64,000 nucleotides of DNA from Kribbella jejuensis. Lineage in GTDB: Bacteria; Actinomycetota; Actinomycetes; Propionibacteriales; Kribbellaceae. This document shows positions 1 to 64,000 of this stretch, piece after piece; within the stretch, counting starts at the first letter, position 1, and the number at the start of each line of letters is the position of its first letter. The notes below the pieces were generated by a model. The model had not been told where the DNA came from, did not search any database, and worked only from the letters and a program-made list of their open reading frames with translations. The translations under genes and the position numbers were made by a program. The stretch is taken from NCBI RefSeq assembly GCF_006715085.1, contig NZ_VFMM01000001.1:1240001-1304000 (forward strand), given 5' to 3'.

Positions 1-291
1 GTGCCGACCACTCTCGCGGGTCACTCCTTCTGGCAGGAGAAGGACAAGGACGTCCGCAACCTGCAGCGCATCCAGTTCATGAAGAACCTGGGGCTCATGG
101 GCGGCCTGCTGCTCGCCGCGGTCGACACCGAAGGCAAGCCGGGCGTCGCCTGGCGGGCCACTCACGGCGCCAAGGCGGCCAAGCGCGAGACCAAGCGCGG
201 CGCCAAGGCTGCCAAGCGGGAGGCGAAGCAGCTCGCCCGCGAGGCGAAGCAGGCCGCGAAGCTCGCGAAGGCTGAGCTGCACCTCGGCTGA
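1..291 (+). CDS. DoxX-family membrane protein, C-terminal part (5' end outside window)
   Basis: Only the last ~96 residues are present; the GTG at base 1 is simply where the window begins, so the true start lies upstream. The segment with FMKNLGLMGGLLLAAVDTEG followed by a WRATHG stretch is the last membrane helix and tail seen in actinobacterial DoxX proteins (small four-helix membrane proteins of uncertain, possibly redox-related, role). The last ~45 residues are a Lys/Ala/Arg/Glu repeat (AAKRE, AKQAAKLAKAE), probably a charged cytoplasmic helix. In actinomycetes this gene commonly lies just before aroA, which agrees with the arrangement here. The family call is from recognition of the tail only. 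Confidence 0.6.
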   Translation: MPTTLAGHSFWQEKDKDVRNLQRIQFMKNLGLMGGLLLAAVDTEGKPGVAWRATHGAKAAKRETKRGAKAAKREAKQLAREAKQAAKLAKAELHLG

Positions 292-336
292 ATGCCCTAG
301 GCTCAGGGCTGTAACCACCTGAGTCGAGGGAGTCGA

Positions 337-1605
337 ATGAGCGAGCAAGGATGGCCGGCGCCGCGGGCTGAAGGAGCGGTTTCAGGGCGCGTCACAGTGC
401 CCGGATCGAAGTCGATCAGCAATCGTGCGCTCATCCTCGCCGCGCTCGCCGACGGCCCGTCGCACCTGACCGGCCTGCTCAAGGCGCGCGACACCTCGCT
501 GATGCGATCCGCATTGGTTTCGCTCGGCGTCGGCATCAGCGAGAACGGTACGACGGTCACCGTCACCCCGGGCTCGCTCAAAGGACCGGCCGACGTCGAC
601 TGCGGTCTGGCCGGCACCGTGATGCGGTTCGTCCCGCCGGTCGCCGCGCTGGCCGACGGCGTGGTCGCCTTCGACGGCGACGAGTACGCGCGGGAGCGGC
701 CGATGGGCGTCATCCTCGGCGCGTTGCGCGCTCTCGGCGTACAAATCGACGACGGCGGCACCGGGCGGATGCCGTACACCGTGTCCGGCACCGGGTCGGT
801 GCGCGGCGGCAAGGTGACGCTGGACGCGTCCGGGTCGAGTCAGTTCGTGTCCGCGCTGCTGCTGGCCGGCGCACGGTACGACGAAGGCGTCGACATCCGC
901 CACGACGGGAAGCCGGTGCCGTCGCAGCCGCACCTGGACATGTCGGTCGCGATGCTACGCGAGCGCGGCGTCCAGGTCGACGACGCCGAGCCGAACCGCT
1001 GGGTCGTTGCCCCCGGCCCCATTCAAGCGCGGGACACCGCGATCGAGCCGGACCTGTCGAACGCCGCGCCGTTCCTGGCCGCGGCCGTCGTCACCGGCGG
1101 CTCCGTCACCGTGACCGGCTGGCCCGCGGAGACCACGCAGCCGGGTGGCCAACTGCCGGACATCTTCACCCGGTTCGGCGCATCCGTGACGCTGACGGAC
1201 AGCGACCTGACGGTGCGCGGTAGCGGTCGGGTCGCGGCGGTCGACCTCGATCTGAGCGAGGTGGGCGAGCTGTCGCCGGTGATCGCCGCGGTCGCGGCCT
1301 TCGCCGATGGGCCGTCGTACCTGCGGGGAATCGCGCACCTGCGCAACCACGAGACGGACCGGCTGGCCGCACTCGAGACCGAGTTCAACGCGCTCGGCGG
1401 CGACGTGACACAGCTCGAGGACGGGCTGGCGATCCGCCCGAAACCCTTGCACGGTGGGCTTTTCCGCACCTACGCCGACCACCGGATGGCACACGCCGCC
1501 GCCGTCGTCGGCCTGCTCGTCGACGACCTGCAGATCGAAAACATCGCCACCACCGCGAAAACCTTGCCCGAGTTCCCCGAGATGTGGTCAGGGCTCGTGT
1601 CCTGA
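337..1605 (+). CDS. aroA: 3-phosphoshikimate 1-carboxyvinyltransferase (EPSP synthase)
   Basis: Joins shikimate-3-phosphate and phosphoenolpyruvate to give EPSP, the sixth step of the shikimate pathway, in the cytoplasm. The 422-residue product has the usual length. Visible signatures are the N-terminal [10 protein letters not shown] (substrate-binding Lys25, Ser26, Arg30), the AGTVMRF loop, [21 protein letters not shown] and YADHRMAHA near the C-terminus. The ATG is preceded by a purine-rich GAGGGAG at 326-332. Its stop overlaps the start of rsgA by one base (TGATG), so the two are probably translationally coupled; aroA-rsgA is a common actinobacterial pair. Confidence 0.97.
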
Positions 1606-2651
1606 TGTCGCGGTACGACGAGGAGGCGCGGTACGACCGGCCGAAGCGGCGTACGCGGCCGCGGACCAAGGACCGCCCCTCGTACGACGACGCTGCCGAG
1701 GCTGTGGTGATCACCCGGGACCGCGGGCGCTATACCTGCTGGGCCGAGGACGCGGACGGGATCGGCCGCGAGGTGACGGCGATGAAGGCCCGGCAACTCG
1801 GCCGGACCGGGGTGATCGTGGGCGACCGGGTCAAACTCGACGGCGACGCGACCGGCGACGAAGGCACCCTGGCCAGGATCGTCGAGGTACTCCCCCGGGC
1901 GACGCTGCTGCGGCGCTCCGCCGATGACGAGGACCCGGTCGAACGCCCGCTGGTGGCGAACGCGGACCAGCTGGTGATCGTCGTCGCGGTCGCGAACCCC
2001 GAGCCCCGGACCGGCCTGATCGACCGGTTCCTGGTCGCCGCGTACGACGCCGGCATGCGGCCGCTGCTCTGCCTGACCAAGACCGACCTCGCCGACCCGG
2101 ATCCGCTGCTCTCGATCTACCGCCCGCTCGGTGTCGAGTCGGTCGCCACCCACCAGGGCGGTGACCTGACCGAGCTCCGCGAGCAGCTGCGCGACCGGAC
2201 GAGCGTCCTGGTCGGACATTCCGGCGTCGGCAAGTCCACGCTGGTGAACGGCATCATCCCCGGCGCCGGCCGGGCGATCGGCGTCGTCAACGAGGTGACC
2301 GGCCGCGGCCGGCATACGTCGACGAACACCGTCGTACTGCGGCTGCCGGAGGGCGGCTGGCTGATCGACACGCCCGGCATCCGCTCGTTCGGGCTTGCAC
2401 ACGTGGACCCGGACAAGCTCATCCACGCGTTCCCGGACCTGGCCGAACTCGCCGAGGACTGCCCCCGCGGCTGCACACACGCGGCCGACGCCCCCGACTG
2501 CGCCCTCGACGAAGCCGTCGCCGAAGGACAGGCCGATCCCGCCCGGGTCGCATCGTTCCGCCGCTTGCTCGCCTCCCGCGAAGGCAGGACCGAACCTGCA
2601 ACACTCAGCAACCCCTCCGGCGGAGCCACCGAGCCGCCTCGGCAGGCGTAA
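1605..2651 (+). CDS. rsgA: Ribosome small-subunit-dependent GTPase A
   Basis: RsgA (YjeQ) is a late 30S assembly GTPase. The 348-residue protein shows the circularly permuted G-motif order typical of the family: TKTD (G4, about residue 157) comes before GHSGVGKS (G1, about 203) and DTPG (G3, about 254). A C-terminal zinc-knuckle cluster, DCPRGCTHAADAPDC (about 284-298), follows. The N-terminal ~100 residues would form the OB fold. The ATG at 1605 overlaps the aroA stop and was preferred to an upstream in-frame GTG inside aroA. The last 40 residues are Pro/Ser/Thr-rich and probably disordered. Confidence 0.95.
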   Translation: MSRYDEEARYDRPKRRTRPRTKDRPSYDDAAEAVVITRDRGRYTCWAEDADGIGREVTAMKARQLGRTGVIVGDRVKLDGDATGDEGTLARIVEVLPRATLLRRSADDEDPVERPLVANADQLVIVVAVANPEPRTGLIDRFLVAAYDAGMRPLLCLTKTDLADPDPLLSIYRPLGVESVATHQGGDLTELREQLRDRTSVLVGHSGVGKSTLVNGIIPGAGRAIGVVNEVTGRGRHTSTNTVVLRLPEGGWLIDTPGIRSFGLAHVDPDKLIHAFPDLAELAEDCPRGCTHAADAPDCALDEAVAEGQADPARVASFRRLLASREGRTEPATLSNPSGGATEPPRQA

Positions 2652-2692
2652 GCACTGCCGGTTCGGCGCTGTTGGTGAGTGGTGGAGGTCCG

Positions 2693-3172
2693 CTACTTCT
2701 TCGGCAGGGTGCCGCCCCAGACGGCTCGCGCGCCCGCGTCGCCGGTGCGGACGGTCTGGTAGATCATCACGACCGCCATCACCACGACCGCCGCGGTCAC
2801 CAGCAGCTCGAGCGGGCGGCTGGTGACCGCCACCGCACTCCGTGCCGTTGTCGGCAGCAACAGGAAGGCAGCCACGACCAGGACCGCGAACGCCAGCGCG
2901 AACCAGAGCAGCAGGTTGCCGCGCGCCCGGTGCACCTGGACCAACTGCTGCAACTGCGGCAGCGCCGCCACGAACGCGTCGCCGCTCTTCTTCGCCACGA
3001 ACGCGCACACCAGCGCGCCGACGCCGAGCACCAGCGCCGGCCAGCGCAGGAACGTACGCCACTTCGGCACCGCGGCGAAGGCGATCGCGGTCAGCGCACT
3101 CACCGGCAGCACCACCACGGCGAGATGGATCACCAGCACATGCAGCGGCAGGTCACCGAAGCGCTCGAACAT
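2693..3172 (-). CDS. DUF2231-type integral membrane protein
   Basis: A 159-residue hydrophobic protein with four predicted transmembrane segments. It begins with the LPLHVLVIHLAVVVLP signature (His-rich first helix) found in DUF2231 proteins, sometimes discussed as possible b-type haem membrane proteins. The loop between helices 2 and 3 contains QLVQVHRARGNLLLW, with another conserved His. It is transcribed against rsgA and away from hisN. Function is not known, and the family assignment rests on the His-containing N-terminal motif and topology. Confidence 0.7.
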   Translation of the reverse strand: MFERFGDLPLHVLVIHLAVVVLPVSALTAIAFAAVPKWRTFLRWPALVLGVGALVCAFVAKKSGDAFVAALPQLQQLVQVHRARGNLLLWFALAFAVLVVAAFLLLPTTARSAVAVTSRPLELLVTAAVVVMAVVMIYQTVRTGDAGARAVWGGTLPKK

Positions 3173-3293
3173 TTGACGCCTCCCGGCAGTCTTGAGGTCG
3201 TGTCAGACACCCATGGCACGGTCCACGACCCGATTCGGTTCAATCCGGCACAACATGTCACGGGCACCCGGCGCGCTCGGGGACAGTTCAGGC

Positions 3294-3299
3294 TAGCCT
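3294..3299 (+). promoter_or_regulatory. Probable −10 box of hisN (leaderless)
   Basis: TAGCCT ends 6 bases before the hisN ATG at 3306. No Shine-Dalgarno sequence lies between them, which is the geometry of a leaderless actinobacterial transcript. A −35 box is not obvious. Confidence 0.4.
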
Positions 3300-3305
3300 T
3301 CCGGC

Positions 3306-4085
3306 ATGCCTTCGCACACGGATGACCTGCGGCTCGCCCACATCCTGGCCGACGACGCGGACTCGACCACGATGGACCGCTACAAGGCGCTCGACCTGCA
3401 CGTGGCCACCAAGCCCGACCTCACTCCGGTGAGCGAGTCGGACAAGAAGGTCGAGGATGTGATGCGCAAGACGCTCGCCCGGGCGCGCCCGCGGGACGCG
3501 TTCGTCGGCGAGGAGGACGGTACGTCGGGCTGGGGCGTGCGCCGCTGGGTGGTGGACCCGATCGACGGCACCAAGAACTACATCCGCGGCGTACCGGTCT
3601 GGGCGACGCTGATCAGTCTGATGATCGAGGACCAGGTCGTCGTCGGTGTGGTGTCCGCACCCGCGCTCGGGAAGCGCTGGTGGGCGTCGTACGGCGACGG
3701 CGCCTGGACCGGCCGCGCGCTGCACTCGTCGCAACCGTGCCGGGTCAGCGACGTGAGCCGGATCGAGGACGCGTCGCTGTCGTACGCGTCGCTCAAGGGC
3801 TGGGAGAAGATCGGCAAGAAGAACCAGTGGGCCGAGCTGATGGACTCGGTCTGGCGGACCCGCGCGTACGGCGACTTCTGGTCGTACATGCTGGTCGCCG
3901 AGGGCGCTGTCGACATCGCGGCCGAGCCCGAGCTGAATCTGTACGACATGGCCGCGCTGGCGATCATCGTCGACGAGGCCGGCGGCAAGTTCACCTCCGT
4001 CGACGGAGTCCCCGGCCCCAACGGCCCGAACGCCGTCGCCACCAACGGGCGGCTGCACGACGAAGTACTCAAACGTCTCGAGTAA
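3306..4085 (+). CDS. hisN: Histidinol-phosphatase, inositol-monophosphatase type
   Basis: Dephosphorylates L-histidinol phosphate, the penultimate step of histidine synthesis in actinobacteria, which use the IMPase-type HisN. The 259-residue protein carries the family's metal-binding motifs: GEEDG (about 62-66), VVDPIDGTKN (about 82-91) and the C-terminal LYDMAALAIIVDEAGG. Length is typical. The gene lies beside aroA, as in many actinobacteria. Its 3' end overlaps the convergent sigma-factor gene by 17 bases. A general inositol monophosphatase cannot be excluded from motifs alone, but GEEDGTSG plus context favours HisN. Confidence 0.85.
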   Translation: MPSHTDDLRLAHILADDADSTTMDRYKALDLHVATKPDLTPVSESDKKVEDVMRKTLARARPRDAFVGEEDGTSGWGVRRWVVDPIDGTKNYIRGVPVWATLISLMIEDQVVVGVVSAPALGKRWWASYGDGAWTGRALHSSQPCRVSDVSRIEDASLSYASLKGWEKIGKKNQWAELMDSVWRTRAYGDFWSYMLVAEGAVDIAAEPELNLYDMAALAIIVDEAGGKFTSVDGVPGPNGPNAVATNGRLHDEVLKRLE

Positions 4086-5223
4086 GCCGCCGCTGCAGAA
4101 ACGCGGCCTGCGCCGGATCACTGGTGAACGCAAGCGCCTCTTCGTACGCCGCCCGCGCCTCGGCCGACCGCCCCAGCCGCCTGAGCAGCTCGGCGCGGGT
4201 GGAGTACAGGTACGGGTACGTCGCCAACGCCGGGTCGTCGGGCAACTGGTCGAGCGCCGCGGCCGGACCGTCGACGTAGCTGACTGCCACCACCCGATTC
4301 AACCGAACCACCGGCGAAGGCCACCTCGCGACCAACAAGTCGTACAGTCCAAGGATCTCCGGCCAGTCGGTGTCCGCCCAGCATTCGGCCTCCGCATGCA
4401 CCGCCGCGATCGCCGCCATCAACCCGAACCGCCCAGCCGGCCCCACGGCTTCCGGCACCAAGGCCAACCCCTCGGCGATCAACTCCCGGTCCCACAGTCG
4501 CCGATCCTGGTCCTCCATCAACACCAGTTCCTCGCCGATCTGAGCCGCCCGCCGAGCCTCGGTCAGCAGCAACAACCCCAGCAACCCAGCCGCCTCAGCA
4601 CTCCCGGGGAGCAACAGCCGAACCATCCGGGCCAGATCGATCGCTCGCTCGCTACCGGCCGTGTAGACGAGGTGGACCACGTCGAGGACTGCTTCTATGC
4701 GGTCGGGGAGTTCTGACAGGTGCGGGATGCGGTAGGGGATGCCGGTGCGGGAGATCTTTTGTTTGGCTCGGGTGATCCGGGCCTGCATGGTGGCTTCCTT
4801 CACCAGGAACGCCTTCGCGATCTCGGCGGAGGTCAGGCCGCAGACCAGCCGCAGCGTCAGGGCGATCTGGGCTTCCTGCGACAGCGCCGGGTGGCAGCAG
4901 GTAAAGATCAGGCGGAGGCGGTCGTCGGGGAACGTCTGGTCCGCGACGTCCTCCTCCGGGATCAGCAACGGCAGCTTCCGCCGGGCGACATCGGCTCGCC
5001 GGCGGTGCTCCAGCGCGCGCCGGGTGGCGACCGTCGTCAACCAGGCACCGGGCCGCCGCGGAACACCTTGCGTACGCCAGTGCACCAGCGCCTTCGCGTA
5101 CGCGTCCTGCACGCAGTCCTCAGCCAGGTCGAGATCCGCCGCCACCCGAGCAGTCGCGGCCAGTACGGCGGCCCACTCCGTCACATGGGCCGCCGCCACC
5201 GCCTCGACGACAAGATCAGTCAC
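4069..5223 (-). CDS. ECF42-type RNA polymerase sigma factor with C-terminal extension
   Basis: The first ~170 residues hold sigma-70 region 2 (AEDCVQDAYAKALVHW, GAWLTTVATRRALEHRRR) and region 4 (LTLRLVCGLTSAEIAKAF followed by ATMQARITRAKQKI). The remaining ~210 residues are a helical, TPR-like extension (DUF6596) that replaces a cognate anti-sigma in this group. The GTG start overlaps the end of the upstream DGPF/YCII gene by 8 bases. That neighbour is the hallmark partner of ECF42 factors, so regulation probably works through the C-terminal extension rather than a membrane anti-sigma. No anti-sigma gene is nearby. The target regulon cannot be read from the window. Confidence 0.9.
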   Translation of the reverse strand: MTDLVVEAVAAAHVTEWAAVLAATARVAADLDLAEDCVQDAYAKALVHWRTQGVPRRPGAWLTTVATRRALEHRRRADVARRKLPLLIPEEDVADQTFPDDRLRLIFTCCHPALSQEAQIALTLRLVCGLTSAEIAKAFLVKEATMQARITRAKQKISRTGIPYRIPHLSELPDRIEAVLDVVHLVYTAGSERAIDLARMVRLLLPGSAEAAGLLGLLLLTEARRAAQIGEELVLMEDQDRRLWDRELIAEGLALVPEAVGPAGRFGLMAAIAAVHAEAECWADTDWPEILGLYDLLVARWPSPVVRLNRVVAVSYVDGPAAALDQLPDDPALATYPYLYSTRAELLRRLGRSAEARAAYEEALAFTSDPAQAAFLQRRLTRDV

Positions 5224-5563
5224 TGTTGACCAGTGGGCGGACCTCGACGCCGCCCATCGGGGACGGGACCTGTTTCGCGATCGCGAGGGCCTCGTCCAGG
5301 TCGGCGGCCTCGATGATGTAGTACCCGCCCATCACCTCCCGTGTCTCCGCGAACACCCCGTCGGTGACGACGTACCCGCCGTTGCCGTCGGAGCGGATCG
5401 ACGTCGCGGTGGTGCTGTCGTCGAGCTGCCCGCCGCCGCGGATCGCCGCACCGTTGGCCGCCGCGAACGCCTGGTGGTTCTTGTGGTTCTGCTCCATCAC
5501 CGTCCCGTCGTCGGCGGCCCACTTCGCCTCGTCGTCGTAGATCATCACCAGGTACTTGCCCAC
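5216..5563 (-). CDS. YCII/DGPF-domain protein, partner of ECF42 sigma factor
   Basis: A 115-residue protein beginning MGKYLVMIYDDEAKW and ending with EVRPLV, the alpha-beta barrel YCII-like fold of the DGPF family. GGYYIIEAADLDEALAIAKQ is the typical second half. It starts at GTG 5563 with GAGGTGA 7 bases upstream and runs straight into the sigma-factor gene with an 8-base overlap, so the two form an operon. DGPF proteins are nearly always next to ECF42 sigma factors. Their biochemical role is unresolved: they may be sensors or enzymes of an oxidative or antibiotic response. Confidence 0.85.
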   Translation of the reverse strand: MGKYLVMIYDDEAKWAADDGTVMEQNHKNHQAFAAANGAAIRGGGQLDDSTTATSIRSDGNGGYVVTDGVFAETREVMGGYYIIEAADLDEALAIAKQVPSPMGGVEVRPLVNSD

Positions 5564-5678
5564 TCCGGGTCACCTCTCTCGTCGTCGCCGTTTCCAGCAT
5601 TCACCATCCCGATGCGCGAACCCGGACAGAATCGACAACCCGGCCGAGGAAGTTTCCCGACCACGTATGGTGGCCGGT

Positions 5679-6965
5679 ATGCCCTTGGACTACCCCATCG
5701 CGGAGCAGACGCTGGACAACGGCCTGCGGGTCGTCGTCAGCTCGGACCGCGCCGTCCCGATCGTCGCGGTCAACCTCTGGTACGACGTGGGCTCGCGCCA
5801 CGAGCCGCCGGGCCTGACCGGGTTCGCGCACCTCTTCGAGCACCTGATGTTCCAAGGGTCGCGCAACGTCGCCTCCGGCCAGCACTTCAGCCTGCTGGAG
5901 ACGGCCGGCGCCAGCCTGAACGCGAGCACGTTCTTCGACCGCACCAACTACTTCGAGTCGCTGCCCAGCGGCGGTCTCGACCTCGCGCTCTGGCTCGAGG
6001 CGGACCGGATGGGCTACCTGCTCGACGCGGTCAACCAGGAAAACCTCGACAACCAGCGCGACGTGGTGAAGGAGGAGAAGCGGCAGAGCTACGACAACCG
6101 CCCGTACGGCGATTCGTACGAGCGGCTCGTCAAGCTCGCCTTCCCCGAGGGCCATCCGTACGCGCACATGACGATCGGCTCGATGGCCGACCTGGACGCC
6201 GCCTCGGTCGAGGACGTGCACGCGTTCTTCCGCAAGTACTACGGGCCGAACAACGCGGTCCTGACGATCGTCGGCGACGTCTCCGAGGCGGACGCCTTCG
6301 ACGCCGCCAAGCGGTACTTCGGCCACCTGCAGGCGATCCCCACCCCGCCGCCGGCGCCGGACGGCACGATCGGCCCGATCACCGACGTACTGCGCGACGA
6401 CGTGACGTCCGACGTACCGTCCGACCTGATCACGATGATGTTCCGGCTGCCGGTCGACGGTACGCCGGAACTCGACGCCGCCGGGCTGGCGCTCGACATC
6501 CTCGCCGCCGGCCAGAGCGGCCGGCTGAACCGGCGGCTGGTCCGCGACGAGCAGATCGCGCAGTCGGTGTCCGGTGGCGCCCTGCCGCTGATCGGCGGGG
6601 TCTCGTTCGGGACGCTGACCGGGATCGCGTCCGACGGCGTCGACCTGCAGAAGGTCGAGGACGCGCTGCTCGAGGAGATCGAGAAGCTCGCGATCGACGG
6701 TGCCACCGACGACGAGCTGGCGACCGTGCAGGCGCAGGCGGAGCGCGACTGGCTGGAGCAGCTGGCGACATGCGCGGGGCGGGCGGACGAGATCTCGCAT
6801 TACGCCCTGCTGTTCGGCGACCCGAACCGGATCAACACCCGGATCGACCAGATCCAAGCCGTCACCGTCGACCAGATCCAGGCCGCCGCCGCGAAGTGGA
6901 TCCGCGCGTCGGGCCGGGTCCAGGTCACGTACCGCCGTACCGAGACTTCTGGAGCGCAGGAATGA
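5679..6965 (+). CDS. M16-family zinc metallopeptidase, catalytic subunit
   Basis: This 428-residue peptidase has the inverted zinc motif HXXEH as HLFEH (residues 51-55) with the third ligand in the DVVKEEK segment about 76 residues later. It therefore looks like the active half of a two-protein M16B (processing-peptidase/PqqL-like) enzyme. The start at 5679 is preferred because TATGGT at 5666-5671 lies 7 bases upstream in leaderless geometry and MPLDYPIAEQTLDNGLRV matches the normal family N-terminus; ATG 5667 is the alternative. The next gene begins within its stop codon. No signal peptide is visible, so it probably acts in the cytoplasm. Confidence 0.9.
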   Translation: MPLDYPIAEQTLDNGLRVVVSSDRAVPIVAVNLWYDVGSRHEPPGLTGFAHLFEHLMFQGSRNVASGQHFSLLETAGASLNASTFFDRTNYFESLPSGGLDLALWLEADRMGYLLDAVNQENLDNQRDVVKEEKRQSYDNRPYGDSYERLVKLAFPEGHPYAHMTIGSMADLDAASVEDVHAFFRKYYGPNNAVLTIVGDVSEADAFDAAKRYFGHLQAIPTPPPAPDGTIGPITDVLRDDVTSDVPSDLITMMFRLPVDGTPELDAAGLALDILAAGQSGRLNRRLVRDEQIAQSVSGGALPLIGGVSFGTLTGIASDGVDLQKVEDALLEEIEKLAIDGATDDELATVQAQAERDWLEQLATCAGRADEISHYALLFGDPNRINTRIDQIQAVTVDQIQAAAAKWIRASGRVQVTYRRTETSGAQE

Positions 6966-8308
6966 ACCAGGTGCTGACCACCCCGCCGGCCGTCGGCGCG
7001 CCGCGTCCGTGGAGGTTCCCGGAGGCGACGACCACTCGGACCAGCGTCGGTACGCCGGTGCACGTCTTCGACCGTCCCGGGCAGTACGTCGCCACCGTCC
7101 GGGTGACGATCGCGATGCCGCTGATCGCCGAACCGCGCGACCTCGAGGGGGTCGCGACGATCATGTCGCGGACGCTCGACGAGGGTACCGAGCTGCACTC
7201 GGCGAACGAGTTCGCGGCCGCCCTGGAACGGCACGGAGCGGCGTACGGCGTGGACGTCAGCTCGGACGCGCTGCACGTCGAGATCTCGGTACCGGTGTCG
7301 CATCTCGCGCCCGCGGTCGAGCTGCTGGCGGAGGCGATCACCAAGCCGGCGTTCAACCAGACCGACGTCGGGCGGCACGTGACGATCCGGCTCGGCGAGA
7401 TCAACCAGGAGCGGGCGAACGCCGGCTACCGGGCCCGCGAGGCGTTCGCGGCCCACCTGTTCGCACCCTCGACGCGGCGCTCCCGGCCGACCGCGGGGAC
7501 GCCGGACACGATCCGCCCGCTGACGAACGTCGAGGTCGCGGACTTCTACCGGAACAACATCGGCCCGGAGCGGGCGGAGATCCTCTTCGCCGGCGACGCG
7601 ACCGGCGTCGACGTCGCCGCGATCATCGACGCGGCCTTCGGCAACTGGACCTCCACGGCCGGTACGGCGCTGGAGACACCGGAGCCGATCTACATCCCGG
7701 GCAACCGCGTCGTACTGGTCGACCGGCCGGGGTCGGTGCAGAGCCAACTGCTGATCGGCTGCGCCGGACCGGATCGGCGGGACCCGGCGTGGGGTGCGGC
7801 CGCCGTCGCGAACCACGTCGTGGGCGGGACCATCACCTCCCGCGTGGACACGGTCCTGCGCGAGGAGAAGGGCTACACGTACGGCACGCGGACGAGCTTC
7901 GCGGCGCCGCGCAAGGGCGGGACGTTCAGCCTCGGCGGCGCCGTACGGACCGAGGTCACCGGTGCCGCGATCGGCGACGCGCTGCGGATCCTGCGCGAGG
8001 CCCGTGACGGCCTGACCGAGCAGGAGGTTCAGGAGGCGAAGGACAGCCTGATCCGGACCGCGCCGCTGCGCTACGAGCAGGCCGACTCGGTCGCCCAGCA
8101 GGTCGGCAGCAACATCGCGAACGGCGTACCGATCGACTTCGCGAACACGTACCTGACCAGCATCGCGGCCACCACCGCCGCCGAGGCGACCGAGGCCTAC
8201 CGGCGGTACGTCGGGGCCGACGGGCTGCTCGTGGTCGTGGTCGGAGAAGCCAAGGACGTCCGTCCGCAGCTCGAAGGTCTCGAGCTGGGCGAACTCCTCG
8301 AGTCTTAG
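6962..8308 (+). CDS. M16-family peptidase-like protein, non-catalytic partner
   Basis: This 448-residue protein is clearly M16-like (GTPVHVFDRPGQYVATVRV, LDEGTELHSANEFAAALE, VLREEKGYTYGTRTSF) but has no HXXEH: the expected position reads ATIMSRTLDEG. It retains the Arg/Tyr substrate-binding region (GYTYG) expected of the second chain in heterodimeric M16B enzymes. The ATG overlaps the previous stop (ATGA), so both chains are made together. The inference is that 5679-6965 supplies zinc and catalysis while this chain completes the clam-shell chamber. It is followed by a convergent CBS gene only 4 bases away. Confidence 0.9.
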   Translation: MNQVLTTPPAVGAPRPWRFPEATTTRTSVGTPVHVFDRPGQYVATVRVTIAMPLIAEPRDLEGVATIMSRTLDEGTELHSANEFAAALERHGAAYGVDVSSDALHVEISVPVSHLAPAVELLAEAITKPAFNQTDVGRHVTIRLGEINQERANAGYRAREAFAAHLFAPSTRRSRPTAGTPDTIRPLTNVEVADFYRNNIGPERAEILFAGDATGVDVAAIIDAAFGNWTSTAGTALETPEPIYIPGNRVVLVDRPGSVQSQLLIGCAGPDRRDPAWGAAAVANHVVGGTITSRVDTVLREEKGYTYGTRTSFAAPRKGGTFSLGGAVRTEVTGAAIGDALRILREARDGLTEQEVQEAKDSLIRTAPLRYEQADSVAQQVGSNIANGVPIDFANTYLTSIAATTAAEATEAYRRYVGADGLLVVVVGEAKDVRPQLEGLELGELLES

Positions 8309-8312
8309 CCGG

Positions 8313-8738
8313 TCAGCTGCTGATGTAGTTGGACAACTGTTCGCGCTCGAACTCGAGCTCGCCGATCCGGGACTTGACCACGTCCCCGATGCTGACCAGG
8401 CCGGCCAGGCGGCCGTCCACGACGACCGGGACGTGCCGGATCCGGCGGTCGGTCATCATCCGCATCAGGTTGTCGATCAGGTCGTCCGGTGTGCAGGTGT
8501 GCACCTCGGCGGTCATGATCGCGCTCACCCGCACGTCGCCCGCCTCCGGCGTACCGTTCCAGAGCCGCACGATGTCGCGCTCGGAGACGATCCCGGACAC
8601 CGTGGACCCGTCCGAGCTGACCACCACCGCACCGATGTTGTGTTCGGCCAGCAGGACGAGCAGTTCGGTGACAGTGGCTTCTGGGGAGATGGTGACGACC
8701 TGGTTGCCCTTGCCGCGCAGTACGTCGTTGATCTTCAC
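8313..8738 (-). CDS. Two-CBS-domain protein
   Basis: A 141-residue protein made of two CBS motifs (about residues 1-60 and 70-135) and little else: VTELLVLLAEHNIGAVVV...VSGIVSERDIVR and LMRMMTDRRIRHVPVVVDGRLAGLVSIGDVVK. Stand-alone CBS pairs bind adenine nucleotides and act as energy sensors, but the partner is unknown. The GTG at 8738 was chosen over an upstream ATG because AGGAGG lies 5 bases before it. The ending FEREQLSNYISS is typical of this small family. Confidence 0.88.
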   Translation of the reverse strand: MKINDVLRGKGNQVVTISPEATVTELLVLLAEHNIGAVVVSSDGSTVSGIVSERDIVRLWNGTPEAGDVRVSAIMTAEVHTCTPDDLIDNLMRMMTDRRIRHVPVVVDGRLAGLVSIGDVVKSRIGELEFEREQLSNYISS

Positions 8739-8957
8739 GGAGCCTCCTGCAGATCGAAGGACCAATACCCCAAGGTAACGGCAATCTCCCGGTCACCCCC
8801 GGTGACAACGACGGACAACCGCTTCCGCCCGGGCCGTTTAGATGTTTGAACGCTCAAAGGGCTGGCCTCACGGCCGCTCGCTACTTAGGGTGACTGCAGG
8901 CCGTGGGCGAGGGGGGATCGTGCACGACAGTGGTGGAAGGTGCTGCAAGGCGGTTGG

Positions 8958-9006
8958 ACCGGTCGTTCGGGAGGTGGGGAGAGGGGGGACCTCCCGCACG
9001 ACCGGT
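8958..9006 (-). terminator. Strong hairpin terminator of the LuxR/kinase operon
   Basis: Arms 8958-8975 and 8989-9006 pair over 18 bp with one mismatch around a 13-base G/A-rich loop. The hairpin starts directly after the response-regulator stop codon (minus strand). The rest of 8739-8957 shows no gene; it is simply the space between the CBS start and this terminator. Confidence 0.75.
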
Positions 9007-9654
9007 TCAGCTCTCGTCGCGGAGCAGTTCGATCGCCGCCTGCCGGTCCTTGACCCGGAGCTTGCGCAGCACCGTCGAGATGTGCACGCGGACCGTCGTC
9101 GGCGACAGGAACAACCGCTTGGCGACCTCGTCGGTGGTCAGACCTTCGCCGAGCAGGCCCATCACCTCCCATTCGCGGGAGGTGAGCAGCGCCGCCTTCG
9201 ACCGCCGGGCCGAGCGCCGTCGGCCCGGCTCGCGGAACTCGTCCAGGATCCGGGCGACCAGCGTCCGCGGGATCGCAGCCTCGCCCGACAGCACACCGCG
9301 CAGCGCCTCGGGCAGCCGGCCGGGATCGGTGTCCTTCAGCAGGTAGCCGGACGCGCCGGCGCGGAGCGACTCGAACAGGTCGTTGTCGTCGCGGGACACG
9401 GTCAGCATCACGATCGCGATCTCCGGCAGCACCTGGGAGATCTCGGCCGCGGCCCGAATCCCGCCGCCAGGCATGTGGATGTCGAGCAGGACGGCGTCCG
9501 GCCGGTGTTCCTCGGCGAACCGGACGGCCTGCGGCCCGGTCGCTGCCTCGGCGCAGACCTCGAACCCACCCGCCTCCAGGGCCCGCCGGATATGCGCCCT
9601 GAGCTGCGGGTGGTCGTCGGCGATCACCACCCGGCGAGCCTCCGCCGTCACCAC
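9007..9654 (-). CDS. NarL/LuxR-family response regulator
   Basis: A 215-residue DNA-binding response regulator. The N-terminal receiver has the acidic pair DD (13-14), phospho-acceptor Asp58 (AVLLDIHMPG) and conserved Lys107 (GYLLKDTD). The C-terminal LuxR helix-turn-helix is LTSREWEVMGLLGEGLTTDEVAKRLFLSPTTVRVHISTVLRKL, quoted here in part as LTSREWEV and SPTTVRVHIS. The GTG start lies 7 bases after the stop of the kinase gene, so the two are one operon ending at the hairpin at 8958-9006. Target genes are unknown. Confidence 0.93.
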   Translation of the reverse strand: MVTAEARRVVIADDHPQLRAHIRRALEAGGFEVCAEAATGPQAVRFAEEHRPDAVLLDIHMPGGGIRAAAEISQVLPEIAIVMLTVSRDDNDLFESLRAGASGYLLKDTDPGRLPEALRGVLSGEAAIPRTLVARILDEFREPGRRRSARRSKAALLTSREWEVMGLLGEGLTTDEVAKRLFLSPTTVRVHISTVLRKLRVKDRQAAIELLRDES

Positions 9655-9661
9655 TGAACTG

Positions 9662-11023
9662 TCACCACCTGACCACCACCGTCGTCCCCTCGTCCGGCCG
9701 CGTCGTCAGTACGAAGGTACCGGGCAACGCCTCGGCGCGCTCGCGCATGCTGATCAGCCCGAATCCGGTCTGCCGTTGCGCCGGGTCGAACCCGGGTCCG
9801 TTGTCGGAGATCCGGAGCACGCTGTCGTCGCCGTCGCGGCTCAGCTCGACCTTCACCCGGTCCACCTTGCCGTGCCGTACGGCGTTCAGCACGGCCTCGC
9901 GGGCGATCCGTACCAGCGCGTGCCGTTGCGGACGGTCCACCACGATCGACTCGTCGAGCGCGAGGTCGAGCGTCACGCCGTACCGCTGGGCCAGCTGCTC
10001 GACGGCGCGGTGCAGTACGAAGCCGAGCGGCTCGTCGTCGGACCGGCCGAGCGCCTCGAGCATCTGCCGTGCCTCGTCCAGCGCCCGGTCGCTCGCGCCG
10101 AGGATCCGCTCCACCTTGGGGCCCTCGAACGTGGAGATCTCCGAGCGGATGTAGCCGAGCTCCTGCAGTACGCCGTCGTGCATCTCGCGGGCGAGCCTTC
10201 TTCGGTCCTCGACCACCGCGACCTCCGCTTGGAGCGCCCAGTGCCTGCTGATCTCACGGCCGGCCGCGATGAGCAGGAGCAGGTATGACGCGGTCCGTAG
10301 GACGTCCCCGGAGTACAGCCAGTCAGGGCGATCCGGTGGGAACAGGAGGTAGTTCAGCCTCGCGAAAGCGCCTACCGCGCACGCCGGACCAAGCCATCGC
10401 AGGAGGACGTCGTCGCGGCTGCGGGCCTGCCGAGTGAACGCCACCGCCGCCACCGCGAAGCATACGAGGGTCAACACCTGTGGGACCAAGAGCGCTTCAG
10501 ATGTGGCCGCTTTAGCTTCGGGCAACGACGCCTTCCGCCAGTACAGCAGCGCGCTGAGCAGGAGCATGCCGGCGACAGCGGGCGCCAGGGCCCAGTGTCG
10601 CCAGCCACGGCGCCGGGCCTGCCTCTTCGGTACCAGGGCGGACGCAGCGATCAGAAGCGTTCCGACGATCCGCAGGCTTGGCGGGAGCCAGCTGCCGACC
10701 GGGCCGACCGGTTCGGTCTTCATGAGCGTGACACTCAGCAGGGCGTTCGCAGTACCGAGAACGGCGAGTCCCTGAAGTAGCAGCAGGTCCTGCCAGGTGT
10801 TGGTGCGCAAGAATCGCCCGTAAACCAGGTATGCCAGCAGAAGGGCGACGCACGCGTTGACGGTCTCCAGTGCGAGGTGCATTGAAGGGCTCTGGTATCC
10901 GAACTGGCGCTCCCACTTCCCCACGATCAACGCGAGCGCGGCCAGGCAGCTGACGACGACCACGAGGGCTACGCTGCCCCGTGCCGCCCAGAAGCTTCCG
11001 ACCACCGGCCGCCGCCGCGTCAC
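9662..11023 (-). CDS. Membrane histidine kinase (HisKA_3 type)
   Basis: The sensor half of the two-component system with the following LuxR regulator. About seven hydrophobic helices occupy the first ~250 residues. After them comes the HisKA_3 dimerisation box REMHDGVLQELGYIRSEI with the phospho-His, and a HATPase domain with ISDNGPGFD and GFGLISMRERAEAL. The start is uncertain: GTG 11023 (MTRRRPVVGSFW) gives a basic N-terminus before the first helix, and ATG 11068 or 11080 are in-frame alternatives. It diverges from the MFS gene. No periplasmic sensor domain is visible, so any stimulus is probably sensed in the membrane. Confidence 0.9.
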   Translation of the reverse strand: MTRRRPVVGSFWAARGSVALVVVVSCLAALALIVGKWERQFGYQSPSMHLALETVNACVALLLAYLVYGRFLRTNTWQDLLLLQGLAVLGTANALLSVTLMKTEPVGPVGSWLPPSLRIVGTLLIAASALVPKRQARRRGWRHWALAPAVAGMLLLSALLYWRKASLPEAKAATSEALLVPQVLTLVCFAVAAVAFTRQARSRDDVLLRWLGPACAVGAFARLNYLLFPPDRPDWLYSGDVLRTASYLLLLIAAGREISRHWALQAEVAVVEDRRRLAREMHDGVLQELGYIRSEISTFEGPKVERILGASDRALDEARQMLEALGRSDDEPLGFVLHRAVEQLAQRYGVTLDLALDESIVVDRPQRHALVRIAREAVLNAVRHGKVDRVKVELSRDGDDSVLRISDNGPGFDPAQRQTGFGLISMRERAEALPGTFVLTTRPDEGTTVVVRW

Positions 11024-11120
11024 AATCACAGACCGTACGCCGGACTGACCCCGCCCGCACGCCGTCATTCCGGAAGTCACCGGTCCGCATGTCGGATAGG
11101 CTCACCGGGTTCGGAGAGGG

Positions 11121-12341
11121 GTGGACGGGGTGGGGTTCCGGCAGGATCTTGCCGTACTGCGGCATCGCGACGTGCGCGTCTTCGTGTCCGCACGGTTCAT
11201 CTCGATCCTCGGCTCGTCGATCGCGCCGGTGGCGCTGGTGTTCGCCGTACTCGACGTCTCCGACTCCGCGAGCGCGGTCGGCACCGTACTCGCGGCGCGC
11301 AGCATCCCGAACATCGTGTTCCTGCTGATCGGCGGCGTGATCGCGGATCGGTTGCCTCGGCACCTCGTCCTCGTCACCGCCAACACGGTCAGCGGACTGA
11401 CCCAGGGGCTGGCGGCGGCGCTCGTACTGTCCGGGCACGTCACGGTCTGGCAGCTCGCGTCGATCGAGGCGGTGAACGGGATCGCGGCCGCGTTCGTGAT
11501 GCCCGCGATGACCGGCATCCTGCCGTCGATCGTGGACCGCACCGAACTCCCCCAGGCCAACGCGATCGCCGGCTTCGCCCGCTCCGCCGCGATGATCGGC
11601 GGCGGCGCGGTGGCCGGGGTGATCGTCGGCCTGACCAGCCCCGGCGTCGGGTTGGCGGTCGACGGCCTGACGTTCCTGGTCGGAGCTTTGTTGCTGTCCC
11701 GGTTGGCGATCCCGCGGATCGAACGCGCGGCCAGCTCTTTGCTGAGCGACCTGCGCGAGGGCTGGCACGAATTCGCGTCCCGGCAGTGGGTGTGGGTGAT
11801 CGTGCTCGCGTTCGGCCTGCTCAACCTGATCTTCACCGCCTGCTACCAGGTCCTCGGCCCGGTGATCGCCGACAAGACCTTCGGCCGCACCGGCTGGGGC
11901 TTGGTCAGCGCCTGCTTCGGCGCCGGACTGGTTGCCAGCGGCATCATCATGCTCCGCCTCAAACCCCGCCGCCCACTCCGCACCGGCATGCTGGGCATGC
12001 TCCTGACCGTCCCGATCATGCTGTGCCTCGCCGTACTGCCGCAGCTGTGGGCGGTCGCGATCGCCGCGTTCTTCCTCGGCGTCGGCTTCGACATCTTCGG
12101 CATCAGCTGGGAAACCGCCCTCGGCCAACACGTCCCGATCGACAAACTCTCCCGCGTCTCCTCGTACGACATGCTCGGCTCGTTCATCGCCGGCCCGGTC
12201 GGCCAACTCACCGTCGGCTATGTCGCAGTAGCGATCAGCGCCAAAGCTGTCGAACTGTACGGCGCCGCACTCTTCGTCCTGATCACTGTCCTGACGCTCG
12301 TCGTCCCGTCCGTCTGGAACCTGCGTAGGCTGGACGCGTGA
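11121..12341 (+). CDS. MFS transporter (MFS_3/EntS-like)
   Basis: A 406-residue, about 12-helix major-facilitator protein of the type used for drug or siderophore export: RFISILGSSIAPVALVFAVL in helix 1 and GGVIADRLPRHLVL as the loop 2-3 motif (G-x-x-x-D-R). Start GTG 11121 has GGAGAGGGG directly upstream; GTG 11130 gives better spacing and cannot be excluded. TAGGCT at 11096-11101 is a possible −10. The last bases overlap the next gene (GTGA). Substrate cannot be inferred. The divergent kinase may regulate it, but no evidence shows this. Confidence 0.88.
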   Translation: MDGVGFRQDLAVLRHRDVRVFVSARFISILGSSIAPVALVFAVLDVSDSASAVGTVLAARSIPNIVFLLIGGVIADRLPRHLVLVTANTVSGLTQGLAAALVLSGHVTVWQLASIEAVNGIAAAFVMPAMTGILPSIVDRTELPQANAIAGFARSAAMIGGGAVAGVIVGLTSPGVGLAVDGLTFLVGALLLSRLAIPRIERAASSLLSDLREGWHEFASRQWVWVIVLAFGLLNLIFTACYQVLGPVIADKTFGRTGWGLVSACFGAGLVASGIIMLRLKPRRPLRTGMLGMLLTVPIMLCLAVLPQLWAVAIAAFFLGVGFDIFGISWETALGQHVPIDKLSRVSSYDMLGSFIAGPVGQLTVGYVAVAISAKAVELYGAALFVLITVLTLVVPSVWNLRRLDA

Positions 12342-12991
12342 GCTCAATCGTCCCGGGACCCAAGAAAAAGCTCGAGGAAGAAATCACCGCCGCCCGCGCC
12401 GGCGCCAAGCCTCTCGACCCGAGCACGCTGAACCCCTCGGCCCCACGCCCGGAACAGCTGACCGGCCTGGACGACTGGCCCGACTCCCTCCGCACCGCCG
12501 TCGAGGCTGAACACGCCCGCCTCACCGCGCTGGAAACCAACCGCCGCAAAACCGCCGACCGCGCCGTCCCACCACTGGTCGACGCCCTGGACACCCTCTT
12601 GACCGACATCACCACCGCGTTGGGCAAACCCAGCCTCTTCACCAAACCCGCCCCCACCCCCGCCGACCCAGGGATCGCCAACTTCCTCGGCATCCCCACC
12701 GAAGCCCTCGACGTTCGAGGCAGCCGAGGCGACCACCGCACCGCCCTCCGCACCCTCAAACAACTCCGCACCCAACTGAAAGACCAGGCAACCACCCCCG
12801 ACCACGACCGCCTAACCCGCCTAGCCACCTTCACCATCCGCCTAGCAGTAGCGCTCGAAGCCGCCCCCAACTCCATCACCACACTGGCCCCCCTAGCCCT
12901 AACCCGCTACACCCAAGCCCTCCCAGACCCCCAATGGAACAAAACCTTCCCCCAAAAACTAGCCACCTGGAAACAAGCCCTCACCAGCTAG
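12338..12991 (+). CDS. Conserved hypothetical protein coupled to MFS gene
   Basis: A 217-residue soluble protein starting at a GTG that overlaps the MFS stop codon, so it is co-translated with the transporter. It is rich in Thr, Leu, Ala and Pro with long predicted helices (LRTAVEAEHARLTALETNRRK, LTDITTALGK). No catalytic motif, signal peptide or membrane segment is visible. I do not recognise the family. Codon third positions are strongly C-biased and the coding sequence is clean to its stop, so it is very likely real. It ends 40 bp before the first repeat array. Confidence 0.7.
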   Translation: MSSIVPGPKKKLEEEITAARAGAKPLDPSTLNPSAPRPEQLTGLDDWPDSLRTAVEAEHARLTALETNRRKTADRAVPPLVDALDTLLTDITTALGKPSLFTKPAPTPADPGIANFLGIPTEALDVRGSRGDHRTALRTLKQLRTQLKDQATTPDHDRLTRLATFTIRLAVALEAAPNSITTLAPLALTRYTQALPDPQWNKTFPQKLATWKQALTS

Positions 12992-13032
12992 AACCAACCA
13001 ACTCCTCACAGAGCCCACCGCCCCCTAAAGAA

Positions 13033-13482
13033 CACCGCTCCACGGCGCCTGCCCATCGCCGCCTCCGGCGCTGTGCGCGCGACCTACCTCCGAGCCGGAG
13101 GTTGGCGACGCCGGGCCCTGGCGTTCGCAGGTGGAAAGGTCATCACTTCGCGGCGGCGGCTCTTCTGGCGCCTTCGGCGCGGCGCGCGTGAGCTACCTCC
13201 GGGCTGGAATCGTTGGCGCCGGGTGCAGAGGTTCACAGGTAGAAATGTCACCGCTTCGCGGCGGCGGTTGTGTTGTCGCCTTCGGCGTGGTGCGCGCCAG
13301 GCGACCGTTGAGGCGAGGCCTACGGCGCTACGTGCTGTCCTCACGGTGAGGCGTCACCGCTTCGCGGCGGCTGCCTTCCGGCCGCCTCCGGCGGCGTGCG
13401 CGTGAGGTGACCGCGGCGCCGAGGTCGACGGCGCCAGGTTGCCGTGATGCGTGAGTGAGATAGTGCCACCGCTTCACCACGA
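13033..13482 (+). repeat. Array A: degenerate ~107 bp tandem repeats with paired TTC-loop hairpins
   Basis: Units begin near 13033, 13140, 13248 and 13354, with a fragment at 13467, giving a period of 106-113 bp. In the best units a CCGC-TTC-GCGG hairpin (13251-13261, 13357-13367) is followed ~16-20 bp later by a second one with stem (G)CGCC/GGCG(C) (13168-13180, 13277-13287, 13382-13394). The second stem changes as base pairs between units, GCGCC/GGCGC to CCGCC/GGCGG. Open frames here are short and on both strands; no gene is supported in 12,992-13,509. The array is the reverse complement in family of array B at 14846-15300. Confidence 0.8.
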
Positions 13483-13509
13483 TTGTCCTGCACCGATCCG
13501 TTCTGTAGC

Positions 13510-14100
13510 TCACGGCCCGACGGCACCTTGCCGAACATCGTTGATCAGAGCAACCGCTTCCTCCATCCCGTACCTCTCGCGGAGAACGGCCAGGAAGCCT
13601 TCCACACTCACCGGCGGCTTCCTCAGGCGCGCCACAAGCGTCGTCACCGCCTCGAGCGCGAGTTCCGGGGCCACCGCGACGGTATTGGCGGCGAACTCAC
13701 TCGGCGAGATGACTTCAATAGCCGGCGGCATCTTGTCCTGGGGAAAGTGCTTGAGGTTGTCGGTCACAATCGCACCAGCGTGACCTGCTACCGCTGCCGC
13801 GATCACGTGCTCGTCGTCAGGATCAGGCAGGCCGAACGTACCCTCGTACGGCTGCCAGTTCTGAACCTCCGCGTCGTCGAAGTAGCTCCGCATCATCTCG
13901 ATGAGGCGAGTAGCCCGCCCCTCCGCCTCTCCCTGCGGCACACCGAACCTCACAAGCTTGTCGACCTCGCAGTACTGGAGCTCATCGAGAATCGCACTGC
14001 TCCACAGCGGCCTGTAGAGGTTCACGACGGCCAGGCTGAGTAGGAAATCGCGCTGCTTGCTGGGCCACAGGACGCAAGTATCGAGGAGGGCGGCGAACAT
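13510..14100 (-). CDS. PIN-domain protein, probable type II toxin (ribonuclease)
   Basis: A 196-residue PIN-domain protein. The four acidic residues expected of the metal-dependent RNase fold are visible: Asp7 (LLDTCVLWP), Glu40 (SSAILDEL), Asp95/96 (LPDPDDEHVIAAA) and Asp114 (IVTDNLKHFP). After residue ~130 there is an extra helical C-terminal part (ALEAVTTLVARLRKPPVSVE) not found in the smallest VapC proteins. It begins 12 bases after the HTH antitoxin gene, forming an antitoxin-toxin operon on the minus strand. Both flanks are repeat arrays. RNA target unknown. Confidence 0.88.
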   Translation of the reverse strand: MFAALLDTCVLWPSKQRDFLLSLAVVNLYRPLWSSAILDELQYCEVDKLVRFGVPQGEAEGRATRLIEMMRSYFDDAEVQNWQPYEGTFGLPDPDDEHVIAAAVAGHAGAIVTDNLKHFPQDKMPPAIEVISPSEFAANTVAVAPELALEAVTTLVARLRKPPVSVEGFLAVLRERYGMEEAVALINDVRQGAVGP

Positions 14101-14112
14101 GCACCGATACTC

Positions 14113-14646
14113 TCAGAAACTGCCTGTTGACCGCCTGTGCTCAGCACGCTTCTTCCGGATCCGGGCGAGCCTTTCGTTCACTACTACCGGATCCTCGTCC
14201 TCACTCATGTCCACTGATGTGTCGGCGATCGCCTGATACTGCCGCGTCCGTCGAAGATCGCGATAGTCCAAAGCGTCTTTGAGCAGAATCTTCCGGCGAT
14301 TCCCGATCCGCTCGGACGCAAGCTCGCCGGCGTCGATCAGTCGGACCACCGTCGGCCGACTGACTCCCAGCAAGTCAGCGACCTGCTGGGTGGTGAGCTT
14401 CGGCATCGTCGGCGAGATCGTTACTGCACGTCCAGCCTGCAGCGCCGTCACGGCTTGCACGAGCACCCTGTGCAGCGACTCAGGAACCTCGATCTGCTCG
14501 TGCTCCTCAGCACCCACAAGGAGATAGCGCCGCTCGGGCCGCTCACCGGCCTTGCTGTGATGCGCCTCGAGGAAGCTGGCGACAGCTGCCATCTGCTCCC
14601 GCTCTTCCGGCAGGTAGGTCTGCGACTCGAGCAGCTCAGTCGTCAC
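14113..14646 (-). CDS. HTH (excisionase-type) antitoxin partner of PIN toxin
   Basis: A 177-residue DNA-binding protein. The central LTTQQVADLLGVSRPTVVRL is a MerR/excisionase-like helix-turn-helix followed by a wing (ERIGNRRKILLKDALDYRD). The last ~45 residues are charged (RLARIRKKRAEHRRSTGSF) and probably cover the toxin. GTG 14646 is chosen because GGGGA lies 5 bases upstream; an in-frame TTG at 14658 is less likely. It precedes the PIN gene by 12 bases, the normal antitoxin-first order, and the TTCGAA-rich palindromes upstream suggest autoregulation. Confidence 0.85.
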   Translation of the reverse strand: MTTELLESQTYLPEEREQMAAVASFLEAHHSKAGERPERRYLLVGAEEHEQIEVPESLHRVLVQAVTALQAGRAVTISPTMPKLTTQQVADLLGVSRPTVVRLIDAGELASERIGNRRKILLKDALDYRDLRRTRQYQAIADTSVDMSEDEDPVVVNERLARIRKKRAEHRRSTGSF

Positions 14647-14658
14647 ATCAATCCCCAA

Positions 14659-14697
14659 ACGAACAAGTCGAAACGACTTTCGAAACGTTCGAATAGT
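14659..14697 (-). promoter_or_regulatory. Operator cluster upstream of the antitoxin gene
   Basis: Perfect inverted repeat TCGAAA-CGAC-TTTCGA at 14668-14683, overlapped by TTCGAA at 14679-14684 and another TTCGAA at 14688-14693; a related CGAAC lies at 14660-14664. The cluster is immediately before the antitoxin start. Such repeated palindromes are typical of autoregulated toxin-antitoxin promoters. Confidence 0.6.
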
Positions 14698-14845
14698 CTG
14701 CCATCATTCAATCATGCTTGCAAGCTTGCACGCCAAACCGGTTCACGTTGGGGAGGATCTTCCGACCGCACCGGCAGGGAATCCTCTCCACCCCGAGCTC
14801 GCAGGCCAGCGGCAACAACCCGCGATCCCACCCACAGCACCCGCA

Positions 14846-15300
14846 CACCACGGCACCCGGCGCCACCAACCTCAGCCCGCGACCGCGTGCCGCGCACCGC
14901 GCCGAAGGCGCCAAAGGACAGCCGCCGCGAAGCGGTGACCTTCCCGCGTGCGGGCCACAGCACCTGGCGCCGTCAACCCGCACCACGCAACACGCCACGC
15001 GCACCACGCCGAAGGCGCCGAAGGACAGCCGCCGCGAGAAGCGGTGTCCTTGGGGTCGCGCGGGGGGTGTGCTTTTGGTCTGCGGACCACAGCACCCGGC
15101 GCCATCAACCTCGGCCCGGCAACCACCTCACGCGCGTTGCGCCGAAGGCGCCACAAGACAGCCGCCGCGAAGCGGTGTCCGATTCAACCCGCAAACCGCA
15201 GCACCCGGCGCCGATGGGCTCCGCTCGGCATCACCTCACGCGCGCGCCGCCGGAGGCGGCCGAAAGGACAGCCGCCGCGAAGCGGTGTCCTTTGGCCGGT
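14846..15300 (+). repeat. Array B: inverted-orientation counterpart of array A
   Basis: Four units end in GCGGTG(A/T)CC at 14940, 15049, 15180 and 15290 (spacings 109, 131 and 110 bp). Each carries (G)CGCC-GAA-GGCG(C) at 14899-14911, 15007-15017, 15139-15151 and 15247-15259 (the last CCGCC-GGA-GGCGG), then CAGCCGCCGCGAAGCGGTG. Between them a CAGCACCCGGCGCC block repeats. These are the reverse complement of the elements in array A, so the two arrays face each other across the toxin-antitoxin pair. From 14698 to 14845 I see only short palindromes (TGCAAGCTTGCA at 14719-14730) and no gene. The array lies downstream of the ABC operon's last gene. Confidence 0.8.
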
Positions 15301-15331
15301 GGGGCGGTGTTCTTGGGGCGGTTCTGGTGGG

Positions 15332-16159
15332 TCAGCCCTTGATGGCGCCGCCTAGGGCGAAGGCGCCGCCTAGTTTGCGGCTGAGGAGGAGGTAGAGGAG
15401 GAGTACGGGGGTGGTGTAGATGAGGGAGTACGCCGCCAGCTGTCCGTAGTTCGGTTCGCCGTACTGGCCGAAGAACGTGAAGATGCTGACCGACGCCGGC
15501 AGCCGTTCGGGTGACAGCAGCAGCATGAACGGGACGAAGAAGTTGCCCCACATCCCGATGAAGGTGAAGATCAGCACGACCGCGATCCCCGGCCACATCA
15601 GCGGCAGCACGATCGCCCACAGCGCGCGCATGTTGCCGGCGCCGTCGACCCACGCGGCCTCTTCCAGGGACAGCGGTACGCCGTCCATGAACGTCTTCGT
15701 CAGCCAGATCGCGAACGGCAACGCCGACGTCGCCATGAACATGATGGTGCCACCAATGGTGTCCACCAGGTTCAGCTGCACGAACAACCCGTACACCGGC
15801 ACCATGACCGCCGTGATCGGCAGCCCGGTACAGAACAACACGGTCAGCAAGAACGGCCGGTTGAACCGGGTACGGAATCGCGACAGCGGATAGGCCGCCA
15901 GTACCGCGCAGATCATCGTCAGCAGCGCCGACCCACCGCACAGGATGATGCCGTTCAAAACAGGCCGGTACGTCGTGTCGGTGTTGAGTACCGCCTTGAA
16001 GTTCCCGAGCGTCGGATGCGTCGGGAACTCCACGCGCAACCCGGCCGTCCGGTTGATCGACGCGAACAGCACCCAGAGCAGCGGCAGCACGAACAGCACG
16101 CCGATGGCCAGCAGGATCAGATTCGACGTCACCTTGCTAAGACGGTCGCGCGCAATCAC
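15332..16159 (-). CDS. Carbohydrate ABC transporter permease (MalG type, CUT1)
   Basis: A 275-residue permease with about six membrane helices and the cytoplasmic EAA loop that docks the ATPase: EEAAWVDGAGNMRALWAIVLP. The GTG start overlaps the stop of the preceding permease (GTGA). It is last in a three-gene operon (binding protein, MalF type, MalG type) without an ATPase gene, so it presumably shares a general MsiK-like ATPase encoded elsewhere, as is usual in actinomycetes. Substrate is unknown because no glycosidase is adjacent. Confidence 0.92.
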   Translation of the reverse strand: MIARDRLSKVTSNLILLAIGVLFVLPLLWVLFASINRTAGLRVEFPTHPTLGNFKAVLNTDTTYRPVLNGIILCGGSALLTMICAVLAAYPLSRFRTRFNRPFLLTVLFCTGLPITAVMVPVYGLFVQLNLVDTIGGTIMFMATSALPFAIWLTKTFMDGVPLSLEEAAWVDGAGNMRALWAIVLPLMWPGIAVVLIFTFIGMWGNFFVPFMLLLSPERLPASVSIFTFFGQYGEPNYGQLAAYSLIYTTPVLLLYLLLSRKLGGAFALGGAIKG

Positions 16160-17079
16160 GCTGCCTCCGAGTTGAGTCCACGCAGGTAGATCAGCGAGAA
16201 CACCGCGCCGATCGCCAGCATCACCAGCGCGATCGCCGTACCGTAGCCGATCTGGGAGAAGCTGAATGCCTGCTCGTACATGTACAGCGGCAGCGTCTGG
16301 CTCTTGGTACCAGGCCCGCCGCGGGTCATCGCGTAGATCAGGCCGAAGACGCTCAGCGTCTGCAGCGTGATCAGCATCAGGTTGGTCATGATCGCGCGGG
16401 TGATCATCGGCAGCGTCACGAACGCGAGCCGCCGCCATCCGCCGGCGCCGTCCATCTCGGCGGACTCCTCGATCTCCTTCGGGATCTCGCTGAGCGCTGC
16501 GGAGTACACCAGCATGGAGAACGCCGTACCGCGCCAGATGTTGGCCAGCGACACCGCGATGATCGGTGCCCCGTACAACCAGTCCTGGCCGGGCAGGCCG
16601 ACGGCGTGCAGCATCACGTTCAGCGTGCCGTCGTCGTTGAAGAACGCGCTCAGCAGGTACGCCGCGACCACCTCGGGCAGCACCCACGCGCCGATGACCG
16701 CGGTACCGACGAAGTTGCGCACGACCTTCGTCGATCTGCGCATCAGCAACGAGAGCCCGAGGCCGAGCGTGTTCTGGCCGATGATCGCGGAGATCAGCGT
16801 GAACACCAGCGTCAGCCAGATCGAGTTCGTGAACGCGCTGCTGCTGAACGCCTTGCGGAAGTTCTCCAGGCCGACGAACTTGACGTTCGCGGCACCGGTA
16901 CCGGTGAGCGCCATGTTCGTGAACGCGGCGTACACGCAGTAGATGATCGGGCCAGCCAGGAAGACCAGCATCAGTCCGATGGCCGGCGACAGCGGCAGCA
17001 TCCGGACGAGTTTGGCCGCCCGCGGCCGCTTGCCCGTGGAGGGCGTAGCGGCCGCGGTCGGTGCGACAGTCGTCGTCAC
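16156..17079 (-). CDS. Carbohydrate ABC transporter permease (MalF type, CUT1)
   Basis: A 307-residue permease. A Thr/Ala-rich cytoplasmic start precedes helix 1 (PAIGLMLVFLAGPIIYCVY), and the EAA motif reads EIEESAEMDGAGGWRRLAFVTLP. It forms the heterodimeric channel with the downstream MalG-type subunit and overlaps it by four bases. Upstream, 49 bases separate it from the binding-protein gene. Substrate not inferable. Confidence 0.92.
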   Translation of the reverse strand: MTTTVAPTAAATPSTGKRPRAAKLVRMLPLSPAIGLMLVFLAGPIIYCVYAAFTNMALTGTGAANVKFVGLENFRKAFSSSAFTNSIWLTLVFTLISAIIGQNTLGLGLSLLMRRSTKVVRNFVGTAVIGAWVLPEVVAAYLLSAFFNDDGTLNVMLHAVGLPGQDWLYGAPIIAVSLANIWRGTAFSMLVYSAALSEIPKEIEESAEMDGAGGWRRLAFVTLPMITRAIMTNLMLITLQTLSVFGLIYAMTRGGPGTKSQTLPLYMYEQAFSFSQIGYGTAIALVMLAIGAVFSLIYLRGLNSEAA

Positions 17080-17128
17080 AGGGGAGGTTTCCCTTCGAGC
17101 CGGGGACAGTCCGGGGGCGAGCCCGGGA

Positions 17129-18532
17129 CTACTGGCCGGTGCTCTGGGTCGTCGTCTTGTCCTTGCCGCCGACGATTCCCTCGACCGCCTGGTCGTAGTT
17201 CTTCGCGGCGTCGTCCGGCGAGGACTGCCCGGTCATCACCGATTCCATCGCGGTGATGATCTCGTTCGACACCTTCGGGTACTCCGGCAGCGCCGGCCGG
17301 TACACGGTCACCGACACCAGGTCGGTGAAGAACTGCGTGCTCGCCGAGGAGGACTTGTACGCCGCGTCCGCCGCCACGTCCTTGCGGACGGCGATCTGCG
17401 CGCCGTCGGTGGCGTACTTCGCCGCGTTCTTCTGCGTCTGCAGGGTCTTGATGAAGTCCCAAGCCGCGTCGGGGTTCTTCGACTTGGCCGGGATCGCCCA
17501 GGTCCAGCCGCCGGAGAGGCTGACCTTGCCCTTGCCGCCGCCGTCCTGCGTCGGCATCGCAGTCTGGCCGAGCACGGTGCTCCACTGCGGCCACGGCTTG
17601 GCGCCGGACTTCAGCCAGTTGCCGTAGATCCAGGAACCGTCGAGGTCGATCGCGAGCTTCTGCTGCGGCAGCAGTTCGGTGCCGACCTTGCTGCCCATGT
17701 TCGGGCTCAGCGCGTCCTTCGGTGACGGGGCCAGGCCCTCGGAGAAGACGGTCTTGACGAAGTTCAGCGAGTCCTTGAAGCCCTGGCTGCCGACGACCCA
17801 CTTCTTCTGGTCGTAGTTGTACAGCGTGTCCTTCGTGCCGTACAGCAGCATCTCGAAGCCCTGCATGGCCGAGGCTTCACCCATCGGCTTGCCGGAGTAC
17901 ATGTTGAACGGGATGACGCCGGGCACCTTCTGCTTGATCGTGCGGGCCGCACTCAGTACGTCGTCCCACGTCTTCGGGTGCCAGTCGGCCGGCAGACCGG
18001 CCTTTTGGAAGATCTGCTTGTTGTACCAGAGCGCCCGGGTGTCGGTGCCGTCCGGAATGCCGTACGTCTTGCCGTCCTGACCACGCGCCGCACCCTTGGC
18101 GGTGTCCTCGAACTGGCTCCACTGGTCCCAGTTCTTGATGTAGTCGTCGAGCGGCCTCAGGTACCCCGCGGTGATGTCGGAGTTGATCAGGAACGTGTCC
18201 TCATAGACGATGTCCGGCGCGGTGTTCGGCGACCGCATCATCAACTGGATCTTGGTGTAGTAGTCGTTCTCGCTGGCGACGACCGGAACGATCTCGACCT
18301 GGGAGCCGGGGTGCGCGGCCTCGTACTCGGACTTCACGCCGGTGAGGAAGTTCTTCATCACCACGCCCGGACCCCACTGCTGATACGCGATCTTGATGTG
18401 CGCGGGACCGGAGCTCTGCGAGCTACCTGCCTCCGGCTGCTTGGTCGTCGAGCCCTGGCTACAGGCCGACACCGCCAGCAGCAGTGCGGCACCCAGTGCG
18501 GCCGCTGCTTGGAAACGTTTCCTCTTCACCAT
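17129..18532 (-). CDS. Sugar ABC transporter substrate-binding lipoprotein
   Basis: An extracellular solute-binding protein (family 1) of 467 residues. The N-terminus MVKRKRFQAAAALGAALLLA is a lipoprotein signal ending in AVSAC, so Cys would be lipidated. The mature part shows the family's IKIAYQQWGPG start, APDIVYEDTF and a C-terminal NPDAAWDFIKTL segment. ATG 18532 was chosen over an earlier in-frame ATG because it starts the signal peptide and has GAAGGTGG upstream. LacI-type palindromes flank the likely promoter, so sugar induction is expected. Confidence 0.92.
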   Translation of the reverse strand: MVKRKRFQAAAALGAALLLAVSACSQGSTTKQPEAGSSQSSGPAHIKIAYQQWGPGVVMKNFLTGVKSEYEAAHPGSQVEIVPVVASENDYYTKIQLMMRSPNTAPDIVYEDTFLINSDITAGYLRPLDDYIKNWDQWSQFEDTAKGAARGQDGKTYGIPDGTDTRALWYNKQIFQKAGLPADWHPKTWDDVLSAARTIKQKVPGVIPFNMYSGKPMGEASAMQGFEMLLYGTKDTLYNYDQKKWVVGSQGFKDSLNFVKTVFSEGLAPSPKDALSPNMGSKVGTELLPQQKLAIDLDGSWIYGNWLKSGAKPWPQWSTVLGQTAMPTQDGGGKGKVSLSGGWTWAIPAKSKNPDAAWDFIKTLQTQKNAAKYATDGAQIAVRKDVAADAAYKSSSASTQFFTDLVSVTVYRPALPEYPKVSNEIITAMESVMTGQSSPDDAAKNYDQAVEGIVGGKDKTTTQSTGQ

Positions 18533-18548
18533 CACGTCCACCTTCGGG

Positions 18549-18650
18549 CAATCGTTGTCATCCCGGTACCACCACCCAAACCCTGCGGGCTTTCCCGTGA
18601 CCGTAGGAGCCCTCGGCAAGCGAAGTCAATGCTTGACAGACAACGTTGTC
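18549..18650 (-). promoter_or_regulatory. Promoter and LacI-type operators of the orphan sugar transporter
   Basis: A perfect 12-bp palindrome GACAACGTTGTC lies at 18639-18650 and a diverged copy, GACAACGATTGC on the minus strand, at 18548-18559. Between them, on the minus strand, TTGACT (18624-18629) and TACGGT with an 18-bp spacer form a plausible promoter. Paired operators flanking the promoter fit looping repression by a LacI/GalR regulator, which is not encoded next to this operon. Confidence 0.6.
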
Positions 18651-18722
18651 GCCCCAGTTGCACACTGACGCGGCGACCGGCACGTAACGATCCGGTCACC
18701 GCGTTGTCATACCCCTACTTTG

Positions 18723-19709
18723 TCAGGCCGCGAGCGCTGACGCCTCGTGGCGCGCATGGACGGCGCGTCCCCGGCCGCGGAGTGCGCCGAGGCCGCAGAG
18801 AAGTACGCCGGCGACCAGCCAGCAGGCGAGTACGAGGAGTGGCCGGCCGGCTCCGTTGCCGTCGAAGAAGCTCACCGAACGTAGCGCAGTACCCGCTGCT
18901 CCAGGCGGCAGGAACTGCCCGAACGTGCCCCAGCCGCTCGGCAGCATCTCGGGCGCGCTGGTCATCCCGGACAACGGGTTGCCGAGCAGCATCATCACGG
19001 CGCCGCCGAAGGCGAGCCCCGCCGTACCGATCAACCACTCCAGGCCCAGCAGCGTCATGCTGATCGCCCCGATCGACATCGCGATCACGCCCGCGTTGCC
19101 CAGGTAGCTGCCCTCGAACGAGCCGAGCCAGTACTGCAGCACGGCGGCCAGCGCTAGCCCACCGGTGATCGCGAACGCGAGTGCCCCGATCATCCGCTTC
19201 GCCCCGGACCGAACCAGCTGGGTCAGCGCCCCGGCGGCGATGATCCCGCCGAGAACGAGCGGCAGCGCACCGGCAGCCAGGCCTGCTCCGCGCGGATCGT
19301 CCTTGGGCAGCGGGACGATGTCGGTGACCTTCGCCGCGCCGTCCGGGTGCATCCGGCCCGCGAGCTGCGTGAGGATCTGCGCGACCGCGGGCCCACCGGC
19401 CGACGCGGTCAGTACCTCGGGTTGCCCCGTGTCGAGCACGATCGCGCCGTACGCGTCCCGGTCCTTGATCCGCTGCACCGCCGCCTGCCGATCCGGTACG
19501 TCGGTGAGCGCGAAGCCGCCCGGAATCGCCTGGTCGAGCGCGGTCTTCACCTGCGTGACGGCCGGCGCCGGGCCGGACACGGCGAGCGGGACGTCCCGCG
19601 GTTCGGAGCGCGCGGACGGCCACGCGAACGCGATCAGGAACACGGTGAGTACGGCGGTCAGCAGCGTGACGACCGCGATCAGGGGCGGCCGGCGCCGTTC
19701 AGTAGCCAT
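18723..19709 (-). CDS. YhgE/ABC-2-like membrane protein
   Basis: A 328-residue protein with one N-terminal helix (LIAVVTLLTAVLTVFLIAFAW), a ~110-residue extracytoplasmic segment, and then about five helices toward the C-terminus. This is the layout of half a YhgE/Pip or ABC-2 type export permease, and no ATPase is adjacent. ATG 19709 is preferred, with GGGAG nine bases upstream. It diverges from a TetR regulator whose operator-like palindromes lie between them, suggesting a TetR-controlled efflux or stress function. Substrate unknown. Confidence 0.7.
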   Translation of the reverse strand: MATERRRPPLIAVVTLLTAVLTVFLIAFAWPSARSEPRDVPLAVSGPAPAVTQVKTALDQAIPGGFALTDVPDRQAAVQRIKDRDAYGAIVLDTGQPEVLTASAGGPAVAQILTQLAGRMHPDGAAKVTDIVPLPKDDPRGAGLAAGALPLVLGGIIAAGALTQLVRSGAKRMIGALAFAITGGLALAAVLQYWLGSFEGSYLGNAGVIAMSIGAISMTLLGLEWLIGTAGLAFGGAVMMLLGNPLSGMTSAPEMLPSGWGTFGQFLPPGAAGTALRSVSFFDGNGAGRPLLVLACWLVAGVLLCGLGALRGRGRAVHARHEASALAA

Positions 19710-19735
19710 CAGCTGGACTCCCTCGAGATCAAAAC

Positions 19736-19811
19736 CGAATGATCGTTCTTTATGATTCCGAGGGTGGCAACGGGTCGGCGACTTGTCAAGAACGGACATT
19801 CGTTTTATGTT
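19736..19811 (+). promoter_or_regulatory. Divergent TetR promoter/operator region (leaderless tetR mRNA)
   Basis: TTGTCA (19783-19788), a 17-bp spacer and TATGTT (19806-19811) form a good promoter that ends six bases before the TetR GTG, so its transcript should be leaderless. Inside the spacer is AACGGACATTCGTT, and near the membrane-protein gene is GAATGATCGTTC. Both are partial palindromes with AACG/CGTT-type arms and are good candidates for TetR operators. Confidence 0.6.
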
Positions 19812-19817
19812 GCGAGC

Positions 19818-20414
19818 GTGCCCAAGGTCACCGAGGAACACCGGCTCGCCCGCCGCGCGCAGATCGTCGCGGCCGCGCGCAGGTGTGTGATCGAGGAGGG
19901 CTTCCACAAGACGACGATGGCGGACGTGATCCGCGAGTCCGGCCTGTCCGCCGGCGCCGTCTACGGGTACTTCAAGAGCAAGGAGGAGATCGTCGGCGCG
20001 ATCGCCGAGGACGCGCTCAGCACGATCGACGAGCTGTTCGGGACGATCCTCGCCACCGACGACCCGCTCACCCCGCTGGCCGCGCTCGAAGCGACCATCG
20101 ACCACGTCGTCGAGATCGCGCAGCGTCCCGGCGGCGACGTCACCCGGGTCGCGGTGCAGGCCTGGGCGGAGGCGCTACGCGACGACTCGATCCGCGACAT
20201 CGCCCGTGGCAAGTACTGCAGGCTCCGCGACCACTTCCTCGAGATCGCGCGCCGCGCCCAGGCCGACGGTACGGTCGACGCCGGCGTCGACCCGGAGGAC
20301 GTCGCGCAGGTCATGTTCAGCATGATCCCCGGCTTCGTGCTGCAGCGGCTGCTGATCGGCGACATCACTCCGGCGACGTACAAGGCCGGACTGCGGGCGC
20401 TGCTGCGGTCCTAG
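19818..20414 (+). CDS. TetR/AcrR-family transcriptional regulator
   Basis: A 198-residue repressor. The N-terminal helix-turn-helix is TTMADVIRESGLSAGAVYGYF in the usual position (about 30-50), preceded by RRAQIVAAARRCVIEEGFHK. The remainder is the helical ligand-binding domain. GTG 19818 is the probable start because it lies six bases after a strong −10; an upstream ATG at 19752 would run through the promoter. It diverges from the YhgE-like membrane gene, its probable target. Confidence 0.9.
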   Translation: MPKVTEEHRLARRAQIVAAARRCVIEEGFHKTTMADVIRESGLSAGAVYGYFKSKEEIVGAIAEDALSTIDELFGTILATDDPLTPLAALEATIDHVVEIAQRPGGDVTRVAVQAWAEALRDDSIRDIARGKYCRLRDHFLEIARRAQADGTVDAGVDPEDVAQVMFSMIPGFVLQRLLIGDITPATYKAGLRALLRS

Positions 20415-20478
20415 GTGGTGGAGTTTCACCCACCCTTTCCGGCGGTCCAGCACCCTCGGCGGGTACGTCGTAGGTCCG

Positions 20479-20484
20479 TAGCGT
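20479..20484 (+). promoter_or_regulatory. Probable −10 box of the MacB-like transporter operon
   Basis: TAGCGT lies 7 bases before the ATG at 20492 and no ribosome-binding site lies between them, suggesting a leaderless transcript. Confidence 0.35.
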
Positions 20485-20491
20485 CAGCGGC

Positions 20492-21274
20492 ATGAGGAAA
20501 CGTGCGCAGGAAACAGCCGACGGGACCGGGTACTCGGTCGTCCTGCAGGATGTACGACGGGTCTACGGCCGGGGCGGAAACGCCGTCATCGCGCTGAACG
20601 GGATCTCGATGAAGTTCGCGCCGGGGACCTTCACCGCGGTGATGGGTCCGTCGGGCTCGGGCAAGAGCACGTTCCTGCACTGCGCCGCGGGGCTGGACCG
20701 GCCGACGTCCGGCAGTGTGCACATCGACGGACAGCCGCTGGCCGGGCTCAGCGAACGCAGGCTGACCGAGCTCCGGCGGGAGCGGATCGGGTTCGTGTTC
20801 CAGTCCTTCAACCTGCTGCCGACGCTGAACGTCTGGCAGAACGTCTGCCTGCCGCAGGAGCTCGACGGCCGCCGCCCGAACAAGGCCGCCGTCCGGCAGG
20901 TCCTGGAGCGGGTGGGGCTCGGCGACCGACACAAGCACCGCCCGGGCGAGCTGTCCGGCGGGCAGCAGCAGCGGGTCGCTATCGCGCGTGCGCTGGTCGC
21001 GCGTCCGGCGGTGATTTTCGCCGACGAGCCGACGGGTGCGCTGGACACGCAGACCGCTGCCGACGTACTGGAGCTGCTCCGCGAGCCGGTGCGTACGCAG
21101 GGGCAGACGGTCGTGATGGTGACGCACGATCCGGTCGCCGCGTCGTACGCGGATCAGGTGGTGTTCCTTGCCGACGGTGTGCTGGCCGGCAGCCTGACCG
21201 CGCCGACCGCCGAACAGGTCGCGGACCGGATGACGCACCTCGGCGCGCGTTCCCTGCAGGCGGTGGCGGGATGA
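20492..21274 (+). CDS. ABC transporter ATP-binding protein (MacB/LolD type)
   Basis: A 260-residue ATPase with Walker A GPSGSGKST, Q-loop FVFQSFNLLP, signature LSGGQQQRVAIARAL, Walker B VIFADEPTGALD and switch His in VMVTHDP. GALDT after the Walker B box is typical of ATPases paired with FtsX-like permeases. The permease gene begins within its stop codon (ATGA). Such pairs export antibiotics, peptides or lipoproteins, or sense them; the substrate is not evident. Confidence 0.95.
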   Translation: MRKRAQETADGTGYSVVLQDVRRVYGRGGNAVIALNGISMKFAPGTFTAVMGPSGSGKSTFLHCAAGLDRPTSGSVHIDGQPLAGLSERRLTELRRERIGFVFQSFNLLPTLNVWQNVCLPQELDGRRPNKAAVRQVLERVGLGDRHKHRPGELSGGQQQRVAIARALVARPAVIFADEPTGALDTQTAADVLELLREPVRTQGQTVVMVTHDPVAASYADQVVFLADGVLAGSLTAPTAEQVADRMTHLGARSLQAVAG

Positions 21275-23742
21275 TGCGCCTCGCCCTTCGCACCTTGCGC
21301 TACCGGAAGAGCGGGTTCCTCGCCACGTTCGTCGCGGTCGTCTTCGGCACCGCGATTGTGATGGCGTGCGGCGGCCTGATGGAGACCGGCATCCGTTCGA
21401 ACGTAGCCCCGCAACGCCTGGCCGCGACCTCGTTGGTCATCACCGGCAACCAGTCCCACCTGCGCCCCGGCGCCGAAGACGCCACTCCCCTCCCCGAACG
21501 AGTCGGCGTCCCCACCACCCTCCTCCCCCACATCCGATCCACCCCAGGAGTTCAATCAGCCGTAGGCGACTACACCTTCACCGCGATCACGAGCGGCGCG
21601 CCGGTGGTTGCCGAGGGCCACAACTGGTCGTCAGCCGTACTCGCCCCATATCACCTCAGTTCTGGGCACGCGCCGCGGTCCGGGCAGGTAGTGGTTCCGT
21701 CCGGGAAAGTAGGACAACACCTCACCTTCCTCATCAACGGCGAACCAAGGACCTACACCGTCAGCGGCATCGCAGCAGGCCCGGCGGGACATGCCTTCTT
21801 CAACGACCGCGACGCAGAACACCTGGTCCAGAACCCGGCACGCTTCGCCGACATCGGCGTACAAGTTGCCCCCGGCACCGACCTCGACAAGCTCAAGAAG
21901 CAACTCGAAACCATCGACAACCTGACCGTCCGCGCCGGCATCGACCGAGGATTGGCTGAGCACCCCGACGCCGAGTCCCACCGCACCGCACTCATCTCGA
22001 TCGCCGGCTCCTTCGGCGGTATCGCCGCCATGACGATGATGTTCGTCGTCACCTCGACGCTCGCCCTCGCTGCGCAGCACCGCGAGCGCGAGTTCGCCCT
22101 GCTCCGCGGCATCGGCACCACGCCCGGCCAGGTACGCCGAATGATCCTCGGCGAAGCCCTCCTCGTCTCACTCCCAGCCGTAGCCCTAGGCGCACTCCCA
22201 GGCTTCTTCCTGGGCCGATTCCTCTTCGACCAACTGGCCTCCCACGGCGTAGCGTCCCCGGTGGTCGAGTTCTACCAAGGCCTCATCCCGTTCGCCGCCG
22301 GCGCCGGCGCAGCAGTACTCGCGGCCATCGGCGCCGCCCTCATCGCCGCCCGCAAGTCCGCGAAGATCCGCCCGGTCGAAGCGCTCGCGGAGGCTTCCCT
22401 GCAGCGCAGGTGGTTCAGCTGGATCCGCCTGTTCTTCGGCCTGGCCGCCCTCGGCGGCGGACTGGCCCTGCTGATCGTCACCGCAACAGTCATGAGCGGC
22501 CCACTAGCCGCAGCCACCGCGGGCCCCTCAGTACTCTGCTGGGCCATAGGTGTAGCCCTGCTAGGCCCGTTCTGGACCAAGCTGGTCCTGGCAATCTGGC
22601 GCTGGCCAGTACAAGCCCTGACGAGAGTCAACGGCCGCCTGGCCATCCGCAACCTCTCCGCACGATCCGTAGCCCTGTCAGCAGCCGTCACGCCAGTCAT
22701 GCTCGCCGTAGGCATCTCCACTGCCAACCTGTACATGCAGACCACGCAGGTACACGCCTCCGCAACAGCATTCACCCGCGATCTCAGAGCAGACGCAGTA
22801 CTGGTCTCGGACGCCGGCCTGTCCGCAAAGCTCCTCGACCAGGTGAGAGCTACTCCTGGTGTGGCGAGCGCCTCGGCGTACGTACGCAGCATGGGCGCGG
22901 TCGACGACCCCCGCAACGCCCCCTTCGACGAGGACGGCGCGCCGGTGGTCGGTGTCGACGCCCAGGGCGCGGACGGTACGGCGCCCGTACGCCTGACCGC
23001 AGGCTCACTCACCGGCCTGTCCGGCCAGACCGTCGCGATCCCGGAAAGCATGGCCGCCAAGACGAACCGGGGCGTCGGCTCCGACATCACCATGACGCTG
23101 GGCGACGGAACCACGGTCAAGCTGAAGGTGGTGGCAACGTTCGCCGCCGACCGCGGCTACGAAACGCTCATGCTCCCCGCCGCTCTCGTCGCTGCGCACA
23201 CAACGGACGGCCTGACCAAACAGATCCTGGTCCGCGCCGCACCGAACGCCGACGTACGCCCGGCCCTCGCCAAACTCGCCGCCGCCAACCCGGGCGTCCA
23301 GGTGGCAGACCGGGACGCGCTGGTCGCCACCAACGTCGAGGACCTGCAAACCCAAGCCTGGGTGAACTACATGCTCGTCGGCATGCTCATCGCCTACACC
23401 GCGGTCTCGGTCGTCAACACCCTGGTGTCGACCACGCTGCGCCGCCGCCGCGAGTTCGCCCTGCAACGCCTGACCGGGTCCACCCGCTTCCAGGTGCTCC
23501 GCATGCTCACCACTGAAAGCACGCTGATCACCCTCACCGGCATCACGCTCGGTACGGCGGTAGCACTCGCCTGTCTCCTCCCGTACTCCGCGAAGGTCTC
23601 CGGCAGCGCCATCCCGACCGGCCCGATCTGGATCTACCTGACAGTCGCCGCCACCGCAGCCGCGCTGACGTTCCTGTCCACCCTCATCCCCGCAACCACC
23701 GCGCTACGCCACCCCGCCACCCAACCGACTCACAGCGACTAG
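21271..23742 (+). CDS. FtsX-like ABC transporter permease (MacB type, duplicated)
   Basis: An 823-residue permease with two FtsX cores. An N-terminal helix and a large extracytoplasmic segment are followed by a first membrane block around residues 255-375 (EREFALLRGIGTTPGQVRRM) and central helices. A second extracytoplasmic segment and a C-terminal block (RRREFALQRLTGSTRFQVLRM) complete it. The RREFALxRxxGxT motif in both halves is the FtsX coupling loop, so one polypeptide can serve an ATPase dimer. It overlaps the ATPase gene by four bases and the convergent FMN-reductase gene by four bases. Confidence 0.93.
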   Translation: MMRLALRTLRYRKSGFLATFVAVVFGTAIVMACGGLMETGIRSNVAPQRLAATSLVITGNQSHLRPGAEDATPLPERVGVPTTLLPHIRSTPGVQSAVGDYTFTAITSGAPVVAEGHNWSSAVLAPYHLSSGHAPRSGQVVVPSGKVGQHLTFLINGEPRTYTVSGIAAGPAGHAFFNDRDAEHLVQNPARFADIGVQVAPGTDLDKLKKQLETIDNLTVRAGIDRGLAEHPDAESHRTALISIAGSFGGIAAMTMMFVVTSTLALAAQHREREFALLRGIGTTPGQVRRMILGEALLVSLPAVALGALPGFFLGRFLFDQLASHGVASPVVEFYQGLIPFAAGAGAAVLAAIGAALIAARKSAKIRPVEALAEASLQRRWFSWIRLFFGLAALGGGLALLIVTATVMSGPLAAATAGPSVLCWAIGVALLGPFWTKLVLAIWRWPVQALTRVNGRLAIRNLSARSVALSAAVTPVMLAVGISTANLYMQTTQVHASATAFTRDLRADAVLVSDAGLSAKLLDQVRATPGVASASAYVRSMGAVDDPRNAPFDEDGAPVVGVDAQGADGTAPVRLTAGSLTGLSGQTVAIPESMAAKTNRGVGSDITMTLGDGTTVKLKVVATFAADRGYETLMLPAALVAAHTTDGLTKQILVRAAPNADVRPALAKLAAANPGVQVADRDALVATNVEDLQTQAWVNYMLVGMLIAYTAVSVVNTLVSTTLRRRREFALQRLTGSTRFQVLRMLTTESTLITLTGITLGTAVALACLLPYSAKVSGSAIPTGPIWIYLTVAATAAALTFLSTLIPATTALRHPATQPTHSD

Positions 23743-24344
23743 TGCGCCGGCGTCGGCTCGGGGGTGGGCTGAAGGGCGATGGTGGTGGCCTGGACGATGG
23801 CGGCGTTCGTCCGGATCCAGGTGGACAGCACCACCTGGAGATCCTCGAGGTCTCGTTCCTCGAGGATCACGCCGGGGACGGGGACGCTGGCGCCCAGCTC
23901 GGCGAGGACCGGGCGGAGATGCTGGTCGGCCAGGAGTTTGTGGCTGGGCGCGGCCGAGACCGTCACCGGGATCACTACGGAGCCGGCCAGCGCGGCGGGA
24001 CGCAGTACATCGAGGAAGCTCTTCAGCAGACCCGTGTAGCTGCCCTTGTAGACCGGGGTCGCAACCACGATCACCGACGCCGACGACACCAGGTCGATCG
24101 CACTCGCCAAAGCCTCGCTGCCCGCCTGATCGCCCTGGAAGATCGCCGGCGCGAACGTCACCAGGTCGATCAGCTCGTCGATGCGGTACGGCGTACCGAG
24201 CTCGGAGGCGAGTAGTTCGGCAACGGAGGCCGCGGCGGCGGCCGTCCGCGAACCCGGGCGCGGATTGCCGACCACGGTGACCACGGACTGTGGCCAGACC
24301 GGCTGGTCCGCTACCACCTGCGACTCGAACGCGACTGACGCCAT
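23739..24344 (-). CDS. NADPH-dependent FMN reductase family protein
   Basis: A 201-residue flavodoxin-like protein. VVGNPRPGSRTAAAA is the FMN phosphate-binding loop, and VIVVATPVYKGSYTGLLKSFLD is the conserved ATPxYxGSxxxxLKxFLD segment of SsuE/MsuE/CE1759-type reductases. These supply reduced FMN to monooxygenases, often for sulfonate use. ATG 24344 has AGGAGATG just upstream and gives the standard N-terminus; a longer in-frame ATG at 24392 has neither. No monooxygenase is adjacent, so the partner is unknown. Confidence 0.88.
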   Translation of the reverse strand: MASVAFESQVVADQPVWPQSVVTVVGNPRPGSRTAAAAASVAELLASELGTPYRIDELIDLVTFAPAIFQGDQAGSEALASAIDLVSSASVIVVATPVYKGSYTGLLKSFLDVLRPAALAGSVVIPVTVSAAPSHKLLADQHLRPVLAELGASVPVPGVILEERDLEDLQVVLSTWIRTNAAIVQATTIALQPTPEPTPAH

Positions 24345-24372
24345 GACCCATCTCCTGAACCCTTGGAAGCAA

Positions 24373-24388
24373 CTACCGTCGAGGGTAG
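24373..24388. promoter_or_regulatory. Palindrome upstream of the FMN-reductase gene
   Basis: CTACC-G-TCGA-G-GGTAG is a 16-bp palindrome broken at one base-pair position. It lies in the 59-base gap between DedA and the FMN-reductase gene. It could be an operator for the reductase or a small termination hairpin for dedA. Confidence 0.35.
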
Positions 24389-24403
24389 TCAAAGTCCAGC
24401 CGC

Positions 24404-25030
24404 TTACTTGACTTTCTCAGAATCCGAACGGAGCTTGACGACGACGAACCAGATGACCGCCGCGACCGCGCCGGCCAGCACGACCTTCTGGAACACCCCG
24501 ACCGACGACTCCACCACGTGCCACCGCTCGCCCAACTGGTAGCCGGCCACGATCAGCAGGCTGTTCCACACCAGGCTGCCGAGGGCGGTCAGCGGGAGGA
24601 AGACCACGATCCGCATCCGCTCCACCCCGGCCGGCACCGAGATCATGCTGCGCACGACCGGTACCAGCCGTCCGATCAGCACCGCCTTCGGACCGTGCCG
24701 GACGAACCACTGCTCGGCCTTGTCCACGTCGCGCAGCTTCACCAGCGGCAGCTTCGCGATGATGGCCCGCGTCCGGTCGCGTCCGAGGACCGCGCCCACG
24801 CCGTACAAAGCGAGCGCTCCCACGACCGAACCGAGCGTCGTGAACAGGATCGCGCTGAGCAGGCCGAGGTCGCCGCGGGCCGCCGCGAATCCGGCCAGCG
24901 GCAGGATCACCTCACTCGGCAACGGCGGGAACAGGTTTTCCAACGCCACCGCGAGCCCCGCGCCCGCCGGGCCGAGATCCTCCATCAACCCGACCGCCCA
25001 TCCGGCAACACCACCACTTGTTGTCGTCAT
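24404..25030 (-). CDS. DedA-family membrane protein
   Basis: A 208-residue integral membrane protein of the DedA/SNARE-associated family, now viewed as polyprenyl-phosphate or phospholipid flippases in several bacteria. Family motifs are ENLFPPLPSEVILPLAGF (the re-entrant acidic segment) and GRLVPVVRSMISVPAGVERM. About five membrane helices are visible. The ATG at 25030 follows TAGGTT in leaderless geometry. It lies upstream of the FMN-reductase gene on the same strand, but functional linkage is doubtful. Confidence 0.9.
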   Translation of the reverse strand: MTTTSGGVAGWAVGLMEDLGPAGAGLAVALENLFPPLPSEVILPLAGFAAARGDLGLLSAILFTTLGSVVGALALYGVGAVLGRDRTRAIIAKLPLVKLRDVDKAEQWFVRHGPKAVLIGRLVPVVRSMISVPAGVERMRIVVFLPLTALGSLVWNSLLIVAGYQLGERWHVVESSVGVFQKVVLAGAVAAVIWFVVVKLRSDSEKVK

Positions 25031-25037
25031 GCCCACG

Positions 25038-25043
25038 AACCTA
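25038..25043 (-). promoter_or_regulatory. Probable −10 box of the dedA-like gene
   Basis: On the minus strand TAGGTT ends seven bases before the ATG at 25030 with no ribosome-binding site between them, the leaderless pattern seen repeatedly in this window. Confidence 0.35.
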
Positions 25044-25146
25044 TTGGCCGGGGACAAGTCACACACTGGAGTCAGCCACCGGCTCGGCCTCGGGCGAACC
25101 ACCGGGGGAAATCCCCCGGCCGGAGACTTGTGCGAGCCTTTTCCTC

Positions 25147-25890
25147 ATGACTGTCGAGCATGCGCCGCGGGTCAGCACCTACCCGAACCGCGAGGAACTC
25201 GGCCGCGCCGCGGCCGCCGAGGCCGCCGCCCGGCTCCGGAAAACGATCGCGGACACCGGTACGGCGCGCGTGCTGCTCGCCGCCGCGCCGAGCCAGACAG
25301 CCACCCTGACCGCGCTCGCAACGGAACCGGACGTCGACTGGAGCAAGGTCGTCCTCTTCCACATGGACGAGTACGTCGGTCTCGGCCCGGACGCGCCGCA
25401 GTCGTTCCGGAACTGGCTGCGCCGTACCTTTCTCGACAAGGTGCCGCTGGCAACGTTCTACCCGCTGGACCCGGACGACGAGAACTACGCCGCGCTGCTC
25501 GGCGACGAACCCTTCGACCTGGTCCTGTTCGGCCTCGGCGTCAACGGCCACCTCGCCTTCAACGACCCACCCGCCGACTTCGGCGATCCGCAGCCCACCA
25601 GACGGGTCGCGCTCGACGAGACGAGCCGCCGCCAGCAGGTCGACGAGGGCAACTTCCCGACGCTGGCCGACGTACCGACCCACGCGATCACCGTCACCAT
25701 CCCCCGCCTCCTGAACGCGCACACCCTGATCGGCTCCGTCCCCGGCACCACCAAACGCCAAGCAGTACACGACACCCTCACCCAGCCGATCAGCCCCAAC
25801 TACCCAGGCACAGCCCTACGCACCCATCCCGACGTACAACTCTTCCTCGACACCGAGTCGAACCCACCCACCCAAGCCACCGGTGATTGA
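25147..25890 (+). CDS. NagB-like 6-phosphogluconolactonase/GlcN-6-P deaminase family protein
   Basis: A 247-residue protein of the NagB/6PGL superfamily. MDEYVGL (Asp74) is retained. The catalytic loop reads GLGVNGHLAFND (about 129-140): the base Asp of classical NagB (NDGH) is Asn133, and the following Glu is Asp140. Actinobacterial NagB-like proteins often have this variant, and whether they are true deaminases is unsettled. The start ATG 25147 follows a pyrimidine-rich stretch without a clear ribosome site. GH18 and GH20 genes elsewhere in the window would yield amino sugars, so a role in GlcN metabolism is possible but inferred. Confidence 0.8.
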   Translation: MTVEHAPRVSTYPNREELGRAAAAEAAARLRKTIADTGTARVLLAAAPSQTATLTALATEPDVDWSKVVLFHMDEYVGLGPDAPQSFRNWLRRTFLDKVPLATFYPLDPDDENYAALLGDEPFDLVLFGLGVNGHLAFNDPPADFGDPQPTRRVALDETSRRQQVDEGNFPTLADVPTHAITVTIPRLLNAHTLIGSVPGTTKRQAVHDTLTQPISPNYPGTALRTHPDVQLFLDTESNPPTQATGD

Positions 25891-25898
25891 CTGGCGTG

Positions 25899-26669
25899 AT
25901 GGGAATCCAGGAGACCTCCGACGCCGAACTCGGCAAGGCCCGGGCCGTTCGCTGGTGGGTTCGTGGGCGCCGGGTCGGATCGATCGAGCGCGCCGCGAAG
26001 TTCATCGACGATGTCGGTTTCGCGCTGCTCTTCCCGGCACCTCGAACCGTCGTACCGTCGCTGTGGGACGCGGTCGCCGGCGAGGACGAGGAACCGTTCG
26101 GCGCCGGCATGGGGACGAACGAGCAACGTGTCTGGACGTGGAAGGACGAGCTGCCTCGCCGCGGTCTCGCCTGGTACGGCGCGTATCTCGGCGGCCGGGG
26201 TTCGTTCCTGTCACCGGAACTCCTGCGTGCCCTCTACCCGGCGGCGGGCGACGTCGGCGACCACCTGCTGATGGACCTGTCGCCCACGGCACACGAGATC
26301 GCGGAGGCCGTCGCGGCCGAGCCGATGCCCAGCGCGACGCTGCGAGCGCTGATCGGCGATCGAGGGCGTTACCAGCGGGCGATCACCGAGTTGCAGCGCA
26401 GCTTGCTGGTCACCACCGCCGGCGTGCACGACACCGGCTCGGGCTGGCCGGCCGCGTTGATCACACTCACCTGCCATCAGTTCGATGTCGGCGGCAGGAC
26501 GGACCACGCGCTCGCTACCGGACAGTTCCTGGACACCATGCTCGCCACCACAGCGGGCGAGCTCGCGCGTGCGTTCCGGTGGCCGGTGGCGCAGGCACGA
26601 GCCCGTCTGACCGAACAGGTCGAGCTCGGCCGGGCAACCTTCGACGGCACCCGGTACCTGTCCGTTTAG
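25899..26669 (+). CDS. AlkZ/YcaQ-related winged-helix protein (tentative)
   Basis: A 256-residue soluble protein. The block KFIDDVGFALLFPAPRTVVPSLWDAV, followed by TWKDELPRRGLAWYG, resembles short AlkZ-related proteins (relatives of the YcaQ crosslink-repair glycosylase family that keep the winged-helix part). That assignment is from memory of the motif and should be treated as tentative. Its 3' end overlaps the convergent VOC gene by four bases. ATG 25899 is chosen; a TTG at 25887 is less likely. No signal peptide or membrane segment. Confidence 0.6.
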   Translation: MGIQETSDAELGKARAVRWWVRGRRVGSIERAAKFIDDVGFALLFPAPRTVVPSLWDAVAGEDEEPFGAGMGTNEQRVWTWKDELPRRGLAWYGAYLGGRGSFLSPELLRALYPAAGDVGDHLLMDLSPTAHEIAEAVAAEPMPSATLRALIGDRGRYQRAITELQRSLLVTTAGVHDTGSGWPAALITLTCHQFDVGGRTDHALATGQFLDTMLATTAGELARAFRWPVAQARARLTEQVELGRATFDGTRYLSV

Positions 26670-27013
26670 CGGTGTTCGGCGAGGTCGAAGACGTTGCCTT
26701 CCGGGTCGGCGAGGGTGATCCAGTGAGTGCCGTATTCGTTGTGTTCGTCGAGGCGTTTGGCGCCGAGGTCGACGAGCCGGTCGACCTCGGTGGACCAGTC
26801 GGAGGTGGCGAGGTCGAGGTGCAGGCGGTTCTTGCCGTTGCGCGGCTCGGGGACCTGCAGGAACATCAGCGTCGGTCCGGCCGCGGTCTTGATGGTGGCG
26901 AAGAACTCGTTGGCCTCGGCATCTACTTCGGTCGACAGCACGTCGGCCCAGAAGGTGGCCAGGCGCTTCGCGTTCGCGCAGTCGACGGCGATGTTCTCGA
27001 GAGTGACGGGCAT
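26666..27013 (-). CDS. VOC-family (glyoxalase/bleomycin-resistance fold) protein
   Basis: A 115-residue single VOC domain: LENIAVDCANAKRLATFWADVL at the start and HWITLADPEGNVFDLAEH at the end, the usual beta-alpha-beta-beta-beta repeats. Metal-ligand His/Glu positions are partly present (LHLDLA), but the substrate cannot be inferred. It starts three bases after the stop of the MerR-type regulator gene on the same strand, so the two are probably one operon and the regulator may control it. Confidence 0.85.
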   Translation of the reverse strand: MPVTLENIAVDCANAKRLATFWADVLSTEVDAEANEFFATIKTAAGPTLMFLQVPEPRNGKNRLHLDLATSDWSTEVDRLVDLGAKRLDEHNEYGTHWITLADPEGNVFDLAEHR

Positions 27014-27016
27014 GGA

Positions 27017-27832
27017 TCAACCTTTCAGGACTGGGATCTGCCGGATCGGCCAGCAGACCTCGGTTCGGTAGTCGGCCGGATCGGGGACGTCCCCGGGGCC
27101 GATCGGATACAGCTCCCGGATCGGACCGGGAGCGACCTCGCAGTACTCCGCGACGTGTGTACCGAGTGCGGCGTACGTCCGGTCGAAGTCGGTCATGTGG
27201 CCGGCGTGCACCGCGATCGCGAAGTACCCGCCGGGGAGGTCGACGAGCTCGACGCCCGCGGCCGGCGGCTGGTCGAGCGGGACCGGGTGGAACGCGACGA
27301 CCTCGCCCTTGTCCTCGGTGAAGAACTCGTCACCGTACGTCGCTCCCGAGGTGCCGGGGAGGTCGACGGTCACGCCGCCGAGCAGGCCGTACGCGAACTC
27401 GAACCACGGCCCGATCTCGGACCGCAGCACCTGACCGCGGACGCCGTACGCACGGAAGGGCGGGATGTACCGGTAGTGCACGTCGAGGAGCGGGCGGCCC
27501 GGAGTGAGCAGCTCGCGGAGTGAGGCGACGACGTCGCGGGTGTGCACGAGTTCCTGCTCCATCCGCTCGAGATGCGTCCTCAACGTCTCCTCGCGCGCGG
27601 CGCTGTCGCCTGCCTCGACGACGGCACGCACGTCGGGCAGCGGCATCCGCAGCTCGCGGAGGCGGCGGATGAGCAGCGCGGTCTCCACCTGGCTCGTCCC
27701 GTACCGCCGGTAACCGGACGAGGAGTCGATCGAGACCGGCGCGAGCAGACCGATCTCGTGGTAGTGGTGCAGGGTCTTCACACTCAGGTGGGTCAGTCGC
27801 GAGAACTCCCCCACCGTCACCGTCGCCGTCAT
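27017..27832 (-). CDS. MerR-family regulator with GyrI-like effector-binding domain
   Basis: A 271-residue one-component regulator. The N-terminal MerR HTH is VGEFSRLTHLSVKTLHHYHE with wing GLLAPVSIDSSSGYRRY, followed by a coiled-coil dimerisation helix (about 75-115). A GyrI-like/AraC-effector domain to the C-terminus (YRYIPPFRAYGVRGQVL, PGGYFAIAVHAG) follows. This is the BmrR-type layout for small lipophilic ligands. ATG 27832 sits seven bases after a MerR-type promoter with a 19-bp spacer, so autoregulation is expected. The downstream VOC gene is the likely co-regulated partner. Confidence 0.9.
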   Translation of the reverse strand: MTATVTVGEFSRLTHLSVKTLHHYHEIGLLAPVSIDSSSGYRRYGTSQVETALLIRRLRELRMPLPDVRAVVEAGDSAAREETLRTHLERMEQELVHTRDVVASLRELLTPGRPLLDVHYRYIPPFRAYGVRGQVLRSEIGPWFEFAYGLLGGVTVDLPGTSGATYGDEFFTEDKGEVVAFHPVPLDQPPAAGVELVDLPGGYFAIAVHAGHMTDFDRTYAALGTHVAEYCEVAPGPIRELYPIGPGDVPDPADYRTEVCWPIRQIPVLKG

Positions 27833-27839
27833 GTCGCCT

Positions 27840-27870
27840 AGCTTCCACCCTCCGGTAACAGGAGGGTCAA
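27840..27870 (-). promoter_or_regulatory. MerR-type promoter with 19-bp spacer and perfect inverted repeat
   Basis: On the minus strand TTGACC (27865-27870) and GAAGCT (27840-27845) are separated by 19 bp. The spacer holds the perfect repeat ACCCTCC-N7-GGAGGGT (27847-27853 with 27861-27867). An overlong spacer carrying the operator is the signature of MerR-activated promoters. The start codon follows the −10 by seven bases, so the mRNA is probably leaderless. Confidence 0.75.
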
Positions 27871-27878
27871 ACGCGAAA

Positions 27879-27911
27879 CGGCCCACCTGGAAAGTTTCTC
27901 CAGGTGGGCCG
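27879..27911 (-). terminator. Terminator hairpin of the GH18/GH30 operon
   Basis: Arms 27879-27890 and 27900-27911 form a perfect 12-bp stem (13 with the next A-T pair). On the minus strand TTTCGCG follows. It lies 8 bases after the GH18 stop codon. Confidence 0.75.
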
Positions 27912-27919
27912 CTCGGACG

Positions 27920-29284
27920 TCAGCCGCGGTAGCGGGCTACTACCTTGGTGAAGTCCCAGGGGTTTTGGGAGATGCCGGAGCAGCTGTCGGCGCTGCCGCC
28001 GGTGCACGGGCGGTCGCGGTTGACCGACCAGAACGTGAAGCGGGCCAGGTGGTGCGCCGACGCGTACGCCAGGTTCGACTCGAAGTCGGACAGGTTGACG
28101 CGCTCACCCGCGTTGTCGGTCAGCCCGTTCATCGACGAGATGCCGATCTTGCGGTACGCCGCGTCGTCGCTGAGCCCGTACGCCGACTTGACCGCGTTCT
28201 TCAGGCCGTCCGCCGCCTGCTGCGTCAGCGCGCCCATGTTCGTCGACCCGCCGCCGAAGTCGAACGGCATGATCACCCAGCCGTCCAGGTTCAGCCCGGA
28301 CGCCGCGCCGCGGTGGATCAGGTCCAGCCCGTTCCCGTCCGGCCCGGTCTGCGTCGTACCGAAGGTCAGGTACGTCGTGATGCCCGGGTTGTTCTGCTCC
28401 ACGATCTTCAGCGCGTCGACGACCTTCTGCCGGACCGCGGCCTGGGAGAATTCCTGGTCCTCGATGTCGATGTCGATCGCCTTCAGCGACAACGCGTTGA
28501 TCACCTTCTGGTACGCCGCCGCCAGCTCACTCGCCGTACCGCAGCTCTGGCCGAGCTTGTTGCCGGACCACCCACCGATCGACACCACGACGTCGCCGCC
28601 GTTCGAGCGGATCGTGTTGATCGCCTGCTGATCGACACCGCCGGTCAGCGGCCGGCTGCCGTCCCACTGCGGATTGCAGTACCCGTTGGACAGGATGAAC
28701 GCCATCGTGAACCACTTCACCCCGGTCGCGTTCATCACGGTCGCCGGGTTCGGCGGGTCGCCCCAGCCCTCGTACAGGTACGGCGCCGCCGCCATCGGCG
28801 CAGCGCCCGTACCACCGCCGTCAGCCGCGGGCACGTTCCACTTCTGGTTGGCAGTGCCCGCGCAGGTCCACAGCTGCAGCGGTGTGCCGTTGGCGGAGTT
28901 GTTGCCGGTGACATCGAGGCACTTGTTCGCCTGCGGGTTCACCAGATCACGACCGGAGGTGTACGTCCACTGCTGCGCGCCGGACCCGTTACAGGTCCAC
29001 AGCTGGACCCGCGCACCGTCGGCTACGGATCCACCAGATACGTCCAGGCATTTGCCCAGAGCCCGCAGTGTCCCATCACTCGACCGAGACCACTGCTGGG
29101 CGCTGGTCCCGTTGCAGTCGTACAGCTGAACCGCCGTACCGTCAGCAGTCGCAGCCCCAGCAACGTCCATGCACTTCCCGGCCAGCCCGGTGACAGCACC
29201 TGTTGCTGCCTGCGCCGGCGAGGCCGTCATCAGCAGGCCGCCGCCCAGCACGAGCGTCGCGGCGACCGCGGCCAGGCGCCTCAT
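27920..29284 (-). CDS. Secreted GH18 chitinase-like enzyme with N-terminal ricin-type lectin
   Basis: A 454-residue secreted protein. A signal peptide (cleavage near ASPAQA-A, about residue 27) is followed by a ricin-type beta-trefoil with three QxW-like repeats (about 30-150: CMDVAG...AQQW, CLDVSG...AQQW, CLDVTG...NQKW). A GH18 barrel spans about 167-454. The catalytic motif is AIDIDIEDQEF with Asp271, Asp273 and Glu275; the first Asp-Gly of the classical DGxDxDxE is replaced by Lys-Ala, as in PF-ChiA-like GH18 proteins. It probably cleaves chitin. ATG 29284 overlaps the stop of the GH30 gene, so both are co-translated. Confidence 0.88.
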   Translation of the reverse strand: MRRLAAVAATLVLGGGLLMTASPAQAATGAVTGLAGKCMDVAGAATADGTAVQLYDCNGTSAQQWSRSSDGTLRALGKCLDVSGGSVADGARVQLWTCNGSGAQQWTYTSGRDLVNPQANKCLDVTGNNSANGTPLQLWTCAGTANQKWNVPAADGGGTGAAPMAAAPYLYEGWGDPPNPATVMNATGVKWFTMAFILSNGYCNPQWDGSRPLTGGVDQQAINTIRSNGGDVVVSIGGWSGNKLGQSCGTASELAAAYQKVINALSLKAIDIDIEDQEFSQAAVRQKVVDALKIVEQNNPGITTYLTFGTTQTGPDGNGLDLIHRGAASGLNLDGWVIMPFDFGGGSTNMGALTQQAADGLKNAVKSAYGLSDDAAYRKIGISSMNGLTDNAGERVNLSDFESNLAYASAHHLARFTFWSVNRDRPCTGGSADSCSGISQNPWDFTKVVARYRG

Positions 29285-31140
29285 GACACGACCCACTTCT
29301 GGTTCGCGGTGCCCCCGCACGTCCACAGCTGCAGCGGGGTGCCGTTGGCAGAGTTGTTGCCGGTCACATCGAGGCACTTGTTCGCCTGTGGATTCACCAG
29401 ATCACTCCCACTCGTATAGGTCCATTGCTGGGCGGCAGACCCGTTACACGTCCACAGCTGCACACGAGCCCCGTTGGCCACGGAGCCTCCGGAAACGTCG
29501 AGACACTTGCCAAGCGCCCGCAGGGTCCCGTCACCAGGACGCTGCCACTGCTGGGCCGTCGTACCGTTGCAGTCGTACAGCTGGACCGCCGTACCGTCGG
29601 CGGTCGCTGCGCCGGCCACGTCCATGCACTTGCCGGCCAGACCGGTGATCTGACCACCGGAGCTTCCACCGCTCTGTGACCCGGACCACGTGAAGGTCGC
29701 GGAGGTCTGCGTGGGCAGTGTGTAGACGAAGGACTGCGAACCCCAGTTCACCCGCACCGATTGCGAGCTCCCCGTGGTGTTGTAGGCGATCAGGGCCTTC
29801 GAGCCGTCCGGGTTCTTCCACGCGACGTTCTTGACCGAGCTGTTCGCGGTCGAGTCGATCCGTAGCGCGCCAGGCTTCACGAACTTGGTCAGGTGGCCCA
29901 TCGTGTAGTACTCGACGGTCTTGGTGACCTGGCCGCGCTGGCTGTCGTTGCGGTGCACGGTGACAAGCCCGGTGCAGACGTTGCAGCCGGCGCCGACGTA
30001 CGGCAGGTGGTTCTCGTCCAGGGCGATGCCCCACTTGACCCACGACTTGTCCCAGTTGCGGGTGTAGTCGATCAGGTTGTTCATGTCCTCGGTCTGCTGG
30101 TTCGCGATCCAGGTACCGCCGGAGTGCTCGGTCATGTACGCGTTCACCGCCGGGTACTGGTTGTGGATCTGCGTCTGCAGGTTCACGTCACCGCCGTACC
30201 CGTGCCAGGCGATCCCGCCGAAGTTCGGGTCGCTCCGCAATGCGGCGTCCGCGAGCGGGACCGAACCGAGGTCGTTGTAGTTGCCCCAGTTGTAGTCGAG
30301 CACCAGGACCTTGGTCGTCAGCCCGGCCGCGTGCAGCGCCGGCAGCAGGTTGTTCTTGGTGAACTCGAGCAGCCCGGAGCCGTTCCAGTTCATCGAGGCG
30401 TAGCCGGTGCTGTCCGTACCGCAGCAGGTCGGTTCGTTCTGCACCGAGATGTAGTCGATGTGGTTGCCCTGGGCCTCGTTCTGCTGCAGGTACTTGACGA
30501 AGTACTGCGCGTACGTCGGGTAGTACTCGGCCTTCAGCCAGCCGCGGTGGACGAAGTCGTTGTTGTCCTTCATCCAGGCCGGTGCACTCCAAGGCGAGCC
30601 CATCACTTTCAGGTTCGGATTGAGCGCCCGGGCCTGTTTGGTGAGCGGTACGACGTCCGCCAGGTCGTGCTGGATGCTGAAGTCGTTCAGGTCGCAGCAC
30701 GTGTCGTCGTAGGAGTAGTTGAACCGGGCGAGGTCGGAGGCGCCCATCGGATTACGGACGAAGGACAGGCCGATCCCGTTCACCGGGTCGAACAGGTCCT
30801 TCATCACCTGGTCGCGGGTGGCCGCTGAGATCACGCCGCTGCTGTTCAGCAGCCAGGCGGAACTGTCGGCGAACGACGCTCCGCCGCCCTCGAACGACTG
30901 GTACGTCGTGTTCTCGTTGACCGTGACGGTCTGGTTGGCCGTTCCGCCGGCCGGGCCGAAGTTCACCGGGGCCTGCTGCTGCAGCCCGCGGGTGACGTTA
31001 CGGCCGGCGGAGTCGTTGGTGGTGGTCAGCCAGACGTTGACCTGTTCTCCGGCGGCCTGCGCCGGTGGTGCGGTGCCGACACCGAGCCCGGCGGCGGCTA
31101 CGCAGAGCGCAGCGACCACGGGCGGCAGGAAGCGTTTCAT
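29281..31140 (-). CDS. Secreted GH30 beta-glycosidase with C-terminal ricin-type lectin
   Basis: A 619-residue secreted enzyme. A signal peptide ends near PAQAA (residue 30). The GH30 (beta/alpha)8 domain has acid/base Glu236 (ISVQNEPTCC) and nucleophile Glu338 (YMTEHSGG), and a beta-sandwich with VAWKNPDGSKALIAYN follows. A Ser/Gly linker leads to a ricin trefoil (about 497-619) almost identical to those of the two neighbouring enzymes. GH30 members include glucosylceramidase-like beta-1,6-glucanases; with GH16 and GH18 neighbours a fungal beta-1,6-glucan target is the best inference. ATG 31140 has GGGAG upstream. First gene of the operon with GH18. Confidence 0.88.
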   Translation of the reverse strand: MKRFLPPVVAALCVAAAGLGVGTAPPAQAAGEQVNVWLTTTNDSAGRNVTRGLQQQAPVNFGPAGGTANQTVTVNENTTYQSFEGGGASFADSSAWLLNSSGVISAATRDQVMKDLFDPVNGIGLSFVRNPMGASDLARFNYSYDDTCCDLNDFSIQHDLADVVPLTKQARALNPNLKVMGSPWSAPAWMKDNNDFVHRGWLKAEYYPTYAQYFVKYLQQNEAQGNHIDYISVQNEPTCCGTDSTGYASMNWNGSGLLEFTKNNLLPALHAAGLTTKVLVLDYNWGNYNDLGSVPLADAALRSDPNFGGIAWHGYGGDVNLQTQIHNQYPAVNAYMTEHSGGTWIANQQTEDMNNLIDYTRNWDKSWVKWGIALDENHLPYVGAGCNVCTGLVTVHRNDSQRGQVTKTVEYYTMGHLTKFVKPGALRIDSTANSSVKNVAWKNPDGSKALIAYNTTGSSQSVRVNWGSQSFVYTLPTQTSATFTWSGSQSGGSSGGQITGLAGKCMDVAGAATADGTAVQLYDCNGTTAQQWQRPGDGTLRALGKCLDVSGGSVANGARVQLWTCNGSAAQQWTYTSGSDLVNPQANKCLDVTGNNSANGTPLQLWTCGGTANQKWVVS

Positions 31141-31213
31141 GGGGGCGGTTCTCCCTTGTTTCAAAGGAAGTTCATGACGGCGCCTGCCCGCGCCGCAACT
31201 GCTGGTCAGCACG

Positions 31214-31242
31214 AGGTAACCATCGGTGAGGACTCGTGTCAA
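31214..31242 (-). promoter_or_regulatory. Promoter of the GH30-GH18 operon
   Basis: On the minus strand TTGACA (31237-31242), a 17-bp spacer and TTACCT (31214-31219) give a near-ideal sigma-70 promoter. It is about 75 bases upstream of the GH30 start and divergent from the GH16 promoter. Confidence 0.6.
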
Positions 31243-31287
31243 CGCCGGAACCGAGACTTTTTTCAGATCTTTTAATTAGTCCCGGGG

Positions 31288-31316
31288 TTGACGTGGGAGC
31301 GTTCTCACGGCACGCT
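31288..31316 (+). promoter_or_regulatory. GH16 promoter with CebR-like operator in the spacer
   Basis: TTGACG (31288-31293) is followed by TGGGAGCGTTCTCA (31294-31307), two mismatches from the CebR consensus TGGGAGCGCTCCCA of Streptomyces. A −10 would fall at 31311-31316. A repressor bound here would block the promoter directly. A similar site, TGAGAGCGCTTTCA, precedes the importer operon at 35088. Confidence 0.6.
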
Positions 31317-31363
31317 GCCGCCCAATCACTCCTCATTCACGACGCCCCCGAAATGAGGTACTC

Positions 31364-32581
31364 ATGAAGCGTCTTGCGCTGCTCGCGATCGGTGCCGCCT
31401 TGGTCGGCACATCTCTCTTCCAACCCGCCGCCACGGCGCACCAGCAGGCCGCCGCGGCGACCACGGCAACCGTCTGGGAGGACAACTTCGACGGCCCGGC
31501 CGGCCAGGCCCCCGATCCCGCCAAGTGGCGGTACGACATCGGTGGCGGCGGCTGGGGCAACAGCGAACTGGAGTACTACACCAACAGCACCCGCAACTCC
31601 GCACTGGACGGCAACGGCAACCTGGTGATCACCGCCCGGAAGGAGAGCGGTGGCTTCAACTGCTGGTACGGCCCGTGCCAGTACACGTCCGCCCGGCTGC
31701 TGACCGCGCAGACGTTCACCCAGACGTACGGCAGGTTCGAGGCGCGGATCAAGATCCCCCGCGGCCAAGGCCTCTGGCCGGCGTTCTGGATGCTCGGCGG
31801 CACCAACTGGCCGAACGACGGCGAGATCGACATCATGGAGAACATCGGCAAGGAACCGGCCACCGTGCACGGCACGATCCACGGCCCGGGGTACTCCGGT
31901 GCGAACGGGATCGGTGCCGCGTACAACCATCCGAACGGCTGGTCGTTCGCCGACGACTTCCACACGTTCGCGGTCGACTGGGCACCGGACTCGATCACCT
32001 GGTCGGTCGACGGCGTGCAGTACGAGCGCCGTACGCCGGCTGACCTGAACGGCAACACCTGGGTCTTCAACCACCCGTTCTTCATGATCATGAACGTGGC
32101 GGTCGGCGGCGGCTGGCCGGGCAACCCGGACGGCACCACGGTGATGCCGCAGACGATGACCGTCGACTACGTACGGGTCTCCACCCTCGGCAGCACAGGT
32201 GGTACCGGCTCGCAGATCACCGGCCTGGCCGGCAAGTGCCTCGACGTCGCCGGCGCGAACTCCGCCGACGGCACGCCGGTGCAGCTCTACGACTGCAACG
32301 GTACGAACGCGCAGAAGTGGACGCGCCCCGGCGACGGGACGATCCGTGCCCTGGGCAAGTGTCTCGACGTGAACGCCGCGTCGGTGGCCGACGGCGCCAA
32401 GGTCCAACTGTGGACCTGCAACGGGACCGGAGCACAGCAGTGGACGTACAGCTCCGCGCACGACTTGGTGAATCCACCGGCGAACAAATGTCTCGATGTC
32501 ACCGGCAACAATTCCGCCAACGCCACACCGACCCAACTCTGGACCTGCAGTGGCGCCGCCAACCAGAAGTGGATCGTCTAG
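31364..32581 (+). CDS. Secreted GH16 laminarinase-like beta-glucanase with ricin-type lectin
   Basis: A 405-residue secreted enzyme. The signal peptide ends near ATAHQQAAA (about residue 25-32). The GH16 jelly roll (about 37-280) has the catalytic signature GEIDIME with nucleophile Glu154, Asp156 and acid/base Glu159, in the form typical of endo-beta-1,3-glucanases. A short Ser/Gly-Thr linker leads to a ricin trefoil (about 285-405) matching the GH30 and GH18 copies. It overlaps the convergent ROK gene by four bases. The upstream CebR-like site suggests repression lifted by glucan oligosaccharides. Confidence 0.92.
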   Translation: MKRLALLAIGAALVGTSLFQPAATAHQQAAAATTATVWEDNFDGPAGQAPDPAKWRYDIGGGGWGNSELEYYTNSTRNSALDGNGNLVITARKESGGFNCWYGPCQYTSARLLTAQTFTQTYGRFEARIKIPRGQGLWPAFWMLGGTNWPNDGEIDIMENIGKEPATVHGTIHGPGYSGANGIGAAYNHPNGWSFADDFHTFAVDWAPDSITWSVDGVQYERRTPADLNGNTWVFNHPFFMIMNVAVGGGWPGNPDGTTVMPQTMTVDYVRVSTLGSTGGTGSQITGLAGKCLDVAGANSADGTPVQLYDCNGTNAQKWTRPGDGTIRALGKCLDVNAASVADGAKVQLWTCNGTGAQQWTYSSAHDLVNPPANKCLDVTGNNSANATPTQLWTCSGAANQKWIV

Positions 32582-33753
32582 TGCACTGCGCCTCCGTCGC
32601 GCAGTAGGCGTACTACGGGGAGGGTCGCGGCGCCGAGTGCAACGGCGTCGCGGCCCAGTTCGCACAGCACGATCGAGACCTGGGCGTACGGCCGGCGCAG
32701 CGCGTGCTTGGCCACCTCGGCCCGCAACTCGTCGAGGTACTTCTCCCCCAGCAGCAACCCGGCCCAGCCGCCGAGCACGATCCGCTCGGGATTGACCAGG
32801 TTCACCAGGTTCGCGAATCCCGCTGCCAGATAGCCGATCGTGTCCGACACGACCGTTGCCGCCGGCTCCGACGTCGACTCCAGCAGTTGGACGAACGCGG
32901 CCTCTTCGTCACCGTCGAGCACGCCGCCCGCCAACCGGTACCGGTCCAGCACGCCTTCCGCGCCGACGTACGCCTCGAGGCAGCCGAGCGCGCCGCAGCG
33001 GCACTGCCGGCCGCCGTACACGATCGTCATGTGGCCCCACTCGCCCGCGCTGCTGCGCGCGCCGCGGTAACTCGATCCGCCTGCCACCAAAGCGGATCCG
33101 ACGCCCGAGCCGACCAGCGCGACCACCGCGTCGGTCGCGCCGCGGCCCGCGCCGAACCACATCTCGGCCTGGCCGAGCATGTTCGCGCCGTTGTCGAGGT
33201 GCACCGGGATATCGGTGCCCTCGGCAAGCATCGCGGCGAGCGGTACGGCGTCCCAGCCGAGCGTCTGCGCGTCGACGACCGCGTTGTCCTCGACCACGCC
33301 GGACACCGCCACCCCGAGTCCGAGCACCTGCGCGGGCTGCACGCCGGACGACGCGACAACGGTCGAAAGCCCTTCCAGGACGTGCTTCACGACCTCTTCG
33401 GGGGTCGGCTCGCTGACCGGATGGTCGGCCCGCGCCAGGACGTTCATCGCCAGGTCGAACAGCTCCACCCGGACCCGGGTCTCGCCGACCTCGGCGCCGA
33501 CGACGTACCGAAACGTTGGCGCCACCCGCAACAGGACCCGCGGCCGGCCGCCCTCGGACTCGACCGAGCCGGCCTCCTCGACCAGACCCTCGGCGATCAG
33601 TTCGGCGACCAGGTTGCTCACGCTGGCGGCACTCAGCGACGTCCGGACGGTCAGCTCCTGGCGGCTCAACGGACCCTCGCGGTAGATGCTGGTGAGGATC
33701 ACCGAGCGGTTGGACCGGCGCATGTCCCGCACCGTGGTCCGGCGTACTTCCAT
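32578..33753 (-). CDS. ROK-family transcriptional repressor
   Basis: A 391-residue NagC/XylR-type regulator. The N-terminal winged helix SRQELTVRTSLSAASVSNLV is followed by an ATPase-like ROK domain (about 85-390). It has the zinc motif CRCGALGCLE, GEWGHM and DNGANMLGQAE. The ATG at 33753 has GAGGTCGAGG upstream; longer in-frame starts would run into the LacI operators. It sits between the GH16 gene and a divergent LacI gene, so it probably co-regulates the polysaccharide locus in response to a sugar or sugar phosphate. The inducer is unknown. Confidence 0.9.
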   Translation of the reverse strand: MEVRRTTVRDMRRSNRSVILTSIYREGPLSRQELTVRTSLSAASVSNLVAELIAEGLVEEAGSVESEGGRPRVLLRVAPTFRYVVGAEVGETRVRVELFDLAMNVLARADHPVSEPTPEEVVKHVLEGLSTVVASSGVQPAQVLGLGVAVSGVVEDNAVVDAQTLGWDAVPLAAMLAEGTDIPVHLDNGANMLGQAEMWFGAGRGATDAVVALVGSGVGSALVAGGSSYRGARSSAGEWGHMTIVYGGRQCRCGALGCLEAYVGAEGVLDRYRLAGGVLDGDEEAAFVQLLESTSEPAATVVSDTIGYLAAGFANLVNLVNPERIVLGGWAGLLLGEKYLDELRAEVAKHALRRPYAQVSIVLCELGRDAVALGAATLPVVRLLRDGGAVH

Positions 33754-33883
33754 CCTCGACCTCACCCTGCCCGGCCCCGGGCAGGGCCGCTCGCCCCCGA
33801 GTCCATCATGCCGCCCGCGCGGGACGGAAGAGCTCCCTTCTTCCAGATCGTGAACTAAGTCCCGTTTCGTTACCGCTCCGTGA

Positions 33884-33941
33884 TTGACGGCCCGTCGCGG
33901 TCTCGGCTTTGATCTACGGAACCGCTTCCGAAACCGGTTCC
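33884..33941 (+). promoter_or_regulatory. lacI-type gene promoter with tandem operators
   Basis: TTGACG (33884-33889), an 18-bp spacer and TTTGAT (33908-33913) form a promoter. Immediately downstream lie two adjacent 12-bp near-palindromes, GGAACCGCTTCC (33918-33929) and GAAACCGGTTCC (33930-33941), over the expected transcription start. This suggests autorepression. The rest of the 236-base divergent gap (33754-33989) holds no gene. Confidence 0.6.
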
Positions 33942-33989
33942 GGCCCATTCGTCCCGCGTCAGCCCCGACCGCCCGAGGGGAGATCCAGC

Positions 33990-35015
33990 GTGTCCATCAC
34001 CATCGCCGATGTCGCGGCCCGTGCCGGTGTCAGCAAGACGACCGTGTCGCGCGTCCTCAACGGCAAGGGCGAGCTGGACCTGCGGACCGCCGAACGGGTC
34101 CGGCAGGTGATCGAGGAACTCGGGTACGTGCCGAGCGCCCGTGCTGTCGGCCTGGCCCGCGGCCGGACGCGGATCGTCGGGATGCTCGTCCCGTCGCTCA
34201 CCTGGCCCTGGATGGGCGAGGTGCTGCAGGGTGCCGTCGACGTGGTTGAGAGCGAGGGCTACGGGCTGCTGCTGTTCACCTTCAACCGGGGTGCGGAATC
34301 CATGCAGCAGTTCGCCTCCCAGGTCTCGTCGCAGTCCTTCGACGGCCTGCTGGTGATCGAGCCCGAGGGCACCCTCACCTACATCGAGCAACTGCACGCG
34401 CGCGGTCTCCCGGTGGTCCTGATCGACGACCGGGACAAGCGCCCACAGTTCCCGTCCGTCGCCACCACCAACTACGCAGGCGGTGAGTCCGCCGCCCGGC
34501 ACCTGCTGGAGCTCGGCCGCCGCCGGCCACTGGTGGTCACCGGCGTCGAACGCTTCGGCTGTACGCACGAACGCCTGGACGGTTTCCGCGACACCTACGC
34601 GGCGGCCGGGATCGAGCTCGACCCGAGACTCGTGTTCGAAGGCGACTTCACCTACGAGAGCGGCCGTCGCGGCGTCCAGCATGCCCTCGGCGAGCGGCTC
34701 GAGTTCGACGCGGTCTTCGCCCACAACGACCTGTCCGCCGGCGGCGCCGTCCAGGCCGTCCGGGAGACCGGACGGAACGTACCGAGTGACGTGTCGGTGG
34801 TCGGCTTCGACGACATCCCGTACGCCGAACACACCGAGCCGCCGCTGACCACGGTGCATCAGCCGATGCGCCAGATGGGTCAGGCCGCGGCCCGGATGCT
34901 GATGGGGTACTTCGGCGGCACGCCGCTGCCACAGGCCCCGCAAGTACTGCCGACGACGCTGATCGTCCGCAGTTCAACCGCCCCGAAGAACAGCACCCGA
35001 AGCAGGTCCCACTAG
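33990..35015 (+). CDS. LacI-family transcriptional regulator
   Basis: A 341-residue repressor. The N-terminal LacI HTH ([20 protein letters not shown]) and hinge ([13 protein letters not shown]) are followed by a periplasmic-binding-like domain ([42 protein letters not shown]). GTG 33990 has GAGGGGAGA upstream. It lies directly before the Opp-type importer/GH1 operon. A LacI-type palindrome at 35088-35101 in front of that operon and another before GH16 make it the leading candidate for the local beta-glucan regulator. Confidence 0.93.
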
Positions 35016-35087
35016 AGCTCCGGCGGCGGGGCAGCTGCCCCTGCTCCGCCGCCGGCGTACTCGCCCGATCGGCGTGAGCTCTTCCCA

Positions 35088-35101
35088 TGAGAGCGCTTTC
35101 A
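35088..35101 (+). promoter_or_regulatory. CebR/LacI-type operator before the importer operon
   Basis: TGAGAGCGCTTTCA, a 14-bp palindrome with one mismatched pair (TGA/G-AGAGCGCT). It lies 64 bases before the binding-protein ATG and resembles the site at 31294-31307, linking GH16 and the importer to one regulator. Confidence 0.6.
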
Positions 35102-35164
35102 CGCCAGGATGCACTGGCCCACCGGCTCAGGGTGGGCCACCGCCAACGGAACACAGGAGGAACG

Positions 35165-36847
<1,683 letters not shown>

Positions 36848-36858
36848 CAGCTGATCGC

Positions 36859-36887
36859 GGCGCCAGGCCCTCGACGGGCCTGGCGCC
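36859..36887 (+). terminator. Intercistronic hairpin after the binding-protein gene
   Basis: A perfect 12-bp stem (36859-36870 with 36876-36887) and 5-base loop, followed by GTTTCG. It lies between the binding-protein gene and the first ATPase gene of the same operon. It probably stabilises or partly terminates the upstream message so that the binding protein is made in excess. Confidence 0.6.
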
Positions 36888-36904
36888 GTTTCGAGGAGAG
36901 ACTG

Positions 36905-37918
36905 ATGACGGTCACCGAGACCGAGGTTGTTCTGGAGGCCGAGGGCCTCACCAAGCATTTCCCGGTACGGCGTGGAGTCCGCGACCTGCTGTCCCGCGAG
37001 CACAAGGCCGTGCACGCGGTGGACGACGTACGGATCACGCTGCGCCGGGGCCGGGTCACCGCGCTGGTCGGTGAGTCCGGGTCGGGCAAGTCCACCGTCG
37101 CGCGGCTGATGGCCCAGCTGTACGGGCGGACCGCCGGCGAGATCCGGTTGCACGGTTCACCGGTGACAGTGCGCGGCGGCCGGAAGTTCCGGGCGTACGC
37201 GCGCAAGGTCCAGATGATCTTCCAGGACCCGTTCGCCTCGCTGAACCCGACGCACACCGTGCGGTACCACCTGACCCGTGCGCTGAAGATCCACGGCCGC
37301 GCCGGCGATCTCGAGCAGAACCTGCGCGCGTTGCTGGAGCAGGTGCAGCTCACTCCCCCGGAGCGTTATCTCGACAAGTTTCCGCACGAGCTGTCCGGCG
37401 GTCAGCGGCAGCGGGTGTCGATCGCCCGCGCGCTCGGCGCCGATCCCGAGGCGCTGCTCGCGGACGAGCCGGTGTCGATGCTCGACGTGTCGATCCGGCT
37501 CGGCGTACTGAACCTGCTCCGGGACCTGAAGGAGCGGCTCAACCTGGCGATCCTCTACATCACCCACGACATCGCCTCGGCGCGGTACTTCGCCGACGAG
37601 ACGCTGGTGATGTACGCGGGCCGGATGGTCGAGGGTGGCGACTCGGAAACCGTGACCCAGCACCCCGCGCACCCGTACACCCGGCTGCTGATCGAGAGCG
37701 CGCCGGACCCCGATCGGCTCGGGCAACTGGGTACGCCGGAGGACCAGGCCGGCGGCGAACCGCCCAGCCTGATCGCACCGCCGACCGGCTGCCGCTTCAA
37801 CCCGCGCTGCGTGTACGCGATGCCGAAGTGCTCGACCGAGCTGCCGCCCCGCTTCGAGCTGCCGACGGCCGGTCATTGGGCCGCCTGCTGGCTCTACGAA
37901 GAGGAGCCGGCGCGATGA
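36905..37918 (+). CDS. Opp/Dpp-type ABC transporter ATP-binding protein (DppF/OppF class)
   Basis: A 337-residue ATPase. Walker [11 protein letters not shown]-loop [16 protein letters not shown], signature [15 protein letters not shown], Walker [14 protein letters not shown], switch ITHD. The C-terminal oligopeptide-transporter domain includes [15 protein letters not shown], the Cys-rich motif that binds an Fe-S cluster in DppD/OppF ATPases. It lies first after the binding-protein hairpin, and the DppB-type permease gene starts within its stop (ATGA). It pairs with the second ATPase at 39926-40924. Confidence 0.94.
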
Positions 37919-38895
37919 AGTTTCTCCTGCAGCGCGTCGCCTTCTACCTCTTCACCGCGTGGGCCGCGCTGACCATCAACTTCTTCATCCCCCGGCTGAT
38001 CCCCGGCGACCCGGTCACCTCGCTGATGGCGAAGTACCAGGGCCAGCTGAGCACCGAAGCCATCCACTCGCTCTACGTACTCTTCGGCTTGGACAAGCAC
38101 GCCTCGCTCTGGAGCCAGTACGTCGACTACTGGGGACAGGTCTTCCACGGCGACCTCGGGCTGTCGTTCACGTTCTTCCCGACACCGGTCTCCGAAATCC
38201 TCCGGCAGAGCCTGCCGTGGACGATCGCACTGGTCGGTATCACCACCTTCGCCAGCTTCATGATCGGTACGTCGCTGGGCGTGATCGCGGGCTGGCGGCG
38301 CGGCTCGCTGATGGACGGCTTGTTGCCGGTGACAACGTTCCTGTCGTCGATCCCGTACTTCTGGCTCGGTCTGCTGGCGATCGCGCTGCTGGCCGGTCCG
38401 GACAGCTTCTTCCCGTCGTCGGGCGGCTACGAGCCGGGGCTGGTCCCGTCGTGGACCTCCGGCTTCATCGGCAGCGCCGTACAGCACAGTCTGCTGCCGG
38501 CGATCACGATCCTGATCTCGTCGGTGAGCGGCTGGATCCTGACCATGCGGAACATGATGGTGACGGTTGCGTCCGAGGACTACATCACGGTTGCCCACGC
38601 CAAGGGTCTGCCGGAACGCCGGGTGATGGTCAGCTACGCGGCCCGGAACGCGTTGCTGCCGAACGTTTCCGGGTTCGCTCTGTCGCTCGGCTTCATCGTC
38701 GGCGGCACGCTGCTGGTGGAAATCGTGTTCTCCTACCCGGGCATCGGCTACAACCTGTTCCAGGCCGTCGGCGCCAAGGACTACCCGCTGATGCAGGGGG
38801 TCTTCCTGGTCATCACGCTGTCGGTGCTGGTCGCCAACTTGCTCGCCGACGTCGCGTACCTGCTCCTCGACCCGCGCACCCGCAAGGAGGGCTGA
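37915..38895 (+). CDS. Opp/Dpp-type ABC transporter permease (DppB class)
   Basis: A 326-residue permease. The start [28 protein letters not shown] contains the DppB first helix with RLIPGDPV. About six helices are present, and the EAA-like coupling loop is [23 protein letters not shown]. It overlaps the ATPase gene by four bases. It forms the channel with the DppC-class subunit that follows two bases later. Confidence 0.94.
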
Positions 38896-38897
38896 CC

Positions 38898-39929
38898 GTG
38901 TCCGCACCCACGAGCACCATCACCGCGGTCACACCGGAGGGCCCGGAGGTCGAGGCCGCCCCGGCCAAGCGCCGGCGGCTCCGGTTCGTGGCCAATCCGA
39001 AGGCGGCGACCGGCCTCGTCGTACTGGCGTTCTTCTGCCTGATCGCGATCATCGGCCCGTGGATCGCGCCGTACGACCCGTCCGCCCGTAGCAGCGACCT
39101 GATCCAGGCGCCGTCCGGCAAGCACTGGTTCGGTACGACGCACCTCGGCCAGGACATCTTCAGCCAGGTGCTCGTCGGCACCCGCGGCGTGATGTTCGTC
39201 GGGCTGCTCGCCGGGCTGGTCGCGACCGCGCTGTCGATCCTGATCGGCGTCAGCGCGGGCTTCCTCGGCGGCGCCGCGGACGACAGCCTGTCCGCGCTGT
39301 CGAACGTCTTCCTGGTGATTCCGGCGTTGCCGCTGATCATCATCGTGGCGTCCACGATTCCGTCCGCGGGTGACCTGATGGTTGCCCTCGTCATCGGACT
39401 CACGTCCTGGGCCTGGGGTGCGCGGGTGTTGCGCGCGCAGACGTTGTCCCTGCGCCGCCGGGACTACGTCGAGGCCGCGCGGGCGACCGGTGAGAGTACC
39501 TGGCGGATCATCACGTTCGAGATCATGCCGAACCTGACCGCGATCATCGCCTCCGGTTTCGTCGGTACGGTGATCTTCGCGGTGATGTCCGAGATCACGC
39601 TGGCGTTCATCGGCATCTCGACGATCTCCGAGTGGAACTGGGGCACGATCCTGTTCTGGGCGCAGTCGCAGCAGGCACTGGCCCAGGGCGCCTGGTGGTG
39701 GTTCGTCCCGGCCGGGCTGGCGATCGCAGTGTTGGGAACGGCCCTGTCGTTGGTCAACTTCGGTATCGACGAGTTCGTCAGCCCGCGGTTGCGGTCGAGC
39801 GGTCATACCCGGGTGAAGACGAAGGACGGTCACACCGTGCGGATGCGGGTCGGGTTCACGCCGGTGCTCTCGACGCAGCAGCCGGTGACCCCCGTCGTAC
39901 CGCGCCGTGCTGAGGAGGAGGTCGCGTGA
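38898..39929 (+). CDS. Opp/Dpp-type ABC transporter permease (DppC class)
   Basis: A 343-residue permease. A ~30-residue cytoplasmic leader (PAKRRRLRFVANPKA) precedes helix 1 and the family motif HWFGTTHLGQDIFSQVLVGTR. The coupling loop is EAARATGESTWRIITFEIMPN. GTG 38898 has AAGGAGG about 8 bases upstream. The C-terminal ~45 residues (HTRVKTKDGHTVRMRVGF) extend beyond the last helix. It overlaps the second ATPase gene by four bases (GTGA). Confidence 0.93.
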   Translation: MSAPTSTITAVTPEGPEVEAAPAKRRRLRFVANPKAATGLVVLAFFCLIAIIGPWIAPYDPSARSSDLIQAPSGKHWFGTTHLGQDIFSQVLVGTRGVMFVGLLAGLVATALSILIGVSAGFLGGAADDSLSALSNVFLVIPALPLIIIVASTIPSAGDLMVALVIGLTSWAWGARVLRAQTLSLRRRDYVEAARATGESTWRIITFEIMPNLTAIIASGFVGTVIFAVMSEITLAFIGISTISEWNWGTILFWAQSQQALAQGAWWWFVPAGLAIAVLGTALSLVNFGIDEFVSPRLRSSGHTRVKTKDGHTVRMRVGFTPVLSTQQPVTPVVPRRAEEEVA

Positions 39930-40924
39930 AGACGCCGGTGCTGGAGATCAAGAACTTCAACGTCGACTACGGGCTCGGCTCCTCGTCCGTGCAGGCCGTG
40001 CGCGACGTGACGCTGACGCTGCACCGTGGCGAGGTACTCGGACTCGCCGGAGAAAGCGGTAGCGGAAAGTCCACACTGGCGTACGGCGTCACGCGGCTGC
40101 TGCCGCCACCGGGCGTGATCAGCGGCGGGTCGGTCGTGTACCACCCGGCGTCGGGCGATCCGTACGACGTGATGGCGCTGACCGACGCGGAACTGCGGAA
40201 GTTCCGCTGGGCGGAGACGTCGATCGTTTTCCAGGGCGCGATGAACTCGCTGAACCCGGTGCACAAGGTCTCGACGCAGATGCTCGACGTGATCAAGGCC
40301 CACGAACCCGGACTGTCGCCGCAGGCCCGGACCGCGCGCGCCCAGGACATGCTGAAGCTGGTCGGCATCTCCGCGGACCGGATGGACGCGTACCCGCATC
40401 AACTGTCCGGTGGTATGCGCCAACGGGTGATGATCGGGATGGCGCTCGTCCTCGAGCCGCAGGTCGTGATCATGGACGAACCGACCACCGCCCTCGACGT
40501 GGTGATGCAACGCCAGATCCTCGCCCAACTCGTGGAACTGCGCGAACGCCTCGGCTTCTCGGTCCTGTTCATCACCCACGACCTCTCCCTGCTGGTCGAA
40601 TTCTCCGACCGGATCGCGATCATGTACGGCGGCCGTATCGTCGAAGAAGCCCGCTCAGCAGACCTGTACCGCGACTCCCTCCACCCCTACAGCGAAGGCC
40701 TGCTCCGATCGTTCCCTGCATTACGAGGAGAACGGCGCGAGCTGACCGGCATACCAGGTTCGCCCCCCGACCTCCGCGGCATGCCTTCCGGCTGCTCGTT
40801 TCACCCGCGCTGCCCGCACGCCTTCGACCGCTGCTCCGTCGACATCCCCGTGCTGGGAATCCCGACGTCCCGCAACGACCCCAACAGATCTGTCGCGTGC
40901 TGGCTGCCTGGCCGCACCGCCTAG
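39926..40924 (+). CDS. Opp/Dpp-type ABC transporter ATP-binding protein (DppD/OppD class)
   Basis: A 332-residue ATPase. Walker [11 protein letters not shown]-loop IVFQGAMNSLNPVHKV, signature LSGGMRQRVMIGMAL, Walker B VIMDEPTTALDVV, switch ITHDLS. The C-terminal Cys motif is GCSFHPRCPHAFDRC. The GTG start overlaps the permease stop. It completes the importer (binding protein, two permeases, two ATPases), so unlike the CUT1 systems in this window it needs no shared ATPase. GH1 follows after 10 bases. Confidence 0.94.
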   Translation: MKTPVLEIKNFNVDYGLGSSSVQAVRDVTLTLHRGEVLGLAGESGSGKSTLAYGVTRLLPPPGVISGGSVVYHPASGDPYDVMALTDAELRKFRWAETSIVFQGAMNSLNPVHKVSTQMLDVIKAHEPGLSPQARTARAQDMLKLVGISADRMDAYPHQLSGGMRQRVMIGMALVLEPQVVIMDEPTTALDVVMQRQILAQLVELRERLGFSVLFITHDLSLLVEFSDRIAIMYGGRIVEEARSADLYRDSLHPYSEGLLRSFPALRGERRELTGIPGSPPDLRGMPSGCSFHPRCPHAFDRCSVDIPVLGIPTSRNDPNRSVACWLPGRTA

Positions 40925-40934
40925 AAAGGCATCT

Positions 40935-42305
40935 ATGACCCTCCCCAAGGGACTCCCCGACAACTTCCGCTGGGGCGTCGCCACCTCCGCCTACCAGATC
41001 GAAGGTGCGGTCACCGAAGACGGCCGCACCCCGTCGATCTGGGACACCTTCTGCCAGGTACCGGGCGCGATCGACAACGGCGACACCGGCGACATCGCCT
41101 GCGACCACTACCACCGGATGCCGGCCGACGTCGCCCTGATCAAGGAGCTCGGTCTGGACACGTACCGCTTCTCGGTCGCCTGGCCGCGCGTCCAGCCGCG
41201 CGGCAAGGGCCCGGTCAACCCGGCCGGCCTCGGCTTCTACGACCGGCTCGTCGACGAACTGCTTGCCCAGGGCATCGACCCGTGGGTGACGCTGTACCAC
41301 TGGGACCTGCCGCAGGAACTCGAGGACGCGGGCGGCTGGCCGGAGCGCGACACGGCGTACCGGTTCGCGGAGTACTCGATGCTGGTGTTCGACGGGTTGA
41401 AGGACCGCGTCAACACCTGGACCACGCTGAACGAGCCGTGGTGCTCGGCGATGCTCGGGTACGCGTACGGCGCGCACGCCCCCGGGCGCCGCGAGTACCC
41501 GGCCGCGCTGGCCGCCGTACACCATCTGCTCCTCGGTCACGGTCTCGCGACGGTCGCGATGCGCTCCGCTTCACCACGTCCGTTGGACATCGGCATCACG
41601 CTGAACGTCGCCACGGCGTACCCGGCCTCGGACGCCGCGCCCGACGTCGACGCCGCGCGCCGGGCGGACGGGATGGGCCGGCGCATCTACCTCGACCCGC
41701 TGGTCCACGGCCACTACCCCGCCGACGTGGTCGCCGACTTGGCCCGCGAGGGCGTCGAACTCCCGATCGAGGACGGCGACCTGGAGATCATCTCCGCACC
41801 GATCGACGTGCTCGGCGTCAACTACTACTTCAGCCAGAAGTTCACCGGGTACGCCGAGGACGGTAGCACTGTCGACGCGAACGGTCTCCCGATCAGCCGC
41901 GACGTACCCCTCGGCAAGCCCCGCACCGCGATGGACTGGGAGATCGTCCCCGAAGGCTTCACCGACCTCCTGCTCTCCATCGCCCACGACTACCCCGGCC
42001 TGCCGATGGTCATCACCGAGAACGGCTCCGCCTTCGACGACGTACCCGACGCCGACGGCTTTGTCGACGACACCGACCGCACCGCCTACTTCACGTCCCA
42101 CCTGGCCGCAGTGGCCGACGCGATCCAGCAGGGCGCCGACGTCCGCGGCTACCTGGCCTGGTCCCTCCTCGACAACTTCGAATGGGCCTACGGCTACGTC
42201 AAACGCTTCGGCATCGTCCGAGTCGACTACGAAACCCAATCCCGAACCCCCAAAGCCAGCGCCCACCACCTCAAATCCCTGGCAGAGCAACACCGCGCGC
42301 GGTGA
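40935..42305 (+). CDS. GH1 beta-glucosidase
   Basis: A 456-residue cytoplasmic (beta/alpha)8 enzyme without a signal peptide. The N-terminal family signature is FRWGVATSAYQIEGA. Acid/base Glu is in TTLNEPW (about residue 165) and nucleophile Glu in VITENGSAF (about 360). It ends the importer operon, with AGAAAGG upstream of its ATG, so imported beta-glucan oligosaccharides (laminaribiose, gentiobiose or cellobiose) are probably hydrolysed to glucose here. A 14-bp terminator hairpin follows four bases later. Confidence 0.95.
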   Translation: MTLPKGLPDNFRWGVATSAYQIEGAVTEDGRTPSIWDTFCQVPGAIDNGDTGDIACDHYHRMPADVALIKELGLDTYRFSVAWPRVQPRGKGPVNPAGLGFYDRLVDELLAQGIDPWVTLYHWDLPQELEDAGGWPERDTAYRFAEYSMLVFDGLKDRVNTWTTLNEPWCSAMLGYAYGAHAPGRREYPAALAAVHHLLLGHGLATVAMRSASPRPLDIGITLNVATAYPASDAAPDVDAARRADGMGRRIYLDPLVHGHYPADVVADLAREGVELPIEDGDLEIISAPIDVLGVNYYFSQKFTGYAEDGSTVDANGLPISRDVPLGKPRTAMDWEIVPEGFTDLLLSIAHDYPGLPMVITENGSAFDDVPDADGFVDDTDRTAYFTSHLAAVADAIQQGADVRGYLAWSLLDNFEWAYGYVKRFGIVRVDYETQSRTPKASAHHLKSLAEQHRAR

Positions 42306-42308
42306 CTG

Positions 42309-42341
42309 ACGGAGGAGTCCGCCTCGCGCGGACTCCTCCGT
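42309..42341. terminator. Bidirectional terminator after GH1
   Basis: A perfect 14-bp stem (42309-42322 with 42328-42341) and 5-base loop between the GH1 stop and the stop of the convergent RHH antitoxin gene. No long T run follows on either strand, as is common in actinobacteria. Confidence 0.75.
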
Positions 42342-42346
42342 CCGGG

Positions 42347-42664
42347 TCAGCCGGCTTCTCTGTGGCTCTCGAGGTACTCGGTCAGTGCCTCGCGCATGAT
42401 CTCGCTCGGCTTACGCTTGCGGCTGCTCGCGAATGCTTCCAGATCAGCGTCGAGCGCTCGCGGAAGTCGCACCTGGCGCACCGGCGACTTCTCCCCCGGT
42501 ACCGCGTCGGGGTCGATCGACGGGCGTCCTCCCCGGGAACGCTCGACCAGTTCGCGACCGAAGTCGGCGGCGTCCGCACCGCGAAGGCTCGTCCTCGAGT
42601 TCTCGGGCAGGCTCATGTCGTGCTCGGCCCACTTGGCCGCGCCTTCGTAGTCCTTGTCAGTCAC
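42347..42664 (-). CDS. Ribbon-helix-helix antitoxin-like protein
   Basis: A 105-residue protein. The N-terminal ~65 residues are acidic/polar (DYEGAAKWAEHDMSLPENS) and would wrap the toxin. The C-terminus VRLPRALDADLEAFASSRKRKPSEIMREAL, given here by its ends, reads as a CopG/BrnA-type ribbon-helix-helix DNA-binding motif. It starts within the stop codon of the small upstream gene (ATGA). The toxin-first order and the domain layout resemble BrnTA. Confidence 0.75.
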   Translation of the reverse strand: MTDKDYEGAAKWAEHDMSLPENSRTSLRGADAADFGRELVERSRGGRPSIDPDAVPGEKSPVRQVRLPRALDADLEAFASSRKRKPSEIMREALTEYLESHREAG

Positions 42665-42888
42665 TTGTCCTCCTCAAGCCGCTCGAGGTGTTTGGGCCTG
42701 GCGACCATCACGTGAAAGATGTGCAGATCCCGAGGCGGCGTCCGGATGAAGAGCGTCGGCCGGACCGTCGCCGGTGGCCGCGGCTCATCGAACTCGCGCT
42801 CGACGTAGTACGCGTTCATGATCGCCTGCAACGCGTCCTCATGGTCGATGCCATGCTTGTCTGCGCTCGGTGCCCACGTGATCGCCAT
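42661..42888 (-). CDS. BrnT-like small toxin candidate
   Basis: A 75-residue protein starting MAITWAPSADKHGIDHEDAL, a pattern close to BrnT toxins (a Trp-x-x-x-K-x-x-x-H-G-x-x-x-E/D-A opening), followed by LFIRTPPRDLHIFHVMVARP as the beta strands of the RelE-like fold. BrnT proteins are ribosome-independent RNases; this family assignment rests on the N-terminal pattern and the coupled RHH gene. The upstream region is AT-rich for this genome, with a palindrome at 42902-42920. Confidence 0.65.
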   Translation of the reverse strand: MAITWAPSADKHGIDHEDALQAIMNAYYVEREFDEPRPPATVRPTLFIRTPPRDLHIFHVMVARPKHLERLEEDK

Positions 42889-42901
42889 CGCGGTAATGTA
42901 C

Positions 42902-42920
42902 TACAAAACGGCCTTTTGCA
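42902..42920 (-). promoter_or_regulatory. Operator-like palindrome before the BrnT-like gene
   Basis: Arms TACAAAA and TTTTGCA flank a 5-base CGGCC centre (one mismatch), 13 bases upstream of the toxin start. TACATT-like −10 sequence lies at 42894-42899 (minus strand). The position suits autoregulation by the RHH protein. No gene is seen from 42889 to 42996. Confidence 0.45.
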
Positions 42921-42996
42921 ATACATAACCTCTCCAAGAGAGTACAGCCCGCCGACCGGGCGCACCACCCTCAGCTCACAGTTCGGCCGTTGCGTG

Positions 42997-43671
42997 TCAG
43001 CTGTCCTTGGTGGTGGCGACGATTTGTTCGGCTACTGCTCGGAGTTTGACGTTGCCGTCCTGGGAGAGTCTGGTGAGGAAGGCGAAGGCGCGGTCGTCGG
43101 TGAGTTTGTAGCGTTCCATCACGATGCCGACGGCGTTGCCGATCAGGCCGCGGGTGCGGACGGCCTCCTGCAGGTTCTGGATCTCCTGGGCGTAGCCGAT
43201 CGCCAGCGCGGCCTGGTGCTTGAACAGTTCGCCGAGCGCGCCGAGATCGCCGAACGCGCCGGCTTTCCGGGCGTACAGGTTCAGCGCGCCGCGCGACTTC
43301 GGGGCATCGAACAGCCGGATGCCGGCCTGGGCCTCGATGCCGGCCGCGACCGCGGTGGCGGCGTACCGCGGAAAGCGCGGATCGTCGTCGAGGTTCGGTG
43401 AGACAACGTGGACGGAGTCGGCGGCGGCGTCGTAGCACGGCCCTTCCCGCAGTTCGTACTGGGCGGCGTCGACTCCCCACAGCAAATCATCGGTCGGCGC
43501 GACCGTTTCCAGCCGCCCGTCGGCGTGCAGCACGGTGATGCTGGCGTAGTCGACTTCCGGCAGCACCTCGACCGCTGCGGCAGTGATCCTGCTCAGCGTA
43601 TGGTCGAGGTCACCCGGGGTGAGCACCTTCGCCAGGTGCTCAGCCTGCGCCATCAGCCGTCGCGTATCCAT
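42997..43671 (-). CDS. GAF-ANTAR transcription antitermination regulator
   Basis: A 224-residue protein with an N-terminal GAF sensor (about 30-155: LPEVDYASITVLHADGRLET, GPCYDAAADSVHVVSPNLDDD) and a C-terminal ANTAR RNA-binding domain (about 165-220: AVRTRGLIGNAVGIVMERY, DDRAFAFLTRLSQ). ANTAR proteins bind paired hairpins in nascent RNA and prevent termination. No receiver domain is present, so the signal is presumably a small ligand of the GAF domain. ATG 43671 is chosen over an upstream ATG that would run into the GH20 promoter region. Targets are not evident nearby. Confidence 0.9.
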   Translation of the reverse strand: MDTRRLMAQAEHLAKVLTPGDLDHTLSRITAAAVEVLPEVDYASITVLHADGRLETVAPTDDLLWGVDAAQYELREGPCYDAAADSVHVVSPNLDDDPRFPRYAATAVAAGIEAQAGIRLFDAPKSRGALNLYARKAGAFGDLGALGELFKHQAALAIGYAQEIQNLQEAVRTRGLIGNAVGIVMERYKLTDDRAFAFLTRLSQDGNVKLRAVAEQIVATTKDS

Positions 43672-43742
43672 CCATGCCCGGTACCCACCCCGAATGCTCC
43701 CGATTCCGCCGCTGTCCCTGGGCGAGGAACGCCGCACTGCAG

Positions 43743-43748
43743 CAGAAT
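43743..43748 (+). promoter_or_regulatory. Probable −10 box of the GH20 gene
   Basis: CAGAAT lies 6 bases before the GH20 ATG at 43755, again the leaderless arrangement. No ribosome-binding site is present. Confidence 0.35.
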
Positions 43749-43754
43749 CGTCGA

Positions 43755-45329
43755 ATGGACCTTCCCGTCATCCCCGCTCCGGCGACGCTTACCGTAAGTG
43801 ACGAAACCTTCACTCTCACCGCAACGTCAGGTGTCACCACGCCACCCGAACTGGCAGGCCCGGTAGCCCGGTTCGTCGAAGCAGTCGCGGCCGACACGGG
43901 CCTCGTCCTGACGGGCAGTTCCGGCATCACCGTCGAACTGGCCGCCGTAGACGGCGTACCACCTTCCACTGGTCTACGCGCCGATGGTGGACAAACGGAT
44001 GAGCGGTACGGGGTCGAGGTTTCCGCCGGCGGTGTGCGCGTGTGGGGAGCCACGCCGGAGGGTGTGCATCGAGGGCTGACCTCGCTGCGGCAACTGATTT
44101 CCGCGCAGCTCCACGACGGTACGGCGGTTCTTCCGGCGACCAGGTTCGTCGACGGGCCACGGTTCGCGTGGCGTGGATTGTCGCTCGACGTCGTACGGAC
44201 GTTCCACGCACCGGACGAAGTACGCCGGATCATCGACATGCTCGACCTCTACAAGCTGAACGTGCTGCACCTCCACCTGACCGACGACCAGGGCTGGCGG
44301 GTCGAGGTACCGTCTCGTCCCGCGCTGACCGAGGTGGGTGCCGCCGGCGCCCTCGGCGACCGCCCCGGCGGCTACTACACCCAGCAGGAGCTCGCCGACC
44401 TCGTCGCGTACGCCGCCGACCGGTACATCACCGTCGTACCTGAGATCGACATGCCCGGCCACACCGCCGCCGTCTTCAAGGCCTACCCGCACCTCGCCCC
44501 CGCCGAACCGCAAACGGTTGACCTCGGCAACGGTGACAAGCTCAACCTCGGCACCTTGGACCCAGCACGAGACGAGACCTGGTCCTTCGTCGCGGACGTC
44601 CTGGACGCCGTCATCCCGCAGTTCCCCGGCAGTGCATACGTACACATCGGCGGCGACGAAACCTGGGGCATGTCCGACGAGGACCACGCCGCGTTCGTCG
44701 AGAAGGCATCCGGGCTGGTCCGGGAACGCGGCAAACGGGTCGTGGGCTGGCAGGAGATCGCCCGCGCGAAACTCGACCCGAACGACCTCGTGCAGTACTG
44801 GCTCGACCTCGACATCGACAACATGCCCGACAACCCGGACGCGCCAACCCCGCCCGCGGAGCTCCTCCCGGTCCTGGTCGAGGCGCTCCGCAAAGCGAAG
44901 TACGACGCCCCGAAGGCGCTCGAGCAAGGCGCCAAGCTGATCGTCTCGCCCGTCACCTGGCTGTACTTCGACCGCCCGCACGCCGACGCCTCCACGGACC
45001 CCGCGCAGGAGGTGGCCCGCGCACGCCTGGGCCTCAAGTTCTACGGCGCGGCCTCGCTCGAACACGGCGTCACCTGGGACCCGGCTGACGTCGTCGCCCC
45101 GGACCAGATCGCCGGCGTCGAGGCCGCGATCTGGTGCGAAACCATCACAAACTCCGACGACCTCGAACTCCTCCTCCTGCCGCGCATCCCCGGTCTCGCC
45201 GAGAAGGCATGGTCCCAGCAGACCACCACCATCTGGCCGGAGTACGCCGCCCGGCTGGCGCAGCACTCGCCCGCCTGGCGAAATCGTGGCTGGACCTGGC
45301 TGCAGTCGACCGAGGTGGATTGGAAATAG
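43755..45329 (+). CDS. GH20 beta-N-acetylhexosaminidase
   Basis: A 524-residue enzyme with the N-terminal GH20b-like domain (about 1-130) and a catalytic barrel (WRGLSLDVVRTFHAPDEVRRI, LHLHLTDDQGWRVEV). The catalytic Asp-Glu pair is in HIGGDETWG (about residues 300-301), acting by substrate-assisted hydrolysis of terminal GlcNAc/GalNAc. No signal peptide is visible, so it should process imported chito-oligosaccharides in the cytoplasm. It is not in an operon with a transporter; a terminator hairpin follows. It would complement the secreted GH18 at 27920. Confidence 0.95.
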   Translation: MDLPVIPAPATLTVSDETFTLTATSGVTTPPELAGPVARFVEAVAADTGLVLTGSSGITVELAAVDGVPPSTGLRADGGQTDERYGVEVSAGGVRVWGATPEGVHRGLTSLRQLISAQLHDGTAVLPATRFVDGPRFAWRGLSLDVVRTFHAPDEVRRIIDMLDLYKLNVLHLHLTDDQGWRVEVPSRPALTEVGAAGALGDRPGGYYTQQELADLVAYAADRYITVVPEIDMPGHTAAVFKAYPHLAPAEPQTVDLGNGDKLNLGTLDPARDETWSFVADVLDAVIPQFPGSAYVHIGGDETWGMSDEDHAAFVEKASGLVRERGKRVVGWQEIARAKLDPNDLVQYWLDLDIDNMPDNPDAPTPPAELLPVLVEALRKAKYDAPKALEQGAKLIVSPVTWLYFDRPHADASTDPAQEVARARLGLKFYGAASLEHGVTWDPADVVAPDQIAGVEAAIWCETITNSDDLELLLLPRIPGLAEKAWSQQTTTIWPEYAARLAQHSPAWRNRGWTWLQSTEVDWK

Positions 45330-45334
45330 CAGAT

Positions 45335-45362
45335 GAGGGCGGCCCACCACGGGGCCGCCCTC
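45335..45362. terminator. Bidirectional terminator between GH20 and GH27
   Basis: Perfect 11-bp stem (45335-45345 with 45352-45362), 6-base loop, between two convergent genes. Confidence 0.75.
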
Positions 45363-45381
45363 TCCTCACCGCAGCTGGGTA

Positions 45382-47445
45382 TCAGCAGGTAGCGGTAGGC
45401 GCCGCCCAGTCGGCGCGGTCGTTGTAGCCGCCGTCGCCCGCGTCGCCGACCACCAGGTCGAGGACCCGTACGCCGGTCAGGTCCACGTCGAACTGCTTCG
45501 GCGTGAAGCGGTCGACGACGCCGCTGTCGTACAGAACCTTGCCGTCACCGACGACCTGGAACGTCGACGTACCGCCTTCCGGCCCGACGTTGCTCACCAC
45601 GTCGTCGATCCCGACGGTCCCGGTCAGCCGCGAGCACGCCTTGCCGACGTAGTACCGGATCAGCGACGGCGACGCGACACCGATGCCGGTCGGGTAGGTC
45701 GTACCGGTCAACTTGATCGGGTTGCCGCCGCCGACACTCTGGTCGATCGTCGGCGACATCCACCCGCTGGTCGCGGTGATCCACGCGTGATGCGACAACG
45801 GAACGGTCCCACTCGGCGGCGCGGGCGCGACCACCACCGGCGACAGCACGGTCGTCTGCCGCTGCGCTCCATACCGTACCGTTTGGTATGTCGTCGTAGC
45901 GGTCAGACTCGCGGTGCCGGGCGGCGCGCCGACGGGGAGCTTGACGGTGAAGGCGTACGTCGCCTGGTTGCCGCCCTCGATCAGAGCCGGCGCCTTCGAC
46001 AGCGGCGTCACCGTCCACCCGCTACCTCCGGCAACCGTCACCGACGGCGCGAACACCGGCTGCAGACCATCGTTGCGTACGGCAACCTGTACGGTCAGCT
46101 CGTCTCCTCCGGCAACCACCGGCGCAGCGTCCGCCGGCTGCGGGTCGGTACCGACCTTCGTCACCTGCGGTATCCCGGCAGTCACATGCGGCGCAGCCGG
46201 TACCCCGCGCGCCTCCGCGACCCGGAACAGCGCCGTACCGTGGGCCGGCACCGCCGCGCTGATCACGCCCCCGCTGTCCGTCACCTTGTCCGTCCAGGCG
46301 TTCTTCAGCGTGAACCGATCGCCGGACAGCCCGACCGCTGCGGCGGTGGTCGTCAGGGTTTGAGCACTGTCGCCGCGGTTCAGCAGTACGACGGCACGCG
46401 AGCCGTCGGCTAGCCGCTTCACCCAGGTCTCCGTCGCACCGGCCGCACCGACACGTACCGCTTGCACGGCGGCCGGGTCCTGGTTGATCGCGATCACGTC
46501 GGGATCGGTGAGCATCCCGATCGTGGTCGCGCTGAGCTTGCGGACGTCGCTGCCGATCACGAGCGGCGCGGCCGCGACCGCCCACAACGTCAGCTGGGTC
46601 CGGAACTCCTCGTCGCTCATGCCCAGCTCCGGCGCCAGATAGTCCGGGTCGCCGAACGCGCCGGGCTTCACGACCTCCGGGTGGCGCGCGTTCGCGTCAT
46701 AGTTCCGCAGTACGTCCTTGAACTTGATGTCGCCCTGGAACCCGACATCGGTGTACGTCCGCCAGGACTGCGCGATCGCCGGCGCGTACGACCAGGAGTT
46801 GATCGACTGCTGGGACTCCGGGTAGTTGCCCCAGTCCGGTGAGGTCACCGGGTTGCACAGGTTGAAGATCATCGGCCGGTGGCTCGCGTTGTTCCGCAGC
46901 GCCTGGGCGAACTCGGTGTAGGCGGTCTTCGGGTCGAGGTTCGCCGCGATCCCGCACAGGTAGTCGACCTTGACCGCGTCGAAGCCCCACGCCGCGAACG
47001 TGTCCGCGTCGTGCTGGTAATGGCCGCCGCTGCCGAGACCGCAGCGGCCCGGGATGTACGGACCGGCGTCGGTGTAGATCCCCGCGCGCAGGCCCTTGCT
47101 GTGGATGTAGTCGACCAGCGACTTCAGGCCGTGCGGGAACTTGGCCGGGTTCGGGACCAGGTCACCGGCGTCGCTGCGGGACTGGTCGGCCTGCCAGCCG
47201 CCGTCCAGCCAGACGATGTCGTACCCGGCCTTCGCGAGGCCGCGGCTGACCAGCGAGTCCGCGACCGACTTGATCGTGTCCTCGGTGAAATCGCCCCCGA
47301 GTCCGTAGTAGGTGTTCCACCCCATGTACGGGGTCGGGCTGAGCACCGGAGCCGTGGCCTGAGCCGCCACGGCTCCGGTGCTGGTGGCGGTGAGTACGCC
47401 GGCGGTCAACGCCGCGACCAGCGCACCACCCAGCAGTCGTTTCAT
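45382..47445 (-). CDS. Secreted GH27 alpha-galactosidase with C-terminal NPCBM domain
   Basis: A 687-residue secreted enzyme. The signal peptide ends near TSTGAVAAQA (residue 30). The GH27 barrel (about 35-310) has MGWNTYYGL, WLDGGWQ and nucleophile Asp161 in VKVDYLCG; the acid/base is probably Asp233 (YTDVGF). A beta-sandwich and an alpha-galactosidase NEW3 domain (DELTVQVAVRNDGLQPVFAP) follow, and the last ~140 residues are NPCBM (SGWMSPTIDQSVGGGNPIKL), a carbohydrate-binding module. It releases galactose outside the cell from galactomannan or raffinose-type sugars. ATG 47445 has AAGGAAGG upstream. It follows GH36 by 40 bases in the same direction and may be in its operon. Confidence 0.93.
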   Translation of the reverse strand: MKRLLGGALVAALTAGVLTATSTGAVAAQATAPVLSPTPYMGWNTYYGLGGDFTEDTIKSVADSLVSRGLAKAGYDIVWLDGGWQADQSRSDAGDLVPNPAKFPHGLKSLVDYIHSKGLRAGIYTDAGPYIPGRCGLGSGGHYQHDADTFAAWGFDAVKVDYLCGIAANLDPKTAYTEFAQALRNNASHRPMIFNLCNPVTSPDWGNYPESQQSINSWSYAPAIAQSWRTYTDVGFQGDIKFKDVLRNYDANARHPEVVKPGAFGDPDYLAPELGMSDEEFRTQLTLWAVAAAPLVIGSDVRKLSATTIGMLTDPDVIAINQDPAAVQAVRVGAAGATETWVKRLADGSRAVVLLNRGDSAQTLTTTAAAVGLSGDRFTLKNAWTDKVTDSGGVISAAVPAHGTALFRVAEARGVPAAPHVTAGIPQVTKVGTDPQPADAAPVVAGGDELTVQVAVRNDGLQPVFAPSVTVAGGSGWTVTPLSKAPALIEGGNQATYAFTVKLPVGAPPGTASLTATTTYQTVRYGAQRQTTVLSPVVVAPAPPSGTVPLSHHAWITATSGWMSPTIDQSVGGGNPIKLTGTTYPTGIGVASPSLIRYYVGKACSRLTGTVGIDDVVSNVGPEGGTSTFQVVGDGKVLYDSGVVDRFTPKQFDVDLTGVRVLDLVVGDAGDGGYNDRADWAAPTATC
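45870..45890. repeat. 21-bp element, copy 1 (inside the GH27 gene)
   Basis: The plus strand reads CATACC-G-TACCGTTTGGTATG, identical to the element at 51132-51152 except for one base. The core TACC-GTTT-GGTA is an inverted repeat. The reading frame differs from that of the second copy, so shared protein sequence does not explain it. Confidence 0.5.
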
Positions 47446-47485
47446 CCCTTGCCTTCCTTCGAACCTTCGAGCCTTCGAGCGGAGG

Positions 47486-49462
47486 TCAGTCGAGTCCTTC
47501 GACGACGACGCAGAGCGAGTCCGCCGTGTCGTCGAACGCGATCCCGACCTGCAGCAGGTAGCTGCCCGGGTAGGTTTCGGCACCCACCCGATAGTTCTTC
47601 GCCGGATCCAGCCCCGCCAACGGCACCCGCCGCGGCCGGGTCGGCAAGGTGCCCCGCACGTTGCCGTCACCGGTCTCCCACAGAAACACCACGGACCGCC
47701 GGTCGCCCACGTACTGCACGCCATGCGTCAGGCCGTAGACGTTGCTGTCAGCAATCAGTTCCCGGAAATCCTTGTACTGCGCGATGTGCCGCGCCGCGAT
47801 CTTCAACTGATCGTCCGACCACCGCGACAGATCCGCCCCGATCCCCAGAACGCCGGCCATCGCCACATGGAACCGGAAGTCCAACGAACGCCGCCGCCCG
47901 TCACGCGTGCCCTCGGCATCGGTCACCCAGGAACTCATCAAATGCGGCGCGAACCCGGTCCGAAAACCGTCCTGAATCCGGAGCCGATCCAACGGCGCCG
48001 TATTGTCCGACGGCCACAGCGTGTCCACACGCGCGGCCATCCCCACATCGACCCGAGCCCCGCCCCCGGCACACCCCTCGACGTAAACCTGCGGGTGCCG
48101 GTCTCTCAGCCGATCCAGAATGGCGTAAAGATTCGTCACCACCAGCCCGTCGACGTCCCGCCGCACATCCCCCGAGTCCAACCGCGGCCGATTGGCATCC
48201 CACTTCAAATAGGAGATGTCGTACGTCGACAGCAGCCGATCCAACGTCTCCCACACGAACTCCGCGACATCGTCCCGACTCAGATCGAGCAGCAGCTGAT
48301 TCCGCACCAGTACCGGCTCACGCCCAGCCGTCCGCAGGATCCAATCCGGATGCTCGACCGCCAACCGGGACCGCGGACTGACCGACTCCGGCTCGATCCA
48401 CAATCCGAACACGAGCCCCAACCTGCGCAGGTCCGTGATGAACCCGTCCAGACCAGCCGGAAACTTCGCCGGATCGACCTCCCAGTCCCCCAACCCGCCG
48501 GTGTCGTCGGACCGTCCCACGAACCAGCCGTCGTCCACCACGAACGTCTCTACCCCGATCGCCGCGGCCCGCCGAGCCAACTCGAGCTGGTGCTCCGCCC
48601 GGATGTCGAACTCGGTCGCGAACCAGGAGTTGTACAGCACGTGCGGAGTACGCCGCCGCGACAGGTCACGCTCGTACGAGTGAAAGACCCGCGCCAATCC
48701 GTCAGCGCCCTCAGCACTGCAAGCGCCGACAGCCTTCGGTGAATGCCACGTCTGCCCCGGACCGAGCCGCAGGCCCAGACTCGAGGGACTACGACCAGCC
48801 TGTATGCGCAGTAGGCCGGTGGCGTCGACGTCGGCGGTCATCTGCCACGAGCCGGACCACGCGAGCTGTACGCCGTACGCGACGTCCCCCTCCGTCGCGA
48901 GGAACGGTGAGTACGAATGGCCCGTGATCCCCTGCGCGCTCCCGATCACGAACTGCCCCCGCGGCAACGTCACCGATGCCTGCTGAAACTCACTGTTCCA
49001 CTCGCCCCACAAGTACTTCACGGTGTTCCCCACCGGCACCACGAACGCCGCCGAATCATGCCGATGCAACGTCAGCTCAGCGGTTCCCGCGTTCGTTACG
49101 GAAACCCAGCGCTCAACGACATCACCGACCATGCGGTAGTGCAGGACCAGCCGGAGCACATCCACGAACACCAACTGCAGTTCATCCGCAACCTCGACGG
49201 CCTCGCTGAACACCGGACGTAGCTCGTCCGACCCGTCCGGTCCGCTCACCACCAGTTCCACCGGCGCCGTGTACCGAACCCCACGTACGGCGTACTCCAG
49301 CGGCTCCACGTCTGCGCGCGGCACGAAGTGCTCCGTACCGACAACCTCCACCGGCGCACCACCATCACCGGGGCCCCAGGCAACCAGCTGTGCCCACAAC
49401 CCGTGCTCCGGTACGCCGACCACGTACGACGTCGACGTACCACGCAGCGTCCAGGTCCTCAC
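47486..49462 (-). CDS. GH36 alpha-galactosidase
   Basis: A 658-residue cytoplasmic enzyme without a signal peptide. An N-terminal beta-supersandwich (about 1-300) precedes the barrel. Visible motifs are YNSWFATEFDI, VVDDGWFVGR, GLWIEPE, the nucleophile Asp in YLKWDANRP (about residue 420) and the acid/base Asp in LWPSDNT (about 484). The GTG start overlaps the MalG-type permease stop by three bases, so imported alpha-galactosides (melibiose, raffinose and related sugars) are split inside the cell by this enzyme. It is the last importer-operon gene before GH27. Confidence 0.94.
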   Translation of the reverse strand: MRTWTLRGTSTSYVVGVPEHGLWAQLVAWGPGDGGAPVEVVGTEHFVPRADVEPLEYAVRGVRYTAPVELVVSGPDGSDELRPVFSEAVEVADELQLVFVDVLRLVLHYRMVGDVVERWVSVTNAGTAELTLHRHDSAAFVVPVGNTVKYLWGEWNSEFQQASVTLPRGQFVIGSAQGITGHSYSPFLATEGDVAYGVQLAWSGSWQMTADVDATGLLRIQAGRSPSSLGLRLGPGQTWHSPKAVGACSAEGADGLARVFHSYERDLSRRRTPHVLYNSWFATEFDIRAEHQLELARRAAAIGVETFVVDDGWFVGRSDDTGGLGDWEVDPAKFPAGLDGFITDLRRLGLVFGLWIEPESVSPRSRLAVEHPDWILRTAGREPVLVRNQLLLDLSRDDVAEFVWETLDRLLSTYDISYLKWDANRPRLDSGDVRRDVDGLVVTNLYAILDRLRDRHPQVYVEGCAGGGARVDVGMAARVDTLWPSDNTAPLDRLRIQDGFRTGFAPHLMSSWVTDAEGTRDGRRRSLDFRFHVAMAGVLGIGADLSRWSDDQLKIAARHIAQYKDFRELIADSNVYGLTHGVQYVGDRRSVVFLWETGDGNVRGTLPTRPRRVPLAGLDPAKNYRVGAETYPGSYLLQVGIAFDDTADSLCVVVEGLD

Positions 49463-50274
49463 TTGACCGCCCCGATCGCCAATCCACCGACGAAGTGCTT
49501 CTGGAACCGCAAGAACACCGCAACGGTAGGCACCGCCGCGATGACGGTCCCCGCAGCGATCACGTTCCACGACGACACGAACAGCCCCTGTAGCCCGAGC
49601 AACGCCGGCGTCACCGGCATCTTCTCGCCCGACCTGATGACGGTGATCGACCAGAGCAGATCGTTGAAGATCCAGGTGAACGACAACGCCCCGAGCGCCG
49701 CCAGCGCCGGCCGGGTCAGCGGCAGGATCACCGCCGAGTAGATCCGCCCCGGACCGGCCCCGTCGATCGTCGCCGCCTCCTGGATCTCCCGGGGTAGGTC
49801 CCGCATGAACCCGTGCAGCACGAACGTGTAGAACCCGAGCCCGAAGCCGACGTGGACCGCGACCAGCGCGATCAGCGTGTCGTAGTACCCGATCAACTCG
49901 ACGAACCGCGAGATCGGGATCAGCAGGATCTGCGGCGGCAGCAGGTTCCCCATCAACATCAGCAGCAGCACGGTCCGCCGGAACGGGATGTTGTACCGCG
50001 CCAGCCCGTACGCCGCGACCGACGCCAGCCCCAGACTGAGGAGCACCGCCGGGATCGTCACGAGCAGGCTGTTGATCAGTGCCCGGAACTCGTCCGCGTC
50101 CTCCCACGCCGACTTGTACGTCGAGAACGTGAACGAATGGGGCAGCGACCCGAGCCCGTTCGCCGCGACGTCGTCGAACGACCGGAACGAGATCACGACC
50201 ACCCACAGGATCGGCGCCACCCAGAGGAAGGAAACCAGGCCCATCGCGGTGTGGTAACCAATACGGCGGATCAC
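49459..50274 (-). CDS. Alpha-galactoside ABC transporter permease (MalG type, CUT1)
   Basis: A 271-residue permease with about six helices and the EAA loop EIQEAATIDGAGPGRIYSAVILP. The GTG start overlaps the previous permease's stop (GTGA). The substrate is inferred from the adjoining GH36/GH27 genes. No ATPase is encoded in the operon, so a shared MsiK-type ATPase is presumed. Confidence 0.93.
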   Translation of the reverse strand: MIRRIGYHTAMGLVSFLWVAPILWVVVISFRSFDDVAANGLGSLPHSFTFSTYKSAWEDADEFRALINSLLVTIPAVLLSLGLASVAAYGLARYNIPFRRTVLLLMLMGNLLPPQILLIPISRFVELIGYYDTLIALVAVHVGFGLGFYTFVLHGFMRDLPREIQEAATIDGAGPGRIYSAVILPLTRPALAALGALSFTWIFNDLLWSITVIRSGEKMPVTPALLGLQGLFVSSWNVIAAGTVIAAVPTVAVFLRFQKHFVGGLAIGAVK

Positions 50275-51215
50275 GCTTCCTCCCGGAACGCACGAATCAG
50301 GTAGCCGAGGATGACGGCCAGGGCGAGCAGGAAGATGATGACGGCGAGCGCGGACGCGTAGCCGAGCTGCGTGGACTGGAACGCGGTCGAGTACATGTAC
50401 GTACTGAGCAGCTCGGACGAGTGGTACGGACCGCCCTTCGTCATCGACCAGACGATGTCGAACGAGCGCAGTGAGTCGATGACGATGACCGACAGTACGA
50501 CGGAGTTGACCCCCTTGAGCTGCGGGAGCGTGACGTACCGGGTGCGCTGCCAGGCCGAGGCGCCGTCGACCTTCGCAGCCTCGTACAACGCGGGGTCGAC
50601 CGCCTTCAGACCGGCCAGGTAGAGCACCATCACGTAGCCGATCTGGCGCCACAGGGCCGGCACGATCACGGCGTACAAGGCGGTGTCGGGGTCGGCCAGC
50701 CACGGCCGGACGAAGTTGCCCAGGCCAACGGACCGGAACACCGTGTCGACAAGTCCATCCGGTTGGTAGAACACCCGCCAGATGAGCGCCGTCACCACCA
50801 GGCTGAAGACGACCGGCGTGAACAGCGCCGCCCGGTAGATCCCGACCCCGCGCCGCTCCTTCTGCAGCAGCAAGGCCATCCCGAACCCGCCCACCACACT
50901 CAACCCACCGAACAACACGAGCCAGATCGCCGTGTTCTTCAACGCAGTCCGGAAGATCGGATCCGACACCATGTCCGAGAAGTTGCCGAACCCGACAAAC
51001 CGCGGCGCCGACAACCCGTCCCAACTGGTCAACGCCAGCCAGAACCCTTGCAGAGCGGGCCAGAACACCCAGATCGCCTCGATGACGAACGGCACCAGCA
51101 CAAACGCGAGGATCAGTGGCGACACCCGCCGCATACCATACCGTTTGGTATGGCGGCGGCCGGCGGCCGGACCGTTGCCGGTTCGGCTCCGCGGTTCCAC
51201 AGCTGCAGCGGTCAC
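50271..51215 (-). CDS. Alpha-galactoside ABC transporter permease (MalF type, CUT1)
   Basis: A 314-residue permease. The N-terminal ~28 residues are basic and cytoplasmic (GNGPAAGRRHTKRYGMRR) before helix 1. The EAA motif is LYEAAKVDGASAWQRTRYVTLP. The GTG start overlaps the binding-protein stop (GTGA); an internal ATG at 51134 is the only alternative and coincides with a repeated 21-bp element. It forms a heterodimer with the downstream subunit. Confidence 0.92.
   Translation of the reverse strand: MTAAAVEPRSRTGNGPAAGRRHTKRYGMRRVSPLILAFVLVPFVIEAIWVFWPALQGFWLALTSWDGLSAPRFVGFGNFSDMVSDPIFRTALKNTAIWLVLFGGLSVVGGFGMALLLQKERRGVGIYRAALFTPVVFSLVVTALIWRVFYQPDGLVDTVFRSVGLGNFVRPWLADPDTALYAVIVPALWRQIGYVMVLYLAGLKAVDPALYEAAKVDGASAWQRTRYVTLPQLKGVNSVVLSVIVIDSLRSFDIVWSMTKGGPYHSSELLSTYMYSTAFQSTQLGYASALAVIIFLLALAVILGYLIRAFREEA
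51132..51152. repeat. 21-bp element, copy 2 (start of the MalF-type permease gene)
   Basis: CATACC-A-TACCGTTTGGTATG; 20 of 21 bases match 45870-45890. With flanks it extends to CCATACC...GGTATGG, a 17-bp palindrome around CGTTT/AAACG. Possibly a LacI/GalR-type operator within the transcribed region. Confidence 0.5.
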
Positions 51216-52495
51216 GCCTTGAAGACCTTCTGTGCGGCGGCTTGCCAGTCCTTGAGGATCTGGTCGATCTGGTCCGGCTTGTCGAGGAACTTGGTGAGCG
51301 CGGCGTCGGCGGTGGGCTGGAGCGCGTCCGACGAGTCACGGTTGAAGAACTGGGTGATCTCGGCGGCGTTCTCGATCATCGCCTTGCCCTTCTTCACCAG
51401 CGCGGTGTCGGCCGACTTCCCGTCCGGGTTCGCCGGAATCGCCGTACCGGAGGAGCTCTGCACGTAGATGTTCTGCGCCTCCGCGGTCGCCAGCCAGGTG
51501 AGGAACTTCTTCACCGCGTCCGGATCCTTCGCCTTCTTCGACGCGAAGTACCCGTCCGTCGGCGCCTCCTCGGCAACCGGCACGGCCGGATCGATGATCG
51601 GGAACTGGAAGAAGTCGATGTCGTCGAGCGCGTCCTTCGGCGCCGAGTCGGCGAAGAACGTGCCGATCAGGAACATCCCGGTCTTCCCGCCGAGCAGCGC
51701 CGACGTCGCCTCCTGGAACGGGAACGACTTGCCCTTCGGGTCGAAGTACGGCAGCACCTCGCGCCACTTGGTGAACACCGCCTTCACCTTCGGATCGGTG
51801 AAGTCGCCCTCGCCTGCGAGCAGTTTGCGGTGGAACGGCGCCCCGTTGATCCGGATGTTCAGGTAGTCGAACCAGGCCGACGCGACCCACGGCGTGTCCC
51901 CGAGCCCGATCCCGATCGGCGGAATCCCCTTGCTCTGGATGGTCTTGCACACGGCAACGAACTCGTCCCAGGTCTTCGGCGGCGTCACGCCCCACTTGGC
52001 GAAGTTCGACTTCCGGTAGAACATCCCCCACCAGTAGTAGCTGGTCGGTACGAAGATCTTCTGCCCGGCGCTGCTCGTCGACAGCGTCTGCATCGCCTTC
52101 GAGTAGTTGCCCATCGAGTCCCACACACTCGTCACGTCGAGCAGCAGGTCCTTCTTCGCGTACGAGTTCGCGACCGATCCGGCGTACCAGGTGTAGACGT
52201 CGGGCGGGTTGGTTGAGGTGAGGTACGTCGGCAACTGGGTCCGGAAGATCTCGGCGGCGACCGTGTTCAGCTTGACCTGCGAACCACCGGTCTTGTTGTA
52301 CGCGGCAACGAGTTTCTCCATCGCCGCCTTGGCCTGCTCGCTGGACAGGTTCGACTGCAGCGCCAGCTCACCGCCCGTCGATCCGCCGCTGTTGCCGGGG
52401 CTCTGCGCGGACGTCGCGCACCCGGGAACCAGGGTCGCCGCGCCGAGCAGTCCGAGCCCTTTCAGAAAAGTCCGCCGATCCGCTGCCAAGGTCAT
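51212..52495 (-). CDS. Alpha-galactoside ABC transporter substrate-binding protein (Tat-type lipoprotein)
   Basis: A 427-residue solute-binding protein, family 1. The N-terminus DRRTFLKGLGLLGAATLVPGCA combines a Tat-like RRxFLK motif with a lipobox (VPGC), so it is probably exported folded and lipid-anchored. WDEFVAVCKTIQSKGIPPIG and the later SFPFQEATSALLGGKTGMFL are typical of sugar binders. ATG 52495 has AGGAG nine bases upstream. It heads the importer-GH36-GH27 operon, and a −35/−10 pair and a palindromic operator lie upstream. Confidence 0.92.
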   Translation of the reverse strand: MTLAADRRTFLKGLGLLGAATLVPGCATSAQSPGNSGGSTGGELALQSNLSSEQAKAAMEKLVAAYNKTGGSQVKLNTVAAEIFRTQLPTYLTSTNPPDVYTWYAGSVANSYAKKDLLLDVTSVWDSMGNYSKAMQTLSTSSAGQKIFVPTSYYWWGMFYRKSNFAKWGVTPPKTWDEFVAVCKTIQSKGIPPIGIGLGDTPWVASAWFDYLNIRINGAPFHRKLLAGEGDFTDPKVKAVFTKWREVLPYFDPKGKSFPFQEATSALLGGKTGMFLIGTFFADSAPKDALDDIDFFQFPIIDPAVPVAEEAPTDGYFASKKAKDPDAVKKFLTWLATAEAQNIYVQSSSGTAIPANPDGKSADTALVKKGKAMIENAAEITQFFNRDSSDALQPTADAALTKFLDKPDQIDQILKDWQAAAQKVFKA

Positions 52496-52559
52496 GCCGG
52501 AACTCCTGAGATTCTGCCCGGCCGGCGAGGCCAGTCGGGTGAGTGGTGTGTTGCGGACG

Positions 52560-52646
52560 ATCTTGCGGCGGCCGCTCGCAAGTGTCAATATTAATTCGTA
52601 AATTACGAGCAAATCGCTTGACCGGACAGCGCCGTCACGGTGAACT
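52560..52646. promoter_or_regulatory. Divergent promoters around a shared GntR-type operator
   Basis: The perfect 13-bp palindrome TCGTAA-A-TTACGA lies at 52596-52608. To the left, on the minus strand, is TTGACA (52583-52588), 17 bp, CAAGAT (52560-52565) for the importer operon. To the right, on the plus strand, is TTGACC (52618-52623), 17 bp, TGAACT (52641-52646) for the catabolic operon. The palindrome sits about 8-10 bp from both −35 boxes, so one bound dimer could control both. GT-N5-AC symmetry fits the GntR/FCD regulator encoded at 53414-54130. Confidence 0.7.
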
Positions 52647-52676
52647 GATTGCCCTACTGGACTTGAGGAGGCGCGC

Positions 52677-53399
52677 GTGCGGCTGGCTGGGCGGGTGATC
52701 GTGGTGACCGGGGCCGCGTCGGGGATCGGCGCGGCCTGCGCCGAACGGGCGCTGACCGAGGGTGCGCAGGTCGTGCAGGTGGACATCCGGCCCTGCCAGG
52801 AAGTTCCGGGCAGGGCGATCAGCGTGGTCGGTGACGTCGCGTCGCCGGACACCTGGGCGGAGGCGCGCTCCCGCGGCCGCGACGAGCTCGGACCCATCGA
52901 CGGCCTGGTCAGCAACGCGGTCGTCATCGACGTCAAGCCGGCCCACGAGCTCTCCCCGGCGTCCTGGCAACGCCAGCTCGACGTCAACCTGACCGCGTCG
53001 TTCCTCGGCTTCCAGGCCTTGTACGACGACCTCGTGGCCGGCGCGGGCTCCGTGGTACTCGTGTCGTCGGTGCACGCGATCGCCGGCCTCCCGGGGCATC
53101 CGGCGTACGCCGCGACGAAAGGCGCACTGGTGTCGCTCGGGCGGCAGCTCGCGGTCGAGTACGGTCGGGCCGTCCGCGTGAACACCGTGCTCCCCGGCCC
53201 GGTCGTGACGGCGCTCTGGGACCGCGTCGACGCCGAAGGACGCGAGCGCAGTGCGCAGGCAACCGCACTCAAGCGACTCGGTCAACCCGACGAGGTCGCG
53301 CAGGCGGTGGCGTTCCTGCTCTCGTCGGAGGCGTCCTTCGTGACCGCGACCACCCTGGTGGTCGACGGCGGATGGTCGGCAGTGAAGGACTCGGCGTGA
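52677..53399 (+). CDS. SDR-family oxidoreductase, probable galactose/sugar 1-dehydrogenase
   Basis: A 240-residue classical short-chain dehydrogenase. The cofactor loop is TGAASGIGAACAE. Asp in VQVDIRP favours NAD. The active-site Ser is in VLVSSVHAIAG, the YxxxK pair in YAATKGAL and the C-terminal signature in TLVVDGGWSAV. It is the first gene of the De Ley-Doudoroff-like operon, so oxidation of galactose to galactono-lactone is the most likely reaction (inference from dgoD downstream); L-fucose or arabinose are alternatives. GTG 52677 has GAGGAGG upstream. Confidence 0.88.
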   Translation: MRLAGRVIVVTGAASGIGAACAERALTEGAQVVQVDIRPCQEVPGRAISVVGDVASPDTWAEARSRGRDELGPIDGLVSNAVVIDVKPAHELSPASWQRQLDVNLTASFLGFQALYDDLVAGAGSVVLVSSVHAIAGLPGHPAYAATKGALVSLGRQLAVEYGRAVRVNTVLPGPVVTALWDRVDAEGRERSAQATALKRLGQPDEVAQAVAFLLSSEASFVTATTLVVDGGWSAVKDSA

Positions 53400-53413
53400 G
53401 GGAGAGCAGCAGA

Positions 53414-54130
53414 GTGACGGGGATTCAGCGCGGGCTGCACGGGCAGATCGTGGAGGAGATGGCGCAGCGCATCCTGTCCGGGACGATCCCGGAGGGCGCG
53501 ACCATCAACGTCACCGAACTGCAGTCCGACCTCGGCGTCAGCCTCACTGCTGTGCGCGAGGCTTTGAAGGTACTGACCGCGAAGGGGCTCGTCGACGCGC
53601 GGCAGAAGCGCGGCACGTTCGTCCGGCCGCGCTCGGACTGGAACCTGCTGGACGCGGACATGATCCGCTGGCACTTCAAGGACGCCGATGCCCGCCCCGA
53701 GCTACTCGAGGAGCTGCACGAGGTACGCGGCATCGTGGAGCCGGCCGCCGCCCGGTTGGCCGCCGTACGAGGTGACGACTCGAACCTGGCCGCGCTGGAC
53801 GAGGCGCTCGCCGCGATGGAGTCGGCGGAGGACGATCTCGCCGCGGTCGCGGCTGACCTGGCGTTCCACCGGGCGTTGCTCGCGGCAACGGGTAACGAGC
53901 TGCTGACCAAGATGGAAGTCATCATGGAGACCGGCCTGGCCGACCGTGATCGCCTGGTCCACAAGGTGAAACCGTCCGGCGACCCGGTGCCGAGCCACCG
54001 GCGGGTCGTGGACGCCGTCCGGGCGCACGATCCCGACGCCGCCGAGCTCGCGATGCGGCAACTGTTGGCGAAGGCTGCCGAGGACCTGACCGAAGTACGC
54101 GGCTCGGCGTCCCGTAAGGGGCGCCGGTGA
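53414..54130 (+). CDS. GntR-family (FadR/FCD) transcriptional regulator
   Basis: A 238-residue regulator. The N-terminal winged helix has LQSDLGVSLTAVREALKVL and the wing GLVDARQKRGTFV. The helical FCD domain (about 80-225) carries the metal-site pattern DLAFHRALLAATGN and HRRVVDAVRAHDPDAA. GTG 53414 is used because GGGAGAG lies eight bases upstream; GTG 53396, overlapping the SDR stop, is an equal alternative. As in many dgo-type loci it is encoded inside the operon it should control, through the palindrome at 52596-52608. A sugar acid such as galactonate or its 2-keto-3-deoxy derivative is the likely effector. Confidence 0.92.
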   Translation: MTGIQRGLHGQIVEEMAQRILSGTIPEGATINVTELQSDLGVSLTAVREALKVLTAKGLVDARQKRGTFVRPRSDWNLLDADMIRWHFKDADARPELLEELHEVRGIVEPAAARLAAVRGDDSNLAALDEALAAMESAEDDLAAVAADLAFHRALLAATGNELLTKMEVIMETGLADRDRLVHKVKPSGDPVPSHRRVVDAVRAHDPDAAELAMRQLLAKAAEDLTEVRGSASRKGRR

Positions 54131-55272
54131 AGATCGAGAGAATCGAGACGTTCCTCGTTCCACCGCGCTGGTTGTTCTGCCGGATCGAGACCAGCGACGG
54201 CGTCGTCGGGTGGGGTGAGCCGGTCGTCGAGGGGCGCGCGGAGGTGGTGCGCGCCGCGATCGACGTACTCGCGGAGTACCTGATCGGCCAGGATCCGCTG
54301 CAGATCGAACGGCACTGGCAGGTGCTGACCAAGGGCGGCTTCTACCGTGGCGGACCGGTGCTGAGCAGCGCGGTCGCCGGGTTGGACCATGCGCTGTGGG
54401 ACATCGCGGGCAAGGTGTACGGCGCCCCCGTGGCGGCGCTGCTCGGCGGACGGGTACGCGATCGGGTGCGCGTGTATGCCTGGGTCGGGGGCGACGAGCC
54501 GTCGGCGATCGCCGATGCCGTCGCGGAACAGGTCGCGGCGGGTATGACGGCCGTGAAGATGAACGCCAGCGGGCGGATCCGGGTTTCCCCATCCGTTGCT
54601 GAGATCAACGACATCGTCACGCGGCTGTCTGCTGCGCGGTCGGCCCTGGGTGACTCGCGTGACGTGGCGATCGACCTGCACGGCCGGGTCGGTGTCGCCG
54701 GCGCGCGGCGCATCCTGCACGCGGTGGAGGATCTGCAGCCGATGTTCGTCGAGGAACCGGTGCTTCCGGAACAGATGGCGCATCTGCCCGAGGTCGTTGC
54801 CACGTCGACGGTGCCGGTGGCGCTCGGCGAGCGGTTGTACCACCGCTCCGATTTCATGGCGCCGTTGAACGCGGGTGTTGCCGTCGTACAGCCCGACGTT
54901 TCGCACGCGGGCGGAATCTCCGAGCTGCGGCGGATCGCCGTACTGGCCGATGCCCACGGCGCACTGCTCGCGCCGCACTGCCCGCTCGGGCCGATCTCGC
55001 TCGCGGCGTCGTTGCAGGTGTCGTTCGGTACGCCGAACTTCCTCATCCAGGAGCAGAGCCGCGGCATCCACTACAACCTGTCCAGCGATCTCATGTCGTA
55101 CGTCGTCGACCCGGCGCCGTTCACGTGGAACGACGGCCACGCGGAGTGGAATCCCCTGCCAGGCTTGGGAATCACGGTCGACGAAGAGGCCGTCCGAGCC
55201 GCCGACCGTACCGGTCACGCCTGGCGTAACCCGGTGTGGACCCACGACGACGGATCGTTCGCGGAATGGTGA
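54127..55272 (+). CDS. dgoD: D-galactonate dehydratase
   Basis: Enolase-superfamily dehydratase converting D-galactonate to 2-keto-3-deoxygalactonate. The 381-residue protein follows E. coli DgoD along its length: VPPRWLFCRIETSDGVVGWG near the start, GGFYRGGPVLSSAVAGLDHA, YAWVGGDEPS, DLHGRV and FVEEPVLPEQ (metal ligands), LQPDLSHAGG-equivalent VQPDVSHAGGI, APHCPLGPISLAA with the catalytic His, and the NP-W-HDDGS-AEW tail. This is the most specific assignment in the operon and fixes the pathway. The GTG start overlaps the GntR stop. Confidence 0.93.
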   Translation: MKIERIETFLVPPRWLFCRIETSDGVVGWGEPVVEGRAEVVRAAIDVLAEYLIGQDPLQIERHWQVLTKGGFYRGGPVLSSAVAGLDHALWDIAGKVYGAPVAALLGGRVRDRVRVYAWVGGDEPSAIADAVAEQVAAGMTAVKMNASGRIRVSPSVAEINDIVTRLSAARSALGDSRDVAIDLHGRVGVAGARRILHAVEDLQPMFVEEPVLPEQMAHLPEVVATSTVPVALGERLYHRSDFMAPLNAGVAVVQPDVSHAGGISELRRIAVLADAHGALLAPHCPLGPISLAASLQVSFGTPNFLIQEQSRGIHYNLSSDLMSYVVDPAPFTWNDGHAEWNPLPGLGITVDEEAVRAADRTGHAWRNPVWTHDDGSFAEW

Positions 55273-56141
55273 CCAACCAGGACACGGCCGCCGTGGCCGT
55301 CGACATTGACGACGGAGGGCGCTGGACCTCGCTGCGACTCGCCGGCCGTGAGTGGTTGTGGTCCGGACCGGGCCTGACCGATGGGCCCCGCACCGGCCTG
55401 ACCGCTTTCGTCGACGCCGGCGGCGTCGACGAATGCTTCCCCACCATCCGAGGCACCCCCGACCACGGCGCCCTCTGGAACCAACCCTGGCACCGCACCG
55501 GGGCCGACACGGTCTCGTACGGTGCCGCGACGCTGACCCGCACCTTCACATCCGTCCCCGACCTCGTCACCGTCGACTACCGCCTCGAAGCGGAACCGGG
55601 CTATCGGTTCGTGTGGGCTGCCCACGCACTGGTCGACTGCGCGGCCGGAGCAACCATCTCGGCTCCTTGGGGTACGCGAAGCCGCCTGTACCCCGAGGCA
55701 GCCGATCTACTGCGGGACGCCTGGCCGCCCGGCGCACCGTGGGTGACCGAACCCTGGCCGACCCAACTCGACCTGACAACCTACGGCCCAACCGACGGAA
55801 CAGCGGTCGGCGCAGTTCTGCTGGACTGCCCAACGATCTCTGTGCGCGACCGCGGCGCCGAACTCACCATGACACTGAGTTGCCCCGAGCAACCAACGTC
55901 CACCGCACTCTGGCGCAACCAGGGCGGGTTCCCCGCGGACGCACCGTACCGGAGCCTCGGCGTCGAACCCATGCTCGGCAGAGTCTTCGACCTGGCCGAA
56001 GCCGGTCCGGGCGACGCCGCCGTCGTACCAGCCAGTGGTGAGCTGACCTGGCAGCTGACGCTCACCGCGAAGCCGATCCAATGGAACCAGGCGTCCATGC
56101 CAGCGCTCATCGGACGTCCTACAGCTACCGCGATCACCTAG
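55266..56141 (+). CDS. Aldose 1-epimerase (mutarotase)-like protein
   Basis: A 291-residue beta-sandwich protein. DAGGVDECFPTIRGTPDHGALWNQPW carries the aldose-epimerase-like pattern with His (DHGALW), and GVEPMLGRVFDLAEA holds the conserved C-terminal Glu. It starts at ATG 55266, overlapping dgoD by seven bases. Mutarotation of galactose, giving the anomer used by the dehydrogenase, fits the operon; it could instead act on another sugar of this set. No lactonase gene is present, so galactono-lactone opening is spontaneous or done elsewhere. Confidence 0.78.
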   Translation: MVTNQDTAAVAVDIDDGGRWTSLRLAGREWLWSGPGLTDGPRTGLTAFVDAGGVDECFPTIRGTPDHGALWNQPWHRTGADTVSYGAATLTRTFTSVPDLVTVDYRLEAEPGYRFVWAAHALVDCAAGATISAPWGTRSRLYPEAADLLRDAWPPGAPWVTEPWPTQLDLTTYGPTDGTAVGAVLLDCPTISVRDRGAELTMTLSCPEQPTSTALWRNQGGFPADAPYRSLGVEPMLGRVFDLAEAGPGDAAVVPASGELTWQLTLTAKPIQWNQASMPALIGRPTATAIT

Positions 56142-56151
56142 GTTGGGGATT

Positions 56152-56772
56152 ATGGATCTGCTCGCCGAACTCCGGAGCCGGAAACTGCTCGCGATCATCC
56201 GCGCCGATCGTGCGGACACCGCACTCGACTGTGTCGAGACTCTCGTCGAAGCGGGCATCACCGCACTCGAGATCTCACTCACCACGCCGGACGGCGTCGA
56301 GGCGATCGCGAGCGCACGTTCGCGGTACGACGCGGACATCCTGATCGGCGCCGGCACCGTCGTCACCGCCGACCAGGCCAACGCCGTCGCCGACGCCGGT
56401 GCGGACTTCACCGTCACCCCGGCCATCACCCGCGGCGCCCACCGCTCCGTCGAACTCGGCCTTCCGCTGTTGTGCGGCTCGCTGACCCCGACCGAGGTGG
56501 TCGCCGCCCTCGACCTCGGCGCCACCGCGGCGAAGATCTTCCCCGCCAAGGTCTACGGCCCCAGCTACTTCTCCGAGCTCCGCGCCCCGCTCCCCGACGC
56601 GCCGCTCATCGCGGTCGGTGGGGTCGACGCCCAGTCCGCCCCGAAGTACCTGGCGGCGGGCGCGATGGCGGTCGGCGTCGGCTCCCCACTCCTCGGCGAC
56701 GCCGCGACCGGCGGTCCCCTGGCGGAACTGGCCATCAGAGCCAGCACCTTCCGTACCGAGCTCAACATCTGA
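56152..56772 (+). CDS. 2-dehydro-3-deoxy-phosphogluconate/galactonate aldolase
   Basis: A 206-residue class I aldolase of the Eda/DgoA family. The catalytic Glu is in ALEISLTTPDG, GAGTV and FTVTPAIT form the phosphate/Schiff-base pocket, and the Schiff-base Lys is in AAKIFPAK. It cleaves KDPG or KDPGal to pyruvate and glyceraldehyde-3-phosphate. DgoD in the same operon makes KDPGal the expected substrate. ATG 56152 is preceded by AGGTTGGGG. The kinase that would make its substrate follows after 51 bases. Confidence 0.92.
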   Translation: MDLLAELRSRKLLAIIRADRADTALDCVETLVEAGITALEISLTTPDGVEAIASARSRYDADILIGAGTVVTADQANAVADAGADFTVTPAITRGAHRSVELGLPLLCGSLTPTEVVAALDLGATAAKIFPAKVYGPSYFSELRAPLPDAPLIAVGGVDAQSAPKYLAAGAMAVGVGSPLLGDAATGGPLAELAIRASTFRTELNI

Positions 56773-56823
56773 CGCCCCCATTGGCGACCCGCTGGGGTCG
56801 CTCCAGTTCCCGGAGTATGTGAG

Positions 56824-57969
56824 ATGACAGATCTGCTGACGCTTGGCGAGACGATGGTTTCGGTCCGGACCGAGCGGCCGATGCGGCTGGGCGGGGACGC
56901 GCACCTGTCGATCGCGGGCTCCGAGAGCAACGTCGCGATCGGCGTGGCGCGACTCGGCCACGACGTCACCTGGTTGAGCGCCGTCGGCAACGACGAACCC
57001 GGCCGGCTGATCCAGCGCACGCTCCGCGCCGAAAACGTTCGCACCCGGATCCGCTTCTCCGACGAGGCTTTCACCGGCTTCATCGCGTTCGACCAGCCGT
57101 CGCACGACATCACCCGGGTCAGCTACCACCGCCGCGGATCAGCCGCCTCCACCCTCACCCCGTCCGAGATCACTGCCGCCATCGCCGAACTGTCGCCACG
57201 GCTCCTGCACGTCACGGGCATCACCCCGGCGCTCTCAGAGTCGGCACGAGCCGCGACGCTGGCCGCCGTACGAACAACCACCGCCCAGGTATCCCTCGAC
57301 GTGAACTACCGATCCCGCCTCTGGTCCCGCGCCGACGCCGCAACCGCCCTACGCGAGCTCCTCCCCTATGTCCACACCATCTTCGCCTCCGACGACGAAC
57401 TCGACCTCCTCACCGACGCCGAAGATCCCATCACCGACCTACTCCGCACAGTCCAAACCGTCGTAGTAACCGCCGGCCCCAAAGGCGCCTGGTCCCACAC
57501 CAAAACCCCCACCACCCCACCCCCCGCCCCGCACCTTCCCGCCACCCCCACCGCCCCACCAGCCAACGCCCCCCTCCCCGCCACCCCCACCCCCGAGCCC
57601 CTTCCCGCCACACCCGCCGCACCAACGGCCGACGCGCCCACCACACCACCGGCCGCCACACCCGGCGCACTAACGGCCGACGCACCCCTCACCGCCGCAC
57701 CCGCCGCACCCGTTGCCGCTTCCGCAGAGGTGCTCACCATCCACCGTCCCGCCCTGCCCGTGACCGTCGTGGACAGCATCGGCGCCGGCGACGCGTTCGT
57801 CTCCGGCTACCTCTCCGCCACCCTCGACAACCTCTCCCCCGAAGCCCGCCTAGACCGAGCCACCACCTCCGGCGCCTTCTGCGTCACCGCCTACGGCGAC
57901 TGGGAATCCCTCCCCACCCGCCAGGACCTCACCCTCCTGACCCACACCCAAGGCACCGCCCTCCGCTAA
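56824..57969 (+). CDS. PfkB-family 2-keto-3-deoxy-sugar-acid kinase with low-complexity insert
   Basis: A 381-residue ribokinase-fold enzyme. LTLGETMVSV and AGSESNVAIGVARLG open the fold, LDVNYRSRLWS is KDG-kinase-like, and the PfkB signature DSIGAGDAFVSGYL with catalytic Asp is at about 317-330. It probably phosphorylates 2-keto-3-deoxygalactonate (or gluconate). Residues about 225-300 (57496-57723) are an extraordinary Pro/Ala/Thr tract (TPTAPPANAPLPATPTPEP) placed between the strand VVVTAGPKGAWS and the HRPALPVTVVDSIG strand. Normal family members have only a short hairpin there. The frame is intact, so the protein may still be active. Confidence 0.88.
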   Translation: MTDLLTLGETMVSVRTERPMRLGGDAHLSIAGSESNVAIGVARLGHDVTWLSAVGNDEPGRLIQRTLRAENVRTRIRFSDEAFTGFIAFDQPSHDITRVSYHRRGSAASTLTPSEITAAIAELSPRLLHVTGITPALSESARAATLAAVRTTTAQVSLDVNYRSRLWSRADAATALRELLPYVHTIFASDDELDLLTDAEDPITDLLRTVQTVVVTAGPKGAWSHTKTPTTPPPAPHLPATPTAPPANAPLPATPTPEPLPATPAAPTADAPTTPPAATPGALTADAPLTAAPAAPVAASAEVLTIHRPALPVTVVDSIGAGDAFVSGYLSATLDNLSPEARLDRATTSGAFCVTAYGDWESLPTRQDLTLLTHTQGTALR

Positions 57970-57971
57970 CC

Positions 57972-58248
57972 CAGCACCGGCACCGCTCACCCGCCCGACC
58001 CAGCCTCCCCGGCACCGCCCTCCCGCTGCGCCCGGCATCCCGGGCACGCCCTCCGCTGGACCCAGCGTGCTGGGCACCGCCGTCCGCTGGACCCGGCACC
58101 GCTTACCCGCTCGACCCAGCCTCCTCGGCACCGCTCACCCGCCCGACCCAGCCTCCCCGGCACCGCCCTCCCGCTGCGCCCGGCATCCGGCACCCCCTCC
58201 GCTGGACCCGGCGTGCTGGGCACCGCCGTCCGCTGGACCCGGCACCGG
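57972..58248. repeat. Minisatellite of ~30 bp units after the kinase gene
   Basis: About nine units begin with GGCACCGC and continue with pyrimidine-rich CCGCT-GACCC-GC blocks. Two higher-order copies, ~120 bp each (57979-58101 and 58127-58248), are nearly identical. Open frames exist on the minus strand but contain only the repeat translated (RAV/GSGRR) and are not credible genes. The remaining sequence to 58392 contains a possible hairpin at about 58273-58296 (GGCCGGTTGTTTCACCGGTGGCC-like) and no gene. Confidence 0.8.
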
Positions 58249-58397
58249 CCCCCTGAAGACGCGATCGCGCGCTGGCCGGTTGTTTCACCGGTGGCCTGCT
58301 GCAACCCGCCAGCGGGCACATAACCCGGCAGCCCCGTGTCACCGTGACCGTGGCTGTCTCGTCGTAGGTGGTGATGGCTGACGTGGGAGGAGTTGGA

Positions 58398-58704
58398 ATG
58401 GGCGCGTCGGACGAGTCGCCGACGGTGCGGAGTGTGGCGGAGCTACGGGGGTTCGGCACGTCGGACCCGATCGTCCGCGACAAGGTGGATCCTTGTCCTG
58501 CAAGGCGGCCGCGACTACCAGGTCGCTGTCGCCGACGACCTCCCCGCCTGGCGCGAGGGACTGCCCGAGGCCACCATCAACGTCCTGGCCGCGGGCAACC
58601 ACCTCTTCTTCGCAGGCGCCGGCCCGTCCACCGTGGCCGACTACCAGGTCCCCGGTCACCTGGACCCGGCAGTCGTCACCACCATCAGCGATTGGTTGCC
58701 CTAA
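58398..58704 (+). pseudogene. Chimeric gene remnant: short N-terminal piece joined to an alpha/beta-hydrolase C-terminus
   Basis: From ATG 58398, with GGGAGG upstream, one frame reads MGASDESPTVRSVAELRGFG...PIVRDKVD, which resembles the start of a pyridoxamine-5'-phosphate-oxidase-like protein (weak). From about 58488 a different frame reads ILVLQGGRDYQVAVADDLPAW...NHLFFAGAGPST...DPAVVTTISDWLP. This is the C-terminal ~70 residues of an alpha/beta hydrolase with the Asp loop (GGRDYQV) and catalytic His (NHLFF) but no nucleophile Ser. Neither piece can be functional alone. It overlaps the convergent kinase stop by four bases. Confidence 0.65.
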
Positions 58705-60161
58705 GCAAGTAGCGCCGGGTCGGACTCCAGTTCGCGTTCGGGCTCGAGCGGCAGCACGATCTTGAAGACCGTACGGCCCGGCTCGGACTCGACCCGGAGG
58801 TCGCCGTGGTGCTTCTTGACCACGATCCGCCAGGAGATGTCGAGGCCGAGGCCCGTACCCTCGCCGATCGGTTTCGTGGTGAAGAACGGCTCGAAGATCC
58901 GCCGCCGGATCTCCTCCGGGATACCCGGCCCGGTGTCACCGATCTCGACCACCGCGTACGCGCCGTCGCGCCGGGTCCGGATCGTCAGCGTCCCGGAACC
59001 GCCCATCGCGCTGACCGCGTTGTCGATGATGTTCGTCCACACCTGGTTGAGCTCGGCCGCGTACGCCGGGATCGGCGGCAGCTCCGGATCGAAGTCCTTG
59101 ACGACCTCGTACCCCTGGAGCTTGCCGGACATCATCACCAGCGTCGACTTCAGCAGCTCACGCAGATCGACGGTCTGGTACGGCGCCCGGTCGATCTGCG
59201 AGTACTGCTTGGCGGCACCGACGAGCGTGGAGATCCGGGTGACAGAGTCGTCGATCTCGTTCATCAGCGACTCGGTGTCGATCGTGTACATCAACCAGCG
59301 CACGGCACCTTCGAGGTACTTCGGGCCGACCGCCGTCAGCACCTCCTCCATCCACGGCACGTCGAGGCCCGCCTGGGCGAGCACCGGCGCCACGTCCCAG
59401 CTGGCCTGGACGTCGTGGTCGTCGAGCCAGTCTGTGAGCGCGTCCTCGCGGTCGGACAGCTCCATCGGCGGGATGTCCTTGTCCTTGTTCTTGTCCAGCC
59501 GCTCGACCGCGTCGTCCTGCAACGCGACGATCTGGTGCAGCTTGGTCGCGTCGAGCGTCCCGTCCGCGAGCATCGCCAGCTTCGAACGCATGCCGGACAC
59601 CCGCTGCCGCAGTGTCGCCGCCGCCCGTACCGCCGCCGCGGCCGGGTTGTTCAGCTCGTGGGTCAGACCCGCGGACAACGAGCCGAGGGCAAGCAGCCGC
59701 TCGCGCTCGCCGAGCGTCTCGTTGGTCCGGCGCATGCCCATCACGAAGCCCTCGATCAGGTGCACCGCCATCGGGAACCAGGTGTTCATCATCGTCGCCA
59801 TCGTCTCGGCGCTGATGACGAAGAACTCCGACGGCTGCGTGACCTGCATCGTCGCCGTGTACGACTTGTGGTCGTTGGCACCGAAGAACGCGTTGAAGGC
59901 GCCGGAGTACACCCCGCGCTGGCCGGTCCGGTTGATCTCCACCAGCTCGCCGTGCGAGAGCTTGCAGAGCCGGATCTCACCGCTGAGCAGCACGTAGCAG
60001 CAGGTCGCCTCGTCACCCTCGTTGAACACGGTCCCGTCGTGCACGGGTTCGACGTACCCGGCCTCGGAGAGCCACTGCAGCTGCTCCTCGGTGAGGCTCT
60101 CGAAGAGGAACAGCGTGCGCAGCTCGTCGGGCGTCAGCCGCTTCACAGCTTGGTCGGTCAT
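58701..60161 (-). CDS. Cyclic-nucleotide-domain sensor histidine kinase
   Basis: A 486-residue soluble kinase. Residues about 12-130 are a Crp-type cNMP-binding domain (LFLFESLTEEQLQWLSEAGY, VLLSGEIRLC). The dimerisation helix carries the phospho-His in LSAGLTHELNNPAAAAVR (about 166), and the HATPase domain has NIIDNAVSAMG, GDTGPGIPEE and GEGTGLGLDIS. It has no membrane segments. Its ATG overlaps the stop of the receiver/reductase fusion by one base, so the two are expressed as one unit. The pair is probably a cytoplasmic signalling module, with the fusion protein as receiver. Confidence 0.92.
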   Translation of the reverse strand: MTDQAVKRLTPDELRTLFLFESLTEEQLQWLSEAGYVEPVHDGTVFNEGDEATCCYVLLSGEIRLCKLSHGELVEINRTGQRGVYSGAFNAFFGANDHKSYTATMQVTQPSEFFVISAETMATMMNTWFPMAVHLIEGFVMGMRRTNETLGERERLLALGSLSAGLTHELNNPAAAAVRAAATLRQRVSGMRSKLAMLADGTLDATKLHQIVALQDDAVERLDKNKDKDIPPMELSDREDALTDWLDDHDVQASWDVAPVLAQAGLDVPWMEEVLTAVGPKYLEGAVRWLMYTIDTESLMNEIDDSVTRISTLVGAAKQYSQIDRAPYQTVDLRELLKSTLVMMSGKLQGYEVVKDFDPELPPIPAYAAELNQVWTNIIDNAVSAMGGSGTLTIRTRRDGAYAVVEIGDTGPGIPEEIRRRIFEPFFTTKPIGEGTGLGLDISWRIVVKKHHGDLRVESEPGRTVFKIVLPLEPERELESDPALLA

Positions 60162-61822
60162 CAGAGCATCTCCAGGTATCGGTGCACCAGTGTCACGGCC
60201 ATCGCTCCGTCGCCGACCGCGGAGGCGACGCGCTTGACCGACTCGGCCCGCACGTCGCCGGCCGCGAACACGCCCGGCATGCTCGTCTCCAGGTGGTACG
60301 GCTCCCGGTCGAGCGGCCAGCCCGGCGGTCTGCCGTGCAGGTCGGGCCCGGTGAGCACGAAGCCCCGGTCGTCGCGGAGTACGTCACCGGGCAGCCAGTC
60401 CGTCCGGGGCGCCGCGCCGATGAACACGAACATCCATTCCGTGTCCACCTCACGCTTCTCCCCGGTCTCGCTGTTCAGCAGGGTGAGATGCTCCAGGTGC
60501 TCCGAGCCCATACAGGAAACGACCTGCGTGCAGGTGTGCACCTCGATGTTGTCGATCGCATCGATCTGGTCGATGAGGTACGACGACATCGTCGCGGTGA
60601 GCGATGGTCCTCTTACCAGCATATGCACACGCTTCGCATGCCTGGAGAAATAGACCGCGGCCTGACCGGCGGAGTTGGCTCCGCCGATGATGTAGACCTC
60701 GGCGCCGGCGCACGCCGGACCCTCGGTGGTGGCCGACCCGTAGTAGACGCCGCGCCCGCAGAGGTCGTCGACACCGGGCGCCTGGAGCGTCCGGTACGAG
60801 ACGCCGGTCGCGAGGATCACCGAGTGCGCCGAGATCTCGCTGCCGTCCGCGAACACCAGCCGGCGGGCGTTGCCGAGCGTCTCGAGCCCGACGACCTGGC
60901 GCGTGGTCAGCAGCTCGGCCCCGAACCGGACCGCCTGCCGCCGCGCACGGTCGGTCAGCTGCGCCCCGGACACGCCGTCCGGGAAGCCCAGGTAGTTCTC
61001 GATCCGGCTGGACTGGCCGGCCTGACCGCCGGTCGCCAGTTGCTCGACCAGGACGGTCCGCAGGCCCTCGCTGGCGCCGTACACCGCCGCGCCGAGACCG
61101 GCCGGACCGCCGCCGACCACGACCAGGTCGTAGAAGTCCTTCGCCGGTGCCGTGGTGAGGCCGACCTTCTGAGCCAGCTCTGCCTCCGACGGCGCGATCA
61201 TCACACTCGCGTCGGGCGTGATCACGACCGGTAGCGTCGTACCGTCCACCTCGGCCGCGTCGAGGAGGCGCTTGGCCTCGTCGTCGTCGACGTTGAGCCA
61301 GCGGTACGGCACCGCGTTGCGGGCGAGGAAGTCGCGGGCCGCGAACGACGGCGCCGACCAGCGGTGACCGATCACCCGGGTCTCGTCAGCGGACGGTTCG
61401 GGAGTCGCCTTCCACAGGTCGAGCATCGCGTCGACCACCGGGTACAGCTTCTCCTCCGGCGGGTTCCACGGTTTCAGCAGGTAGTGGTCGAGGTCGACCA
61501 CGTTGATCGCCTGGATCGCCGCGTCGGTGTCGGCGTACGCGGTCAGCAGCACCCGCCGCGCGAGCGGGAACAGGTCCATCGCGGCCTCGAGGAACTCGAT
61601 CCCGGACATCTGGGGCATGCGGTAGTCGGCGAGCAGGAGCGCAACGGGTTCGCCGCGCAGCTTCAGCTCCTTCAGCGCCTCGAGCGCCTGGGCCGGGCTC
61701 TCCGCCCGGACGATGCGGTTGTCCTCGCCGTACCGGCGGCGGAGGTCACGTGCTATCGACCGGGAAACGCCGGGATCGTCGTCCACGGTGAGGATCACCG
61801 CACGGGTCGTTGACGCTGTCAT
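60161..61822 (-). CDS. Response-regulator receiver fused to thioredoxin-reductase-like flavoprotein
   Basis: A 553-residue fusion. The receiver domain (about 8-130) has Asp14/15, phospho-acceptor Asp66 (LLLADYRMPQ) and Lys in YLLKPW. A glutaredoxin-like segment follows (about 148-225: GHRWSAPSFAARDFLARNAV, LPVVITPDA), without a CxxC (WSAPS instead). The FAD/NAD(P) module has DLVVVGGGPAGLGAAVYG and GGANSAGQAAVYF, and ends with PGVFAAGDVRAESVKRVA. The usual thioredoxin-reductase CxxC is replaced by YYGSATTEG, so it cannot reduce thioredoxin in the normal way. ATG 61822 has AAGGAGG immediately before it, which is unusually close. Confidence 0.92.
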   Translation of the reverse strand: MTASTTRAVILTVDDDPGVSRSIARDLRRRYGEDNRIVRAESPAQALEALKELKLRGEPVALLLADYRMPQMSGIEFLEAAMDLFPLARRVLLTAYADTDAAIQAINVVDLDHYLLKPWNPPEEKLYPVVDAMLDLWKATPEPSADETRVIGHRWSAPSFAARDFLARNAVPYRWLNVDDDEAKRLLDAAEVDGTTLPVVITPDASVMIAPSEAELAQKVGLTTAPAKDFYDLVVVGGGPAGLGAAVYGASEGLRTVLVEQLATGGQAGQSSRIENYLGFPDGVSGAQLTDRARRQAVRFGAELLTTRQVVGLETLGNARRLVFADGSEISAHSVILATGVSYRTLQAPGVDDLCGRGVYYGSATTEGPACAGAEVYIIGGANSAGQAAVYFSRHAKRVHMLVRGPSLTATMSSYLIDQIDAIDNIEVHTCTQVVSCMGSEHLEHLTLLNSETGEKREVDTEWMFVFIGAAPRTDWLPGDVLRDDRGFVLTGPDLHGRPPGWPLDREPYHLETSMPGVFAAGDVRAESVKRVASAVGDGAMAVTLVHRYLEML

Positions 61823-61875
61823 GCCTCCTTCATACCAGCGCAACCCACCAATCCGGCATCGGTAATCCACAGGCT

Positions 61876-61915
61876 CCGGCCCGGCTCGCGGGGGGCGGCG
61901 CGCGAGCCGGGCCGG
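61876..61915. other. 15-bp perfect hairpin in the leader of the receiver/reductase gene
   Basis: Arms 61876-61890 and 61901-61915 are exact reverse complements (15 bp, all but two pairs G-C) around a 10-base G-rich loop. It lies between two divergent genes, downstream of a minus-strand promoter, so it would be in the 5' untranslated region of the receiver/reductase mRNA. Confidence 0.6.
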
Positions 61916-61947
61916 TCCAGGCAGCGCCTCGCGGCACACAGCTATTC

Positions 61948-61976
61948 AGTAGAGACCTTCCATAACCACCGGTCAA
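61948..61976 (-). promoter_or_regulatory. Promoter of the receiver/reductase-kinase operon
   Basis: On the minus strand TTGACC (61971-61976), a 17-bp spacer and TCTACT (61948-61953). Transcription would begin near 61940 and run through the hairpin at 61876-61915 to the ATG at 61822. Confidence 0.45.
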
Positions 61977-62019
61977 TGCCTCCCGACGGCGGGAATCCGA
62001 CGCTGTCGGGAACCCGGCC

Positions 62020-62025
62020 TAAGGT
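62020..62025 (+). promoter_or_regulatory. Probable −10 box of the methyltransferase gene
   Basis: TAAGGT lies 6 bases before GTG 62032 with no ribosome-binding site between them. The −35 is not clear. Confidence 0.4.
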
Positions 62026-62031
62026 TGGCGG

Positions 62032-62811
62032 GTGAGTGACATCGACTGGGGTCAAGGAACGTACGAGACGACCGCCGCCGACCTGCGACCGGCGGCCCGC
62101 GAACTGGTGAAAGCAGCGCGGATCCAGCCCGGAGAACACGTCCTCGACGTCGGCGCCGGAACCGGGAACGTCGCGCTGCTGGCCACCGAGCTCGGTGCCC
62201 GGGTGACCGCGGTCGAACCGGCCGCCAGGCTGCGCGAGGTGATCGCCGAGACCGCCGGCGCCCGCGACCTGACCGTCGTCGACGGCACCGCGGCCGACAT
62301 CCCGCTCCCGGACGGTTCGGTCGACGTGGTCCTGTCCAACTTCGGGATCATCTTCGCGCCCGATCCCGCCGCCGCGGCGGCCGAGCTCGCCCGGGTCGGC
62401 AAACCGGCGAGCCGCATCCTGCTCACCAGCTGGCTCCCGGGCGTGATGGGCAAGCTGGTCGAGATCATCGCCGGCACAGTCCGTGAGGTGACCGGCCGCG
62501 GCAACCCCGGCGGCCCCGGCATCGACTGGCACGACCTGAACGCGTTGTCCGCCTTGTTCTCCCCGCACGGCTTCGAGGTCACGGCGACAACGCTGGAGCT
62601 CGCCATCACCACGGCCTCCGCAGAGGACTACTGGGAGACCCGCTTCGCCAATCACCCGCTCGGAGTGACGACCTTCCCGCTGCTGCAACGAGCCGGCCGC
62701 CTCGACGAGGTCCACCAGCGCTTCCTCCAGACCCTGGCCGACAACTGGACCACACCAAGCGGTCAGGTGCAGCTGCCCGCGCAGTACCTGTTGGCGACAG
62801 CCGTGCGCTGA
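62032..62811 (+). CDS. Class I SAM-dependent methyltransferase
   Basis: A 259-residue methyltransferase. Motif I is VLDVGAGTGNVALLA (about 38-52), Glu in VTAVEPAARL ends strand 2, VDGTAADIPLPDGSVDVVLSNFG holds motifs post-I to II, and LARVGKPASRILLTSW is motif III. The C-terminal part (TVREVTGRGNPGGPGIDWHD) probably builds the substrate pocket. The UbiE/Methyltransf_11 type is common; substrate not inferable. It is divergent from the receiver/reductase operon. Confidence 0.9.
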   Translation: MSDIDWGQGTYETTAADLRPAARELVKAARIQPGEHVLDVGAGTGNVALLATELGARVTAVEPAARLREVIAETAGARDLTVVDGTAADIPLPDGSVDVVLSNFGIIFAPDPAAAAAELARVGKPASRILLTSWLPGVMGKLVEIIAGTVREVTGRGNPGGPGIDWHDLNALSALFSPHGFEVTATTLELAITTASAEDYWETRFANHPLGVTTFPLLQRAGRLDEVHQRFLQTLADNWTTPSGQVQLPAQYLLATAVR

Positions 62812-62818
62812 GTGGCAG

Positions 62819-62849
62819 GTTTTGGCCAGCGGCTAGTTGAAGCCAAAAC
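62819..62849. promoter_or_regulatory. Inverted repeat between methyltransferase and subtilisin genes
   Basis: GTTTTGGC (62819-62826) and GCCAAAAC (62842-62849) are perfect 8-bp arms around a 15-base loop. It could terminate the methyltransferase message or act as an operator for the protease gene at 62955. Confidence 0.4.
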
Positions 62850-62954
62850 GGTGTAGTACGAGCGGTGGATTGGCAGGCTCTTCGGCGTCCGAGCTCGGGG
62901 GCGGGCGGCCGCGGCGACAGCCACGGCCAGGACTACATGCCGTGGAGGCATCAC

Positions 62955-64000
62955 GTGAACCATCCGAACCTGCGTCGGCGCGCCGCACTGCTTGCAGGCG
63001 CCGCGCTGATCACCACCGCCTTGGTGGCTCCACCGGGCTCCGCGACCCCAGACGCCGCCGCTGCGCCGGCCGTCAACCGCTTCGGCTTCGCGCCGGGCCG
63101 GTATGTCGTCACGCTGGCCGACAAGCCGCTCGCGACGCACCAGGCCGCCTTGACCGGAGCCGGTCACAAGGTCGACGTCACCGGCGGGAAGGCGTACCGC
63201 AACTACCTGACCAGCAAGCACGAGCAGGTCGCGGCCGCCGTCGGAGCGAAGATCGACCACGACTACTCGGTCGCCCTGAACGGTTTCGCCGCTGCACTGA
63301 CCTCCAAGCAGGTCAACGAGCTCAGCAAGACCCCAGGCGTCGTGTCTGTCGTACCGGACCAGCTGCACCACGCCCTCGACGACCGCAACCCCACCGACTT
63401 CCTGAAGCTCTCCGGCGCAACCGGCGTCTGGAACAAGCTCGGCGGTACGGCGAACGCGGGCAAGGGCGTCGTCGTAGGTGTGGTCGACACAGGCATCTGG
63501 CCCGAGAGCGCCTCCCTGTCCGGCCCCAAGCTCGGTACCGAACCGCCAACAGCAGCTGACCCGTACCGCCCGTACCTGTCCGGCTCGACGACCGTCATGC
63601 AGAAAGCCGACGGCCGTACGTTCACAGGCAGCTGTGAGGCCGGCCAGGACTTCACTGCCGACCTGTGCAACACCAAGCTCATCAGCGCGAAGTACTTCGG
63701 TGACGGCTGGCTCGGCCTTATCCCTCCGGAGCGCCGCGCCGACTATGTGTCCCCGCGAGATGGCGAGGGCCACGGTACGCACACAGCGACCACCGCAGCA
63801 GGCAAGGCCGACGTGGACGTCGTACTGGGCGGCCGTGACCTCGGCACTGTCACCGGTGTAGCCCCTGCCGCAAAGATCGCTGTCTACAAGGCACTCTGGT
63901 CCGGCAAGAACGCCAACGACTCAGGCGGCCTCACCTCCGACATCGTCTCCGCCATCGACCAAGCGGTGGCCGACGGCGTCGACGTCATCAACTATTCGGT
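62955..64000 (+). CDS. Secreted S8 subtilisin-like peptidase, N-terminal part (continues beyond window)
   Basis: 348 codons are present and the frame is open at the window end. GTG 62955 has GGAGG seven bases upstream. A signal peptide (MNHPNLRRRAALLAGAALIT, cleavage near SATPDA, about residue 30-35) is followed by an inhibitor-I9 propeptide (about 45-135: GRYVVTLADKPL, LNGFAAALTSKQVNELSKTP). The S8 domain has catalytic Asp in VVDTGIWPES and His in GEGHGTHTATTAAG; the Ser box lies outside. The spaced insert between Asp and His (VMQKADGRTFTGSCEAGQDF) resembles large plant-type/actinobacterial subtilisins that often carry PA domains. Function is extracellular protein degradation. Confidence 0.93.
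   Translation, partial: MNHPNLRRRAALLAGAALITTALVAPPGSATPDAAAAPAVNRFGFAPGRYVVTLADKPLATHQAALTGAGHKVDVTGGKAYRNYLTSKHEQVAAAVGAKIDHDYSVALNGFAAALTSKQVNELSKTPGVVSVVPDQLHHALDDRNPTDFLKLSGATGVWNKLGGTANAGKGVVVGVVDTGIWPESASLSGPKLGTEPPTAADPYRPYLSGSTTVMQKADGRTFTGSCEAGQDFTADLCNTKLISAKYFGDGWLGLIPPERRADYVSPRDGEGHGTHTATTAAGKADVDVVLGGRDLGTVTGVAPAAKIAVYKALWSGKNANDSGGLTSDIVSAIDQAVADGVDVINYS

What the first reader, a model, noticed from the sequence alone, without database searches (positions are those of the whole stretch)
12992..15331. Toxin-antitoxin pair framed by two repeat arrays in opposite orientation
The sequence shows ~107 bp degenerate repeats (four units plus a fragment) before the PIN gene and four units of 109-131 bp after the antitoxin promoter. 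The second set is the reverse complement of the first in family, so the PIN/HTH operon sits inside a ~2.2 kb inverted structure. I know no named element with this layout. It could be a mobile or phase-variable cassette, a recombination platform, or a pair of structured RNAs guarding the locus.
Basis: partly seen in the sequence, partly recalled or inferred. Interest (0 to 1): 0.78.

Follow-up and report, generated by a model that had tools for sequence, protein, structure and literature searches.

The report
Hairpin arrays walling a toxin-antitoxin pair
In soil bacteria of the genus Kribbella, tandem hairpin repeats sit just behind the ends of certain genes, sometimes as two facing arrays with variable genes such as toxin-antitoxin pairs between them; the repeats are predicted to stop transcription and would so shield whatever lies inside.

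Summary
Four ~107-bp units (13029-13414, +) and four more (14879-15291, -) frame a PIN/HTH operon. The repeat family occurs in 21 of 25 Kribbella genomes searched and 0 of 14 from other genera of the order. Each unit has two short hairpins and a T-rich tract. 57 of 70 array clusters lie behind a stop codon on their own strand (median 26 nt), so the "inverted structure" is two converging genes, each followed by its own array. In five scanned genomes, neighbouring arrays were 16 convergent, 0 divergent, 1 tandem.

The operon moves without the arrays: relatives share at most 13524-14710, and the same gene pair is empty in 13 of 21 genomes. Yet the association is not chance: 5 of 9 loci of this PIN kind in six array-bearing genomes lie between facing arrays.

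Best reading: REP-like tandem terminators walling recurrent insertion pockets; termination and insulation are inferred. No RAYT transposase was found in 16 of 16 Kribbella genomes, so these are not classical REPs; nothing supports a mobile or invertible cassette.

The parts
12338..12991 (+). left resident gene (217 aa, no Pfam family); its stop codon precedes the + array by 37 nt
   Evidence: orthologue in 22 of 38 Kribbella genomes at E<=1e-20
13029..13414 (+). left array, four two-hairpin units (13029-13091, 13137-13200, 13245-13308, 13351-13414)
13467..13489 (+). degenerate fragment of a fifth unit
   Evidence: inverted pairs I22-I24 (75-78%)
13510..14100 (-). PIN_3-domain toxin, 196 aa
   Evidence: NCBIfam RSP_2648 PIN below that model's cut-off
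14113..14646 (-). HTH_17 / excisionase-type antitoxin, probably 177 aa from GTG 14646 (181 aa if from TTG 14658)
14665..14730 (.). three palindromes upstream of the antitoxin, operator-like (role inferred)
   Evidence: 14665-14679, 14679-14693, 14719-14730
13524..14710 (-). toxin-antitoxin block shared with nine other Kribbella loci; widest extent of the matches, no array in it
14879..15291 (-). right array, four units (15227-15291, 15119-15181, 14986-15050, 14879-14941)
15332..16132 (-). right resident gene, ABC-transporter permease (BPD_transp_1); its stop codon precedes the - array by 40 nt

Best explanation
The two arrays belong to a Kribbella-restricted family of ~107-bp two-hairpin repeats that sit just behind gene ends and point away from the gene; they likely work as tandem transcription terminators that would insulate the pocket between two converging genes, and the PIN/HTH operon was likely inserted into that pocket as a separate unit. 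Shown: the family and its spread, its place behind stop codons, the facing-pair bias, the hairpins and T-rich tract, the empty and differently filled versions of the same site, the toxin-antitoxin block ending outside the arrays, and the excess of this PIN kind inside facing arrays. Inferred: that the hairpins end transcription, that this shields cargo and neighbours from read-through, and that shielding is why toxin-antitoxin pairs persist there. How units spread and multiply is unknown.
For: Place: 57 of 70 array clusters follow a same-strand stop codon, 53 within 100 nt, median 26 (my own codon-usage gene caller). Terminator form: GC hairpin then a tract with 57% T against 15% further on (150 units); the unit nearest the stop keeps the outer-stem A in 51 of 54, against 30 of 41 second and 25 of 55 later units; 9 terminator-like sites in 12900-15400 against 2.0 +- 1.5 in shuffles, 5 of the 9 at array hairpins on the array's strand. 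Structure: 26 double-changed cells against 3.4 in shuffles. Pairing: 16 convergent, 0 divergent, 1 tandem neighbour within 10 kb among 82 clusters (P 3e-9 against 1/4). Separate insertion: same gene pair with gap <=255 bp in 13 of 21 genomes and >1.7 kb in 8, with one + and one - unit facing each other in the 227-bp gap of G017; shared block 13524-14710. A second PIN/HTH kind lies between facing arrays at the citrate-synthase gene in G000 (L014) and at another site in G014 (L161), and shares only its operon, 80% over 1120 bp. Enrichment: 5 of 9 loci between facing arrays, 0.009 expected uniformly, 0.58 if only 50 hotspots per genome were open (P 1e-4).
Against: 13 of 70 clusters lie behind a divergent gene START (median 177 nt), which terminators of annotated genes do not explain. 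The T tract is short and interrupted; a consensus unit folds only modestly better than shuffles (z -1.98; -0.90 for the AGGTCA form). Pocket and array are separable: window-type PIN relatives in L113-L120 have no confident array match (best 20.1 bits at L113), and four of those genomes (G003, G009, G015, G021) do carry arrays elsewhere, which makes 5 of 13 rather than 5 of 9; filled sites without arrays exist (G003, G049 at the window site). All PIN matches are below that model's curated cut-off. More units at filled sites is weak evidence (P 0.037 and 0.025, relatedness not controlled), and 15 of 32 paired against 24 of 50 unpaired clusters have several units, i.e. no difference (counted).
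Confidence: 0.6

Rival explanations
1. Chance co-residence in tolerant ground: the spaces between converging genes accept both repeats and foreign genes, and the arrays have no insulating role.
For: The citrate-synthase site holds insertions in genomes without array matches (e.g. G049, G024, G010); 5 of 8 array-less toxin-antitoxin relatives also sit beside converging genes (L114, L117, L118, L119, L120; my reading).
Against: The excess of this PIN kind between facing arrays stays at P 1e-4 when only 50 hotspots per genome are allowed; the facing-pair bias and the decline of the outer stem from first to later units are not predicted.
Confidence: 0.27
2. A REP-like mobile repeat acting as single-stranded DNA: the complement strand forms C(GNA)G mini-hairpins cut or copied by an unknown enzyme, and the 3'-end position is only where insertion is tolerated.
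For: Loops keep T-N-C with a free middle base: HP1 T 121/126, C 124/126, middle T91 C18 G9 A8; HP2 T 126/129, C 128/129, i.e. G-N-A on the other strand, a loop recalled as unusually stable in DNA (one search gave a listing only). The family is dispersed over non-homologous genes.
Against: No Y1 transposase (PF01797) in 16 of 16 Kribbella genomes; no recently homogenised copies, linkers between arrays are near the shuffled baseline (0.57 against 0.553). 24 and 21 of 150 units did not fit the 4-bp stem rule and were left out of the loop counts.
Confidence: 0.2
3. 3'-untranslated-region RNA elements that slow decay or feed regulatory RNAs, without terminating transcription.
For: Same-strand position right behind stop codons; REPs are credited with such roles in passages of PMC1525189 and PMC3733652.
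Against: No Rfam match in the window stretch at E<=1 or in five loci at gathering scores other than a tRNA; the T-rich tract is not needed for this role.
Confidence: 0.12
4. The frame is a mobile or invertible cassette that recombines through its inverted arrays.
For: Inverted arrays at both sides; different cargo at the same site.
Against: Shared toxin-antitoxin blocks exclude the arrays; longest exact inverted match 21 nt; the two arrays of a pair are no more alike than unrelated arrays of the same genome (linkers 0.562 against 0.575).
Confidence: 0.04

Closest known systems
REP / BIME / REPIN repeats (RAYT-associated)
   Same: Short dispersed palindromic repeats behind genes and between converging genes; tandem clusters that include flanking DNA (passages of PMC3733652 and PMC3116915); proposed terminator, mRNA-stabilising and insertion-target roles (PMC1525189 passages).
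   Different: Two hairpins per ~107-bp unit, head to tail; no GTAG or CGTC tag in the core consensus; no RAYT; 55 units in 15 clusters in the own genome.
Intrinsic (hairpin plus T-tract) transcription terminators
   Same: GC-rich stem, T-rich tract, position behind stop codons, strongest form nearest the stop.
   Different: Repeated up to nine times (L009), with a second conserved hairpin and a ~107-bp period; termination not shown.
PIN / HTH type II toxin-antitoxin operons
   Same: PIN_3 toxin behind an excisionase-type HTH gene, palindromes upstream.
   Different: Nothing unusual in the genes themselves; the setting between facing arrays is the unusual part.

Membership tests
RAYT-associated REP / REPIN | GTAG or CGTC tetranucleotide at one end (PMC3733652 passages) | tested here: not met
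   consensus of 31 units shows neither at the foot of either hairpin (read by eye)
RAYT-associated REP / REPIN | Y1 (RAYT) transposase in the genome | tested here: not met
   0 of 16 Kribbella genomes, 12 with and 4 without arrays; the control set rings in 5 of 14
RAYT-associated REP / REPIN | usually more than 100 copies per genome (PMC2817692, abstract start in a listing) | tested here: not met
   55 own, up to 63 in a relative; lower bounds, since only 134 candidates per genome were scored
RAYT-associated REP / REPIN | extragenic, mainly behind or between converging genes | tested here: met
   57 of 70 clusters
Intrinsic terminator | stable hairpin followed by a T-rich tract behind a gene | tested here: met
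   the tract is interrupted
Intrinsic terminator | transcripts end there | not testable with these tools
   no transcript data held
Invertible or mobile cassette | long identical inverted ends or cargo that travels with its ends | tested here: not met
   21-nt longest exact match; shared blocks exclude arrays
PIN/HTH toxin-antitoxin | PIN-domain gene adjacent to a DNA-binding antitoxin gene | tested here: met
PIN/HTH toxin-antitoxin | toxicity and neutralisation | not testable with these tools
   needs expression tests

The most novel reading that the evidence does not exclude
Kribbella chromosomes keep a small set of fixed pockets at gene ends, walled by inward-facing tandem terminator arrays, and these insulated pockets are recurrent landing sites where toxin-antitoxin and immunity genes come and go without disturbing, or being disturbed by, the resident genes.
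Probability: 0.35. Interest if true: 0.72.

Novelty: new variant of a known kind. Interest (0 to 1): 0.55.

Why it matters
Where a bacterium can keep newly gained toxin-antitoxin genes is usually put down to tolerant spacing. Here a sequence-defined, countable feature (facing hairpin arrays at gene ends) marks such places, with empty and filled versions of the same site across one genus. That makes it testable whether transcriptional insulation decides which sites retain dangerous cargo. It also adds a REP-like family that manages without the usual transposase.

Tried and rejected
Mobile or invertible cassette: rejected on shared-block limits, 21-nt identity and unlike pair partners. RAYT-driven REPs: no Y1 transposase. 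Known RNA family: no Rfam match in the array stretches. tRNA as the missing upstream gene in exceptional arrays: ARAGORN found one tRNA in 12 loci, not at an array. Native terminator as the ancestor: the exact long hairpin AGCCGCCGCGAA-loop-TTCGCGGCGGCT occurs at 12 places in 9 of 25 Kribbella genomes, 10 verified and 1 probably at the citrate-synthase or ABC-permease ends; the same letters behind two unrelated genes argue for a dispersed family, so I dropped that idea. Array amplification tied to cargo: only weak. Arrays of one pair as inverted copies: not supported. A first regular-expression scan timed out.

Data handling: the unit list and later holds 196 of the 197 matches (one 18.4-bit match in L037 was left out by oversight); one search used matches at E<=1e-3 only (55 of 57 own). 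Regions favoured places with facing matches; those did not. One search's table had two slips (G000 at the citrate-synthase site, G018 at the window site); one search gives the mended figures. The gene caller is my own codon-usage script, not a standard annotation. Whole-genome covariance scans scored 134-150 candidates per genome, so copy numbers are lower bounds.

Full report
What is there. The window's two arrays are real. Units share a ~50-nt core, AGG(A/T)CACCGC-TNC-GCGGCGGCTGTCTTGTTGGCCGCC-TNC-GGCGGC, and a ~57-nt linker. Two hairpins are supported by the alignment: 95.7% of cells pair against 92.6% in shuffles, 26 doubly changed cells against 3.4, nearly all in the second hairpin; the count of pairs with a double change does not exceed shuffles (3 against 1.9, 109 of 500). 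Related sequences inflate such figures.

Whose family. A covariance model finds 57 matches in the own genome at E<=0.1, 55 at E<=0.001, and matches in 20 of 24 other genomes of the genus (1 to 63 each) but in 0 of 14 from other genera of the order. Contig lengths identify several of these as Kribbella (2,422,912, 615,154, 2,315,199, 132,621 bases). An exact 21-mer scan of 84,980 species gave 14 stretches, 12 in Kribbella; the two others (Microbacterium, Ideonella) are single weak copies of 27 and 31 bits.

Where the arrays sit. 57 of 70 clusters follow a stop codon on their own strand, 53 of them within 100 nt, median 26; 13 follow the start of a divergent gene, median 177 nt. In G000, G012, G013, G014 and G019 I count 82 clusters; among neighbours within 10 kb 16 pairs face each other, none diverge, one is tandem. 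So the 'inverted structure' is what two converging gene ends with one array each look like. That both ends of the same space carry arrays so often is itself not explained by independent placement; pair partners are not copies of each other.

Period and linkers. 103 of 126 neighbour spacings are 92-135 bp, chiefly 99-116. Linkers are alike within an array (0.716) but near the shuffled baseline between arrays (0.57 against 0.553), slightly above it at the same site in other genomes (0.62). A CCGGCG motif recurs in the linkers of 16 of 38 arrays against at most 9 in 20 shuffles, so linkers probably share an origin.

Terminator-like build. The first hairpin is followed by a tract with 57% T (15% beyond). 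The unit nearest the stop codon keeps the outer stem (A at column 4 in 51 of 54; 30 of 41 second, 25 of 55 later; at least five of six outer pairs 42 of 54 against 51 of 96, P 0.003). The window stretch has 9 terminator-like sites against 2.0 +- 1.5; 5 of them are the array hairpins on the array's strand, one is the operon's palindrome, three lie on the other strand. Free energy is only modestly below shuffles for consensus units (z -1.98, -0.90), far below for the stop-proximal hairpins at L014 and L065 (z -7.2, -6.4).

Loop rule. On the array strand both loops read T-N-C with a free middle base (126 and 129 of 150 units fit the stem rule). The complement is G-N-A closed by C-G, recalled as an unusually stable DNA mini-hairpin. 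I cannot say whether DNA or RNA is selected.

Empty and filled sites. The window's gene pair (217-aa gene and ABC permease) was compared in 21 genomes: gap at most 255 bp in 13, 1.7-5.8 kb in 8. G017 has one unit on each side facing the other in a 227-bp gap; G012 has a single unit in 102 bp. Filled sites carry the PIN/HTH pair (own), a short-chain-dehydrogenase-like gene (G011, G007), DUF222-HNH genes (G013, G019) or others; G003 and G049 are filled without arrays. At the citrate-synthase site 27 of 35 genomes could be measured (gaps 47 to 2644 bp); the own genome holds another PIN/HTH pair between facing arrays, G012 only facing units 88 bp apart.

Does the pair belong to the arrays? The window's block shared with nine loci spans at most 13524-14710. 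Eight of the nine (L113-L120) have no confident array match; L113 has a 20-bit one, and L118 begins 118 bases before the block. One, in K. jiaozuonensis, lies between arrays at another site (L033). The second PIN/HTH kind lies between facing arrays in two genomes at two sites and again shares only its operon. In six genomes, nine loci match the RSP_2648 PIN model (all below its curated cut-off); five lie between facing arrays against 0.009 expected uniformly or 0.58 with 50 hotspots per genome (P 1.3e-13 and 1e-4). Counting four further array-bearing genomes where I saw only the window-type locus, it is 5 of 13. Other cargo between facing arrays includes Barstar (L030), SMI1/KNR4 (L028), a nucleotidyltransferase (L040), RibD_C (L027, L043), a short-chain dehydrogenase (L029) and a ParD-like gene below cut-off (L039).

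Reading. Tandem terminators at gene ends, walling pockets where cargo is gained and lost, explain position, orientation, the decline of the outer stem along the array and the tolerance of toxin-antitoxin cargo. Termination and insulation are inferred. Searches for print on such repeats in Kribbella (open-access library only) listed no paper about them.

Noticed in passing
L052, L055, L060, L064, L121, L141, L142: DUF222-HNH (13E12-type) genes cluster at arrays: 9 of 47 listed genes in G012, G013, G014 and one contig of G019 lie within 5 kb of an array (0.94 expected), 7 of 9 on the array's strand. A homing-like link is possible.
   Followed up: partly
L013 5574-6414, L028 4002, L036, L044, L046 4078-4938, L054 9148, L059 4885: Arrays behind the START of divergent genes, pointing away; unknown transcripts or a different role.
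   Followed up: no
L014 5455-5515, L065 5005-5065, L124 1511-1544: A long perfect hairpin AGCCGCCGCGAA...TTCGCGGCGGCT behind two unrelated genes, whose 3' arm equals part of the array core.
   Followed up: partly
L161 3380-4440 and L014 5986-7058: A second PIN/HTH kind, 80% and 86% identical proteins, between facing arrays at two different sites in two species.
   Followed up: yes
window 14665-14730: Three palindromes upstream of the antitoxin gene, probably its operator.
   Followed up: no
L167 5216-10392: Tandem run of several HTH/PIN pairs in one genome (G014) without arrays.
   Followed up: no
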